Shown: in pieces, positions 1-39,710 of the stretch
Layout: every line of letters begins with the position of its first letter
How positions within the stretch are numbered: position 1 is the stretch's first letter
Origin: Pseudanabaena sp. lw0831
GTDB taxonomy: Bacteria > Cyanobacteriota > Cyanobacteriia > Pseudanabaenales > Pseudanabaenaceae
Assembly (NCBI RefSeq): GCF_016584665.1
Contig: NZ_BBJB01000024.1
Location: forward strand, 1 to 39,710
DNA length: 39,710 bases
Direction of reading: 5' to 3'
The notes under the pieces: generated by a model
Told to the model about the DNA's origin: nothing
What the model saw: the letters and a program-made list of their open reading frames with translations, nothing else
Databases searched by the model: none
Position numbers and translations under genes: made by a program

Positions 1-523
1 AACGGATTAATTCCCCATGTTCAAAACCTCGGTCGGCAAGTAAGGTCACCGTGCTTTGCGGTGGCAATAGGGTGAGTACTTGTTCTAATACTGGACGATA
101 ATCCTCAAAGCCAACTGTGGCACTGCGATGTTCCAGCACTACTTGCGCCAAGCCAATCGACCTTCCTCCCCAAATCAAGCATACTTCTATTAAACAAAAT
201 TTATCCCACAGCATACTCGTATCTAGAACCAGTTCTAACGATGCTCCTGCAAATGCTTGCAGAAAGTGCTTCAGCAATGGGTTATAGAATGTTTCAGGGA
301 TGATGTGCGGATTATGCACAAAGTAGTTTAGTCTTTCCATTTGGCTCCTTGCTTTGCAGTCCCGATGGCTCAAATAGGGCAACCAATGACTAAGACTTGC
401 ACTTCCTGATTGTAATATTGCGGCTACTGCCTCAGCAAATCCTTGCAGATGTCGTTTGTCTTTTGGCTTAATCCATTGACGCATTTGTTGTTGTAGTTGA
501 AGATAGAGGTGGGGTATTTGCAT
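1..523 (-). CDS. DDE transposase of an IS4-like element, N-terminal part (runs off window start)
   Basis: An uninterrupted minus-strand frame of 174 codons starts at the ATG at 521-523 (MQIPHLYLQLQQQM...) and is still open at base 2. I translated it codon by codon and found no stop. About 100 residues in comes LVLDTSMLWDK, which fits the first catalytic Asp block of DDE transposases, followed by VCLIWGGRSIGLAQ and then LLADRGFEHGELIR, which fits the second Asp block (DRGF). The third catalytic residue (Glu) would lie outside the window. The product would cut and paste its own insertion sequence. Family-level assignment to IS4-like is from these two motifs only. The element's 5' end must lie between 524 and about 700, but I could not identify its terminal inverted repeat. 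Confidence 0.75.
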   Translation of the reverse strand, partial: MQIPHLYLQLQQQMRQWIKPKDKRHLQGFAEAVAAILQSGSASLSHWLPYLSHRDCKARSQMERLNYFVHNPHIIPETFYNPLLKHFLQAFAGASLELVLDTSMLWDKFCLIEVCLIWGGRSIGLAQVVLEHRSATVGFEDYRPVLEQVLTLLPPQSTVTLLADRGFEHGELIR

Positions 524-728
524 GAGAACTTTTGTTGAGGAACTTGAGTATCTCATGTTTTGCCCTTTCCCTATCTCCTGTCTCATTATGAGAATCTATG
601 TGTGTCAACTCTTTCAAGACTTTTCTGCACCACTAAGGGCGTTTACCTACGAGGAGTTTTGAGAAATGAGTTTGCAAAGCTAAAAACGTTATGATACGAC
701 TGTTTTGTTCAATAATAAGGTAAATTCA
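524..728. other. IS edge and purT upstream region
   Basis: This is non-coding DNA between the divergent transposase and purT. It contains the outer end of the insertion sequence, but the exact boundary is not visible because the partner end is off the window. The sequence AAGG at 717-720 lies 8 bases before the purT ATG at 729 and is a plausible ribosome binding site. Confidence 0.4.
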
Positions 729-1892
729 ATGGCGATCGCATTACCAAAAAAAATCATGCTTCTTGGCTCTGGCGAACTAGGTAAGGAGGTTGCAATTGCC
801 GCCCAAAGACTCGGTAATACCGTGATTGCGGTCGATCGCTATGACAATGCACCTGCGATGCAAGTTGCCGATTATCGAGAAGTTATTTCGATGTTAGATG
901 GTGATGCCCTCGAAGCCATTGTGAAAAAGTATCAACCTGATTTGATCGTGCCAGAAGTGGAAGCAATCCGTACCGAGAAACTGCTCGAAATGGAGGCGCA
1001 AGGTTACACAGTCATTCCCACCGCCGCCGCTACCAACTTCACGATGAACCGCGATCGCATTCGAGATTTAGCAAGTAATGAATTGGGCTTACGTACTGCC
1101 AAATATGCCTACGCCACCAGCTTTGATGAATTGAAAACCGTTGCCGCTGAAATTGGGTTCCCGAATGTGATTAAACCCGTCATGTCCTCCTCTGGTAAGG
1201 GTCAATCTGTCGTCAATTCCACCGACGACCTAGAAAAAGCGTGGGATTATGCGATCGCTGGAGGGCGGGGCGACACCGCTAAAATCATCATCGAAGAATT
1301 CATCAATTTTGAAGTCGAAATTACCCTGTTGACCATCCGCCAATGGCAGGGAGAGACGCTATTTTGTGAGGCGATCGGACATCGTCAGGAACGGGGTGAC
1401 TACCAAGAGTCATGGCAACCCGTCGGCTTGACCTCTGCCCAAGTCAAAGATGCACAGGACATTGCGCGCCAAGTCACCGATAAACTCGGCGGCGCAGGGC
1501 TTTTCGGCGTGGAATTTTTCATCACTAAAGACGAAGTAATTTTCTCTGAACTATCCCCCCGTCCCCACGACACAGGAATGGTTACCCTCATTTCCCAAAA
1601 TCTTAACGAATTTGAACTCCATTTACGCGCGATTTTAGGCTTGCCGATTCCCACGATTGAATTGCTCAGTCCTTCGGCCAGTGCTGTCATTCTTGCCAGC
1701 GAAACCAGTGACAATATTTCTTTTACAGGTGTAGAAGAAGCCCTTGCGATTCCTAACACGGAAATCCGTTTATTTGGTAAACCAGATTCTCGTCCCTACC
1801 GACGCATGGGTATCGCTTTGGCTAAAGGAAAAGATGCCATAGAATCCCGTAAAAAAGCAACAGAAGCTGCCTCCAAAGTCAAAATCATCTAA
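729..1892 (+). CDS. purT: Formate-dependent phosphoribosylglycinamide formyltransferase (GAR transformylase 2)
   Basis: PurT uses formate and ATP to formylate 5'-phosphoribosylglycinamide in de novo purine synthesis. It is a cytosolic ATP-grasp enzyme. The N-terminal Rossmann-like segment carries LLGSGELGKE near residues 11-20. The central part shows ATP-grasp features (VIKPVMSSSGKGQS, then IIEEFINFEVEITLL). The C-terminal half carries the family hallmark ELSPRPHDTGMVTL. I chose the ATG at 729 (MAIALPKK), giving 387 aa, close to the usual 390. The in-frame ATG at 705 lacks a good Shine-Dalgarno and adds eight residues not typical of the family, whereas AAGG precedes 729. The gene stands alone, with an IS element upstream and a decayed gene downstream. 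Confidence 0.96.
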   Translation: MAIALPKKIMLLGSGELGKEVAIAAQRLGNTVIAVDRYDNAPAMQVADYREVISMLDGDALEAIVKKYQPDLIVPEVEAIRTEKLLEMEAQGYTVIPTAAATNFTMNRDRIRDLASNELGLRTAKYAYATSFDELKTVAAEIGFPNVIKPVMSSSGKGQSVVNSTDDLEKAWDYAIAGGRGDTAKIIIEEFINFEVEITLLTIRQWQGETLFCEAIGHRQERGDYQESWQPVGLTSAQVKDAQDIARQVTDKLGGAGLFGVEFFITKDEVIFSELSPRPHDTGMVTLISQNLNEFELHLRAILGLPIPTIELLSPSASAVILASETSDNISFTGVEEALAIPNTEIRLFGKPDSRPYRRMGIALAKGKDAIESRKKATEAASKVKII

Positions 1893-1901
1893 TTGACATA
1901 G

Positions 1902-2105
1902 GGGACAAATAGTAAAGTTAAACTAATTACAGTTCCCATCGATCGGAGTGATGATGAACAAATTAAATCTCTATTTGAGCAAATTAATCGAGAATAAAAT
2001 AGACAATTAGATCTATTGGTGAATAATGCCTACGATAGAGTGCGATCGCTAAGGGACAAGCGAATAAATAAAGTGCCATTTCAGATTTTAGAGAATTTTT
2101 ACTGA
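1902..2105 (+). pseudogene. Short-chain dehydrogenase/reductase remnant
   Basis: A frame in phase with position 1920 reads KLITVPIDRSDDEQIKSLFE, continues through QINRE, meets an in-frame TAA at 1995-1997, then reads NRQLDLLVNNAYDRVRSL and stops at 2103-2105. The combination of an Asp-rich DDEQ block followed by LDLLVNNAY is the usual arrangement around the NNAG-like strand 4 motif of SDR enzymes. The N-terminal dinucleotide-binding part and the catalytic Tyr/Lys part are absent. Losing one Gln codon (CAA to TAA) explains the internal stop. Frame and spacing are otherwise preserved, so this is a recent decay, apparently ended by the IS21-type fragment that begins near 2106. Confidence 0.65.
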
Positions 2106-2303
2106 TTCGGTTATGACTGTTGCTTTGGTTGATCGCCTCTTGCACCATGCTCTGATTATTGAGATTCAGGCTGATAGTTTTCGCAAACAGGTGGCTACTG
2201 TTCGTTGTCTCAACTAAGTGTCATTTGCTGTTGCGTCAATTATTTTTTCTTCTCTCAACCAGCCAAGTTAATTGTCGCCACCAGACAAGTTAGTTGACAT
2301 TTA
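2106..2303 (+). mobile_element. IS21-type element remnant (istB 3' end plus terminal repeat)
   Basis: The open frame at 2113-2217 reads MTVALVDRLLHHALIIEIQ followed by ADSFRKQ. This matches the extreme C-terminus of IstB, the AAA+ helper ATPase of IS21-family elements (the DRLLHH...I...SFR pattern). After the stop, 2219-2303 contains repeated GTCAATTA / AATTGTCGCC / GTTAGTTGACATTTA units that resemble the multiple internal repeats at IS21 ends, with a likely outer tip at TGACATTTAACAG near 2291-2303. No istA and only about 34 codons of istB remain, so the element is dead. It abuts the SDR remnant and probably disrupted it. Confidence 0.55.
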
Positions 2304-2461
2304 ACAGATTATTTGATTTCATGGATTTTTAATCTATATCTACTAATATTTTGGGATAGTTTTCTTAAGCTGAAACGCAGACGTTTAATTAACAGAAAAC
2401 TGTTATAGTCGAGAACCTGTGGAATTACAAATATTTATAAGGATTTACAAGGAGATAACCC

Positions 2462-2812
2462 ATGGAATGGTATTTACTGGCTTTAAAAAAGTATAAAGAT
2501 TTTGATGGAAGGTCAAAGCGAAATGAGTACTGGTACTTTGTTTTATTCAATTTTCTGTTTGCTCTTGTGCTAGGGATTATTGATGGAGTACTACGTTTAA
2601 CTCTTCCAGGATCAGGAATTGGTTTACTTGGTGGTCTTTATTCTCTAGCTATTTTAGTGCCTGGCGTTGCAGCAGGTATTAGAAGACTCCACGATACGGG
2701 TCGAAGTGGTTGGTGGCTATTAATAGCATTCATTCCTTTTGTAGGCGCTATTGTTTTGATCGTATTCTTAGCGGCTGAAAGTCAGCCTGAACGGAATCAG
2801 TACGATTCATAA
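2462..2812 (+). CDS. DUF805 family small membrane protein
   Basis: This 116-residue protein has the signature features of DUF805: DGRSKRNEYWYFVLFN near residues 15-30 and RRLHDTGRSGWW near residues 74-85, separated by hydrophobic helices, with a last helix up to about residue 104. It is predicted to be an inner-membrane protein with three to four membrane segments. Its biochemical role is unknown. A strong Shine-Dalgarno (AAGGAG at 2449-2454) precedes the ATG. A perfect palindrome starts two bases after the stop. The gene is isolated between the IS21 remnant and a convergent operon. Confidence 0.85.
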   Translation: MEWYLLALKKYKDFDGRSKRNEYWYFVLFNFLFALVLGIIDGVLRLTLPGSGIGLLGGLYSLAILVPGVAAGIRRLHDTGRSGWWLLIAFIPFVGAIVLIVFLAAESQPERNQYDS

Positions 2813-2813
2813 A

Positions 2814-2860
2814 AACCAAAAGATAATAGCGGCGCGAAGCGCCGCTATTATCTTTTGGTT
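2814..2860 (+). terminator. Perfect 22-bp-arm palindrome, loop GAA (family member 1)
   Basis: Arms of 22 bases (beginning AACCAAAAGATAATAGC) flank a GAA loop inside the core GGCGCGAAGCGCC. It starts two bases after the DUF805 stop and its right arm ends in TTTTGGTT. It is probably a (bidirectional) transcription terminator between convergent genes. It shares only the core with the other palindromes in this window. Confidence 0.6.
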
Positions 2861-2903
2861 ATTTCGGTTCAGACTGAAGCGCGAAGTGCTGCAAACAATG
2901 AAG

Positions 2904-3665
2904 TTACAAGCCTGCAAACCATTCGTAGCCCTCATCTTCCCAATAGCCTCTACGTTGTGGGACAAGTTCATTGGTGAAGGTAACGCGAATCACCCATTTT
3001 GATAGCTTGTAGCCGAGCTTAATTGGAGAAGCCAAACGTAAAGGTGCGCCATTCTCAATTGGGAGATCTTGACCATTTTTTTGATAGGCAAGTAAAGTCT
3101 GGGGATGTAAAGCCGAAGCTATATCCCAACTCTCATAATAATTATCGGCGGACTCAAAATAGACATAACGCGCTCCTGCCTTTGGTTGAACTAACTTCGC
3201 AAGATCGTATAGACGCACGCCTCCCCACTGCACGATCGCAGCCCAACCTTCTACACATACATGTCGAATCACCATTGAGAATAATGGCAATGTTTGAATA
3301 TCTTTCATGCTCAATTGCATGGGACGTTCCACAGCACCGTCAACTATTAATTTAAATGAATTGGGATTGATGACAGGTGTGGTATCAAAAGAGTTAATCA
3401 ATAATGCATTAGGCTCGATCGCACTAATTGGATATTCTGGGCTAGGCGTTTTTGCCTGAAAAATCAACTCTTCAATGCTTTGGTTGAGCGGCTCAAATAA
3501 AGCTCTCACATTTCCTGATTGCTGGTTGAGCGGCTTAAAAATCGGACTGACTTTACTGGAGTCACTAGAGCAGCTTCCCAAAAATAAGCCCATACTCGAC
3601 AAGCCAGCATATTGCATTAGCTGACGACGTGAAACCCGACGGTGCAGATGTTTATCAAATTGCAT
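2904..3665 (-). CDS. Tat-exported molybdopterin-dependent oxidoreductase (sulfite oxidase fold, MsrP-like)
   Basis: This 253-residue protein begins with a twin-arginine signal (S12-R13-R14-Q15-L16-M17) and a lipobox LGSC ending at Cys32, so it is probably a lipid-anchored protein exported folded through Tat. The mature part matches the oxidoreductase molybdopterin-binding domain. RHVCVEGW places the likely Mo-ligating cysteine at residue 137, followed by VQWGGVRLYDLAKLV. The family includes MsrP, which repairs periplasmic methionine sulfoxide, and sulfite oxidases. The substrate cannot be read from the sequence. A cytochrome b membrane protein encoded just upstream (3804-4388) would supply electrons, as MsrQ does for MsrP. 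It is the last gene of a minus-strand envelope redox cluster. Confidence 0.85.
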   Translation of the reverse strand: MQFDKHLHRRVSRRQLMQYAGLSSMGLFLGSCSSDSSKVSPIFKPLNQQSGNVRALFEPLNQSIEELIFQAKTPSPEYPISAIEPNALLINSFDTTPVINPNSFKLIVDGAVERPMQLSMKDIQTLPLFSMVIRHVCVEGWAAIVQWGGVRLYDLAKLVQPKAGARYVYFESADNYYESWDIASALHPQTLLAYQKNGQDLPIENGAPLRLASPIKLGYKLSKWVIRVTFTNELVPQRRGYWEDEGYEWFAGL

Positions 3666-3704
3666 TTTTTTATAACCTTTATGAATAAATAAAGCAGAGA
3701 ATTC

Positions 3705-3798
3705 CCCTCACCCCTAGCCCCTCTCCCGCAGGAGAGGGGAATAAGAAATAAACTCTTGCTCCCCTTCTCCTGCGGGAGAAGGGGCTGGGGGATGAGGG
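3705..3798. repeat. Palindromic C/G-rich repeat (CCCCTCTCCCGC type)
   Basis: About 94 bp form a long imperfect inverted repeat: CCCTCACCCCTAGCCCCTCT pairs with a right arm running from CCCCTTCTCC to GGATGAGGG. It lies between the cytochrome b gene and the molybdopterin oxidoreductase gene in the same transcription unit. Similar CCCCTAGCCCC repeats are dispersed in many cyanobacterial genomes. In RNA it would fold into a strong hairpin and could reduce read-through or protect mRNA ends. Confidence 0.7.
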
Positions 3799-3803
3799 CT
3801 TTT

Positions 3804-4388
3804 CTAAATGAACATAGACCGAATCATCTTCAAACCGCCCACTCTAAAGGATAGAAAAATATGAACGATCGCAAAAATCAGCACAATCGGAATCGTCAGG
3901 AAATGAGCGACACGGAGATTTTGCCAACTGCCGAATAAGCCTGAAATCCATGCAAATTGCACGGGCTTGTACATGCATAAACCAGAGAGAATTGCTAACA
4001 GCAAAATTGGCACGATCGCTGTATAAGCAATGCGATGCCAAGCATAGGTTTTGCGCTTAGGATTTGCAGCTTGAATCGCTTGAATATCTTTGTCAGAAGC
4101 AAATCGATGCTTCCAACGGCGGGTAATAAAAATGTAGATGCCATAAATCAGTAGGCTCATCGAAAATAGCCACATTGAGGCGAAATGCCAATTTCTTCCT
4201 GCACCTAGCCACCCGCCTAAAAGTAATTCTTTGGGAAATCGCCAACCCGCACGTCCACCAAAGACTGGATTGGCATTATAAATTTGCAGTCCGCTAGCTG
4301 TCATCAAAATCAGCGCGATCAAATTAAAGGAATGGAATGACTTAGCAACGATCGCTTGTTTGGGCGTAGGGGAAGGTTTCTTACTCAT
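3804..4388 (-). CDS. Cytochrome b/b6-domain membrane protein, probable electron donor to the Mo enzyme
   Basis: This 194-residue protein has four predicted membrane helices (about residues 20-40, 68-92, 120-140 and 160-182). Histidines inside or beside them (KSFHSFN, NWHFAS, VAHFL, IVHIF) are the expected heme b ligands of cytochrome b561/thiosulfate-reductase-type subunits. A basic loop (TRRWKHRF) lies between helices 2 and 3. It sits immediately upstream of the exported molybdopterin oxidoreductase, the arrangement seen for membrane heme partners that pass electrons from quinol to a periplasmic Mo enzyme. Function as a specific MsrQ analogue is inferred from this pairing, not from sequence identity. 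Confidence 0.78.
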   Translation of the reverse strand: MSKKPSPTPKQAIVAKSFHSFNLIALILMTASGLQIYNANPVFGGRAGWRFPKELLLGGWLGAGRNWHFASMWLFSMSLLIYGIYIFITRRWKHRFASDKDIQAIQAANPKRKTYAWHRIAYTAIVPILLLAILSGLCMYKPVQFAWISGLFGSWQNLRVAHFLTIPIVLIFAIVHIFLSFRVGGLKMIRSMFI

Positions 4389-4433
4389 GATTTGTTACTG
4401 ATTTGTTAGGGTTCTGCGATTTAATAAAGAACC

Positions 4434-4474
4434 AAATTTCTTGTGGCGCGGCTTCGCCCCGCCACAAGAAATTT
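4434..4474 (-). terminator. Near-perfect palindrome, loop GCGAAGC on the minus strand (family member 2)
   Basis: Arms beginning AAATTTCTTGTGGCG surround GGCTTCGCC, with one mismatch in the stem. It lies 17 bases beyond the ccdA stop and between ccdA and the cytochrome b gene, so it would act inside the cluster on the minus strand. Confidence 0.5.
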
Positions 4475-4491
4475 ATTTTACTGATAGGACT

Positions 4492-5199
4492 TTATAAAGG
4501 TAAGGTCGGGAAATATGGCGCTAACCAAAGCTGTATCTTTACATCCCAGCCTAAAAGAATCGCGATCGCCGTAAGAGAGATCATCACGCCACCTATTTTT
4601 TGCAAAAGTTGGCTACGCGATCGCAATTTCAAGAATGATTTACTAAAGTACCGACTCGCATAGGCAAGCAATAATATCGGCAATCCTGTTCCTAATCCAT
4701 AGACAAGCAGCAAAATAAAAGCGGTGAAGATCTCATGGTCAGCGGCGGCGAGAATTAAAATGCTGCCTAGTACGGGGCCAGCACAAGGTGTCCATAACAA
4801 GCCTAATTGTGCGCCCAACCAAAATTCTCCTCCTAAGTTAACCTTGGTCGGCTCTTTGACTTTAAATGCAGGGAATTTGCTAGATACTTTGCTGATTAAG
4901 AGATAGCCCAATTTCGGGAAAATCGATAGTAAGCCCAACGCTAGCAAAAAGAAGATCGCAAAATTCCGAATAATATTGCTTAAATCTGTGAGCCAGTTAC
5001 TCGCAATTCCTAACAAGCTGCCCGCGATCGCAAATCCGCTAATCAATCCAGCTACTAGAGCCAATGGTCCATAGCGATGAGTTTGCAACGACCTACCAAC
5101 GACGATCGGCAAAATCGGCAAAATACATGGTGAGAAAGCAGTTAATAAACCACCTAATATTGCTAAACCGATTGATAATGGCGAAAGTGAGAGCGACAT
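4492..5199 (-). CDS. ccdA: CcdA/DsbD-type cytochrome c biogenesis transmembrane protein
   Basis: This 235-residue protein has six predicted membrane helices and the two conserved cysteine motifs of the CcdA/DsbD family, FSPCILPILP near residue 25 and LLWTPCAGPVLG in the middle. The family moves reducing equivalents from cytoplasmic thioredoxin across the membrane by thiol-disulfide exchange. The partner is probably the thioredoxin-like lipoprotein encoded 11 bases upstream (5211-5858), the same pairing that is fused in DipZ proteins. It could serve cytochrome maturation or the repair enzymes of this cluster. The start is the ATG at 5199. Confidence 0.9.
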   Translation of the reverse strand: MSLSLSPLSIGLAILGGLLTAFSPCILPILPIVVGRSLQTHRYGPLALVAGLISGFAIAGSLLGIASNWLTDLSNIIRNFAIFFLLALGLLSIFPKLGYLLISKVSSKFPAFKVKEPTKVNLGGEFWLGAQLGLLWTPCAGPVLGSILILAAADHEIFTAFILLLVYGLGTGLPILLLAYASRYFSKSFLKLRSRSQLLQKIGGVMISLTAIAILLGWDVKIQLWLAPYFPTLPL

Positions 5200-5210
5200 G
5201 CGCTTAAATC

Positions 5211-5858
5211 CTAGCCTAGTAATTGCTTGATGGTTTGCTCTGTGCGATCATACGCGCCTTCGCCAATGTGGTCATAGACGAGATTACCTTGGCGATCGGC
5301 TAAATACAGATGCGGCCAATATTCATTTCCATAGGCTTTCCAAGTTTTAAACTCGTTGTCAATGGGAACTGGATAAAGGATACCGTGTTTTTGCATGGCA
5401 TCTTTGATATTATTCGCATCGCGCTCAAAGGCAAACTCTGGGGTATGCACGCCAATAATCTTTAATCCTTTGGAAGCATAGCGATCGTGCCATTTTGTAA
5501 CATAGGGTAATGTGCGCTGGCAGTTGATGCAGCTAAAAGTCCAGAACTGAATCAAGACGACATTTCCCTTTAGTTCCTGAATAGTCAAAGGATTAGAATT
5601 TAACCATTGAGAAATGCCTTGGAACTCTGGCAATTTTTGACTACTTGCTTTAGATTTTTCATCCACAGCTTTAACTTCTGAATTATTTGGTTTGGTAGTA
5701 GCAGCGGTAGGATTTGATTCTACAGATGTTTTAGAAGCGATCGCTGTAGGTGGATTTGTCGAGCCGATTTGAGCAGCACATGCGGCACTCCCAATTCCTA
5801 CAGCTCCTAAGCCCAAATAAGTTAAAAAACGACGGCGGCGCAGCAATCTTACATTCAC
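5211..5858 (-). CDS. DipZ/TlpA-like thioredoxin-fold lipoprotein
   Basis: The N-terminus has a twin-arginine-like run (RRRRFLTYLGLGAVG) and a lipobox-like SAAC, so the protein is exported and probably lipid-anchored. After a Ser/Thr/Pro-rich linker the C-terminal 130 residues match the redoxin domain of DipZ proteins: FWTFSCINCQRTLPYV with the redox pair C110-I-N-C113, then GVHTPEFAFERDANNI and YWPHLYLADRQGN. I chose the GTG at 5856-5858 because GGGAG lies about 8 bases upstream. A TTG at 5873 would add five residues with no ribosome site. It would receive electrons from CcdA and reduce disulfides or sulfenic acids outside the membrane. Confidence 0.88.
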   Translation of the reverse strand: MNVRLLRRRRFLTYLGLGAVGIGSAACAAQIGSTNPPTAIASKTSVESNPTAATTKPNNSEVKAVDEKSKASSQKLPEFQGISQWLNSNPLTIQELKGNVVLIQFWTFSCINCQRTLPYVTKWHDRYASKGLKIIGVHTPEFAFERDANNIKDAMQKHGILYPVPIDNEFKTWKAYGNEYWPHLYLADRQGNLVYDHIGEGAYDRTEQTIKQLLG

Positions 5859-6173
5859 AATATGGTCTCCCAATTAAATTATTGATGATTGCTAAACTTT
5901 ATATACAGCCCCAACATTAAAATTCATTGAGGAATTGATTAGATTCTCCTTAAGAACCTACCGTCTACACACAAGTCATCAACCCACCAGTTAAGTCAAC
6001 ATTTATCTAAGCCCCCTAGCCCCAATTCTGGGGGAACAAGAAAATAACAGTCTTTCAAAGTCCCCCAGAATTGGGGGATTTAGGGGGCTTAGATAAATCA
6101 CAACGAAGACAAATTGACTTGAGTGTATAGGGTAGCCTTAAGAACAAGATGAGTTCTTGAATGTTTTTTAGAC
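5859..6173. other. Intergenic region with a second palindromic repeat
   Basis: There is no gene here. A TATATAA-like box at about 5897 (minus strand TGTATATAAAG) is a plausible promoter element for the thioredoxin-ccdA operon. Most of the rest is the inverted repeat described at 6002-6097. Confidence 0.45.
6002..6097. repeat. 96-bp inverted repeat (MITE-like)
   Basis: Left arm TTTATCTAAGCCCCCTAGCC pairs with the right arm ending GGGGGCTTAGATAAA, with an inner stem CCCCAATTCTGGGGG / CCCCCAGAATTGGGGG and a short AT-rich centre. It is close to symmetric over its full length and encodes nothing. It looks like a member of the dispersed cyanobacterial CCCCTAGCCCC family, also represented at 3705-3798. 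Confidence 0.75.
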
Positions 6174-6680
6174 TCATGACAAAGGAGCAAAGCCAAAAGT
6201 AGCGTTAAACTTACGACACCAAATTGCTACAGACTTGTAACTATCTGGTTGAACATTCTTGGGAATCTCGTAGCGCTGCTTACCATTAAAACTTTTGAGA
6301 GGAGCAATTAATGCATAATCCCCCTCAGCGATCGCAAAGTCAGGTGGTTTAGATATATTCAGAATATTTGGCGATCGATGTAAAACCACAAAAAGATCTG
6401 GGCCATTTTCTGATGTCTTAAACCCTTCATTAAGTTCAATGAAATAAGTTCCATTTTCTTGAACAATGCTAGCCTTGCCGTTAGTGGTATGCTCAGCACT
6501 TATAAAACTTCCAGATCTCGATTTGGTATTGGCTTTTGTATTAGTTTCTAGAGGAGCAGAAGCAGCTGGTGTAGAAATCGCTTCTGCTTGAGAAGTTTTT
6601 TGGCTGTTTGTTGGGATAGAAGCACATCCCAATATTAAAACTACTGCCGCAGTAGCCAAACTTAAATTTTTTGCAATCAT
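6174..6680 (-). CDS. DM13-domain lipoprotein
   Basis: This 168-residue protein starts with a lipoprotein signal (MIAKNLSLATAAVVLILGC; lipobox LGC near residue 19) and a linker rich in Thr/Ser/Ala. From about residue 57 it shows the DM13 pattern: GSFISAEHTTNGKASIV, GPDLFVVLHR, LKSFNGKQRYEIP and SVAIWCRKFNATFGFAPL. The near-invariant cysteine in IWCRKFN is present. DM13 domains are proposed to take part in redox or electron-transfer chemistry through this cysteine. The gene lies between the MXKDX lipoprotein and the thioredoxin gene on the same strand, supporting an envelope redox role by context. Confidence 0.82.
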   Translation of the reverse strand: MIAKNLSLATAAVVLILGCASIPTNSQKTSQAEAISTPAASAPLETNTKANTKSRSGSFISAEHTTNGKASIVQENGTYFIELNEGFKTSENGPDLFVVLHRSPNILNISKPPDFAIAEGDYALIAPLKSFNGKQRYEIPKNVQPDSYKSVAIWCRKFNATFGFAPLS

Positions 6681-6782
6681 AAATTTATAGATGTGTTGAT
6701 AATTTATCCTAGAGACAATTCATGAGCGTGTTCTGCATTTGTTTTGCAAATGAGTAGGTACTCATTTGCAAAACGCTATAGG

Positions 6783-7193
6783 CTATTGTTTGGGTGCATC
6801 AGCAGGTTTACCATCTTTCATGGCATCACCTTTCATCGCGTCATTCTTCATTGCGTCAGCAGGCTTACCATCTTTCATCGCATCGCCTTTCATGGCATCA
6901 TTCTTCATCGCATCAGCAGGCTTTGCCTCATTCTTCATTGCGTCGCCAGTTTTATCTTTCATTGCATCAGCAGGCTTACCATCCTTCATGGCATCACCTT
7001 TCATCGCATCATTCTTCATCGCGTCGCCAGTTTTATCTTTCATTGCATCGCCTTTCATCGCGTCAGCAGGCTTGGCAGATGGAGTGGATTGAGTCGCAGG
7101 AGTTGCTTCAGGTGTGGTGGGGGTAGCAGAACATGAAACAATTCCAGCAGTCAAAGCCAAACCAGCAATAAGTCCAAGAAATCTATAGTTCAT
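6783..7193 (-). CDS. Pentapeptide MXKDX repeat lipoprotein
   Basis: The protein is 136 residues. It has a signal peptide with a lipobox-like VSCS near residue 21, then a Pro/Thr linker, then an uninterrupted series of units such as DAMKGDAMKDK, DAMKNDAMK and DGKPADAMK to the C-terminus. This is the MXKDX repeat family. Low complexity, regular Met and alternating Lys/Asp imply an extended or disordered exported chain. Methionine-rich exported repeats could serve as oxidant scavengers or metal binders, but that is inference. These families often neighbour ECF sigma/anti-sigma genes, as here. Antisense frames through it are open only because of the repetition. Confidence 0.85.
   Translation of the reverse strand: MNYRFLGLIAGLALTAGIVSCSATPTTPEATPATQSTPSAKPADAMKGDAMKDKTGDAMKNDAMKGDAMKDGKPADAMKDKTGDAMKNEAKPADAMKNDAMKGDAMKDGKPADAMKNDAMKGDAMKDGKPADAPKQ
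6795..7080. repeat. Tandem degenerate repeat encoding DAMK units
   Basis: This stretch is built from imperfect 15-bp and larger units of the kind CATCGCATCATTCTTCATCG (plus strand). The higher-order block PADAMKNDAMKGDAMKDGK occurs twice almost identically, which points to expansion by slippage or unequal recombination. Confidence 0.8.
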
Positions 7194-7301
7194 CGTTGTA
7201 AGCTCTCATTCCAAAAAGTTGAGGTGGAGTAATCCTTTCGAGGGTTACTTATTGGATATACGAATGAGCTAGCAAATTGGATGAACTAACTTCAAATAAA
7301 A

Positions 7302-7360
7302 TAAGGAACCAATTTGTTTGTGGCGCGGCTTCGCCGCGCCACAAACAAATTGGTTCCTTA
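7302..7360 (-). terminator. Perfect 28-bp-arm palindrome, loop GCGAAGC on minus strand (family member 3)
   Basis: Arms of 28 bases (outer part TAAGGAACCAATTTGTTTG) flank a TTC loop. It starts three bases after the anti-sigma stop and separates that gene from the MXKDX gene. It is the longest perfect palindrome of the family in this window. Confidence 0.6.
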
Positions 7361-7363
7361 TAA

Positions 7364-8179
7364 TTACACTTCGCCTTTCATGACCATTTCACCTGTGGGT
7401 TCAGGCATATCTTTGTTTGGCTCAATCGTGATAATTAAGGTCGTAGTTTGTTTAAGGGCATTACCTAGTGGCACTTTCACAAAAACTTTGCCCTGCTCAT
7501 CAGGACGGAATTGAGCGCAATCGACCTTTTTGCCATCAACGATCGCCCAAAGCCGATAACTATTGTCTTGAGGAATTGGCATCAGATTCTGAATGCTGAT
7601 CATGGCGGTTTTTTCAGTAGGCGCAATCATCACACTTCCAGTAGCCGTAGGAATTGCGCCCATCCCTTTAAGTGAGATCATGCGATTGTCAGAACCTTGC
7701 AGCATTGCAATGGTTTCGCGATGTTTTTGCAACTCAATTTGATTAGTAGCGATCTGTTGGCGCATTTGATAATTGTCAAAACCGAGAGCAATTAATGCGA
7801 TCGCACCTATGCTACTTAAACCAATCGTGGCTAATTTCCAGAGATTTCTGCGTCGAGGCGATCGATTAATTGGTACTAAGAGATCATTTAATGAGTCTAT
7901 CGATGGATCTAATGGATCTGTTAATAGATTTTCTACGGTGATTGGGATAGCCTGTGCAGCAATGCGATCGCGAAGATTTTTGGCTGGATAGGTTTCGCTC
8001 AAGCCCAGAGGCAGCATTGCTAACGTTTCTTGAAAGAGATCGATTTTTGTGACTATGTCTGGATGCTCTAGGATAATTTTATGCATCTCGATAACTTCTT
8101 CAGGATCGAGATCTCCTAATACATATCCTGCTAATAGTTCTTCCCATTCATGGGGATATTTATTTTGTGGTGTCGTCAT
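7364..8179 (-). CDS. RskA-like anti-sigma factor
   Basis: This 271-residue protein has an N-terminal anti-sigma segment (EEWEELLAGYVLGDLDPEE-like; observed HEWEELLAGYVLGDLDPEEV) of about 90 residues. One membrane helix follows (LWKLATIGLSSIGAIALIAL), then an outside domain of the anti-sigma-K (RskA) type, with ISIQNLMPIPQDNSYRLWAI near the C-terminal half. The start is the ATG at 8177-8179, two bases after the sigma factor stop, implying translational coupling. A longer frame upstream overlaps the sigma gene and is not needed. It should hold the ECF sigma factor at the membrane until an envelope signal arrives. Confidence 0.88.
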   Translation of the reverse strand: MTTPQNKYPHEWEELLAGYVLGDLDPEEVIEMHKIILEHPDIVTKIDLFQETLAMLPLGLSETYPAKNLRDRIAAQAIPITVENLLTDPLDPSIDSLNDLLVPINRSPRRRNLWKLATIGLSSIGAIALIALGFDNYQMRQQIATNQIELQKHRETIAMLQGSDNRMISLKGMGAIPTATGSVMIAPTEKTAMISIQNLMPIPQDNSYRLWAIVDGKKVDCAQFRPDEQGKVFVKVPLGNALKQTTTLIITIEPNKDMPEPTGEMVMKGEV

Positions 8180-8181
8180 AA

Positions 8182-8748
8182 TCACTCCAACGTATCCTGC
8201 AAACTTTCTCTCAATCGAATCAATCCATTTCGCGCCCAAGACTTGACCGTCCCCAATGGAGCACCTAGCATTTTAGCAATTTCAGATTGGCTGAGTCCAT
8301 CAAAATATGCCATTTCTAATACTTGGCGATGATTGGCAGGCAACTTTGCCAAGGCTAATTTCACTTTTTCTGAACGTTCGGCAAGTGACGCATTTTCCAT
8401 GAGTGATGAGGTTCTGATGTCAAGTTCTGAAGCAATACCCTGTTCCCATTTTTGGAGATGCTGTTGTTGCGATCGCGTTTTACGAATGCGGTCAATCGCT
8501 CGCGATCGGGTCAAGACTGTCAAAAAAGTGGAGATCGAACCGCGCTTACTGTCGTAAGTACTATTGCGACTAAGCAAAATGAAGATCTCTTGGGTGAGGT
8601 CTTCCGCCTCTTGGGGGCTACCTAAGATCCTTAATGATAAGCGGTAAACCAACTCACCATAGCGATCGTAAAAGATGCCAAAAGCTTGACTGCTTCCCGA
8701 TCGCCAAGCTTGCAGTATTTCTACATCGGTTTGCTCGGAGAGTTTCAT
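8182..8748 (-). CDS. ECF-type RNA polymerase sigma factor
   Basis: This 188-residue protein has region 2 (AFGIFYDRYGELVYRLSLRI, then EAEDLTQEIFILL) and region 4 with a helix-turn-helix (LPANHRQVLEMAYFDGLSQS, EIAKMLGAPLGTVKSWARNG). The size and absence of regions 1 and 3 fit an extracytoplasmic-function sigma factor. The overlapping-class anti-sigma follows directly. Genes on the same strand downstream encode exported redox proteins, which are the likely regulon by position. A CTCAT-N12-AGGAT pattern upstream (8785-8806, minus strand) is partly shared with the DM13 gene promoter region and could be part of an autoregulated promoter. Confidence 0.92.
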   Translation of the reverse strand: MKLSEQTDVEILQAWRSGSSQAFGIFYDRYGELVYRLSLRILGSPQEAEDLTQEIFILLSRNSTYDSKRGSISTFLTVLTRSRAIDRIRKTRSQQQHLQKWEQGIASELDIRTSSLMENASLAERSEKVKLALAKLPANHRQVLEMAYFDGLSQSEIAKMLGAPLGTVKSWARNGLIRLRESLQDTLE

Positions 8749-8811
8749 AGGGAAAGTGAATAAGCTTCGTTACTATACATACGCATCCTAAGCCAGAATG
8801 GATGAGTTATC

Positions 8812-8861
8812 AACCTCAAAGATGAAAGGCGGCGCTTCGCACCGTCTTTTATCTTGGGGTT
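8812..8861 (-). terminator. Imperfect palindrome, loop GCGAAGC on minus strand (family member 4)
   Basis: AACCTCAAAGATGAAAGGCG pairs imperfectly with its partner arm ending ATCTTGGGGTT around GCGCTTCGCAC. It overlaps the 3' end of the PPOX gene (stop at 8860) and probably terminates it. Confidence 0.5.
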
Positions 8862-9435
8862 ATGGGTTGACTTCTTGCTCTGTCCAATTTCCTTGCTCAT
8901 CGCGTAGATATATCCAGCGGTTTTGGGGCGTTCCGCGTAATTCGAGGCGATCGCATTCGGTGGGATTTAGCAAAAGCAAACAAAAAGTATCAAGAGGCTG
9001 AATAGGATCGGGTAGCGCTATCTCTAGAAAATCAACTCTCGGCTCCCTTGGATGCGCCCATGCAAACTGCATTCTAGCTGGTTCCGAGAGCGCTTGCCAT
9101 GCAGCCGATCGCGCTGTTTGTAATTCTAAATCTGAACATGCATTATCAACCAATATTAGGTTGCCAAAAATCCGAAATTGCGATCGCGTTTTCGTGAAAT
9201 ACCAATTTACCTCCGCCCAAGGATTAGCCTTAATTTGCTCAATCTTCTGACTGCGCGAGTCTGTAACGATTTTTAGGCAATCAGGAAAGCGATCGCTATT
9301 TTCGAGAAAGCCGCGAAATACGACTGTGCGATTGCGTGGACGTTGCTCCAAATCAATCGTGGCAAGTTGTAAAAACCTTGCTTCGGGTTGATTGCGATGT
9401 TGATGTAAACTTCGAGCTAGATGCGATCGCCACAT
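8860..9435 (-). CDS. Alr4036/Npun_F5749-type FMN-dependent PPOX flavoprotein
   Basis: This 191-residue protein matches the pyridoxamine-phosphate-oxidase-like split-barrel family found widely in cyanobacteria. Recognised stretches are ARFLQLATIDLEQRPRNRTV and VFRGF, then IVTDSRSQKIEQIKANPWAE and VNWYFTKTRSQFRIFG, which contain the phosphate and FMN-contacting arginines and lysines of this fold. The C-terminal part (WIYLRDEQGNWTEQEVNP) is typical of the subfamily. It probably binds FMN in the cytosol; the substrate is unknown. The gene is monocistronic, upstream of the sigma factor gene on the same strand but separated by a palindrome. Confidence 0.85.
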   Translation of the reverse strand: MWRSHLARSLHQHRNQPEARFLQLATIDLEQRPRNRTVVFRGFLENSDRFPDCLKIVTDSRSQKIEQIKANPWAEVNWYFTKTRSQFRIFGNLILVDNACSDLELQTARSAAWQALSEPARMQFAWAHPREPRVDFLEIALPDPIQPLDTFCLLLLNPTECDRLELRGTPQNRWIYLRDEQGNWTEQEVNP

Positions 9436-9618
9436 AAAACCATTCGGAGGACTAATGTTGATAAAGGGTTGCTTGCGGCTAATAAATTTTATATTAGGCG
9501 ATTACTTAAATCATTTGGTTAGCGATCGCTCTGCTATTTCAAATTATCTATCCAATACAAAATTAAACAGTTCCTACTGACGTTAAGATTAAACTAGGTA
9601 AGCTCAAAGAAAAATCTT
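9436..9618. other. Divergent intergenic region
   Basis: This AT-rich spacer lies between the flavoprotein (minus) and the DUF433 gene (plus) and should contain both promoters. No clear hairpin or operator was seen. Confidence 0.3.
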
Positions 9619-9987
9619 ATGAACTTAAAAAATAGTCTGCTAACTCGTATTACGCAAACTGCTGGACAATGTGGTGGTCGTCCTTGTATTCGAGGGATGC
9701 GAATTCGGGTGACTGATATTTTAGAAATGCTGTCGAAAAATGTAAGTATTACTGAAATCCTAGAAGATTTTCCTGATTTAGAGCTAGCTGATATTCAAGC
9801 TTGTCTAGTTTTTGCGGCGCGGCGTACTGATTTTCTTCTGCCCTATGTGAGTGATGATGAGCAAGCAGAAATTGATGCTGATTTTGGATCTCCGTCTGGC
9901 TATGACGAGGATAAAGTGGTTGATATGACAGATTGGGTGAAATATGGCGGTCAATTTTTGCAAGTAAGCAATTACCAAATTAATTAG
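9619..9987 (+). CDS. DUF433 domain protein (antitoxin-like) with C-terminal extension
   Basis: The protein is 122 residues. The first 80 match DUF433: ITQTAGQCGGRPCIRGMRIR, VTDILEMLSKNVSITEILED, FPDLELADIQACLVFAARR. This small winged-helix-like fold is usually an antitoxin with a DUF5615 (PIN-like) partner. Here an acidic tail of about 40 residues (ending MTDWVKYGGQFLQ) follows the domain, and no DUF5615 gene is present. Instead a DUF2281 gene begins 14 bases downstream, followed by a PIN toxin. The gene may be part of a three-gene unit or a module that lost its own toxin. Confidence 0.78.
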   Translation: MNLKNSLLTRITQTAGQCGGRPCIRGMRIRVTDILEMLSKNVSITEILEDFPDLELADIQACLVFAARRTDFLLPYVSDDEQAEIDADFGSPSGYDEDKVVDMTDWVKYGGQFLQVSNYQIN

Positions 9988-10001
9988 CAAGAGTATAAGA
10001 A

Positions 10002-10223
10002 ATGATCACTGTAGAAACGATTGTAAATGAATTAAATTCAATGCCAGAGCCTTTATTAGCGGAGGTACTCAGCTTTATTCGAGCGGCTAAAAATAAATCA
10101 GTTCAACTATCTCAACAGTTAGGGTTTCAGCGTGTGGCTGGGTTGCATGAGGGGCAAATCTGGATGAGCGATGATTTTAATGAGCCTTTACCAGATGAGT
10201 TTTGGTTAGGAGATGATGATTGA
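10002..10223 (+). CDS. DUF2281-type antitoxin
   Basis: This 73-residue protein has the pattern of short DUF2281 antitoxins: an N-terminal helix pair (ETIVNELNSMPEPLLAEVLS, FIRAAK) and a C-terminal toxin-binding tail (EGQIWMSDDFNEPLPDEFWL). Its TGA shares an A with the ATG of the PIN toxin (TGATG), the usual coupled layout of antitoxin-toxin pairs. It should neutralise the VapC-like ribonuclease encoded next and repress the operon. Confidence 0.82.
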   Translation: MITVETIVNELNSMPEPLLAEVLSFIRAAKNKSVQLSQQLGFQRVAGLHEGQIWMSDDFNEPLPDEFWLGDDD

Positions 10224-10609
10224 TGAGAGTCTTGATTGATACTCATGTTTTCATCTGGTGGACTAGTGATGTGAAAAAACTTTCGTCACGAGTTCATGAT
10301 TTGTTACTAAATCCTAGTACTGAGGCTATTTTGAGTATGGTCAGTATTTGGGAAATGCAGATTAAGTTGTCTTTAGGAAAGCTGCAATTTAGGACGGCTT
10401 TATCGGAATTAGTGGATGATGAAATAAATCGCAATCGAATTGAATTACTTCCATTGTCTTTGTCTCATATTTATGCGCTTAGCAATCTTCCTAATCATCA
10501 TCGAGATCCGTTTGATCGCATATTAATTGCTCAGTCTATGGATGAGGATTTACAAATTCTTAGTATTGATGAGAAGTTTGATGCTTATGGTGTTAAACGT
10601 TTGTGGTGA
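10223..10609 (+). CDS. vapC: PIN-domain toxin (VapC-like ribonuclease)
   Basis: This 128-residue PIN domain has the acidic residues expected for the metal site: LIDTHVFIWW at the start, SIWEMQIK in the middle and HHRDPFDRILIAQS near residue 95, with a final acidic part (SIDEKFDAYG). The HRDPFDR motif is typical of the VapC subgroup partnered with DUF2281. I chose the ATG at 10223 that overlaps the antitoxin stop, rather than the TTG one codon earlier. It would cleave RNA when free of antitoxin. Confidence 0.88.
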   Translation: MRVLIDTHVFIWWTSDVKKLSSRVHDLLLNPSTEAILSMVSIWEMQIKLSLGKLQFRTALSELVDDEINRNRIELLPLSLSHIYALSNLPNHHRDPFDRILIAQSMDEDLQILSIDEKFDAYGVKRLW

Positions 10610-10636
10610 TATGGGACTAAAAGCACATCACCAAAG

Positions 10637-10864
10637 CTATAGGTTGTCATAGGCGGCATCTTCGGGGTTGTCCCATATTTTGGTAAAACAAGATTCTGAG
10701 AGTTTAGTGGATGTGGTTACAAGGGCTTGTGAAGAGTTTGGGCGTTGATAGAGAAAGTCGATAAAGTTTTCTAATTCAACAATTTTATCGAATGGAAGCT
10801 TGCGGATTTTTTCTAGTAATCTTTGTTCGGATTTAACATCGGATTGAATTGTGTTTGCTTGCAT
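10637..10864 (-). CDS. Orphan DUF2281-like antitoxin
   Basis: This 75-residue protein is convergent with the PIN toxin. It has LLEKIRKLPFDKIVELENFI and the tail CFTKIWDNPEDAAYDNL, which fits the small antitoxins that end with W.N.ED..YD.L. No toxin gene lies beside it on the same strand: the next 388 bases upstream hold no convincing frame. It may be the survivor of a broken module or could cross-protect against a related toxin elsewhere. Confidence 0.65.
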   Translation of the reverse strand: MQANTIQSDVKSEQRLLEKIRKLPFDKIVELENFIDFLYQRPNSSQALVTTSTKLSESCFTKIWDNPEDAAYDNL

Positions 10865-11252
10865 AGTTATGTGCCTATACTAAGGCAGATTGTAAAAATA
10901 ACTTAAGCAACTCTTATATTAGATTTATTTTAGATATAGCTTATCTGCCATATCTAGTCTAATTTCAGAATTTCCATTGAAATGGGTAGTTCTATCTCAA
11001 AATACTTAAGTTGTTTTTACACGTTGCCTAAAGTAGTTACTCATGATTACCTCTCCGTCTCAGCACTTTTCCTTACTAAGAGAAATAGGTGGGGACTGAT
11101 TTGCAGTTTCAAGTTAGGGTTTGGTATAACTTTCTGCTTTTCATGTAACGTGTTATCCAATCTATTAGGTTCATTTTTGAACAAGGTTACCTTTTTGGTA
11201 TAGCAATTCTGGGGACTCATCATTTCCAACTAATTCTTATTGCCTAATTTCA
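10865..11252. other. 388-bp region without a convincing gene
   Basis: The region is AT-rich. Two overlapping antisense frames of 60-73 codons exist but have no ribosome sites, no recognisable motifs and implausible composition. Similar words GGGGACTGAT (11092) and GGGGACTCATCAT (11211) occur at either end of the middle part. That might mark the ends of a decayed mobile element, but no inverted repeat was confirmed. Confidence 0.4.
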
Positions 11253-13424
11253 TTATAAAATTGAGCAGGCAACTCGAAAACCTAAGTCATATGCGCGTGT
11301 TTTGAGAGGAATAGCCATGCGGTGAGCACTGCGACAAGCCCCCGGAATCATCAGGAACGAACCTCCCCGAACCACCCGTTTTTCATTATCTCCATCTGTC
11401 ATCCAAGCAGTGCCATCGGTCGGTGCGCCTGCATAATTGTCGTGAGAGTAATCAGCACACCACTCAAAAACATTGCCATGCATATCGTACAAACCAAAAG
11501 AATTCGGCAAGTAACTTCCCACAGGAGTCGTTTCTCCCACCCCCTCGCCTTTTACCGCCTTAATCAAAGAGTTGACACTCCCAATAACTCCAGTTGCTCC
11601 GCTACAGTTGGCTAGACTTGGTGTTATTGTCTCTCCAAAATAGAACGGAGTAGCTATTCCTGCGCGACAGGCATATTCCCATTCAGCTTCATTAAGTAAG
11701 CGATATTGATGCCGAGTAAAGAGCGAGAGACGCTGACAAAATTCTATAGCCTCGCTCGAAGATACTAGTTCAACAGGTCGGTTGTCACCCTTCCAGTGTG
11801 AAGGGTCTCGCTCAAAACCATCTTCAACTTGAGGCAGAGCAGCAACAGCTCGCCATTGCGATTGTGTGATGGGATATTTGCTGATACAGAGGGAAGGCAC
11901 CATAACAGAATGCTGAGGCGTTGCAACGCGAATACCGTTGATGTTATTGGCAAAAGCAAACCCTACCTGCTTTTCTCCTTCTGGCATGCCCATCAAAAAA
12001 GTTCCTTCTGGAATCTTAACCATCTCTAGCAATACCCCGTTACCCAAATCTTCAGCAAAAAACTCTGCCGTCTTCCTGGTACGGCTATTTTCCTTCCCTT
12101 TTTTATCAACAGTAATGACATCAAATTCAAAATGCTGAAATTTGACATCAGCAATATTCTGAGACCTAGAGTTTGACTTGCTTCCTGCTGCTTGGAGTTT
12201 ATCTAACTCGTCCTGATAAGCAGCTTCCTTGGATATACTGAGTGGTTGTTCAACTCGGGCAACATTCTCACTATCTCTCGGTTTTACTGGCTGAAGCGCA
12301 GAGGGCTGTTCAACACAACTAAGATCCTCATCTTTAAGCGCTGACTGCTGAGTAAACTGTGCTTTAACCTCTTGCTGAATTGGTAAAACATCCTCATCTC
12401 TTAAACCAAGCATTTGCTGAAGCGTATTCAAGTCTTCACAGGCAAACTCACTCAGAGGATATTCATGCTCTGCTTCTGCAATCAACGTTTCTCGGTACTG
12501 TTGCAGATTTGCGAGTCGTGCCTGATAAGGACGCAATACCTCAGATTCAATTTCAGCCGCGTCTTCAATTGTCAGCCCTAGCTGTTGCCTTAATGTATTC
12601 AAAACCGCCCGTGCTGAGGGTCGAATTATGCCTGTACTGGCATACCGTGTAGCAGTTTTTCGATATCTCAACTTAGGATCGGTGACTTTCGCCTTCGCTA
12701 ACACCAAATCAAACCCCATATCCTTGAGCGTAATTAACTTCGGAGTCATACTAGGTGCAGTTTCCTGAACCTTACTTGTTGCATAATCATGCAGCTCCCG
12801 CACCGAGATCTTGCCATCCTCATCGAGATCGCCCGCCCCCGTCTCGATACCCTCAATCAAATAACGAGTATAAAGAGATAGATCCGAACCCTGCTGTTCA
12901 AAGGAATATTGCGTAGAGCTAGAAGAAGTCAACACCACCCGACCTTCAGCCCCTAACTGTCCTTGCAGATCGACCGACCCATCATCCTTAGATTGCAAAG
13001 ACGGATCGAAAGCACCACTAAAACAACAGTCCAAAATAATCGCTTGTCGCTTCGCACGACTGTTATTCATTACATCATGCAAAAATCTTGCAGGAACAGC
13101 CGTAGACCGAATCAGATCGCCCTTTGCCGATTTTTTGGTAATCCGAGTCGCAAAATATAAATTGTTATTATCATCCTTAATCCCATGCCCCGAAAAGAAC
13201 AGCAGCACAAAATCATCCTTGCTACGCCCTGAGAATAAAGTCTCAACCTCATATTGCATTTCTTGAGGCTCAGGATTAGTTAAAATTTTCACCTCATCAA
13301 AGTCACCCATCTCTGAGTCCTTGAGGATGCGCTCCAAAGCCACAACATCCTTCACCGCCGCAGGCAGAGGATTTAACCCCACCTCGTACTCACTAACCCC
13401 AATCAACAATGCAACCTTAGCCAT
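11253..13424 (-). CDS. Caspase (orthocaspase)/EF-hand/FGE-sulfatase fusion protein
   Basis: This 723-residue protein has several parts. Residues 1-230 are a C14 caspase-like domain with the catalytic histidine in FFSGHG (H80) and the cysteine in LDCCFSGAF (C134). A canonical 12-residue EF-hand loop follows at 199-210 (DLDEDGKISVRE). About 265-360 holds two helical units of the RxxLxxLxxxLGL...Y type seen in cyanobacterial signalling proteins (LNTLRQQLGL and LNTLQQMLGL), then a charged linker. From about 455 to the end is a formylglycine-generating-enzyme/sulfatase-modifying C-type-lectin-like domain (MVKIPEGTFLMG, YRLLNEAEWEYACRAG, GLYDMHGNVFEWCADY, RVVRGGSF, GFRVA). The EACC1-like gene lies 25 bases upstream in the same direction. 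Arg/Lys-directed proteolysis and a programmed-death or defence role are inferences from the family. Confidence 0.92.
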   Translation of the reverse strand: MAKVALLIGVSEYEVGLNPLPAAVKDVVALERILKDSEMGDFDEVKILTNPEPQEMQYEVETLFSGRSKDDFVLLFFSGHGIKDDNNNLYFATRITKKSAKGDLIRSTAVPARFLHDVMNNSRAKRQAIILDCCFSGAFDPSLQSKDDGSVDLQGQLGAEGRVVLTSSSSTQYSFEQQGSDLSLYTRYLIEGIETGAGDLDEDGKISVRELHDYATSKVQETAPSMTPKLITLKDMGFDLVLAKAKVTDPKLRYRKTATRYASTGIIRPSARAVLNTLRQQLGLTIEDAAEIESEVLRPYQARLANLQQYRETLIAEAEHEYPLSEFACEDLNTLQQMLGLRDEDVLPIQQEVKAQFTQQSALKDEDLSCVEQPSALQPVKPRDSENVARVEQPLSISKEAAYQDELDKLQAAGSKSNSRSQNIADVKFQHFEFDVITVDKKGKENSRTRKTAEFFAEDLGNGVLLEMVKIPEGTFLMGMPEGEKQVGFAFANNINGIRVATPQHSVMVPSLCISKYPITQSQWRAVAALPQVEDGFERDPSHWKGDNRPVELVSSSEAIEFCQRLSLFTRHQYRLLNEAEWEYACRAGIATPFYFGETITPSLANCSGATGVIGSVNSLIKAVKGEGVGETTPVGSYLPNSFGLYDMHGNVFEWCADYSHDNYAGAPTDGTAWMTDGDNEKRVVRGGSFLMIPGACRSAHRMAIPLKTRAYDLGFRVACSIL

Positions 13425-13449
13425 GACTTTCTACCTAAACGAGAGTTAT

Positions 13450-13827
13450 CTATGCTGCCAAAAAGTCTTGTGCCGACTTAATCGCAAATTCTAATTCTTC
13501 ACGACTATTTGCCTTCACCGACAACTTCTTACCATTACCCTCCACAGTAAACTCAATCGGCTTACCACCAAGGCGATCGCCTAGAAACCCCAAAAGTTTT
13601 TTCGCATTAGCCACACTCGCCTCAGCCGTCAGCAAACCCACCAAAAAACCACCCATTGATTTATTACCCTCTGGCGGATTTGGGTCAAGGACTCGATTCA
13701 CCTCATCAACTTCATCTATTTGCTTCAACTCAGATACAAGGCGTTGCGCCTGTTCATCTAGTTCTTCTGAGTCAAGGTCAGGATCGTTAAAAGCGATCGT
13801 AAATTTAATACTGGAATCTGAAGCCAT
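13450..13827 (-). CDS. EACC1-like effector-associated constant component
   Basis: This 125-residue soluble protein has the layout of Effector-Associated Constant Component 1. An N-terminal ferredoxin-like half (SSIKFTIAFNDPDLDSEEL) leads into SELKQIDEVDEVNRV. A Gly-rich hydrophobic segment (SMGGFLVGLLTAEASVANAK, KLLGFL) follows. A C-terminal half (KPIEFTVEGNGKKLSVKANS, REELEFAIKSA) completes it. EACC1 proteins are small constant partners of caspase, trypsin and similar effectors in NTP-dependent conflict systems. It precedes the caspase-FGE gene by 25 bases and is probably co-transcribed. The assignment rests on remembered family pattern plus neighbour, so it is good but not certain. Confidence 0.75.
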   Translation of the reverse strand: MASDSSIKFTIAFNDPDLDSEELDEQAQRLVSELKQIDEVDEVNRVLDPNPPEGNKSMGGFLVGLLTAEASVANAKKLLGFLGDRLGGKPIEFTVEGNGKKLSVKANSREELEFAIKSAQDFLAA

Positions 13828-14016
13828 ACTGATGTGGGGAGTTATTTATTTTTTCACCAATTATCCCAAATTATATCAGCTAGAACCTTGGATTTTTCGT
13901 ACTGAAAATTTTTTGCATATAGCTAAAAAGCAAAAGCCTAATCACGCGATCGCTAGCGAATTTACACAAAAGCAAAAAAGGATTTAGGTTCTTATTTTGC
14001 TAGCCAGCTAAGCAAC
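13828..14016. other. Intergenic spacer upstream of the caspase operon
   Basis: This 189-base AT-rich stretch presumably carries the promoter for the EACC1/caspase pair on the minus strand. No operator, hairpin or small gene was recognised. Confidence 0.3.
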
Positions 14017-14277
14017 TCACCCACTGTAAATAGAAGACAAAATATTTAAAATCTCAGCAGAACTAATGTCATCGCGATCGGCAAATCCTGTATTTCCCCG
14101 CAAACTCGATTTGGGAATTGGTAATTCAAACTTTGCCCCCGCCTGTAACGCCCCCTCATATGCAAATGCTTTAAAAAATCCTCCTAAAAATGGCTGAGCA
14201 TCACCACGTTCTCCACCTTGAATATGCGATCGGCAGAAATTAATAAATTGAAAAATATTTTCGCGATTTACAGTCAT
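14017..14277 (-). pseudogene. Remnant of a class I SAM-dependent DNA methyltransferase (N-terminal piece)
   Basis: This is an 86-codon frame. Its first 67 residues (FINFCRSHIQGGERGDAQPF, LGGFFKAFAYEGALQAGAKF, then GNTGFAD) look like the start of the large Type II/YeeA-like DNA methylases of cyanobacteria, whose N-termini read FxxFC...ERGEAQxFLxxFFxAFG...GNTGFAD and which run to roughly 900 residues or more. After GNTGFADR the sequence switches abruptly to DDISSAEILNILSSIYSG and stops. The catalytic SAM-binding and NPPY parts are missing. It is best seen as an internally deleted remnant, although a short functional protein cannot be excluded. Confidence 0.55.
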
Positions 14278-14298
14278 TATCTTAATTATTTGAAACTT

Positions 14299-14335
14299 AT
14301 AGCAAAAAGGTTCGCTTCGCGAACCTTTTTGCTAT
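14299..14335 (-). terminator. Perfect 17-bp-arm palindrome, loop GCGAAGC on minus strand (family member 5)
   Basis: ATAGCAAAAAGGTTCGC and its exact complement flank a TTC loop. The stop codon of the ExbB-like gene (14332) lies inside the arm. The minus-strand transcript would end in a T-rich run after the stem. Confidence 0.65.
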
Positions 14336-14967
14336 GAACCAGATTGATTGTGTTGGCAATTCTGGCGATAGATAAGCTCTAACTGATTGCCAAATTTCAT
14401 AAATAGCTTGGCTTGCTCATCTTGCAGTGCCAAAAACAAACGGTGAAATGCAGATGTAACAATTGCAATAATTAAACCTGTTGCAGTTGTAATTAGCGCC
14501 TCTGCAATCCCTTGGGTTAGCGATCCAGACTTTGTATTTGCTGCAACATCTCCAATTTTGAGGGAACCAAAGGAGCCGATTAGCCCAGTCACAGTTCCTA
14601 AAAGTCCTAACAAAGGCGCAAGCGTAATCGCAGCTTCGAGCAACTTTTCGCCCTTCAGCATTCCCGCTAATTCTTCGTCGGCAGTACTTTCAAGCGCGAG
14701 CCGAAATAGTTCAGGATCGGGATCTTCCAAGGCTAAAGGAGCATAGAGAAACCTCGCCACAGGAATCTTTAAGGATTGCTCCGCCGCCACCGATGCGAGC
14801 TTTAAATCTTGACGCGCGATCGCCAAAATATTTTCAGCAGTTTTTCGTTCTTGCTTGATGATGGCAAACCAAAAAATCAGCCGCTCCATGATCCCAGCCA
14901 ACGCCAATACTGATAGTGCGATGAGTGGGTACATGACTGGCCCACCCGCCTTGATCAACTCAATCAC
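14332..14967 (-). CDS. MotA/TolQ/ExbB-type proton channel family protein
   Basis: The protein is 211 residues from the GTG at 14965-14967. It has a first membrane helix ([20 protein letters not shown]) and two later helices in [20 protein letters not shown] and [20 protein letters not shown], which carry the conserved ExbB/TolQ sequence [10 protein letters not shown]...A..TT..GL..AI. These subunits use the proton gradient to energise outer-membrane processes with an ExbD/TolR partner, which is not in this window. I prefer GTG 14967 because AGGAG lies 10 bases upstream. It overlaps the rbfA stop by eight bases. The next upstream start (GTG at 15012) has no ribosome site and would overlap rbfA by 53 bases. 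Confidence 0.85.
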
Positions 14968-15364
14968 TTGGATTGGACTCCTTTTCTTCTGCGGTTGACT
15001 CCCTTTCTTCACGTTCTCGGCTAAGTTGATTAATTAGTGACAGCACTTTGACACCGCGCTCAAAGGATCGATCTTCATGGAAGATAACTTCAGGAACGCG
15101 GCGCAATGATAATCGCTGCCCAACTTCACGCTTGATAAAGCCTGTAGCTGAAGCTAGCGCCTCCATAGTTTGTGCTCTTGCTTCTTCAGTACCGTAAATA
15201 CTGACAAAGATTTTCACATGCTGGAGATCGCCTGATAGCTCGGCATCGGTGACACTGACCATGCCCATACCCACACGATCGTCTTTAATATCTTTCAGCA
15301 ACATGTTACTGACTTCTCGCTTAATTAATTCAGCAACACGAGCAACTCGTCTTGTAGTAGCCAT
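14960..15364 (-). CDS. rbfA: 30S ribosome-binding factor A
   Basis: RbfA helps mature the 3'/5' ends of 16S rRNA in the small subunit and is needed for cold adaptation. The 134-residue sequence shows the KH-like fold signatures [40 protein letters not shown] and [20 protein letters not shown], and ends in an acidic tail. The length is typical. The start is the ATG at 15364. It is co-directional with and overlaps the ExbB-like gene. Confidence 0.93.
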
Positions 15365-15427
15365 AGATTTGTACTTATCACAGTAAACTTTAATTTTTGA
15401 AACTAGTAGCTAGTCACAATCAAATAT

Positions 15428-15485
15428 AAACCCCAAGATCTGCACCGCCCGCATAGCGGGCGGTGCAGATCTTGGCTTTGGTTTT
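15428..15485. repeat. Palindrome with GC-rich stem, loop ATA (family member 6)
   Basis: CCAAGATCTGCACCGCCCGC (15433-15452) pairs exactly with 15456-15475 around ATA. Partial pairing of AAACC and GGTTT extends it outward. It lies between the DUF6464 stop and the rbfA start on the minus strand and probably terminates DUF6464 transcription. Confidence 0.6.
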
Positions 15486-15538
15486 TTAATTATGCCGAGC
15501 TACTTTGTTGATAAAAGTCCATCTTGGATGAACTTTTA

Positions 15539-15850
15539 TCATATGCTGTCGTAATGCCGACAATCCTGACAGGGACCACTAGGATTGACCGTACAGCGAA
15601 TGTAAGGCGATCGCGCATTATATTTGCAGCTCACACTGCCAATCACATAACCATACCCATCAATGCAGGTCATATCGGCGGGTGGTAATGCTTTGAGCTT
15701 TAAGGGGCTGGGAGTAGCGATCGCCGCCGAACTAATTTGCATTATTTGGCGATAGTGGGCTTGGGTACGGTGAAGTACCCAAAGAGATAGGATTGGTGGC
15801 GCTATACCCACTAACAAAATGATGATGATATCTAACATAATGCTTAACAT
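15539..15850 (-). CDS. DUF6464 family membrane-anchored protein
   Basis: This 103-residue cyanobacterial protein has an N-terminal membrane helix (LDIIIILLVGIAPPILSLWV), then a Cys-rich C-terminal half (MTCIDGYGYVIGSVSCKYNA, IRCTVNPSGPCQDCRHYD). The CTVNP.GPC..C..Y ending is the DUF6464 hallmark. The six cysteines could bind a metal or form disulfides. Function is unknown. The start could be either the ATG at 15850 or the one at 15838. Confidence 0.8.
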   Translation of the reverse strand: MLSIMLDIIIILLVGIAPPILSLWVLHRTQAHYRQIMQISSAAIATPSPLKLKALPPADMTCIDGYGYVIGSVSCKYNARSPYIRCTVNPSGPCQDCRHYDSI

Positions 15851-15908
15851 GGTGATAGTTCAACATGTGGCGAAGTTGAAGATCGAATCAAATCTGTGTG
15901 AAGCTTTA

Positions 15909-16112
15909 CTAGGCGATGTCTAGTCCTAGCATAGCTCTTAATACTAGGGATACACCAATAAATCCACTAACGATCGCCGAAATCATCGCGATCGCAGTTA
16001 GCGGCTTTTTGAATAAGGGAATAATCGGCGCAATCACTACAGACAGAACACCACCAGTGATTAGGGCTAAAAATTTGGGATAGCGGAGCAGGTTTTGGAT
16101 AAAGTTTTTCAT
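15909..16112 (-). CDS. DUF751 (Ycf33-like) small membrane protein
   Basis: This 67-residue protein has two membrane helices and the conserved pieces NLLRYPKFLALITGGVLSVV, FKKPLTAIAMISAIVSGF and LRAMLGL, as in Ycf33/DUF751 proteins of cyanobacteria and plastids. The family has no settled function. It is followed by DUF6464 in the same direction. Confidence 0.82.
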   Translation of the reverse strand: MKNFIQNLLRYPKFLALITGGVLSVVIAPIIPLFKKPLTAIAMISAIVSGFIGVSLVLRAMLGLDIA

Positions 16113-16172
16113 TGTTTAATTAGTTTAATACATTTGTATAAAAGTATAAAAGTCGCTCAGTACCTTTTGTGC

Positions 16173-16913
16173 CTATAGATTTGTGCTTTTTAGCTGTGGA
16201 TAAGGCAAGGTTGAGATTTTGCGATCGGTATTGTGAGTAGTATTATCTGACAAATATTTTGTCAACGCCTCAGGATGATAATCCCAGTTTAAAAGACCAG
16301 CTAGCCCCATAAACAAACCGAAGGCAGCGGGAACCATCGCTGCACCATAGAGCCAGCCTTTTTGGGTGAGAGATGTCATCGCTAGCAACGCGATCGCAAG
16401 AGCAAAAGCGGCTTCTGACAAGTCAAACTGGTCATCATGGACATTCAACTGCTCGTATAGTTTTTCAGCATCCAAAGCTTGTTGCTGCAATTTTTCCTTT
16501 TCGTTATCTTGTTTAGCAGCGATCGCATCATACTTAGCAATTTCTTTGCCGTACTCAGCAAGAGCTTTGGGCTGCTGTGTCCCTAGAGCTTGTAACTTTA
16601 ATTGAGCAACAGTCGATTTGGCAATTTCAGCGCGAACATTTCGAGCTTGATAAAATGCCCATGTATCAATGCGATCGGCTTGAGCTTTTTGCATAGCTTG
16701 CACGACATTGCCACTTTTGACTTGACACAACCCCATAAAGGTGACAAACAAAACTACTGTGACCGCCACGTAATTATTGAGCTGATTCTTGTTTTTTGTT
16801 TTTTGCTCTTTTTGAGGATCGTTTGGCTTTTGAGAGCCGTCTTGATCTCCTAATTCTTTATGTTCATCCTCGTTGTTGTCCTCAATAATCTCAGAGATAT
16901 CAGATATTTCCAT
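16173..16913 (-). CDS. DUF4337 family membrane protein
   Basis: This 246-residue protein has an acidic N-terminus (residues 1-45), a membrane helix (YVAVTVVLFVTFMGLCQVKS) and a long helical segment with the family pattern MQKAQADRIDTWAFYQARNV. Two further helices lie near residues 160-215. The C-terminus is hydrophilic. The DUF4337 role is unknown. The same hydrophobic organisation and the DxWxFYQA motif support the call. It is divergent from the CHAT gene. Confidence 0.8.
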   Translation of the reverse strand: MEISDISEIIEDNNEDEHKELGDQDGSQKPNDPQKEQKTKNKNQLNNYVAVTVVLFVTFMGLCQVKSGNVVQAMQKAQADRIDTWAFYQARNVRAEIAKSTVAQLKLQALGTQQPKALAEYGKEIAKYDAIAAKQDNEKEKLQQQALDAEKLYEQLNVHDDQFDLSEAAFALAIALLAMTSLTQKGWLYGAAMVPAAFGLFMGLAGLLNWDYHPEALTKYLSDNTTHNTDRKISTLPYPQLKSTNL

Positions 16914-17180
16914 AACTTTTGGCTGTGTCTTTCTATAAAAATATTTGCTAAATTTAGGACAGTTAAGATATGCAGTGCATTACAGCATATATTCCCTAGC
17001 CAGTGAATAATTAGCGGTGCGCGGCGAAGCCGCGCACCGCTAATTATTCACTTAATAACGCCTGTTCTTACGGTGGGAAGGGAGTATCTTAATTTAGGCA
17101 GTTAAATTATAAGACAAAGCGATAGTCAATCTAGTTTTAGAGAACTTATAAAGCAGAAATTTAAGTTGCAGGAAAAATCT
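16914..17180. other. Divergent promoter region holding a palindrome
   Basis: This 267-base region lies between the DUF4337 (minus) and CHAT (plus) genes. It contains the palindrome at 17002-17052. AGGAA at 17169-17173 is the likely ribosome binding site for the CHAT gene. No other feature was recognised. Confidence 0.4.
17002..17052 (+). repeat. Perfect 24-bp-arm palindrome, loop GAA (family member 7)
   Basis: AGTGAATAATTAGCGGTGCG...GGC and its complement flank GAA in the core GGCGAAGCC. Unlike most members it sits between divergent genes rather than after a stop codon, so a terminator role is less obvious here. Confidence 0.6.
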
Positions 17181-20100
17181 ATGCAGAAAAAACTCATCAG
17201 CGATCGCCTATCGCTATCACTTGTTTTAGCGATGATACTAGCTTTATTAGAAGTTAGCATCAAGCCTTCCTATTCTTATACTTTGAAAGATATCACCACT
17301 GACAAAATATCTATTGAACCTATTGATAGCCCTGTAAATATATCTTCCGAATCAACTTCAACATCGACAAATTTGCTTTTGCAAAGAGCCGAAAAATTTT
17401 TTGATCGGGGTAATTTTCAAGAATCTTTGAAGCTTTATCAACAGGCTTTAACTAATTATCGAAGCCAAGGCGATCGCCTTGGTGAGTCGATCGCCTTAAC
17501 GGGGATTGGCTCGGCACAGATTGGTCTATGGCAGGAAGCCCAAGCTCTAGAAAATTTGCAGCAAGCTCTTGCGATTCAACAGTCACAACAGACAAGTCCA
17601 ACATCTGCGGATAGAATACTGTATCTGAAAGCAGAAAGTGAAACTCGATATCAATTGGGCAAGGCATATATCGGTCTGGAACAATATGCTAAAGCTTTGC
17701 CATTACTGGAAGAGTCATTAGCAATTCGCAAAGAAGTGAAAGATAGCTATCGTGAGGGTAAAACTCTTGCCACGATCGGGATTATTTTCGTTAAGAAATT
17801 TGATTTCTCGAAAGCGCTCCAGTATTTTGAACCTGCTCTAGAACTTAACCGCGCGGCGGGAAATCGCGCTGCCGAAGCCCAAAACCTCTTCTATTTAGCT
17901 TCAGCCTATGGGTTACTCGGTCAAAAGGATAAATCTTTGGCGCTGACTAGGCAAAGCGCGATCGCGTATCAGCAGATTGGTAATCTTTTGGGAGAAGCAA
18001 GTGCGTTGAATTTGGAAGCAAATATTTTTAACATATCGTTGGAATATACCAAGGTCTTGCATCTAAATCTCAAAGCTTTAGAATTGGTGCGCAAGTCAGG
18101 CGATCGCCCTCGTGAAGCTGAGCAACTAAACGCTGTTGCTGAATCCTATCGCAATCTCACTGAATTCCCTAGAGCCATCGAATTCTATCTTCAAGCTGAA
18201 AAAGTCTATCAAGAACTAGGCGATCGCGCTGGTGAAGGACGCAACTTAAAAAATATTGCCGAAGTCCGTCTTGCTCAGGGACAGACTCGCGAAGCCTTAG
18301 TTCTTTACGAAAAGGCAAAGACTATTTATCAAGCCCTAACGAATACTGCTGATGCTAAACCTAGCGATCGCAATACTCTCGCGAGCATTCTCTTTGGTCA
18401 AGGTAGCCTCTACACCTCACTCAGTCAATATCCAAAAGCCCTTAATACACTTCAAGAAGCTAGCTCGATCTATAAATCTTTAGGCGATGTCACTGGTGAA
18501 GGAGTAGCTTCAATGTTTACAGGATTAGTGTATGGACAATTGGGGCAGCCAGAAAAGGTGTTAGAAATTTTAAAGAAATTACCCAAATCATTAACAAGCT
18601 TGCCCCAAATTCAAAAGATGGAGCAAGCTATAATTGCCCTTTTTAATACCAATCCATCCTCGAAAGATCCTCAAGCTCAATTAAAATCAGCATTGAGTTT
18701 GCTGGAATTTTTTAAACAATCAGGCAATCGCGCTTATGAAGCTTCAATGCTTTCACAGGTAGGCTCTATATATTCGGAGCTTAATCAAGCGTCTCAAGCG
18801 ATCGCCTCCCATCAACAAGCACTAGATATATATCGCTCCATCGGCGATCGGGCTGGTCTTGGTTCTGCTCTTTATAGTCTTGGTTTAGCCTATACCTTGT
18901 CAGATCAATCTGAAAAGGCTTTTCAGGCTTTTCATGACTCAATTCCCTATGCCCGTGAAGTTGGCGATCGCAACCGAGAGAGCAAGTTAGTCGGGAATTT
19001 GGGCTTGTTGATCAAACGTCAATATCCAGACCTAGCGATCGCCTTTTACAAACAATCAGTTAATTTGACCGAATCAATCCGTAAAGAACTGCGGGTACTT
19101 TCATTGGAGCAGCAAAAGTCCTATCAACAGACTGTTGCCGCTAACTATCGCGTCTTAGCTGCGCTTTTATTGGAAAAAGGACGAGTAATGGAAGCATTAC
19201 AAGTTTTGGATTTACTGAAAGTTCAAGAACTCCAAGACTATTTACAAAACGTCAAGGGGAATGAGCGAACTGCCCAAGGCATATATCTTTTCCCCGAAGA
19301 AAGTTCACAAGTTCAAGTAATTACGGCTCAGCCAATAAATTCCGTTAAACAAGTAGTTGATGGCAATCAAAAGATCGCCCAACAACTGCGTCAAATCCCA
19401 CCCACAGAACTCAATCGCGTTCCCGATTATTTGCAAAATCTGCCTCAAGGTCATGCCTTGCTCTATCCATTACTTTTAAGCGATCGCTTAGAACTGATTC
19501 TATTTATACCCAATAAGCCGCCAATTCATCGATCTGTGGCGATTAAAGAAGCAGATATCACTCAACTAGTTATAGATTTCAAAGCAGGGCTACGCGACAT
19601 TGACTCGCTGGATGTGCTCGAACCTGCAATTAAGCTCTATAATGCGCTGATCAAGCCCCTTGAAGCCGATCTTGCGAATACGAATACTATTCTCTATGCC
19701 CCTGATGGACTACTACGCTATGTCCCAATTGCCGCGCTCTATGATGGCAAACAATGGCTAGTTGAGAAGTATCGCACTAATAATTTGATTGCCTATAGTC
19801 TTAGCGACTTCACACAAAAAACGCAACAGCCGCTTCGTATCTTTGCGGGAGCATTTGGCGGTGCTCAAAATACCACCAAATTTGGACAGGTTGGGCTTCC
19901 TGCCACAGTTACCGAAGTTCAATCTATTTCTGAGGCTTTGCCTAATACAACAAAATTAGTGGCAAATGATTTCAGTCGCAAAGCTACTGAAATCCAAATG
20001 CAAAACAAAAACATTGTCCATTTGGCGACCCATGCCGAGTTTAACTCTGGTAAGCCCGAAAATTCATTCCTAATTTTTGGTAATGGCGATAAGATTTTGC

Positions 20101-20435
20101 TCAGCGAAATGAGGGATTTACCAATGTCCAATGTTGACTTGATCGTTCTCAGTGCTTGCCAAACTGGAGTTGGGAAGTTAGGCAATGGTATCGAGATTTT
20201 GGGTTTTGGTTATCAGGTGCAAAGGGCTGGCGCAAAGGCCGCGATCGCCTCTCTCTGGCAAGTCAGTGATGAGGGTACGCAAGCATTAATGCAAGCATTT
20301 TATAATGATATTAAGACAGGCGATCGATCTAGGGCTGAGTCTTTACGTCAAGCGCAAATCGCGACAATTCGCTCTAAGAATTTCTCGCATCCCTACTATT
20401 GGTCAGCATTCATCTTAATCAGCAATGGTCTGTAA
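17181..20435 (+). CDS. Secreted TPR-CHAT domain protein
   Basis: The protein is 1084 residues from the ATG at 17181, preferred over a TTG at 17166 because AGGAA precedes it. A signal peptide-like N-terminus (LSLSLVLAMILALLEV) is followed by at least ten tetratricopeptide repeats with the A..Y..AL..Y..AG/GDR..EG pattern, with some units directly encoding GDR...GE. The C-terminal CHAT protease domain carries HLATHAEF (catalytic His951) and VLSACQTGVG (Cys993), then ASLWQVSDEG and HPYYWSAFILI. CHAT proteases are caspase relatives. The TPR array presumably senses a partner. A link to the nearby caspase system is not shown. Confidence 0.92.
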   Translation: MQKKLISDRLSLSLVLAMILALLEVSIKPSYSYTLKDITTDKISIEPIDSPVNISSESTSTSTNLLLQRAEKFFDRGNFQESLKLYQQALTNYRSQGDRLGESIALTGIGSAQIGLWQEAQALENLQQALAIQQSQQTSPTSADRILYLKAESETRYQLGKAYIGLEQYAKALPLLEESLAIRKEVKDSYREGKTLATIGIIFVKKFDFSKALQYFEPALELNRAAGNRAAEAQNLFYLASAYGLLGQKDKSLALTRQSAIAYQQIGNLLGEASALNLEANIFNISLEYTKVLHLNLKALELVRKSGDRPREAEQLNAVAESYRNLTEFPRAIEFYLQAEKVYQELGDRAGEGRNLKNIAEVRLAQGQTREALVLYEKAKTIYQALTNTADAKPSDRNTLASILFGQGSLYTSLSQYPKALNTLQEASSIYKSLGDVTGEGVASMFTGLVYGQLGQPEKVLEILKKLPKSLTSLPQIQKMEQAIIALFNTNPSSKDPQAQLKSALSLLEFFKQSGNRAYEASMLSQVGSIYSELNQASQAIASHQQALDIYRSIGDRAGLGSALYSLGLAYTLSDQSEKAFQAFHDSIPYAREVGDRNRESKLVGNLGLLIKRQYPDLAIAFYKQSVNLTESIRKELRVLSLEQQKSYQQTVAANYRVLAALLLEKGRVMEALQVLDLLKVQELQDYLQNVKGNERTAQGIYLFPEESSQVQVITAQPINSVKQVVDGNQKIAQQLRQIPPTELNRVPDYLQNLPQGHALLYPLLLSDRLELILFIPNKPPIHRSVAIKEADITQLVIDFKAGLRDIDSLDVLEPAIKLYNALIKPLEADLANTNTILYAPDGLLRYVPIAALYDGKQWLVEKYRTNNLIAYSLSDFTQKTQQPLRIFAGAFGGAQNTTKFGQVGLPATVTEVQSISEALPNTTKLVANDFSRKATEIQMQNKNIVHLATHAEFNSGKPENSFLIFGNGDKILLSEMRDLPMSNVDLIVLSACQTGVGKLGNGIEILGFGYQVQRAGAKAAIASLWQVSDEGTQALMQAFYNDIKTGDRSRAESLRQAQIATIRSKNFSHPYYWSAFILISNGL

Positions 20436-20447
20436 TCTTGAAAATTT

Positions 20448-20546
20448 CTAAGCCACGTTCAAAAATCTCATCAATCGCAAGCATTTCACCGTCAGTAGTC
20501 ATGAACTTGTGATCTTTGGTAGCTTTGATGCGATCGCTATTTTGTG
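20448..20546 (-). repeat. DnaE split-intein tail copy D (most distant from dnaE)
   Basis: The minus strand encodes [20 protein letters not shown] followed by [10 protein letters not shown], equivalent to residues about 64-92 of the DnaE-N intein. The frame then stops inside the 3' end of the CHAT gene. By eye 13 of 99 positions differ from the true dnaE tail. It has no start codon or N-terminal half, so it is a fragment. It closes the array on the CHAT side. Confidence 0.85.
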
Positions 20547-20620
20547 ATAAGAGACAATCACTAGTCCCCTATAAGTTAAGATCGGTATTAATAAACAATG
20601 AGATCCCAAATCTTGAGGCA

Positions 20621-20869
20621 ATGAGTCCAACTGTTTTTCGTAAGGATGGCTACCGTTTTTATTTTTTCTCCAGAGAAGAATCGAGGATGCACGTCCATGT
20701 TCAATCTCAACATGGTGAAGCTAAATTTTGGCTAGAACCAACGATTGAACTTTCTCAACATACAGGGATCTCTCAACGTGAAATCAATGCAGCACTTAAA
20801 CTTGTAAAAGATAATGAACAAGAAATCCGCATCTCTTGGAATAGACATTTCCCAAGTGGAAGTCACTAA
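20621..20869 (+). CDS. DUF4160 protein
   Basis: This 82-residue protein has the DUF4160 signature PTVFRKDGYRFYFFSREESR, MHVHVQSQHGEAKFW and LEPTIELS. The start is ATG 20621, after TTGAGG. A longer frame from 20516 starts inside intein-tail copy D and is not credible. It overlaps the DUF2442 gene by 56 bases. DUF4160/DUF2442 pairs are widespread and suspected toxin-antitoxin-like modules; which partner is the toxin is unknown. Confidence 0.85.
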   Translation: MSPTVFRKDGYRFYFFSREESRMHVHVQSQHGEAKFWLEPTIELSQHTGISQREINAALKLVKDNEQEIRISWNRHFPSGSH

Positions 20870-21089
20870 CATATCCCCGCATGGTCTTTGGCTACTTTTG
20901 CAAAATGAAGAAGAGCTTTTTCTACCATTTTGCGAATTCCCTTGGTTTCGAGATGCAAATATCTCCAAAATATTTAATGTAGAACTTCCATCCCCAAACC
21001 ATCTTTACTGGCCAGATTTAGATGTCGATCTATCTGTCGAATCAATTCACAATCCAGAACGCTTTCCACTCTTTAGTCAAATCGGGTAA
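20814..21089 (+). CDS. DUF2442 protein
   Basis: This 91-residue protein contains ITNISPHGLWLLL-type sequence (observed VEVTNISPHGLWLLLQNEEE), LPFCEFPWFRDANISKIFNV and LYWPDLDVDLSVESI, the DUF2442 pattern. The start at ATG 20814 lies inside the DUF4160 gene, so the two are translationally coupled. Together they form the first cassette between intein-tail copies D and C, on the strand opposite to dnaE. Confidence 0.85.
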   Translation: MNKKSASLGIDISQVEVTNISPHGLWLLLQNEEELFLPFCEFPWFRDANISKIFNVELPSPNHLYWPDLDVDLSVESIHNPERFPLFSQIG

Positions 21090-21109
21090 TTAGTTTGCAA
21101 CAGCCAAAT

Positions 21110-21218
21110 CTAACCCACGCTCAAAAATCTCATCGATCGCAAGCATCTCGCCGTCAGTAGTCATGAACTTATGATCCTTCGTAGCTTTAATGCGTTCGCC
21201 ATTTTCTATCTCATATTC
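21110..21218 (-). repeat. DnaE split-intein tail copy C
   Basis: The minus strand reads [20 protein letters not shown] then [17 protein letters not shown], and ends LAVAN-stop. The repeat begins one base after the PIN toxin stop codon (TAG at 21220-21222). By eye 9 of 109 positions differ from the dnaE tail (about 92 percent identity). Confidence 0.88.
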
Positions 21219-21219
21219 A

Positions 21220-21627
21220 CTACAAGCTCAGATAATCTGATACAGAAATAATTGCAATATCTTGAAATGGATGTAATACAAGCAGATCTCGATCGCCAGT
21301 AATAATACAATCAGCTCTTCCGTTAACGGCAAGTTCTAGAAACTTATCATCTTTGAGATCGCGGCAAATTGCAATTTTTTGAACGATTTCCACATTTTCT
21401 ACGACTGCTAAAAAATCATTAAGAAATTCATTGCGCACGATCCTTGATGAATATTTATCGAATTTAGGGCGATTAAAGATATCTTGAAGTTCTCCAATAA
21501 TTTCATTAGATATGAGAATTTGTCCACTAATAGCGGCTTTGTCAAGGGCTTTTCTTGGAGTTGATTGCTTAAAGAGAGCAGCGCTTAAAATTACATTAGA
21601 GTCAAGGACTATTCTGCTTTTACTCAT
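21220..21627 (-). CDS. PIN-domain toxin (COG1569-type)
   Basis: This 135-residue PIN domain has [14 protein letters not shown] at the N-terminus, [18 protein letters not shown], and the acidic pair regions [20 protein letters not shown] and [11 protein letters not shown]. This fits the putative toxin component PIN family with catalytic aspartates in LDSN, DLKDDKF and TGDRDL. It overlaps the upstream antitoxin by eight bases. Its stop codon abuts intein-tail copy C. It should be a ribonuclease toxin. Confidence 0.9.
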
Positions 21628-21835
21628 TGATAATTGCCTGTAAAATCTCTGTAGTTAATCCATTAGCTACAGCTTCATCACTAAGTCTATCCATCGTATT
21701 TTGCAGTTTACTGATTTTCAGGGCTTGTCTCATCCATTGATTGAGCCATACTTGAATCTGTTGTTGTTGTGCTGGTTGTGAAGATTGAAATGCTTGGGCA
21801 ATATCTTCATCTATTTGAATAGCGATCGTTTTCAT
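21620..21835 (-). CDS. Antitoxin partner of the PIN toxin
   Basis: This 71-residue protein has an N-terminal DNA-binding-like strand (MKTIAIQIDEDIAQAF), a Gln-rich middle (QQQQIQVWLNQWMRQAL) and a C-terminal tail ([20 protein letters not shown]) that resembles the toxin-binding end of small CopG/RHH-like antitoxins paired with COG1569 PIN proteins. The eight-base overlap with the toxin gene supports the pairing. Confidence 0.8.
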   Translation of the reverse strand: MKTIAIQIDEDIAQAFQSSQPAQQQQIQVWLNQWMRQALKISKLQNTMDRLSDEAVANGLTTEILQAIINE

Positions 21836-22052
21836 GATCTGTCTTGCAGTGAGATGATAGTGTTTGTAAATTATATCAGGGCAACCAATAGCTATTTATA
21901 CGGGTATAGCAACGGCAATATCTAACTGGTTAAGCGCATCTTATTTGTGGAAGGCTTACATGGAAAAGGTTTTAGCACTTTATTAGAATAATAGTAAGAA
22001 TCTTGAAATGCTTGTTCCATAAGCCTTTCAAGATTTAAATGCGCTTACCCTG
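21836..22052. repeat. Intergenic region with a MITE-like inverted repeat
   Basis: From 21927 to 22052 an imperfect inverted repeat runs GGTTAAGCGCATC...AAGGCTTA on the left and TAAGCC...ATGCGCTTACC on the right, each about 30 bp. The 12-mer GCAATATCTAAC is found on both sides (21915-21926 and 22053-22064), as a target duplication would leave. It lies exactly at the 3' edge of intein-tail copy B and has no coding capacity. Confidence 0.55.
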
Positions 22053-22188
22053 CAATATCTAACCCACGCTCAAAAATCTCATTGATCGCAAGCATTTCGC
22101 CGTCAGTAGTCATGAACTTATGATCTTTGGTAGCTCTAATGCGATCGCCATTTTCTAGCTCATATTCAAATACTTCTTAATTAACGCG
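22053..22188 (-). repeat. DnaE split-intein tail copy B
   Basis: The minus strand reads [20 protein letters not shown] then [20 protein letters not shown] and IAG-stop. Core similarity to the dnaE tail covers 22060-22168 with 7 of 109 differences by eye (about 94 percent), and weaker similarity extends to about 22188. It is located just beyond the stop of the Mrr gene. Confidence 0.88.
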
Positions 22189-22204
22189 ATCGCTTTGATT
22201 CTTT

Positions 22205-23077
22205 CTAAATATTAGTAAACCAATCCAGATCAACTTCGACAGACTCGATCATTTTAATATGAACGCCAAGCTTTAACTCCTTTAAACGATGTACTAATTG
22301 TTCTCCATCAATTAGGTCAATCGGTGGCGCACCATCTCGCGTTGCTTCCTTTATTGCATCTCTGGTAAAAGTCCCTGTTGTTACAAACAAACCTTTATCT
22401 GTTCTTCCTTGCATCGCGCCACGAAAATCTCGAATCTGACTCGCTGTAACCGATCCTTGATATCTTTTGCATTGGAATAAAACATGAAAGCTCAAAAATC
22501 CATTAATACGCGCAATTCCAACACCATCAATTCCACCATCTCCTGATTTTCCTGTTACCTGTACCTGAATGAATCCTGACTCTCGTAGCAATCTTTGGGT
22601 GAGTCGCTCAAATGCATCTGGACTAAGCGAAAGCAAAACATTATGAAGTTTTTGATGCCATGCTATTTCTTCTAAATGTTCGACAGATGCTACTAACTCA
22701 TTCGCATTATCGATATTAGCAAAATCGTCTTTCGTATTACCGTTGGCTGATTGACCTTTAACAACTCTGACAATTTCTTTAGGATCAATATCGTCTAAAT
22801 TAATTGCGGTTGAGGTTAATGCCCATACTCCACGAGCAGAATTTTCAATTAGTCCATATTTCTTCAAATAAGTTCTAGTCCAGCCTGAACGATATTCAAT
22901 CTCACTTTTGGATGTATTGCCATGGAAAACATTGAGGACTTCATCGGACAAGTTTAATATGCGGAACACTTCATCGTTAATTTCTTCAATTGTTCCAGAG
23001 CCACCCAAATTTTTTAGCCCTTGAAGAATAGGAAGAAGTAGAGCATCGTATGTGGGGACTATTTGTGGCTGACTCAT
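22205..23077 (-). CDS. mrr: Mrr-family restriction endonuclease
   Basis: This 290-residue protein has an N-terminal winged-helix Mrr_N part (residues 1-90, IVPTYDALLLPILQGLKNLG) and a C-terminal PD-(D/E)XK Mrr catalytic domain. The latter is shown by AFERLTQRLLRESGFIQVQV, TGKSGDGGIDGVG, VLFQCKRYQGSVTASQIRDF and GLFVTTGTFTRDAIKEA. The Asp of GGIDG and the QCK lysine are the expected metal-site residues. Mrr enzymes cut modified DNA. The gene lies 32 bases downstream of dnaE-N and upstream of intein-tail copy B, so it is inserted between two copies of the intein 3' end. Confidence 0.92.
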   Translation of the reverse strand: MSQPQIVPTYDALLLPILQGLKNLGGSGTIEEINDEVFRILNLSDEVLNVFHGNTSKSEIEYRSGWTRTYLKKYGLIENSARGVWALTSTAINLDDIDPKEIVRVVKGQSANGNTKDDFANIDNANELVASVEHLEEIAWHQKLHNVLLSLSPDAFERLTQRLLRESGFIQVQVTGKSGDGGIDGVGIARINGFLSFHVLFQCKRYQGSVTASQIRDFRGAMQGRTDKGLFVTTGTFTRDAIKEATRDGAPPIDLIDGEQLVHRLKELKLGVHIKMIESVEVDLDWFTNI

Positions 23078-23109
23078 GAAAAATAAAAACGATTTTATCT
23101 TGCTACTTA

Positions 23110-25701
23110 TTATAGGATCTTTGTGATATCTAACTCTCGCTCGAAAATCTCATCGATCGCAAGCATCTCGCCGTCAGTAGTCATGAACTTGTGATCTTTG
23201 GTAGCTCTAATGCGATCGCCATTTTCTAACTCATATTCAAAGACTTCTTGATTGCCGCGATTGTGCCATTGTGCGATCGGTTGAGTATAGACAAATCCAT
23301 TCTCATCCACACTATAAACTTGGCATTCAATTTGATGTTCTACGATTTTACCGATGGGCATCAGACCAAATTCCACAGTTCGCACCAGCGTATCGTAACT
23401 GAGACAATATTCCGCAAAAATCACCATCTGATCGAAGAGATCATTGGAAATCTCTGATCTAATGCCATTCTTAGCACAACCATCAAGGAAAATAGAACGC
23501 TGTTTCTCCATCTCTTCGGGCTTCTTTTTACCCATCGCCCGCCGCAACATATCCGCAGCACCGAGGGAATATCCCGCCAGTTCCTGCGCCATCTTCATGA
23601 TCTGCTCTTGATAGCAAAGGACTCCATAAGTGTTATTCAGTATGGGTTCCAGAGTATGGTGCTGATACTCGATCGCTTCTCGACCATGCTTACGATTAAT
23701 AAACTTAGGAATTAGTCCTGCATCCAATGGACCTGGACGATAGAGGGCAAGAATAGAAGAAATATCTTCAATATTGGAAGGTTTGAGATCTTTTACAATC
23801 TGCTTCATGCCAGATGATTCTAATTGGAAGACTCCTTCTAGATCGCCTTTTTCGAGTAGCTTATAGGTTTTTTGATTTGCCTCCGTGGACATATCAGGCG
23901 CGATCGCATCAATATGGAAATTCGGATCTTGGTTGTCGCGAATTAGCTTACTGGTATGCTCAATCGTCGTGAGATTTCGCAGTCCCAAGAAGTCCATCTT
24001 CAGCAAGCCAAGGGACTCTAAATCTTCCATGGTGTATTGCGTGACCACCTGACCTTCATTGCTGCGCTGCAATGGCACAACCTCATCCAAGGGGAATGGC
24101 GAAATAACTACACCAGCCGCATGAACACCTGAACTTTTGTTCACGCCTTCGATCCGCATTGCCATATCTAGCCATTCAAATACCTTGGCATCATTTTTGT
24201 AGCGATCGCGAAATTCTGGTGCTGGTGATTCTTCGGAAATCATGACCTTCAGCTTGGCTGGTTTTCCACGCGATACAGGAATCATCTTCGCCATCTTATC
24301 GGATTCGCTGTAGGAGACATCCAGCACTCGTGCCACATCTTTGAGGACTGCCTTAGAGGTCAAACGGTTAAAGGTGACAATCTGCGCGACTCGCTCCTGT
24401 CCATAGCGCTGAGTCACATAATCAATTAATTCACTACGGTGATCGATACAGAAGTCAGTATCAATATCAGGCATTGACTTCCGTTCGGGATTGAGGAATC
24501 TTTCAAATAGAAGTCCATGATGGATCGGATCAATATTAGTAATACCGAGGGAATAGGCAACTAGCGAACCCGCCGCACTCCCACGCCCAGGCCCCACAGG
24601 AATCTTTTTATCTCTGGCATATTTGATGTAGTCCCACACGACTAGGAAATAAGTCGCAAACCCCATTTGCATGATGATGCCTAGCTCAAAACGCAAACGC
24701 TCTTGATATTCCGCCGAAATTTCAGCATGAGTTTTGGCATTAAATCTTTGTAATAAGCCTTGCCATGTCACTTCTTCAAAGTAGGTATCCGCAGTATGTC
24801 CTTCAGGGATGGGATAATCGGCAGCACTGGGATCGCGCATCAAGTCGTAGGGCTTGACTTTAGCGGCTGCTTTGAGCGTATTAGCGAGAGATTCTTCGAT
24901 CACGTCATCTTCCAAATGATCGCGAAATAACTGCTTCATCTCGTCATAGGATTTGAAATATTCCATGCCGCTATAACGCAGTCGTTTTTCATCGGAAATT
25001 AATTTTCCAGTTTGGATGCAGAGCAGCGCATCATGGGCTTCCACATCCATGCAAGAAGTAAAGTGAGAGTCATTTGTGGCGATTACCTTGATATCTAATT
25101 CTTTGGCAATCTTGCAAATTTCCACGTTCACAACTCGATCTTCAGGATATCCATGATCTTGAATTTCCAGATAATAATCATCGCCAAAATGTTCTTTATA
25201 CCAAGCTGCTACTTCCCGCGCTAGTTTCGGATCGCCGTTCATAATTGCTTGGGGAACTTCCCCTGCTAAGCAACCAGAGGTGAGCATTAAGCCTTCTTTG
25301 TATTGCAGTAAATACTCTTTGTTAATACAAGGACGCGCAAAAATTCCTTTGCCTTGGTAGCCCTGTAAATGGGAAATTGTGGTGAGTTTAACCAAATTCC
25401 GATAGCCCTGCGTATCCTTCGCGAGGACACATTGGTGATACTTTTTCTTCTTGTCTTCTCTCTTGTATTGGATCGTAATGTCGCCATTCAAGACATACAT
25501 TTCATTGCCAATGATTGGCTTAATCCCCTTAGATTTACAGATCTTGATTAGCTCGATCGCTCCATACATGACCCCATGATCGGTCAAGGCGATCGCAGGC
25601 ATCCCCAGCTCCACAGCGCGATTGACCATATCAGGGATTTGGCTTGCCCCATCGAGCAAACTATATTCGGTATGAACGTGCAGCCCAACAAATCCAGTCA
25701 T
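23110..25701 (-). CDS. dnaE: DNA polymerase III alpha subunit, N-terminal half fused to split-intein N fragment
   Basis: This 863-residue protein holds the DnaE N-extein (residues 1-765), with the PHP domain start [16 protein letters not shown] and polymerase palm aspartates in PDIDTDF. From Cys766 it continues as a 98-residue intein N half ([20 protein letters not shown] ... RATKDHKF ... IDEIFEREL). The nucleophile Cys1 and the block B Thr-x-x-His (TKDH) are present. As in most cyanobacteria, a separately encoded IntC-DnaE-C protein must be elsewhere, and protein trans-splicing joins the halves into replicative polymerase. The tail ends ELDITKIL, slightly shorter than typical 102-residue IntN. 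The start is the ATG at 25701. Confidence 0.97.
23113..23406 (-). other. DnaE split-intein N fragment (IntN) coding segment, including tail copy A
   Basis: This encodes the 98 residues from Cys1 to the stop. The last third (core 23130-23238) is the segment repeated as copies B, C and D. In the copies the residue pair corresponding to EREL reads ERGL, so the genuine gene differs from all three copies at this point. Confidence 0.93.
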
Positions 25702-25743
25702 AGCAATCTACTAAAATCAAATCTAGATAGCTAGGTTAACACG

Positions 25744-25798
25744 ATAAACCCAAAGTAGAGTGGCGGCGCTTCGCGCCGCCACTCTACTTTGGGTTTAT
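25744..25798 (-). repeat. Perfect 26-bp-arm palindrome, loop GCGAAGC on minus strand (family member 8)
   Basis: ATAAACCCAAAGTAGAGTGG...CGGCGC and its complement flank TTC. It lies in the 178-base divergent region between dnaE (minus) and the PBP gene (plus), so it is in both 5' regions. Confidence 0.6.
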
Positions 25799-25879
25799 TT
25801 ACCATGCACAGTAAGTGCATAATAAAATTTGCTGGCATAATCGGAAACTGTGCTTTCAAATTTTACGTCCTAGCTTTTT

Positions 25880-28141
25880 ATGAAATCGCCTCAACCTCCC
25901 CAACCGCCATCGCAACCCAAGCCACCTAAATCCAAGTTGATGACCCAAATCCATCAACTCACACAGGTAGTTAATGGGGTCTTAAAAATTAATCCGAAAG
26001 AGCGCGTCCCCAAGCTGGAAGTGCGCCGATCGCAAAAAGATAAGCCTGAAATTTATGACTTAGTGGGCGATCGCTATATCCTCGGACGCAGTACAGGCAA
26101 ATGCGATATTGTCGTGCAAACGCCACTGGTTAGCCAAGTTCATGCCCAATTAGTTCGCGATCGTACTAAAAAGAAAGCACAATTTATTCTCCAAGATCAA
26201 GACTCAACTAATGGCATTTATCGGCAAAAGCAACGTCTCAAGTCAGTGCCGTTAAAGCACAAAATGAAGATTACGCTTGGGCCCCCCGAACTTGCTGAAG
26301 CCGCGTCGATTCGCTACCTCGATCCACCGCCTTGGTATATTCGCACTCTGATCTATACGGGCATGGGTGTTGGCGCGATCGCAGGGATGATGGTTTTAGC
26401 GATTGGCTATGAACTCGGTCGTGTCCCCGATCTTAAGCCTTTGCCAGTTACTCAACAGGGTCCCGTAGAAGTTTTAGCTGGTGATAACATCAAGCGCCTC
26501 GATCCTACTGATATCGCTAACCATACTGAATATGCTAGCTTCGCTGAGTTTGGGCAATTTATTCCTAAAGCTGTAATTGCCTCCGAAGACACTTCCTTCT
26601 ATTGGAATATTGGCGTTGATCCTGTGGGAGTTGTAAGGGCGATCGTCACCAATGTCCGCAGTCGGGGCGAGCGCTTAGAAGGCGCTAGTACCATTACGCA
26701 GCAGTTAGCTAGAAATTTGCTAGGCAAAACCTATGTAGGCACAGATGACTCCGCAGGTCGTAAATGGCGCGAAGCAGCAGCGGCGATTAAACTCACATTT
26801 ACCTATAACAAAGAAGAAATTCTGCGGTTGTATCTCAATCGCGCCTATACGGGCTATGGAGTTTACGGATTTAAAGATGCCGCCAAGCTTTATTTTGGTA
26901 AAGAAGCCTCAGAATTGTCACTCTCAGAAGCAGCAACCCTAGTCGGGCTATTGCCTTCACCTGAAACGATTAATCCATTCAAAAACAAAAACTTAGCGAT
27001 CGAATATCGCGATCGCATTCTCAATCGCATGGCTGAATTGGGGATGATTACCGACAAAGATGCTGAACGCGCAAGGCGATCGGTACTGATTCTGAATGAG
27101 GCTGCTAAAACTAAATTGCAAGGATCAGTTGCACCCTATTACTACAGCTATGTGTTTGAGGAGTTGCAGGATATTCTTGGTGACTACTTTGCTAGAGAAG
27201 GAAATCTAATTGTCGAGACTAATCTCGATCTTGCCATGCAAAAAGCTTCGGATGAAGCATTACGTGATGCCGTTGCTCGCGATGGTGGTAGCTACGGATT
27301 TAGTCAAGGGGCGATTGTGACGGTGAATAGTAGCGATGGCTCACTATTGACGATGACAGGCGGTGTGGATTATAAGGCAAGCCAGTTTAATCGCGCTTCC
27401 CAAGCCCTGCGCCAACCAGGTTCAACTTTTAAATTATTCAGCTACGCTGCCGCCGTTGATCGCGGAATTTCGCCTAGTAGGGCTTTTTCATGTAGTGGAC
27501 TATCTGGAATTTCTGGCTGTCACAACGGCGGTAGCGGTGCGATCGATATGTATCGAGGCTTTGCCCTATCGGAAAATGTGGTGGCGGTAAGGGTTGCCGA
27601 TAGCGCAGGTTTGGATAATGTTGTCAAAATGGCAAAGAACCTTGGAATCACCGCCAAACTAGATGAATCTAGCAATATGGTTTTAGGTGGCAATGAAGTC
27701 AAAATCTTAGAGATGGCGGGAGCCTATGCCACAGTTGTTAATGAGGGCAAATACATTAAGCCCCATGCCATCAAACGCATTCTGGATAGCGCAGATTGTC
27801 AAAACCCTAAAGATCGTCAGACCTGTCGCGTCATTTTTGATGCAGGTACTTTCTTTAAGCCCCAGCAGAAAATTGATGCAGGTGTAGCCAGCACGATGGT
27901 GGATATGATGCGCGGAGTTGTCCAATTTGGTACGGGGAGATCGGCGGCAATTCCTCAAGGTGCTGTGGTTGGTAAAACAGGAACTACCGACGAAGGTCGC
28001 GATCTTTGGTTTATCGGTGCTGTGCCAAGACGAAACCTAGTCACAGCCGTTTGGCTCGGCAATGACGAAGGAGTTACAAATGGCTCAAGTGCTGTTGCTG
28101 CACAGGTTTGGGGCGATTATATGCGTCAAGCTGTTCGCTAA
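25880..28141 (+). CDS. FHA domain-containing class A penicillin-binding protein
   Basis: This 753-residue protein has a Pro-rich start (residues 1-20) and an FHA domain at about 50-150 (YILGRSTGKCDIVV, QDSTNGIY), implying phosphothreonine-dependent control. A membrane helix follows at about 154-176. A GT51 transglycosylase part has catalytic Glu236 in ASEDTSFYW and GASTITQQLARNLLG. The transpeptidase domain has Ser515 in GSTFK, the SEN motif in LSENVVAVRVAD, and K699-T-G. It builds and cross-links peptidoglycan. An N-terminal cytosolic FHA fused to a bifunctional PBP is a cyanobacterial arrangement. The TAA stop is inside the next palindrome. Confidence 0.94.
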   Translation: MKSPQPPQPPSQPKPPKSKLMTQIHQLTQVVNGVLKINPKERVPKLEVRRSQKDKPEIYDLVGDRYILGRSTGKCDIVVQTPLVSQVHAQLVRDRTKKKAQFILQDQDSTNGIYRQKQRLKSVPLKHKMKITLGPPELAEAASIRYLDPPPWYIRTLIYTGMGVGAIAGMMVLAIGYELGRVPDLKPLPVTQQGPVEVLAGDNIKRLDPTDIANHTEYASFAEFGQFIPKAVIASEDTSFYWNIGVDPVGVVRAIVTNVRSRGERLEGASTITQQLARNLLGKTYVGTDDSAGRKWREAAAAIKLTFTYNKEEILRLYLNRAYTGYGVYGFKDAAKLYFGKEASELSLSEAATLVGLLPSPETINPFKNKNLAIEYRDRILNRMAELGMITDKDAERARRSVLILNEAAKTKLQGSVAPYYYSYVFEELQDILGDYFAREGNLIVETNLDLAMQKASDEALRDAVARDGGSYGFSQGAIVTVNSSDGSLLTMTGGVDYKASQFNRASQALRQPGSTFKLFSYAAAVDRGISPSRAFSCSGLSGISGCHNGGSGAIDMYRGFALSENVVAVRVADSAGLDNVVKMAKNLGITAKLDESSNMVLGGNEVKILEMAGAYATVVNEGKYIKPHAIKRILDSADCQNPKDRQTCRVIFDAGTFFKPQQKIDAGVASTMVDMMRGVVQFGTGRSAAIPQGAVVGKTGTTDEGRDLWFIGAVPRRNLVTAVWLGNDEGVTNGSSAVAAQVWGDYMRQAVR

Positions 28142-28181
28142 ACTAGTAAAGAATATGCGAAGCATATTCTTTACTAGTTTA
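28139..28181 (+). terminator. Perfect 20-bp-arm palindrome, loop GAA (family member 9)
   Basis: TAAACTAGTAAAGAATATGC and its complement flank GAA. The first three bases are the PBP stop codon. It is followed by AAAAACTTTT and separates the PBP from the HU gene. Confidence 0.65.
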
Positions 28182-28343
28182 AAAACTTTTGCGAAACTTT
28201 TGTCAAAAGCGCTTGACGACTGCCATAGGTGCTGTAGTATTGATTCCGTCTTATGGATTGCTTTGGTGAAAAGTGCCGATGCAATCCTGAGAGCAAGCCT
28301 GAAAAATTACGTCTTAATCTCAAGCGACATAGGAGCTACATCT

Positions 28344-28619
28344 GTGAATAAAGGTGAACTAGTAGATGCGATCGCCGAAAAGGTATCCGTATCCAAAAAA
28401 AATATCGAAGTGATCGTTACTGCTGCCCTCGAATCAATTGTTGATGCTGTGGCTGAAGGCGATCGCGTTACTTTAGTTGGCTTTGGATCGTTCGAGCCAC
28501 GCGATCGCCAAGAGCGCGAAGGTCGCAACCCTCGCACTGGCGAAAAAATGGTGATCGCCGCCACCCGCGTTCCTGCTTTTTCGGCTGGGAAGCAATTCAA
28601 AGAAAAAGTAGTTGAGTAA
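28344..28619 (+). CDS. hup: HU family DNA-binding protein
   Basis: This 91-residue histone-like protein reads NKGELVDAIAEKVSVSKKNI, then a central part (VTLVGFGSFEPRDRQEREGR) and the DNA-grasping arm (NPRTGEKMVIAATRVPAFSA GK). It bends and compacts DNA as a dimer. The start is the GTG at 28344 because AGGAG lies eight bases upstream and the product has the standard HU length. The longer frame from 28062 runs through the PBP gene and is not used. Confidence 0.95.
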   Translation: MNKGELVDAIAEKVSVSKKNIEVIVTAALESIVDAVAEGDRVTLVGFGSFEPRDRQEREGRNPRTGEKMVIAATRVPAFSAGKQFKEKVVE

Positions 28620-28632
28620 TGCGTTTTCACGA

Positions 28633-28668
28633 AATTCAAAAAAAGGTTTTGCAACCTTTTTTTGAATT
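28633..28668 (+). terminator. Hairpin terminator after the HU gene (family member 10)
   Basis: AATTCAAAAAAAGGTT and its complement surround TTGC, 13 bases after the HU stop. It has an A-run on the left and T-run on the right, so it would work as a bidirectional intrinsic terminator. Confidence 0.7.
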
Positions 28669-28685
28669 ATCTTTTCGTTCCCACC

Positions 28686-28728
28686 CCCAAGATGAAATGC
28701 GGCGCAAAGCGCTGAGTTTCATCTTGGG
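28686..28728. terminator. Imperfect palindrome between convergent genes (family member 11)
   Basis: CCCAAGATGAAATGCGGCGC pairs imperfectly with GCGCTGAGTTTCATCTTGGG around AAA. It lies between HU (plus) and the SpoIIE phosphatase (minus, stop at 28733). Confidence 0.55.
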
Positions 28729-28732
28729 ATTT

Positions 28733-31171
28733 CTAGATAGAGATCGCAGCGACAATTCTTTGGCTAACAGTCAAAGTATTTTTGCCATCACGGTAAACAT
28801 AATCCACTTGCTCGGCTAGTTCTTGTACCAAGAAAAAGCCAAAACCGCCCCGAGATCGCGCGTTATCATCCTTCTTCTCTAAATCGGGAGTAGTAATATC
28901 CGTTAGAGGATTAAAAGGCTTCGCACTATCTTCAAAGGTCATGCTTAGATTCTGGTCATTCATCTCAATTCGCAAGTCAATATGACCATCACTCCGACCT
29001 TCATAACCATATTGAATAATATTGACCAAGATCTCTTCGGCAATCAATTGCGCATCTTCGATAATTTCTACAGTCAAATCCGCTTCGCGTAAAATCTTGC
29101 CCAAGGTTTGCTTGACCTGCTCCAATTCAGTTAGGACACTATTGAGCGTAAGTTTCCATTCCATAACATTTGCCACTTGCGAAAAAGGATTTGAAGGTAG
29201 GTATTGAACGGCTAGTAGAGTTATATCGTCCGATTGTGGAGCGTCGGCAACAAACTGCTGACAAAAGTGCTGAATTGTCCGAACGGCTCTAGTTGTATTG
29301 GTCGGTGGATAGGAAGTCATCATCTCAATTAACCGAGACTCCGAAAATATTTCCCCATTAGCATTCATCGCTTCAGTAATGCCATCAGTATAAAATACGA
29401 TCAAATCATTTGGAAGCAAAGTAAATTCCTGCTGTTCAAAAACAGAATCTTCGTAAAGTCCCAATGGCGGCATCGTCTCCAAATCCAGATATTGCACATG
29501 GCGATCGCGCACTAATATTGGCGCATCATGCCCCCCACTTGAATAGGTAAACTTGCCAGTACTAAGTTCCAACGCACCACAAAAAACCGTCACAAACAGA
29601 CAATCTTCATTTTCTGCACATAACTCCTGATTGACCGTACTCAAAATTTCGCTTGGCGTACTACTAGCTTTAGTGAGCGTGCGAATCAATGTGATGGTTT
29701 TTGCCATTTGTAAAGCCGAAGGGAATCCCTTATCAGCAACATCACCAATGATTAAGCATAGGCGATCGCTTCCCAATAAAAAAAAGTCATAGAGATCGCC
29801 GCCCACAATTCGCGCTGGTCTTAACACTGCCGAGATATCATAGGGCGAGATGGGATTTCTCTGCACACTGGTTCGCGGTAGCATAGTGCGCTGGATTTGA
29901 GCAGCGATCGAGAGTTCGCTCTCCAACTTCTGTTTTGCGGCCGTAGTCTCTTGCAAGTCTTGGATATGAAGTTGTAAAGAGTCACGCATTCGCCGAAAAG
30001 AATGGGTTAGTCTTCCCACCTCATCATTAGAAGTAACTTCTGGCAAAGTTGTATCAAGATTTCCCTTCGCCATTTCCTCTGTACTCGCATTCAAAGCCCG
30101 TAACGGTTTGGTGGTCAGTTGCGAAATTAAGGCAACCACTACACACATTAACACCATGTCTTTTGACATAGAGAAGATGATCGACCAGAGGTATTTCTGC
30201 TGGAACTGTTCTAACTTGTCAGATGGAAATATAATACCGACAATCCAATCTGAGGAAGGCGCGGTTTTTGTAATCAGAGTGCCTTGAGGATTAACTTTGG
30301 TATAAATCAAACCTTGATGCAATGAGATATCGTGCAGATTTTGCTGAGATAGCCATGATTGAACTTGCTGAGAATTCTTTGGTTTGACTAGCCATTGTGT
30401 ACCTGATGAAGTAACCACAAATGGATCGACTAGCTCAAGGTAATTTATTTCATCGGTATTAGTAAACTGCTTAGCTATTAAAGTGGATAACCAATCTAAA
30501 TCAAGTTCAACAGCTAGATAGCGAATTCTTGGATTACTAGATAAGGCGTTGGCAATATTGAGATCCGTAGCTAAAGGAATGCAATAAGTGATGCTAGATT
30601 TAGCTAATCCATTGCTTAAGGATGTATTTGAAGCATGTGGTTGTGACCAAAAGGATTGATTAAGCGTTTGATTTGAAGTTTGGTTAGAAGGTTGGTTAGA
30701 CGAAATTGCGCGATCGCATCGAGTTAACCAGCCTCTAGCTTCAATGCCATTGAGATTACTATATTTCCCTTGTCGATCATAGTTCCAACCTGTAGGAAAG
30801 GTTTCTGTTGGACTATTTGGCATTTCGATTAGAGCCACCGTCTGCACTTCGGGTTGTCGCTCTACCAAAAACTTGAGGCTTAGCAAAAGCTCATCGTTAG
30901 GAACAGTATCAGAATTCTGTTCAGTTTGGAGAATGGTTGGCATTAATAGCAACACATTCCTTTCTATACCGAGTAATTTCGACTCCATATCATGGGTGGC
31001 ATTGTCAATCCGTGACTGAGTAAGATCAACGATCCAAGTGCCAGCCGTTTTCTGCATTAGTTGGCGTGCATGCCAATAAGAAATCCCATAAATACCGATC
31101 GCTGACACTACACAACCAAAGATCAAGCGATGGGTAATACTTTTAAACTGAAATATAGCTAATTTTTTCAT
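28733..31171 (-). CDS. Membrane-bound SpoIIE/RsbU-type PP2C phosphatase with HAMP and HATPase domains
   Basis: This 812-residue protein has an N-terminal membrane helix and a large outside sensor region of about 300 residues (Cache-like), then a second helix (FSMSKDMVLMCVVVALISQL). HAMP follows (PLRALNASTEEMAKGNLD). The SpoIIE phosphatase domain contains VGGDLYDFFLLG, IIGDVADKGFPSALQMA, SSGGHDAPIL, and FYTDGITEAMNANGE with the metal-binding Asp residues. The C-terminus is an RsbW/SpoIIAB-like HATPase (AEEILVNIIQYGYE, SRGGFGFFLVQELAEQVDYV). Such proteins control partner-switching cascades through anti-anti-sigma dephosphorylation. No STAS partner lies in the window. Confidence 0.92.
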   Translation of the reverse strand: MKKLAIFQFKSITHRLIFGCVVSAIGIYGISYWHARQLMQKTAGTWIVDLTQSRIDNATHDMESKLLGIERNVLLLMPTILQTEQNSDTVPNDELLLSLKFLVERQPEVQTVALIEMPNSPTETFPTGWNYDRQGKYSNLNGIEARGWLTRCDRAISSNQPSNQTSNQTLNQSFWSQPHASNTSLSNGLAKSSITYCIPLATDLNIANALSSNPRIRYLAVELDLDWLSTLIAKQFTNTDEINYLELVDPFVVTSSGTQWLVKPKNSQQVQSWLSQQNLHDISLHQGLIYTKVNPQGTLITKTAPSSDWIVGIIFPSDKLEQFQQKYLWSIIFSMSKDMVLMCVVVALISQLTTKPLRALNASTEEMAKGNLDTTLPEVTSNDEVGRLTHSFRRMRDSLQLHIQDLQETTAAKQKLESELSIAAQIQRTMLPRTSVQRNPISPYDISAVLRPARIVGGDLYDFFLLGSDRLCLIIGDVADKGFPSALQMAKTITLIRTLTKASSTPSEILSTVNQELCAENEDCLFVTVFCGALELSTGKFTYSSGGHDAPILVRDRHVQYLDLETMPPLGLYEDSVFEQQEFTLLPNDLIVFYTDGITEAMNANGEIFSESRLIEMMTSYPPTNTTRAVRTIQHFCQQFVADAPQSDDITLLAVQYLPSNPFSQVANVMEWKLTLNSVLTELEQVKQTLGKILREADLTVEIIEDAQLIAEEILVNIIQYGYEGRSDGHIDLRIEMNDQNLSMTFEDSAKPFNPLTDITTPDLEKKDDNARSRGGFGFFLVQELAEQVDYVYRDGKNTLTVSQRIVAAISI

Positions 31172-31193
31172 AGCGTATTACTGACATAAAAAC

Positions 31194-31232
31194 AAAAACT
31201 AGAAGTGGTGCTTGGCGCAACTTCTAGTTTTT
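31194..31232 (-). terminator. Palindrome overlapping the CPBP stop (family member 12)
   Basis: AAAAACTAGAAGT and its complement (ACTTCTAGTTTTT with one shift) flank a GC-rich centre, GGTGCTTGGCGC. It overlaps the end of the CPBP gene (stop at 31224) and lies upstream of the SpoIIE phosphatase gene. Confidence 0.55.
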
Positions 31233-31826
31233 AGATTGTTTGTATTTCCAAATGAACCCTGAAAGTGAATTGGTAAGTATATGGGCAATGATTGCTGATA
31301 ATAGATTACCTGTATACATTGTGACAGCGCCAAGCATCATGCCGACGGCGATCGCCCAAACTGTATAGGACAAATGCTTGGCGCTTGCCATATGTAACGC
31401 CCCAAATACAACGCTGGTAACAATCAAAGCAACCCCATTCATGCCAAGTGCTGGTAAAGCCACACCACGAAATAGCATTTCTTCGCTCAGTCCTGGTAAC
31501 AAACCTAACCAAATTAGATCGACTGGTTCTAGGGGTTTAAGTACCATTTCTAGATATTCTTGGGCGGCGATGCGATAGCTTTCCCAAACTTCATAAATGA
31601 AGCTGCTCAGTAAAGCGACCCCAATTCCTATACCTGCGCCGATCGCAGCATGTTCTGGTTGCCAACGAAGCGGAACCATAGGTATACCCGTTAAGTACAC
31701 CCAACCTTTGGAGATTCCCAAAAAGATAATTGCAGTTACTGCCATCGCAATTAGTACCTGCGATCGCGATAGGGTTTGCTCTTTTTTGTCAGGAGTTGGT
31801 TGAGGCGCTTGTGAAAATATGGACAT
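31224..31826 (-). CDS. CPBP family intramembrane metalloprotease
   Basis: The protein is 200 residues from the ATG at 31824-31826 (MSIFSQAPQ). It has several membrane helices with the Rce1/CPBP motifs: SEEMLFRG (glutamates and Arg), FGALHMASAKHLSY (His) and SAIIAHILTN (His). These residues make the intramembrane active site of the family. A longer frame to 31916 would overlap the aminotransferase gene and adds a non-family leader. The substrate is unknown. It follows the aminotransferase gene on the same strand. Confidence 0.88.
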   Translation of the reverse strand: MSIFSQAPQPTPDKKEQTLSRSQVLIAMAVTAIIFLGISKGWVYLTGIPMVPLRWQPEHAAIGAGIGIGVALLSSFIYEVWESYRIAAQEYLEMVLKPLEPVDLIWLGLLPGLSEEMLFRGVALPALGMNGVALIVTSVVFGALHMASAKHLSYTVWAIAVGMMLGAVTMYTGNLLSAIIAHILTNSLSGFIWKYKQSKN

Positions 31827-31878
31827 GGCAGAGGTTTGTATGGATTTAACTGGAAGTTGATTAATTGGAAGAGCGAGT

Positions 31879-33153
31879 TTAACCCATCGCTTCAAAAACT
31901 GAGACAAGACGATCAATATCAGCAGTGGAAGTGAGATAGTGAACTGAAGCTCTTAAGCAATCTGGATCGGGAAGCGCTCGGATTAAGATTTGATGTTCAG
32001 ATTCTAATTGTTTAGCAATTAATGAATGAGGCTTTTTCGCGATCGCACTTTTGGATAATTCTTGATTCACTTTAAAAGAAATTAGCCCCGATTCTGGTGG
32101 TAATTGCCTGATGCAATCAATATGGAGTAAAGCATCTAGTCTTTCCCATAAAATTTTGCTTAATTGGCAAATACGTTGATATCGTTGCAGTTGTGTCCCC
32201 CAGCTATTTGCGTGGGCGATCGCAATTCGCATTGCTTCATAAAGAGCATAGGTGGAGCTAGCCACCTCAAACTTTGCCCCATCTTGTCGCCATTGCACAA
32301 TTGGGTTGTGGCTAGTTGGATATTTCCCTGTGAGTCCTCGCCAACCGACAAATACTGGCTCGATCGCATCAAAAATTTCTGGACGAATATACAAAGCTCC
32401 CAATCCTAGGGGTGCACACCACCATTTATGGGTAGTAAATGCATAAAAATCCGCCTCAATCTCGCTGAGATTGAGCGGCAGCACTCCCACGGACTGCGCG
32501 GCATCAACGGCAACTAATACATTTTGATCGTGGCAAGCCTTAGCGATCGCCTTCAGTGGCACCACCTGTCCCGTATTCCAGCAAATATGGCTCAGCATCA
32601 CCATCCGAGTTTTAGGCTGCAAATGCTGTACTAACAGATCTACAACTGCCTCGCTATCTTTACCTTCAGCGCTACTATTGCGGGTATTGGTCAAGGGGAA
32701 ATAGTCAATTTCGATGCCGAAGCGTTTTTGAATTTGGATTGCCCCCGCAATGATCCCAGGGTGCTCACAGTCTGATAGTAATAGGCGATCGCCATGTTGC
32801 CAATCCACGGCCCATAGGGCGATATTGCAGCCAACGGTTGTATTTTCGGTAAGTGTTATTGTCGTTGGACTGACTTGAAATTCTTGAGCGATCGCAACTT
32901 TAGTCGCGTCATATTCGGACATCATCCAATCCCCAGCGGCATTGGAGAAACATCCTAGCGCCTCGATATGGCAAAAATTTTTGGCGATCGCATCTAGAGA
33001 TGCCCCACACATCACCCCCTGTCCACCGTAATTAAAGTAAGTGCGATTTTCTAAAGCAGGAAAATGCGATCGATGCGTGAATAAATCCAGTTCGCGATCG
33101 CGCTCTAAGTTATCAGAATTTATACTCTCCGAAAGTGCTGCTGAAGAAATCAA
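31879..33153 (-). CDS. Class V aminotransferase-fold PLP enzyme
   Basis: The protein is 424 residues. It shows the cysteine desulfurase/class V fold: RTYFNYGGQGVMCGASLDAI, then TENTTVGCNIALWAVDW, LSHICWNTGQVVPLKAI, VDAAQSVGVLPLN with the cofactor-contacting Asp, and FTTHKWWCAPLGLGALY with the PLP lysine. There is no ATG near the N-terminus. A TTG at 33151-33153 has AGGAG six bases upstream, so I start there. An alternative TTG at 33159 is too close to that site. The substrate cannot be told (desulfurase, kynureninase-like and isopenicillin-epimerase-like enzymes share the fold). Confidence 0.87.
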   Translation of the reverse strand: MISSAALSESINSDNLERDRELDLFTHRSHFPALENRTYFNYGGQGVMCGASLDAIAKNFCHIEALGCFSNAAGDWMMSEYDATKVAIAQEFQVSPTTITLTENTTVGCNIALWAVDWQHGDRLLLSDCEHPGIIAGAIQIQKRFGIEIDYFPLTNTRNSSAEGKDSEAVVDLLVQHLQPKTRMVMLSHICWNTGQVVPLKAIAKACHDQNVLVAVDAAQSVGVLPLNLSEIEADFYAFTTHKWWCAPLGLGALYIRPEIFDAIEPVFVGWRGLTGKYPTSHNPIVQWRQDGAKFEVASSTYALYEAMRIAIAHANSWGTQLQRYQRICQLSKILWERLDALLHIDCIRQLPPESGLISFKVNQELSKSAIAKKPHSLIAKQLESEHQILIRALPDPDCLRASVHYLTSTADIDRLVSVFEAMG

Positions 33154-33226
33154 AACCAACTCCTAATCAAATATTCAGCTGTTCTTTATTCTATCGCGAC
33201 TTGCAACCAAGTAAAAATGCTAAACA

Positions 33227-33265
33227 GGTAAGGATAGTCGGCGCTTCGCGCCGACTATCCTTACC
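33227..33265 (-). repeat. Perfect 18-bp-arm palindrome, loop GCGAAGC on minus strand (family member 13)
   Basis: GGTAAGGATAGTCGGCGC and its complement flank TTC. It is in the divergent region between the aminotransferase and Uma2 genes. Confidence 0.6.
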
Positions 33266-33317
33266 ATAAATTGATCGTGACGCTAGAATATAAATGTTGT
33301 CTTTCAGTTACAACTCC

Positions 33318-33884
33318 ATGATTGCCACCATTCAACGCCGTTACAGTCTCGATGAATATCGTGCGATCGCCGATACCTCTGAAGAAAAATGGGAATATCA
33401 CGATGGAGAAATTATTGCGATGAGTGGTGGAACTGTTAAACATAGCCGTATTAGTCGGAATATTCTCAATCTTCTAGACAATAAGCTACAAAACACAAGC
33501 TTTGAAGCAATTAACAATGATTTACGGCTGTGGATTCCTGATTATCGGCGTGGCGTATACCCAGATGTGATGGTTTTTGATGGGGCATTACAATTTAATG
33601 GTGAGCGTGAGGATGAAGTTTTAAATCCGCTTTTAATTGTCGAAGTGCTTTCCCCATCAACTGAGGAATACGATCGCACTGATAAGTTTCGGATGTATCG
33701 TTCGATTCCGAGTTTCAGTGAATACCTATTAATTCGCCAAAATAAAATTTTTGTGGAACATTACAGTAAGCAAGCACAAGGCTGGACTTACAATGATTGT
33801 GATGGTTTAAATCAGTCGATTTTATTGAAGTCTCTGAATATTGAATTAGCGATCGCTGAAATCTATCGAGGCATTGAGTTTTAA
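33318..33884 (+). CDS. Uma2 family (PD-(D/E)XK) putative endonuclease
   Basis: This 188-residue protein has the Uma2/DUF820 pattern: YSLDEYRAIADTSEEKWEYH, DGEIIAMSGGTVKHSRISRN, then YPDVMVFDG and PLLIVEVLSPSTEEYDRTDK, with the acidic nuclease-core residues. These families are very numerous in filamentous cyanobacteria. Their true substrates are unproven. I start at the ATG at 33318 (MIATIQRR); the earlier ATG at 33294 adds eight atypical residues. Confidence 0.9.
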   Translation: MIATIQRRYSLDEYRAIADTSEEKWEYHDGEIIAMSGGTVKHSRISRNILNLLDNKLQNTSFEAINNDLRLWIPDYRRGVYPDVMVFDGALQFNGEREDEVLNPLLIVEVLSPSTEEYDRTDKFRMYRSIPSFSEYLLIRQNKIFVEHYSKQAQGWTYNDCDGLNQSILLKSLNIELAIAEIYRGIEF

Positions 33885-33933
33885 ATGTACATAGGGCATT
33901 ATCTTAGAGATCACTCTTGCAGGGAAAAAAGCA

Positions 33934-34146
33934 ATGATATCTAGTTTTAAACATTTGAGTGTGAAACCCATAGCCAAAAAATTAAGATTTTTGCCTTTTG
34001 CTCTTGTGGGGATTGCCGCATTTGCCTTCAACTCTAATCCCGACATGCATCCCTATCTGCAAATTTCCATAGCTTTACTCGAAGCAAAACTGGGAATCCT
34101 TGTAGTATATTTACTATCTAAAAAGATTTCCAAGACTGTAAGATAA
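33934..34146 (+). CDS. Small membrane protein, unknown
   Basis: This 70-residue protein has two hydrophobic stretches (FLPFALVGIAAFAF and SIALLEAKLGILVVYLL) between basic ends. AGGGAAAAAA precedes the ATG. I do not recognise a family. It is followed by the TM2-SHOCT gene in the same direction. Confidence 0.55.
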   Translation: MISSFKHLSVKPIAKKLRFLPFALVGIAAFAFNSNPDMHPYLQISIALLEAKLGILVVYLLSKKISKTVR

Positions 34147-34186
34147 GCCTGTATCTACATTAGTATCAGAAAAAAGAAAAAGGAAA

Positions 34187-34528
34187 ATGGTAATGAGGAC
34201 TAGAACTAATGCGATTCTTTGGTGCTTTTTCTTAGGGGCATTTGGAGCGCACAAATTTTATCTAGGACAATCTGGATGGGGAATAGTTTACCTATTATTT
34301 TGTTGGACAGGCATCCCATCTCTCGCCGCTTTTATTGAGTTTATTATGCTCCTTGTTATGGCTGATGCCGAATTTAATCTTAAGTTTAATGGCATGACAA
34401 ATCAAGCTAGTGCCTCGGTCAGAGACTCTACTGCTGCACTTGGCGATCTCAAAAGACTTTACGATGATGGCATCATCACTGCTGAAGAGTACGAAGAGAA
34501 ACGAAAAAAGCTACTTAAAAATATCTAG
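34187..34528 (+). CDS. TM2 domain protein with C-terminal SHOCT motif
   Basis: This 113-residue protein has a TM2 domain (NAILWCFFLGAFGAHKFYLG, then GWGIVYLLFCWTGIPSLAAF) and a cytosolic SHOCT tail (LKRLYDDGIITAEEYEEKRK). SHOCT motifs occur at protein termini and may mediate oligomerisation. AAGG lies just before the first ATG. The ATG at 34193 has better spacing to the same site. Confidence 0.88.
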   Translation: MVMRTRTNAILWCFFLGAFGAHKFYLGQSGWGIVYLLFCWTGIPSLAAFIEFIMLLVMADAEFNLKFNGMTNQASASVRDSTAALGDLKRLYDDGIITAEEYEEKRKKLLKNI

Positions 34529-34605
34529 CGATTAGTGTAGCTGTTAATAAATGAGCTTGATAGCTAAAAGCTAATCCCCAATACACCAGTATCACTTTAA
34601 TCACT

Positions 34606-35310
34606 ATGTCTCAACCTTCATGGTTTGATCAAACGCCAATATGGGTTTGGTGGTCTTTTTTCCCCGCATTGGGTGGTGGGGCGATCGCCTATGCTGGTGT
34701 AAAGTCTGGCTCTAATATTTGGATCGGCGTTGGCGCTGGCTTTGTGGCTGCGGCAATTATTCTGTCTCCTATTTCTGATACTGCGACAGTTGCGATCTGG
34801 ATCGCCCAAATTGCTACAGCCTTTGCACTGAAGCGTGAATACTTAACGAAGACTTATCCCAAAGATTTACCATTGCCTGAAGATCATAAATTATTTCAGG
34901 CGATCGCAGCTAATCGCCCCAAGATTGAGATCAATAGCTGCTCCAAGAATGACTTAGTTAACGTTTTGGGCTTACCGATCGTTTATGCCAATGATATTGA
35001 CTCCTTGCGTGCTGAAGGGCATATTTTCACTAGTCTTGAAGAACTTCACGACATTCTCGAAATCCCTAACGCTACTCTCCAAAAAATTGAACCAATGGTC
35101 ACTTTTAGCTATGACTATCGCCAAGAGTCAGGCTATTCGTGGAAGCGGATTAACTCCATGACTGCTGATGAATTGATCGCAATTGGAATGGAACCTAAAG
35201 TCGCGATCGCGATCGCTGAAGAGCGGAAACAACGTGGCGAATTTAAGTCAATTATGGATATCAAAAAACGTACTGGAATCCCTTTTAGCGCGTATCGACA
35301 ACTCACTTAA
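34606..35310 (+). CDS. Membrane protein with helix-hairpin-helix domains (ComEA-like)
   Basis: This 234-residue protein has two to three N-terminal hydrophobic helices (WVWWSFFPALGGGAIAYAGV; IWIGVGAGFVAAAIILSPIS). Helix-hairpin-helix units follow in the soluble half: EINSCSKNDLVNVLGLPIVY and INSMTADELIAIGMEPKVAI with RGEFKSIMDIKKRTGI. The pattern is like ComEA-type DNA-binding HhH repeats, so nucleic-acid binding at the membrane is a possibility. It could equally be a structural module. Confidence 0.75.
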   Translation: MSQPSWFDQTPIWVWWSFFPALGGGAIAYAGVKSGSNIWIGVGAGFVAAAIILSPISDTATVAIWIAQIATAFALKREYLTKTYPKDLPLPEDHKLFQAIAANRPKIEINSCSKNDLVNVLGLPIVYANDIDSLRAEGHIFTSLEELHDILEIPNATLQKIEPMVTFSYDYRQESGYSWKRINSMTADELIAIGMEPKVAIAIAEERKQRGEFKSIMDIKKRTGIPFSAYRQLT

Positions 35311-35359
35311 ATAGGTTAGGCACGGCGCTTTGCACCACGTCAATTGTTAGAGGGTTAAT

Positions 35360-36556
35360 ATGCTAATTTTTAGAGCAACGCTAAAAGACAATTTAGCCAA
35401 ACATCAACTATGGCTAGAGAGTCATGGCGAGCAGGGGCAAAGATTTAGTGCGGCTGGAGCTAACTTTGAGAAAGCCGATCTCAGTGGCGCTAATCTGCGT
35501 AAAGCTAACCTCAGTGGCACTAATCTCAGTGAAGTTAATCTCAGCAATGCTAATCTCAGTGAGGCAACTTTATTTGGAGTAAAACTGAGTGGTGCAAATC
35601 TCAATGCTGCTAATCTCAGCGGTGCATCGCTTAGTGGTGCTGAACTTCAAAATGCAACGCTCCAGAATGCAGATTTGACGGAAGTACTTCTTTGTGAAGC
35701 AAATCTAGGTAACGCGAATCTCAGCAATGCTAACTTACACAAAGCCAATCTCAGCCTTGGTATCCCAGAGTTTGTTAAAGCAAAAAACATCCAAGCTCTC
35801 TTGTCAGGAAGTGCTACTCCTTTTGTAAATATCAACCAAACGAATCTAAAAGAGGCAAATCTGAGTGGCGCTAATCTCAGTGAAGCAAATCTTGATTTTG
35901 CAAATCTTTTTGAAGCAAATCTTAGTGGTGCGAATTTACAAAAGGCAAAACTATTTGAGGTAAATCTCAGTAGAGCTAATCTTTCTAATGCAATTCTTAA
36001 GGGCGCGGATCTATTTCGAGCAAAGGCTCTAGGAACTGACTTTAGTTCTGCAAATCTCACTGATGCTTGTATTGAAGAATGGATGATCGATCGCGATACT
36101 AAGTTGGATGATGTGATCTGTGATTCCATCTATTTAAAGCATCTTCTTAGAAGTTTGCCTGATTATATTCTCAGGAAATATAGCGATCGCCGTCCGTTTA
36201 ATCCCAAGGCAAAATTTGATCAAGGTGATTTTGCGAAATTGCTTAGTAAGGGAAATACAGGTTCAGAATTGGAGAAGTATGGCTCAGAGATCCTCCAAGA
36301 GCATATTCTTCTTGAGGAACTACATCAAATTTTTGAGCAGTTGTCTGAACAATATTCACAACGATACGCTGATGCATCGGAAAGCGATCGCCAAATAATT
36401 CTTAAATTAGAAATTCGCTATCAGGCTAAAGAAGATTTGGCATTTAGAGAGCGTTTATTGGAAGCAATCAATTCGCCCAGTCAACTATTAAATGATCTAT
36501 TACAAAATAATTCTTTTGTAAATTTATCTCCAGAAACTCTAGTAAATTTTTTGTAG
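35360..36556 (+). CDS. Pentapeptide-repeat protein with C-terminal helical domain
   Basis: The protein is 398 residues. Residues 30-130 and 155-230 are A(N/D)LSG-type pentapeptide repeats (SGANLRKANLSGTNLSEVNL) that form a right-handed quadrilateral beta helix, separated by a short insertion (IPEFVKAKNIQALLSGS). The last 150 residues are charged and helical (DFAKLLSKGNTGSELEKYGS, then HQIFEQLSEQYSQRY). The role is unknown. The repeat tract is also open in other frames because of its regularity. Confidence 0.88.
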   Translation: MLIFRATLKDNLAKHQLWLESHGEQGQRFSAAGANFEKADLSGANLRKANLSGTNLSEVNLSNANLSEATLFGVKLSGANLNAANLSGASLSGAELQNATLQNADLTEVLLCEANLGNANLSNANLHKANLSLGIPEFVKAKNIQALLSGSATPFVNINQTNLKEANLSGANLSEANLDFANLFEANLSGANLQKAKLFEVNLSRANLSNAILKGADLFRAKALGTDFSSANLTDACIEEWMIDRDTKLDDVICDSIYLKHLLRSLPDYILRKYSDRRPFNPKAKFDQGDFAKLLSKGNTGSELEKYGSEILQEHILLEELHQIFEQLSEQYSQRYADASESDRQIILKLEIRYQAKEDLAFRERLLEAINSPSQLLNDLLQNNSFVNLSPETLVNFL

Positions 36557-36559
36557 AAA

Positions 36560-36606
36560 CAACAAAAAGAAATGGCGGCGCGTTGCGCCGCCATTTCTTT
36601 TTGTTG
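36560..36606 (+). terminator. Perfect 22-bp-arm palindrome, loop GTT (family member 14)
   Basis: CAACAAAAAGAAATGGCGGC...GC and its complement flank GTT, four bases after the pentapeptide-repeat gene stop. The core GCGTTGC is a one-base variant of GCGAAGC on the other strand. Confidence 0.65.
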
Positions 36607-36643
36607 GTGATATCCTAACTATATTTATAAAGACTTAACTAGA

Positions 36644-37984
36644 ATGGCAACTTGGCAAGCAATACTGTCGCTGGTTACCTTTATCAGCGTGATCGTTCTA
36701 CTAATTACTGAATGGCTGCATTTTACGATCGCTGCTTTTCTGGGTGCGCTCATTCTGATCGTAGCTAATGTAATGACCATGCCCGAAGCCCTTGCCTACA
36801 TTGGCAAAAGTCATGGCACATTAGGACTTTTCTTCGGTGTGATGGTGATGGTACGCGCCTTTCAACCAACTAAAGTCTTTGAATATCTTGCCACCCAGAT
36901 GGTAATCCTCGCCAAAGGAAGAGGCGATCGCTTGCTATTAGGGATAGTTGCTATTACCACGCCAATCTGTGCAGTGTTACCCAATGCGACAACCGTGATG
37001 TTACTAGCACCGCTCATTCCGCCTATGGCTGAGGAAATCGGCGTAGATTTTGTGCCATTGCTAATTTTGATGGTGTTTGTGGCAAATAGCTCAGGTTTGC
37101 TAACTATTGTTGGCGATCCTGCAACTTATATTGTCGGTGACGCGATCAATATGAGCTTTGTCGATTATTTGCTCAAACTAAGTCTTGGCGGGGCGCTAGC
37201 TGTTGGTGTGATTGTGGCAATATTGCCATTTCTATTTCGTAAAATCTGGAATAAAAAGCTAGAAAACCTTGATCGCCTGCCTAGTCCCACGATCAATCAT
37301 CCCCGCACCTTGATCGTTGGCGCAATCATCACCGCCTTTGTGCTGCTATTTTTTGTGATTGGTGAATCCCTGCCGATTCCTGTACCGCCAGCAACCATCG
37401 CCTTACTAGGAGCCGCGCTAGCGCTGATGCTCTCGCACCACAGCAAAATTGACACTGTGCAAAATATTTTGCGAGATATCGATTGGAGTACTTTGATTTT
37501 CTTTATGTGCATCTTTGTCCTCATTGGCGGACTCGAAAAAACAGGGGTCATCAGTAGTATGTCAGGAGTTCTTGCGGTGGTTTTAGGGAAAAATATTGCA
37601 CTTGGTTCGATTGTTCTGATCTTTTTTGTAGGATTAATCTCCAGTGTTGTACCGAATATCCCCCTCGTAGTAGCGATGGTTCCCTTACTCAAGCAGTATG
37701 TGGTTAATGTCGGCTTAGCTGGCTCTGAGGTTCTCTCACCCGACTTTTCAGGACAGTTCCCAGAGATCGTATTACCTCTGTTTTACGCAATGATGTATGG
37801 AGCAACCCTTGGCGGCAATGGAACTTTAGTAGGAGCTTCGGCAAATATTGTCGCCGCAGGTGTCGCTGAACAGCATGGGCGAAGAATTTCATTTAAGACA
37901 TTTTTGCGTTATGGCATTCCTGTAATGATCTTGCAGCTTGTGGTTGCTGCTATATATGTCACCTTGCGATTTTTAATTTTTTGA
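36644..37984 (+). CDS. ArsB/NhaD-type (SLC13-like) permease
   Basis: This 446-residue protein has about ten to eleven membrane helices. Family patterns are EWLHFTIAAFLGALILIV, ICAVLPNATTVMLLAPLIPP, VANSSGLLTIVGDPATYIVG, IDWSTLIFFMCIFVLIGGLE, and GGNGTLVGASANIVAAGVAE near the C-terminus. These duplicated N-A-T and NGT/GDP motifs belong to the ion transporter superfamily containing ArsB and NhaD and P-protein. Substrate (arsenite, Na+/H+ or an organic anion) cannot be told. It is a single gene with its own upstream spacer. Confidence 0.88.
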   Translation: MATWQAILSLVTFISVIVLLITEWLHFTIAAFLGALILIVANVMTMPEALAYIGKSHGTLGLFFGVMVMVRAFQPTKVFEYLATQMVILAKGRGDRLLLGIVAITTPICAVLPNATTVMLLAPLIPPMAEEIGVDFVPLLILMVFVANSSGLLTIVGDPATYIVGDAINMSFVDYLLKLSLGGALAVGVIVAILPFLFRKIWNKKLENLDRLPSPTINHPRTLIVGAIITAFVLLFFVIGESLPIPVPPATIALLGAALALMLSHHSKIDTVQNILRDIDWSTLIFFMCIFVLIGGLEKTGVISSMSGVLAVVLGKNIALGSIVLIFFVGLISSVVPNIPLVVAMVPLLKQYVVNVGLAGSEVLSPDFSGQFPEIVLPLFYAMMYGATLGGNGTLVGASANIVAAGVAEQHGRRISFKTFLRYGIPVMILQLVVAAIYVTLRFLIF

Positions 37985-38239
37985 TAATCTTTTCTCATCC
38001 AAAGAATTACATCGCTTTTCGCACATAGCTAAACAAGTAGTAAGGTGGCAATGCCCACCACTTCTTACTCAAAAGAATTACAGCGCTTTGCGTACATGGT
38101 TAAACTAGATTGGATTGACAAGCTACTAAGGCAGTAATATTAACTAATATTAAGGAAATCCGCAAAATTCGCTTAGAACAAGTTAAGCGGTTTAAAAATG
38201 ATTTATAGGCTATTTCGCAAAACATAGAAAAGTAAACTA
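37985..38239. other. Upstream region of gltD with direct repeats and a hairpin
   Basis: AAAGAATTACATCGCTTTTC (38001 on) and AAAAGAATTACAGCGCTTTG (38071 on) are imperfect direct repeats of about 34 bp, each continuing to CTAAAC/TTAAAC. Between them, GTAAGGTGGCAATGCCCACC... forms a hairpin. No NtcA site (GTA-N8-TAC) was seen in this stretch. Confidence 0.45.
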
Positions 38240-39710
38240 ATGGGAAAACCGACAGGATTTATTGAGTACCTCCGCGAAGCACCGACGGAAATACCACCAA
38301 GCGATCGCATCAAAAACTGGGATGAATTTCATGTCCATATGCCCGATGAAAATCTTCGCACACAGGGCGCTAGATGCATGGACTGTGGTACGCCCTTTTG
38401 CCATACAGGCAATCTAATCAGTGGCATGGCAAGCGGCTGTCCAGTCAATAACCTGATTCCCGAATGGAACGATTTGGTATATCGCGGACTTTGGCGCGAA
38501 GCACTTGATCGTCTGCATAAAACTAATAATTTCCCAGAATTTACAGGTCGAGTTTGTCCCGCACCTTGCGAAGGTTCATGTGTATTGGGGATTACAAATC
38601 CGCCTGTGACGATTAAGAATATCGAATATTCGATCATTGACAAGGGCTGGGAAGAAGGCTGGATCGTCCCCGAACCTCCAGCTAAACGTACTGGTAAGAA
38701 AGTTGCAGTAATTGGTTCTGGTCCCGCAGGATTGAGTGCCGCCGCCCAGCTAAATAAAGCAGGGCATTGGGTAACAGTCTATGAACGTGCCGATCGCCCA
38801 GGGGGATTGCTAATGTATGGCATTCCCAACATGAAGTTGGACAAGCAGAAAGTGGTATTGCGCCGATTGGATATCCTAGAGAAAGAAGGCGTGAAATTCA
38901 TTTGCAATACCGAAATTGGCAAAGATATGCCTGCGGAAGATTTGCTGAAAGAATTTGATGCTGTCGTAATTTGTACTGGTGCAACGAAGCCCCGTGATTT
39001 AAGTATCGAAGGACGGGAACTTAAAGGGCTTCATTTTGCCATGGAATTTTTGACAGCAAATACTAAGGCAGTTATTGACGGTAAGTCAGGGGATGACTTT
39101 ATTTCTGCACAGGGTAAGGATGTCGTGATTATAGGCGGTGGTGACACGGGAACCGACTGCGTAGGCACATCGATCCGCCATGGCTGTAATAGTGTCGTCC
39201 AGCTAGAAATCATGCCCAAACCACCAGAAACCCGTGCAAAAGATAATCCTTGGCCAGAATGGCCCAAAGTCTACAAGATGGACTATGGACAAGAGGAGGC
39301 AAGTGCAAAGTTTGGTGACGATCCCAGAGCTTATATCACCACAGCAACTAAGATCGAGGGAGACGAAAACGGTCAGGTTAAGGCTGTCCATACAGTACAA
39401 GTGCAATGGGAACGAAATGACAAGGGTCAGTTCATTCCTAAGCAAGTGGCTGGTACTGAAAAGGTAATTCCTGCTCAGATCATCCTATTAGCGATGGGTT
39501 TCCTTGGCCCAGAGCAACCACTGCTTGATTCTTTGGGTGTGGAGCGCGATCCTCGTAGTAATGTCAAAGCTAATCATGGTCAATTCACCACCAGTCTTCC
39601 CAGTGTTTTTGCGGCGGGAGACTGTCGCCGTGGTCAAAGCCTAATCGTCTGGGCGATTAATGAAGGTCGTGGCGCTGCGCGTGAATGCGATCGCTATCTT
39701 ATGGGTGACA
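38240..39710 (+). CDS. gltD: Glutamate synthase (NADPH) small subunit, runs off window end
   Basis: The first 490 codons are visible. Iron-sulfur cysteines are in [19 protein letters not shown] and CPAPCEGSC. An FAD-binding motif follows ([20 protein letters not shown]), then a second nucleotide-binding motif for NADPH ([13 protein letters not shown]). [20 protein letters not shown] is the usual end segment before the C-terminal helix. The protein passes electrons from NADPH to the GltB large subunit to make glutamate from glutamine and 2-oxoglutarate. gltB is not in the window. The start is the ATG at 38240 ([20 protein letters not shown]). Confidence 0.95.

Follow-up and report, generated by a model that had tools for sequence, protein, structure and literature searches.

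An Mrr-type nuclease gene as probable cargo of a genus-specific array of split-intein tails behind dnaE-N in Pseudanabaena

Downstream of dnaE-N in Pseudanabaena sp. lw0831, copies of the end of the split-intein half IntN bracket accessory genes, and the first of these genes encodes an Mrr-type nuclease. We put a probability of roughly two in three on the reading that Mrr is cargo in a genus-specific array on the dnaE-N 3' end, with the tails acting as homology arms for RecA-type recombination. The window, that is, the whole stretch of 39,710 nt that was analysed, holds four tail copies, and between them lie Mrr, a PIN toxin gene together with a small companion ORF, and DUF4160/DUF2442. In the whole genome of this strain the tail sequence is found at these four places only. 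The features are as follows.

23110..25701, minus strand: dnaE-N (N-terminal half of DNA polymerase III alpha) with the terminal split-intein half IntN (ORF; PRK09532; intein_Nterm TIGR01445)
23126..23261, minus strand: tail copy 1, the functional one, within the IntN coding sequence (direct repeat family D1)
22205..23077, minus strand: Mrr-type nuclease gene (Mrr_N and Mrr_cat), passenger of unit 1 (ORF, families, dN/dS)
22055..22190, minus strand: tail copy 2, closing the Mrr unit at its distal end, 92% identity to copy 1 (repeat comparison)
21927..22051, minus strand: MITE-like insertion of 125 nt with imperfect inverted ends (read by eye)
21915-21926 and 22052-22063: 12-nt direct repeat GTTAGATATTGC on both sides of the MITE-like insertion (read by eye)
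21620..21835, minus strand: small ORF preceding the PIN toxin gene, probably encoding an antitoxin (ORF; counterparts in the same place in genomes G014, G018 and G024)
21220..21627, minus strand: PIN_3 / TIGR00305 toxin, passenger of unit 2 (family matches)
21106..21219, minus strand: tail copy 3, immediately after the PIN stop codon (repeat comparison)
20814..21089, plus strand: DUF2442 gene, passenger of unit 3, on the opposite strand (family match)
20516..20869, plus strand: DUF4160 gene, passenger of unit 3 (family match; unit and tail common to G018 and G020)
20444..20543, minus strand: tail copy 4, final copy of the array, 88% identity to copy 1 (repeat comparison)

An earlier note had placed the Mrr gene 32 bases past IntN and against a second copy of the intein tail. 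Both points hold, as the IntN/dnaE-N ORF ends at 23110, leaving a gap at 23078-23109, and copy 2 (22055-22190) matches copy 1 (23126-23261) with 92% identity across 136 nt. The span it assigned to the arrangement, 22205-23406, takes in Mrr and most of IntN, but the bounding tail lies just beyond it. Further along, the MITE-like insertion stands, as read by eye, between tail copy 2 and the PIN leader. A family search with the small ORF at 21620..21835 gave no match. The true start of DUF4160 is probably later than the listed TTG, which overlaps tail copy 4.

What kind of protein is encoded by the first passenger? The ORF at 22205-23077 (minus strand, 290 aa, ATG start) is intact, and its product matches Mrr_cat (E 2.7e-31, 108.5 bits, Pfam cut-off 21) and Mrr_N (E 5.2e-17, 62.2 bits, Pfam cut-off 29.5). 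D..QxK is a catalytic motif of the PD-(D/E)XK type; its residues, in SGDGGID..FQCK, are intact in all four Mrr orthologues and align with the corresponding stretch of the solved restriction endonuclease 4f0p, which the protein matches weakly (E 0.00064). The gene is under purifying selection, with dN/dS of 0.08-0.14 over six pairs of the four orthologues. PADLOC calls the protein mREase_IV, and Pfam and PADLOC together give restriction-nuclease-type families only, plus a weak RRG7. No Pfam, NCBIfam or PADLOC match of this protein belongs to a homing-endonuclease family (LAGLIDADG, HNH, GIY-YIG or Vsr-like). The PD-(D/E)XK Mrr-type assignment made earlier is thus borne out, with both domains above their cut-offs and the motif kept, and we infer that the protein may restrict DNA in a modification-dependent manner (type IV). 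In the Pseudanabaena genome SR411 an Mrr gene of 95% identity, with the leader in common, lies at another location and without a tail, so Mrr DNA moves or persists tail-free too, which speaks against the preferred scheme. No tail was found near other Mrr_cat genes of the genus in seven loci, of which two coincide. Other repeats are present around other Mrr_cat loci of the genus.

How widespread is the array? IntN is matched in 25 of the 26 genus genomes, and 28 extra tail matches come from at least 13 of the 25 genus dnaE-N flanks; 13 is a lower bound because five flanks, from draft genomes, are short (G025 941, G013 779, G017 402, G016 1245 and G030 1525 nt). The 28 matches correspond to about 26 tails, since G015 and G027 each have one tail split in two by a small insertion, and they do not include the tails of G010, G016, G017 and G022 that lie on another contig or some 30 kb off. 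The arrays bracket Uma2, MazEF, ParE, YoeB, PIN, Mrr and others in varying order. Outside the genus, none of the 38 flanks that exceed 1.5 kb has an extra tail. Two findings on this distribution count against the best explanation. Twelve of the 25 genus flanks, eight of them longer than 1.6 kb, have no extra tail match. Tails occur at dnaE-N, yet among 375 sampled ORFs (at least 150 aa, from 800 kb of two other genus genomes) none is followed within 5 kb by a copy of its 3' end alone, with 50 nt and 50 bits as the limits, below which short or badly decayed copies would fall. Reading frame was scored in the 23 extra tails that extend to profile position 184 or beyond, and 10 of them are open without a net indel; this does not support the idea that they are coding duplicates under selection.

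The same units recur between genomes, and what they share extends into the tail. The Mrr unit is common to G000 and G011 in this way, and G027 has Mrr with a broken tail. The PIN unit is common to G000, G014, G018 and G024 in differing places, and the DUF4160/DUF2442 unit to G000, G018 and G020; pairs of genomes share the Uma2 unit (G008 and G018), the MazEF unit (G015 and G021) and the ParE unit (G015 and G024). At the near-empty site of G017 the dnaE-N tail runs straight into the PIN leader, which is also present in the window, where Mrr and a tail stand in between. The sister genomes G029 and G032 carry different units, Phd/ParE-like versus Uma2, before a similar stretch of 46 nt of tail end plus the distal flank. 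A recent case is seen in G014, with PIN flanked by 601-nt repeats of 99.5% identity. The distribution is patchy on the dnaE-N tree, where Mrr requires four changes and Uma2 five; this is a single-gene tree, possibly recombining and with many weak forks, so vertical descent and loss explain part of the patchiness.

How might such an array grow? A unit would be made up of one or two passenger genes and a 5'-truncated IntN tail, the tail being distal to dnaE-N. A new unit would enter by a tail-mediated join at one end and an illegitimate join at the other, and the two joins together would give a direct repeat around the insert. Since the tail adjoining dnaE-N must keep IntN functional, only units leaving a complete tail in front would be tolerated, and the older tail or tails would be displaced downstream. 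Between genomes, IntN varies at its very last residues only, from a few to about a dozen. Because the tails are about 80-160 nt long and closely related, strains could exchange and reorder units via homologous recombination (RecA). Donor DNA would perhaps be acquired through transformation; a ComEC domain (PF03772) is found in 25 of the 26 genus genomes. We infer the putative RecA-type recombination, the uptake route and the selection for an intact front tail from these patterns. A plasmid, phage or viral carrier was also considered and set aside: plasmid records gave two matches of only about 67%, inside Mrr, phage records gave none, and viral contigs gave none for the one tail pattern searched by exact matching.

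The junctions and tail bodies bear on this scheme. The junction between gene and tail is specific to the unit, a scatter within units as low as that observed being reached in 5 of 20,000 shuffles (22 junctions, degraded ones included). A separate listing of junctions covered the hits that extend to the tail's end and passed over five shorter ones. The tail bodies behave differently, with the nearest relative belonging to the same unit in 1 of 13, and crossovers within the tail would give that. Mosaic tails and differing units in sister genomes would fit homologous recombination through a shared segment. The tail consensus contains four HIP1-like sites, and a HIP1-like site (GCGATCGC) lies within 6 nt of 7 of the 8 unit junctions (P 0.02; one position per unit, degraded junctions excluded). 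The proximity depends on the tolerance, with P 0.07 at tolerance 0 and 0.11 at tolerance 3, and is suggestive. In G000, G014, G018 and G024 the sequence common to the PIN units starts near the antitoxin start codon. Random illegitimate joining would predict a less regular start point, which counts against the preferred scheme, although G017 also has the leader seen in the window.

Could the units instead have come once and simply aged? On this account single ancient insertions with long target duplications were followed by vertical descent, loss and decay, and strains exchanged nothing. Many tails are indeed decaying, as the open-frame count shows; those behind Uma2 are internally deleted in G015, G022, G032 and L070, PIN genes are internally deleted in G018 and G024, and sharing is in part consistent with the tree, for example that of Mrr among G000, G019 and G027. 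However, the same units stand in other order and beside other neighbours across species, tail bodies do not group by unit, the G014 repeat is recent, and the sisters G029 and G032 differ in their units, so we regard this history as unlikely. It is distinctly unlikely that the IntN tail is the attachment site of a dedicated, unrecognised gene-capture system working at HIP1-like sites, which would make the whole an integrase-free cassette array of toxin-antitoxin and nuclease genes; that idea draws on the 7 of 8 junctions, on the common PIN start in four species and on the absence of tails at the 375 other genes. The integron core motif is GTTRRRY, and the tail terminus GTTAGAT fits it. Moreover, the gene-plus-repeat layout is cassette-like, and IntI exceeds its cut-off in 13 of the 26 genomes of the genus versus 13 of 289 outside; these points speak for an integron integrase or another site-specific recombinase acting on the tail. 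Nevertheless arrays are present in G008, G011, G015, G019 and G024 without an above-cut-off IntI, tail number does not differ with IntI presence (P 0.26), and 20 loci retrieved around IntI genes or gene fragments gave no tail match at E <0.1. On neither strand does the tail fold better than shuffled sequence (two copies, z 0.20 to 0.81), giving no sign of an attC hairpin, the Mrr junction lies about 12 nt beyond the core, and six non-genus genomes with both IntI and IntN have a single IntN match each. With location, fold, association and out-group all failing to support it, an integron origin is very improbable.

Then is Mrr itself the mover, a free-standing partner whose cutting of the unoccupied tail, perhaps at modified positions, promotes unit insertion in the manner of homing endonucleases? 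The earlier note had raised this along with the alternative of a defence gene that used the site. In favour of a mover, Mrr lies directly after IntN in 3 of 25 genomes, with a remnant in G019, it is intact and under purifying selection, and the HIP1-like sites of the tail consensus are possibly methylated. Against it, G008, G015, G020 and G021 have extra tails and no Mrr_cat match, an absence that is provisional in draft genomes, and other units occur without Mrr; extra tail matches average 0.95 with Mrr_cat versus 1.8 without. Of 55 Mrr_cat matches in the genus, three are at dnaE-N and 52 elsewhere. Among 80 related Mrr loci dnaE-N is found in two, both from Pseudanabaena, and in 41 non-genus genomes with DnaE-type IntN and Mrr_cat the nearest of 23 same-contig pairs is 142 kb apart, among the matches listed, which in this phylum survey reach E ~3e-10. 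The note had suggested a survey of cyanobacterial dnaE-N 3' flanks for recurrent nuclease genes: 69 ORFs from 39 of 40 fetched loci elsewhere gave Uma2 in two and HigB in the first member, among the 25 of 89 families listed, where single nuclease matches may be hidden. The enrichment of Mrr beside dnaE-N is accordingly absent outside the genus among the matches listed; within the genus Mrr looks over-represented there, but other passengers likewise. A homing role is rejected on this distribution as extremely unlikely, Mrr being neither needed for site occupancy nor recurrent across taxa, as listed. Mrr looks like a passenger, not the mover of the units, and a defence gene using the site fits, as one among several passenger units there.

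The preferred reading, cargo exchanged through shared tails, suggests that an accessory-gene array can grow at the 3' end of a core gene of replication with no recognised recombinase, the split-intein end serving as the portable repeat. If confirmed, it would offer a cheap test system for the capture of toxin-antitoxin and restriction genes in cyanobacteria, and could address a possible role of the abundant HIP1 octamer in promoting illegitimate recombination. A further point is that it speaks against assuming that any nuclease next to a split intein is a homing partner.

How does the array compare with known systems? The nuclease resembles Mrr-type type IV restriction endonucleases in Mrr_N plus Mrr_cat, D..QxK and the PADLOC call, and differs from them in standing behind a split-intein gene in a tail-bracketed unit. 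Dassa and colleagues reportedly described, in 2009, split-intein genes that are fractured and accompanied by free-standing endonucleases; a nuclease gene beside a split-intein gene is the likeness, whereas Mrr has no homing-endonuclease family match, is not recurrent outside the genus, as listed, and is dispensable for occupancy. Toxin-antitoxin genes are common cargo of integron cassettes, and cassette arrays share with these units the gene plus repeated segment, the variable order and such cargo, but the tail shows no integrase requirement or attC-like fold. In Streptococcus pneumoniae transformation, partly repeated chromosomal DNA can lead to direct repeats via alternative chromatid pairing (PMC3784515); the tandem duplications given there are ~100-900 kb, and the Pseudanabaena repeats measure 0.1-0.6 kb and enclose new cargo. 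In Rhs orphan toxin arrays, pieces of the main gene's 3' end are displaced downstream alongside toxin-type cargo, and recombination can run via a shared segment (PMC3967940). The likeness lies in partial 3'-end copies downstream of a main gene with cargo, here 28 matches in 13 of 25 genomes. By comparison with that account, the main gene here is a replicative polymerase half and not a toxin, the cargo is in separate reading frames, and no toxin tip is swapped, IntN varying at its last residues only; recombination with the main gene is described for Rhs, and here it would be read from sequence.

The earlier note placed an Mrr nuclease gene 32 bases past IntN, the split-intein half in which dnaE-N (the N-terminal half-gene of DNA polymerase III alpha) ends, and this position matches the ORF call of 22205-23077 against the stop at 23110. 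The second copy of the intein tail (the 3' end of the IntN coding sequence) that it saw bounding Mrr is confirmed, although the window contains four such copies in all:

22205-23077, minus strand: Mrr ORF, 290 aa, with Mrr_N and Mrr_cat
23110: stop of dnaE-N/IntN, 32 bases before the Mrr start
23126-23261: tail copy within IntN (repeat search)
22055-22190: second tail copy, bounding Mrr (repeat search)
21106-21219: third tail copy (repeat search)
20444-20543: fourth tail copy (repeat search)

A search of the window's own genome found no tail beyond these four. They are separated by Mrr, by a PIN_3 toxin gene preceded by a small ORF, and by DUF4160/DUF2442 on the opposite strand. The Mrr_N and Mrr_cat scores are well over the Pfam cut-offs, the PADLOC matches of the protein include PDC-S02 and mREase_IV, and the only solved structure matched by its sequence, weakly and in the catalytic domain, is restriction endonuclease 4f0p. 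A MITE-like insertion of 125 nt with imperfect inverted ends lies at the end of the second tail copy (21915-22063), flanked by a 12-nt direct repeat, GTTAGATATTGC, and just upstream of dnaE-N (25744-25798) two perfectly matching 26-bp inverted arms enclose a 3-nt loop, probably forming a terminator or a small repetitive element. Near another Mrr_cat gene of this genome (locus L157, G000:C80, 7195-8727) there are direct repeats 65 and 121 nt long at local spacings of 0.5-0.7 kb, which differ from the intein tail.

How widespread is the array? IntN was matched in 25 of the 26 Pseudanabaena genus genomes, and the 3' dnaE-N flanks of all 25 were searched with a tail profile, the window serving for its own genome; five flanks are shortened by contig ends. 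Extra tail matches were found in 13 flanks, one to five in each and 28 in total, all in the orientation of dnaE-N; because small insertions split two tails, these represent about 26 tails. Further tails lie away from the flank in four genomes. In genome G022 they occupy the strand opposite to dnaE-N at a distance of about 30 kb (locus L070, 5523-9500), in the order tail, Uma2, large reverse-strand gene, tail, and from its sequence this block has the appearance of an inverted segment, one of whose breakpoints fell in the array. Outside the genus, 40 of 79 dnaE-N flanks were taken, and none of the 38 longer than 1.5 kb holds a second tail when compared with its own. Within the genus, across 40 stretches of 20 kb sampled in genomes G014 and G029, only 2 of 375 ORFs of at least 150 aa have a 3'-end match downstream, and both are tandem paralogues similar along the gene body. 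In some genus genomes dnaE-N has a further insertion near residue 696, about 146 aa in length or longer (about 5023-5462 in locus L073, about 5022-5461 in L074), probably a second intein; among these genomes the IntN search met open frames of 1010-1300 aa. It is absent from the window's dnaE-N.

The repeating element is a unit of passenger gene(s) with a 5'-truncated tail copy on the side away from dnaE-N, and DNA shared between species extends from the passenger into the tail. The Pfam passengers are Mrr, Uma2, PIN, MazE/PemK-type, ParE with a Phd-like partner (below the family cut-off), YefM/YoeB, DUF4160/DUF2442 and a 'Cytotoxic'-domain protein; two of the ten proteins in one of these scans, the one paired with the Cytotoxic protein and the product of a G018 ORF, have no Pfam match. 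The order is Mrr-PIN-DUF4160 in the window, Uma2-YoeB-..-PIN-..-DUF4160 in G018, DUF4160-YoeB-..-Cytotoxic pair in G020 and ParE-MazF-..-PIN in G024. In G018 and in G024 the PIN gene has lost internal sequence, so some passengers are no longer active. The 5' tail edge is unit-specific, the within-unit scatter being matched in 5 of 20,000 shuffles (22 junctions in 8 units, degraded ones counted). The tail bodies do not follow the unit: over profile positions 100-186, the nearest relative is the same-unit partner in only 1 of the 13 extra tails with such a partner in another species, a pattern expected from crossovers inside the tail. Only 10 of 23 extra tails are open without net indel, which indicates decay, and behind Uma2 in three genomes (G015, G022, G032) the sole remaining tail is internally deleted.

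Does Mrr move the units, which is one of two possibilities in the earlier note? Not on this evidence, since its distribution argues against it. Mrr_cat matches 55 places in the genus, three of them at dnaE-N, and four genomes without any match have extra tail matches (G008 two, G015 three, G020 three, G021 one), while G031 has neither; these absences are provisional because the genomes are drafts. Nor does Mrr recur beside dnaE-N outside the genus, among the matches listed. In a phylum survey of 291 genomes, 79 outside the genus have DnaE-type IntN and 41 of these also Mrr_cat, and the closest of 23 same-contig pairs lies 142 kb apart, all among the matches listed. Only 2 of 80 loci holding related Mrr genes contain dnaE-N, both in Pseudanabaena.

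Mrr itself looks like a passenger. It occupies the same place in G000 (the window's genome), G011 and G027, the last with a broken tail, and G019 keeps the final Mrr codons and a broken tail. Its own leader appears partly to encode the last IntN residues (ITKIL and variants), since Pseudanabaena SR411 shares that leader, from AAGATCC on, in front of a Mrr gene of 95% identity that follows an ABC-transporter-type gene (named from its translation) and has no tail. G014 has an 85% identical Mrr, also without a tail, away from dnaE-N. In G017 dnaE-N directly joins the PIN leader (94% identical over 140 nt to the window's), from which Mrr and the second tail copy separate it in the window; G017 thus comes near to showing the Mrr site unoccupied. 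At the contig 3' end (locus L052) the G017 PIN unit is broken after about 25 antitoxin codons by a different stretch of DNA that is probably an insertion sequence. The dN/dS of Mrr is 0.08-0.14 in all six pairs, indicating purifying selection, and its D..QxK stretch is intact in all four orthologues.

How then might units be gained? A rival that at first looked serious is that the tail is an integron-type site and the units are cassettes, since the tail terminates in GTTAGAT and integron integrase above cut-off is commoner in the genus (13 of 26 genomes) than among those surveyed outside it (13 of 289). However, the tests do not support it: none of 20 loci carrying IntI genes or fragments has a tail match below E 0.1, in five genomes with arrays (G008, G011, G015, G019, G024) no IntI exceeds the cut-off, and the 13 genomes with IntI and the 12 without show no significant difference in tail number (P 0.26). 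Besides, shuffled DNA folds as well as the tail does (two copies, both strands), and six out-of-genus genomes with both IntI and IntN have a single IntN match each. TIGR02249 integrase genes above cut-off are common in the genus, with only fragments in several other genomes, and repeats near one such gene in G014 (L199, 1649-7106) look attC-like. In the likelier mechanism, two copies of the chromosome would be joined through tail homology at one end of the unit and illegitimately at the other. A recent case in G014 fits this: PIN lies between 601-nt repeats 99.5% identical, and whereas its right end is the PIN|tail junction seen elsewhere, its left end falls in DNA that is unrelated. In the dnaE-N tree G029 and G032 are sisters (SH-aLRT 99) with different contents, a ParE/Phd-like and a Uma2 unit, ahead of similar sequence comprising the end of the tail and the distal flank. 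One unit seems to have been swapped for the other, as judged from a short stretch of 46 nt at 89%. DNA uptake is possible, as 25 of the 26 genus genomes encode a ComEC domain. In pneumococcus, tandem duplications arise on transformation with a partly repeated fragment (PMC3784515). PMC4390886 reports some connection of HIP1 with site-specific and with illegitimate recombination, and states that no evidence ties it to homologous recombination; its association with unit junctions in these arrays is suggestive at best.

In the open literature no paper on dnaE-N tail arrays was found by title or abstract start. The closest logic is that of the displaced 3'-end arrays of Rhs, where toxin cargo and fragments of the main gene lie downstream and there is evidence that they recombine with that gene (PMC3967940), and integron cassettes are alike in outline. 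The dnaE-N array is unusual in its seat, the split-intein half of a replicative polymerase, and in having no evident recombinase.
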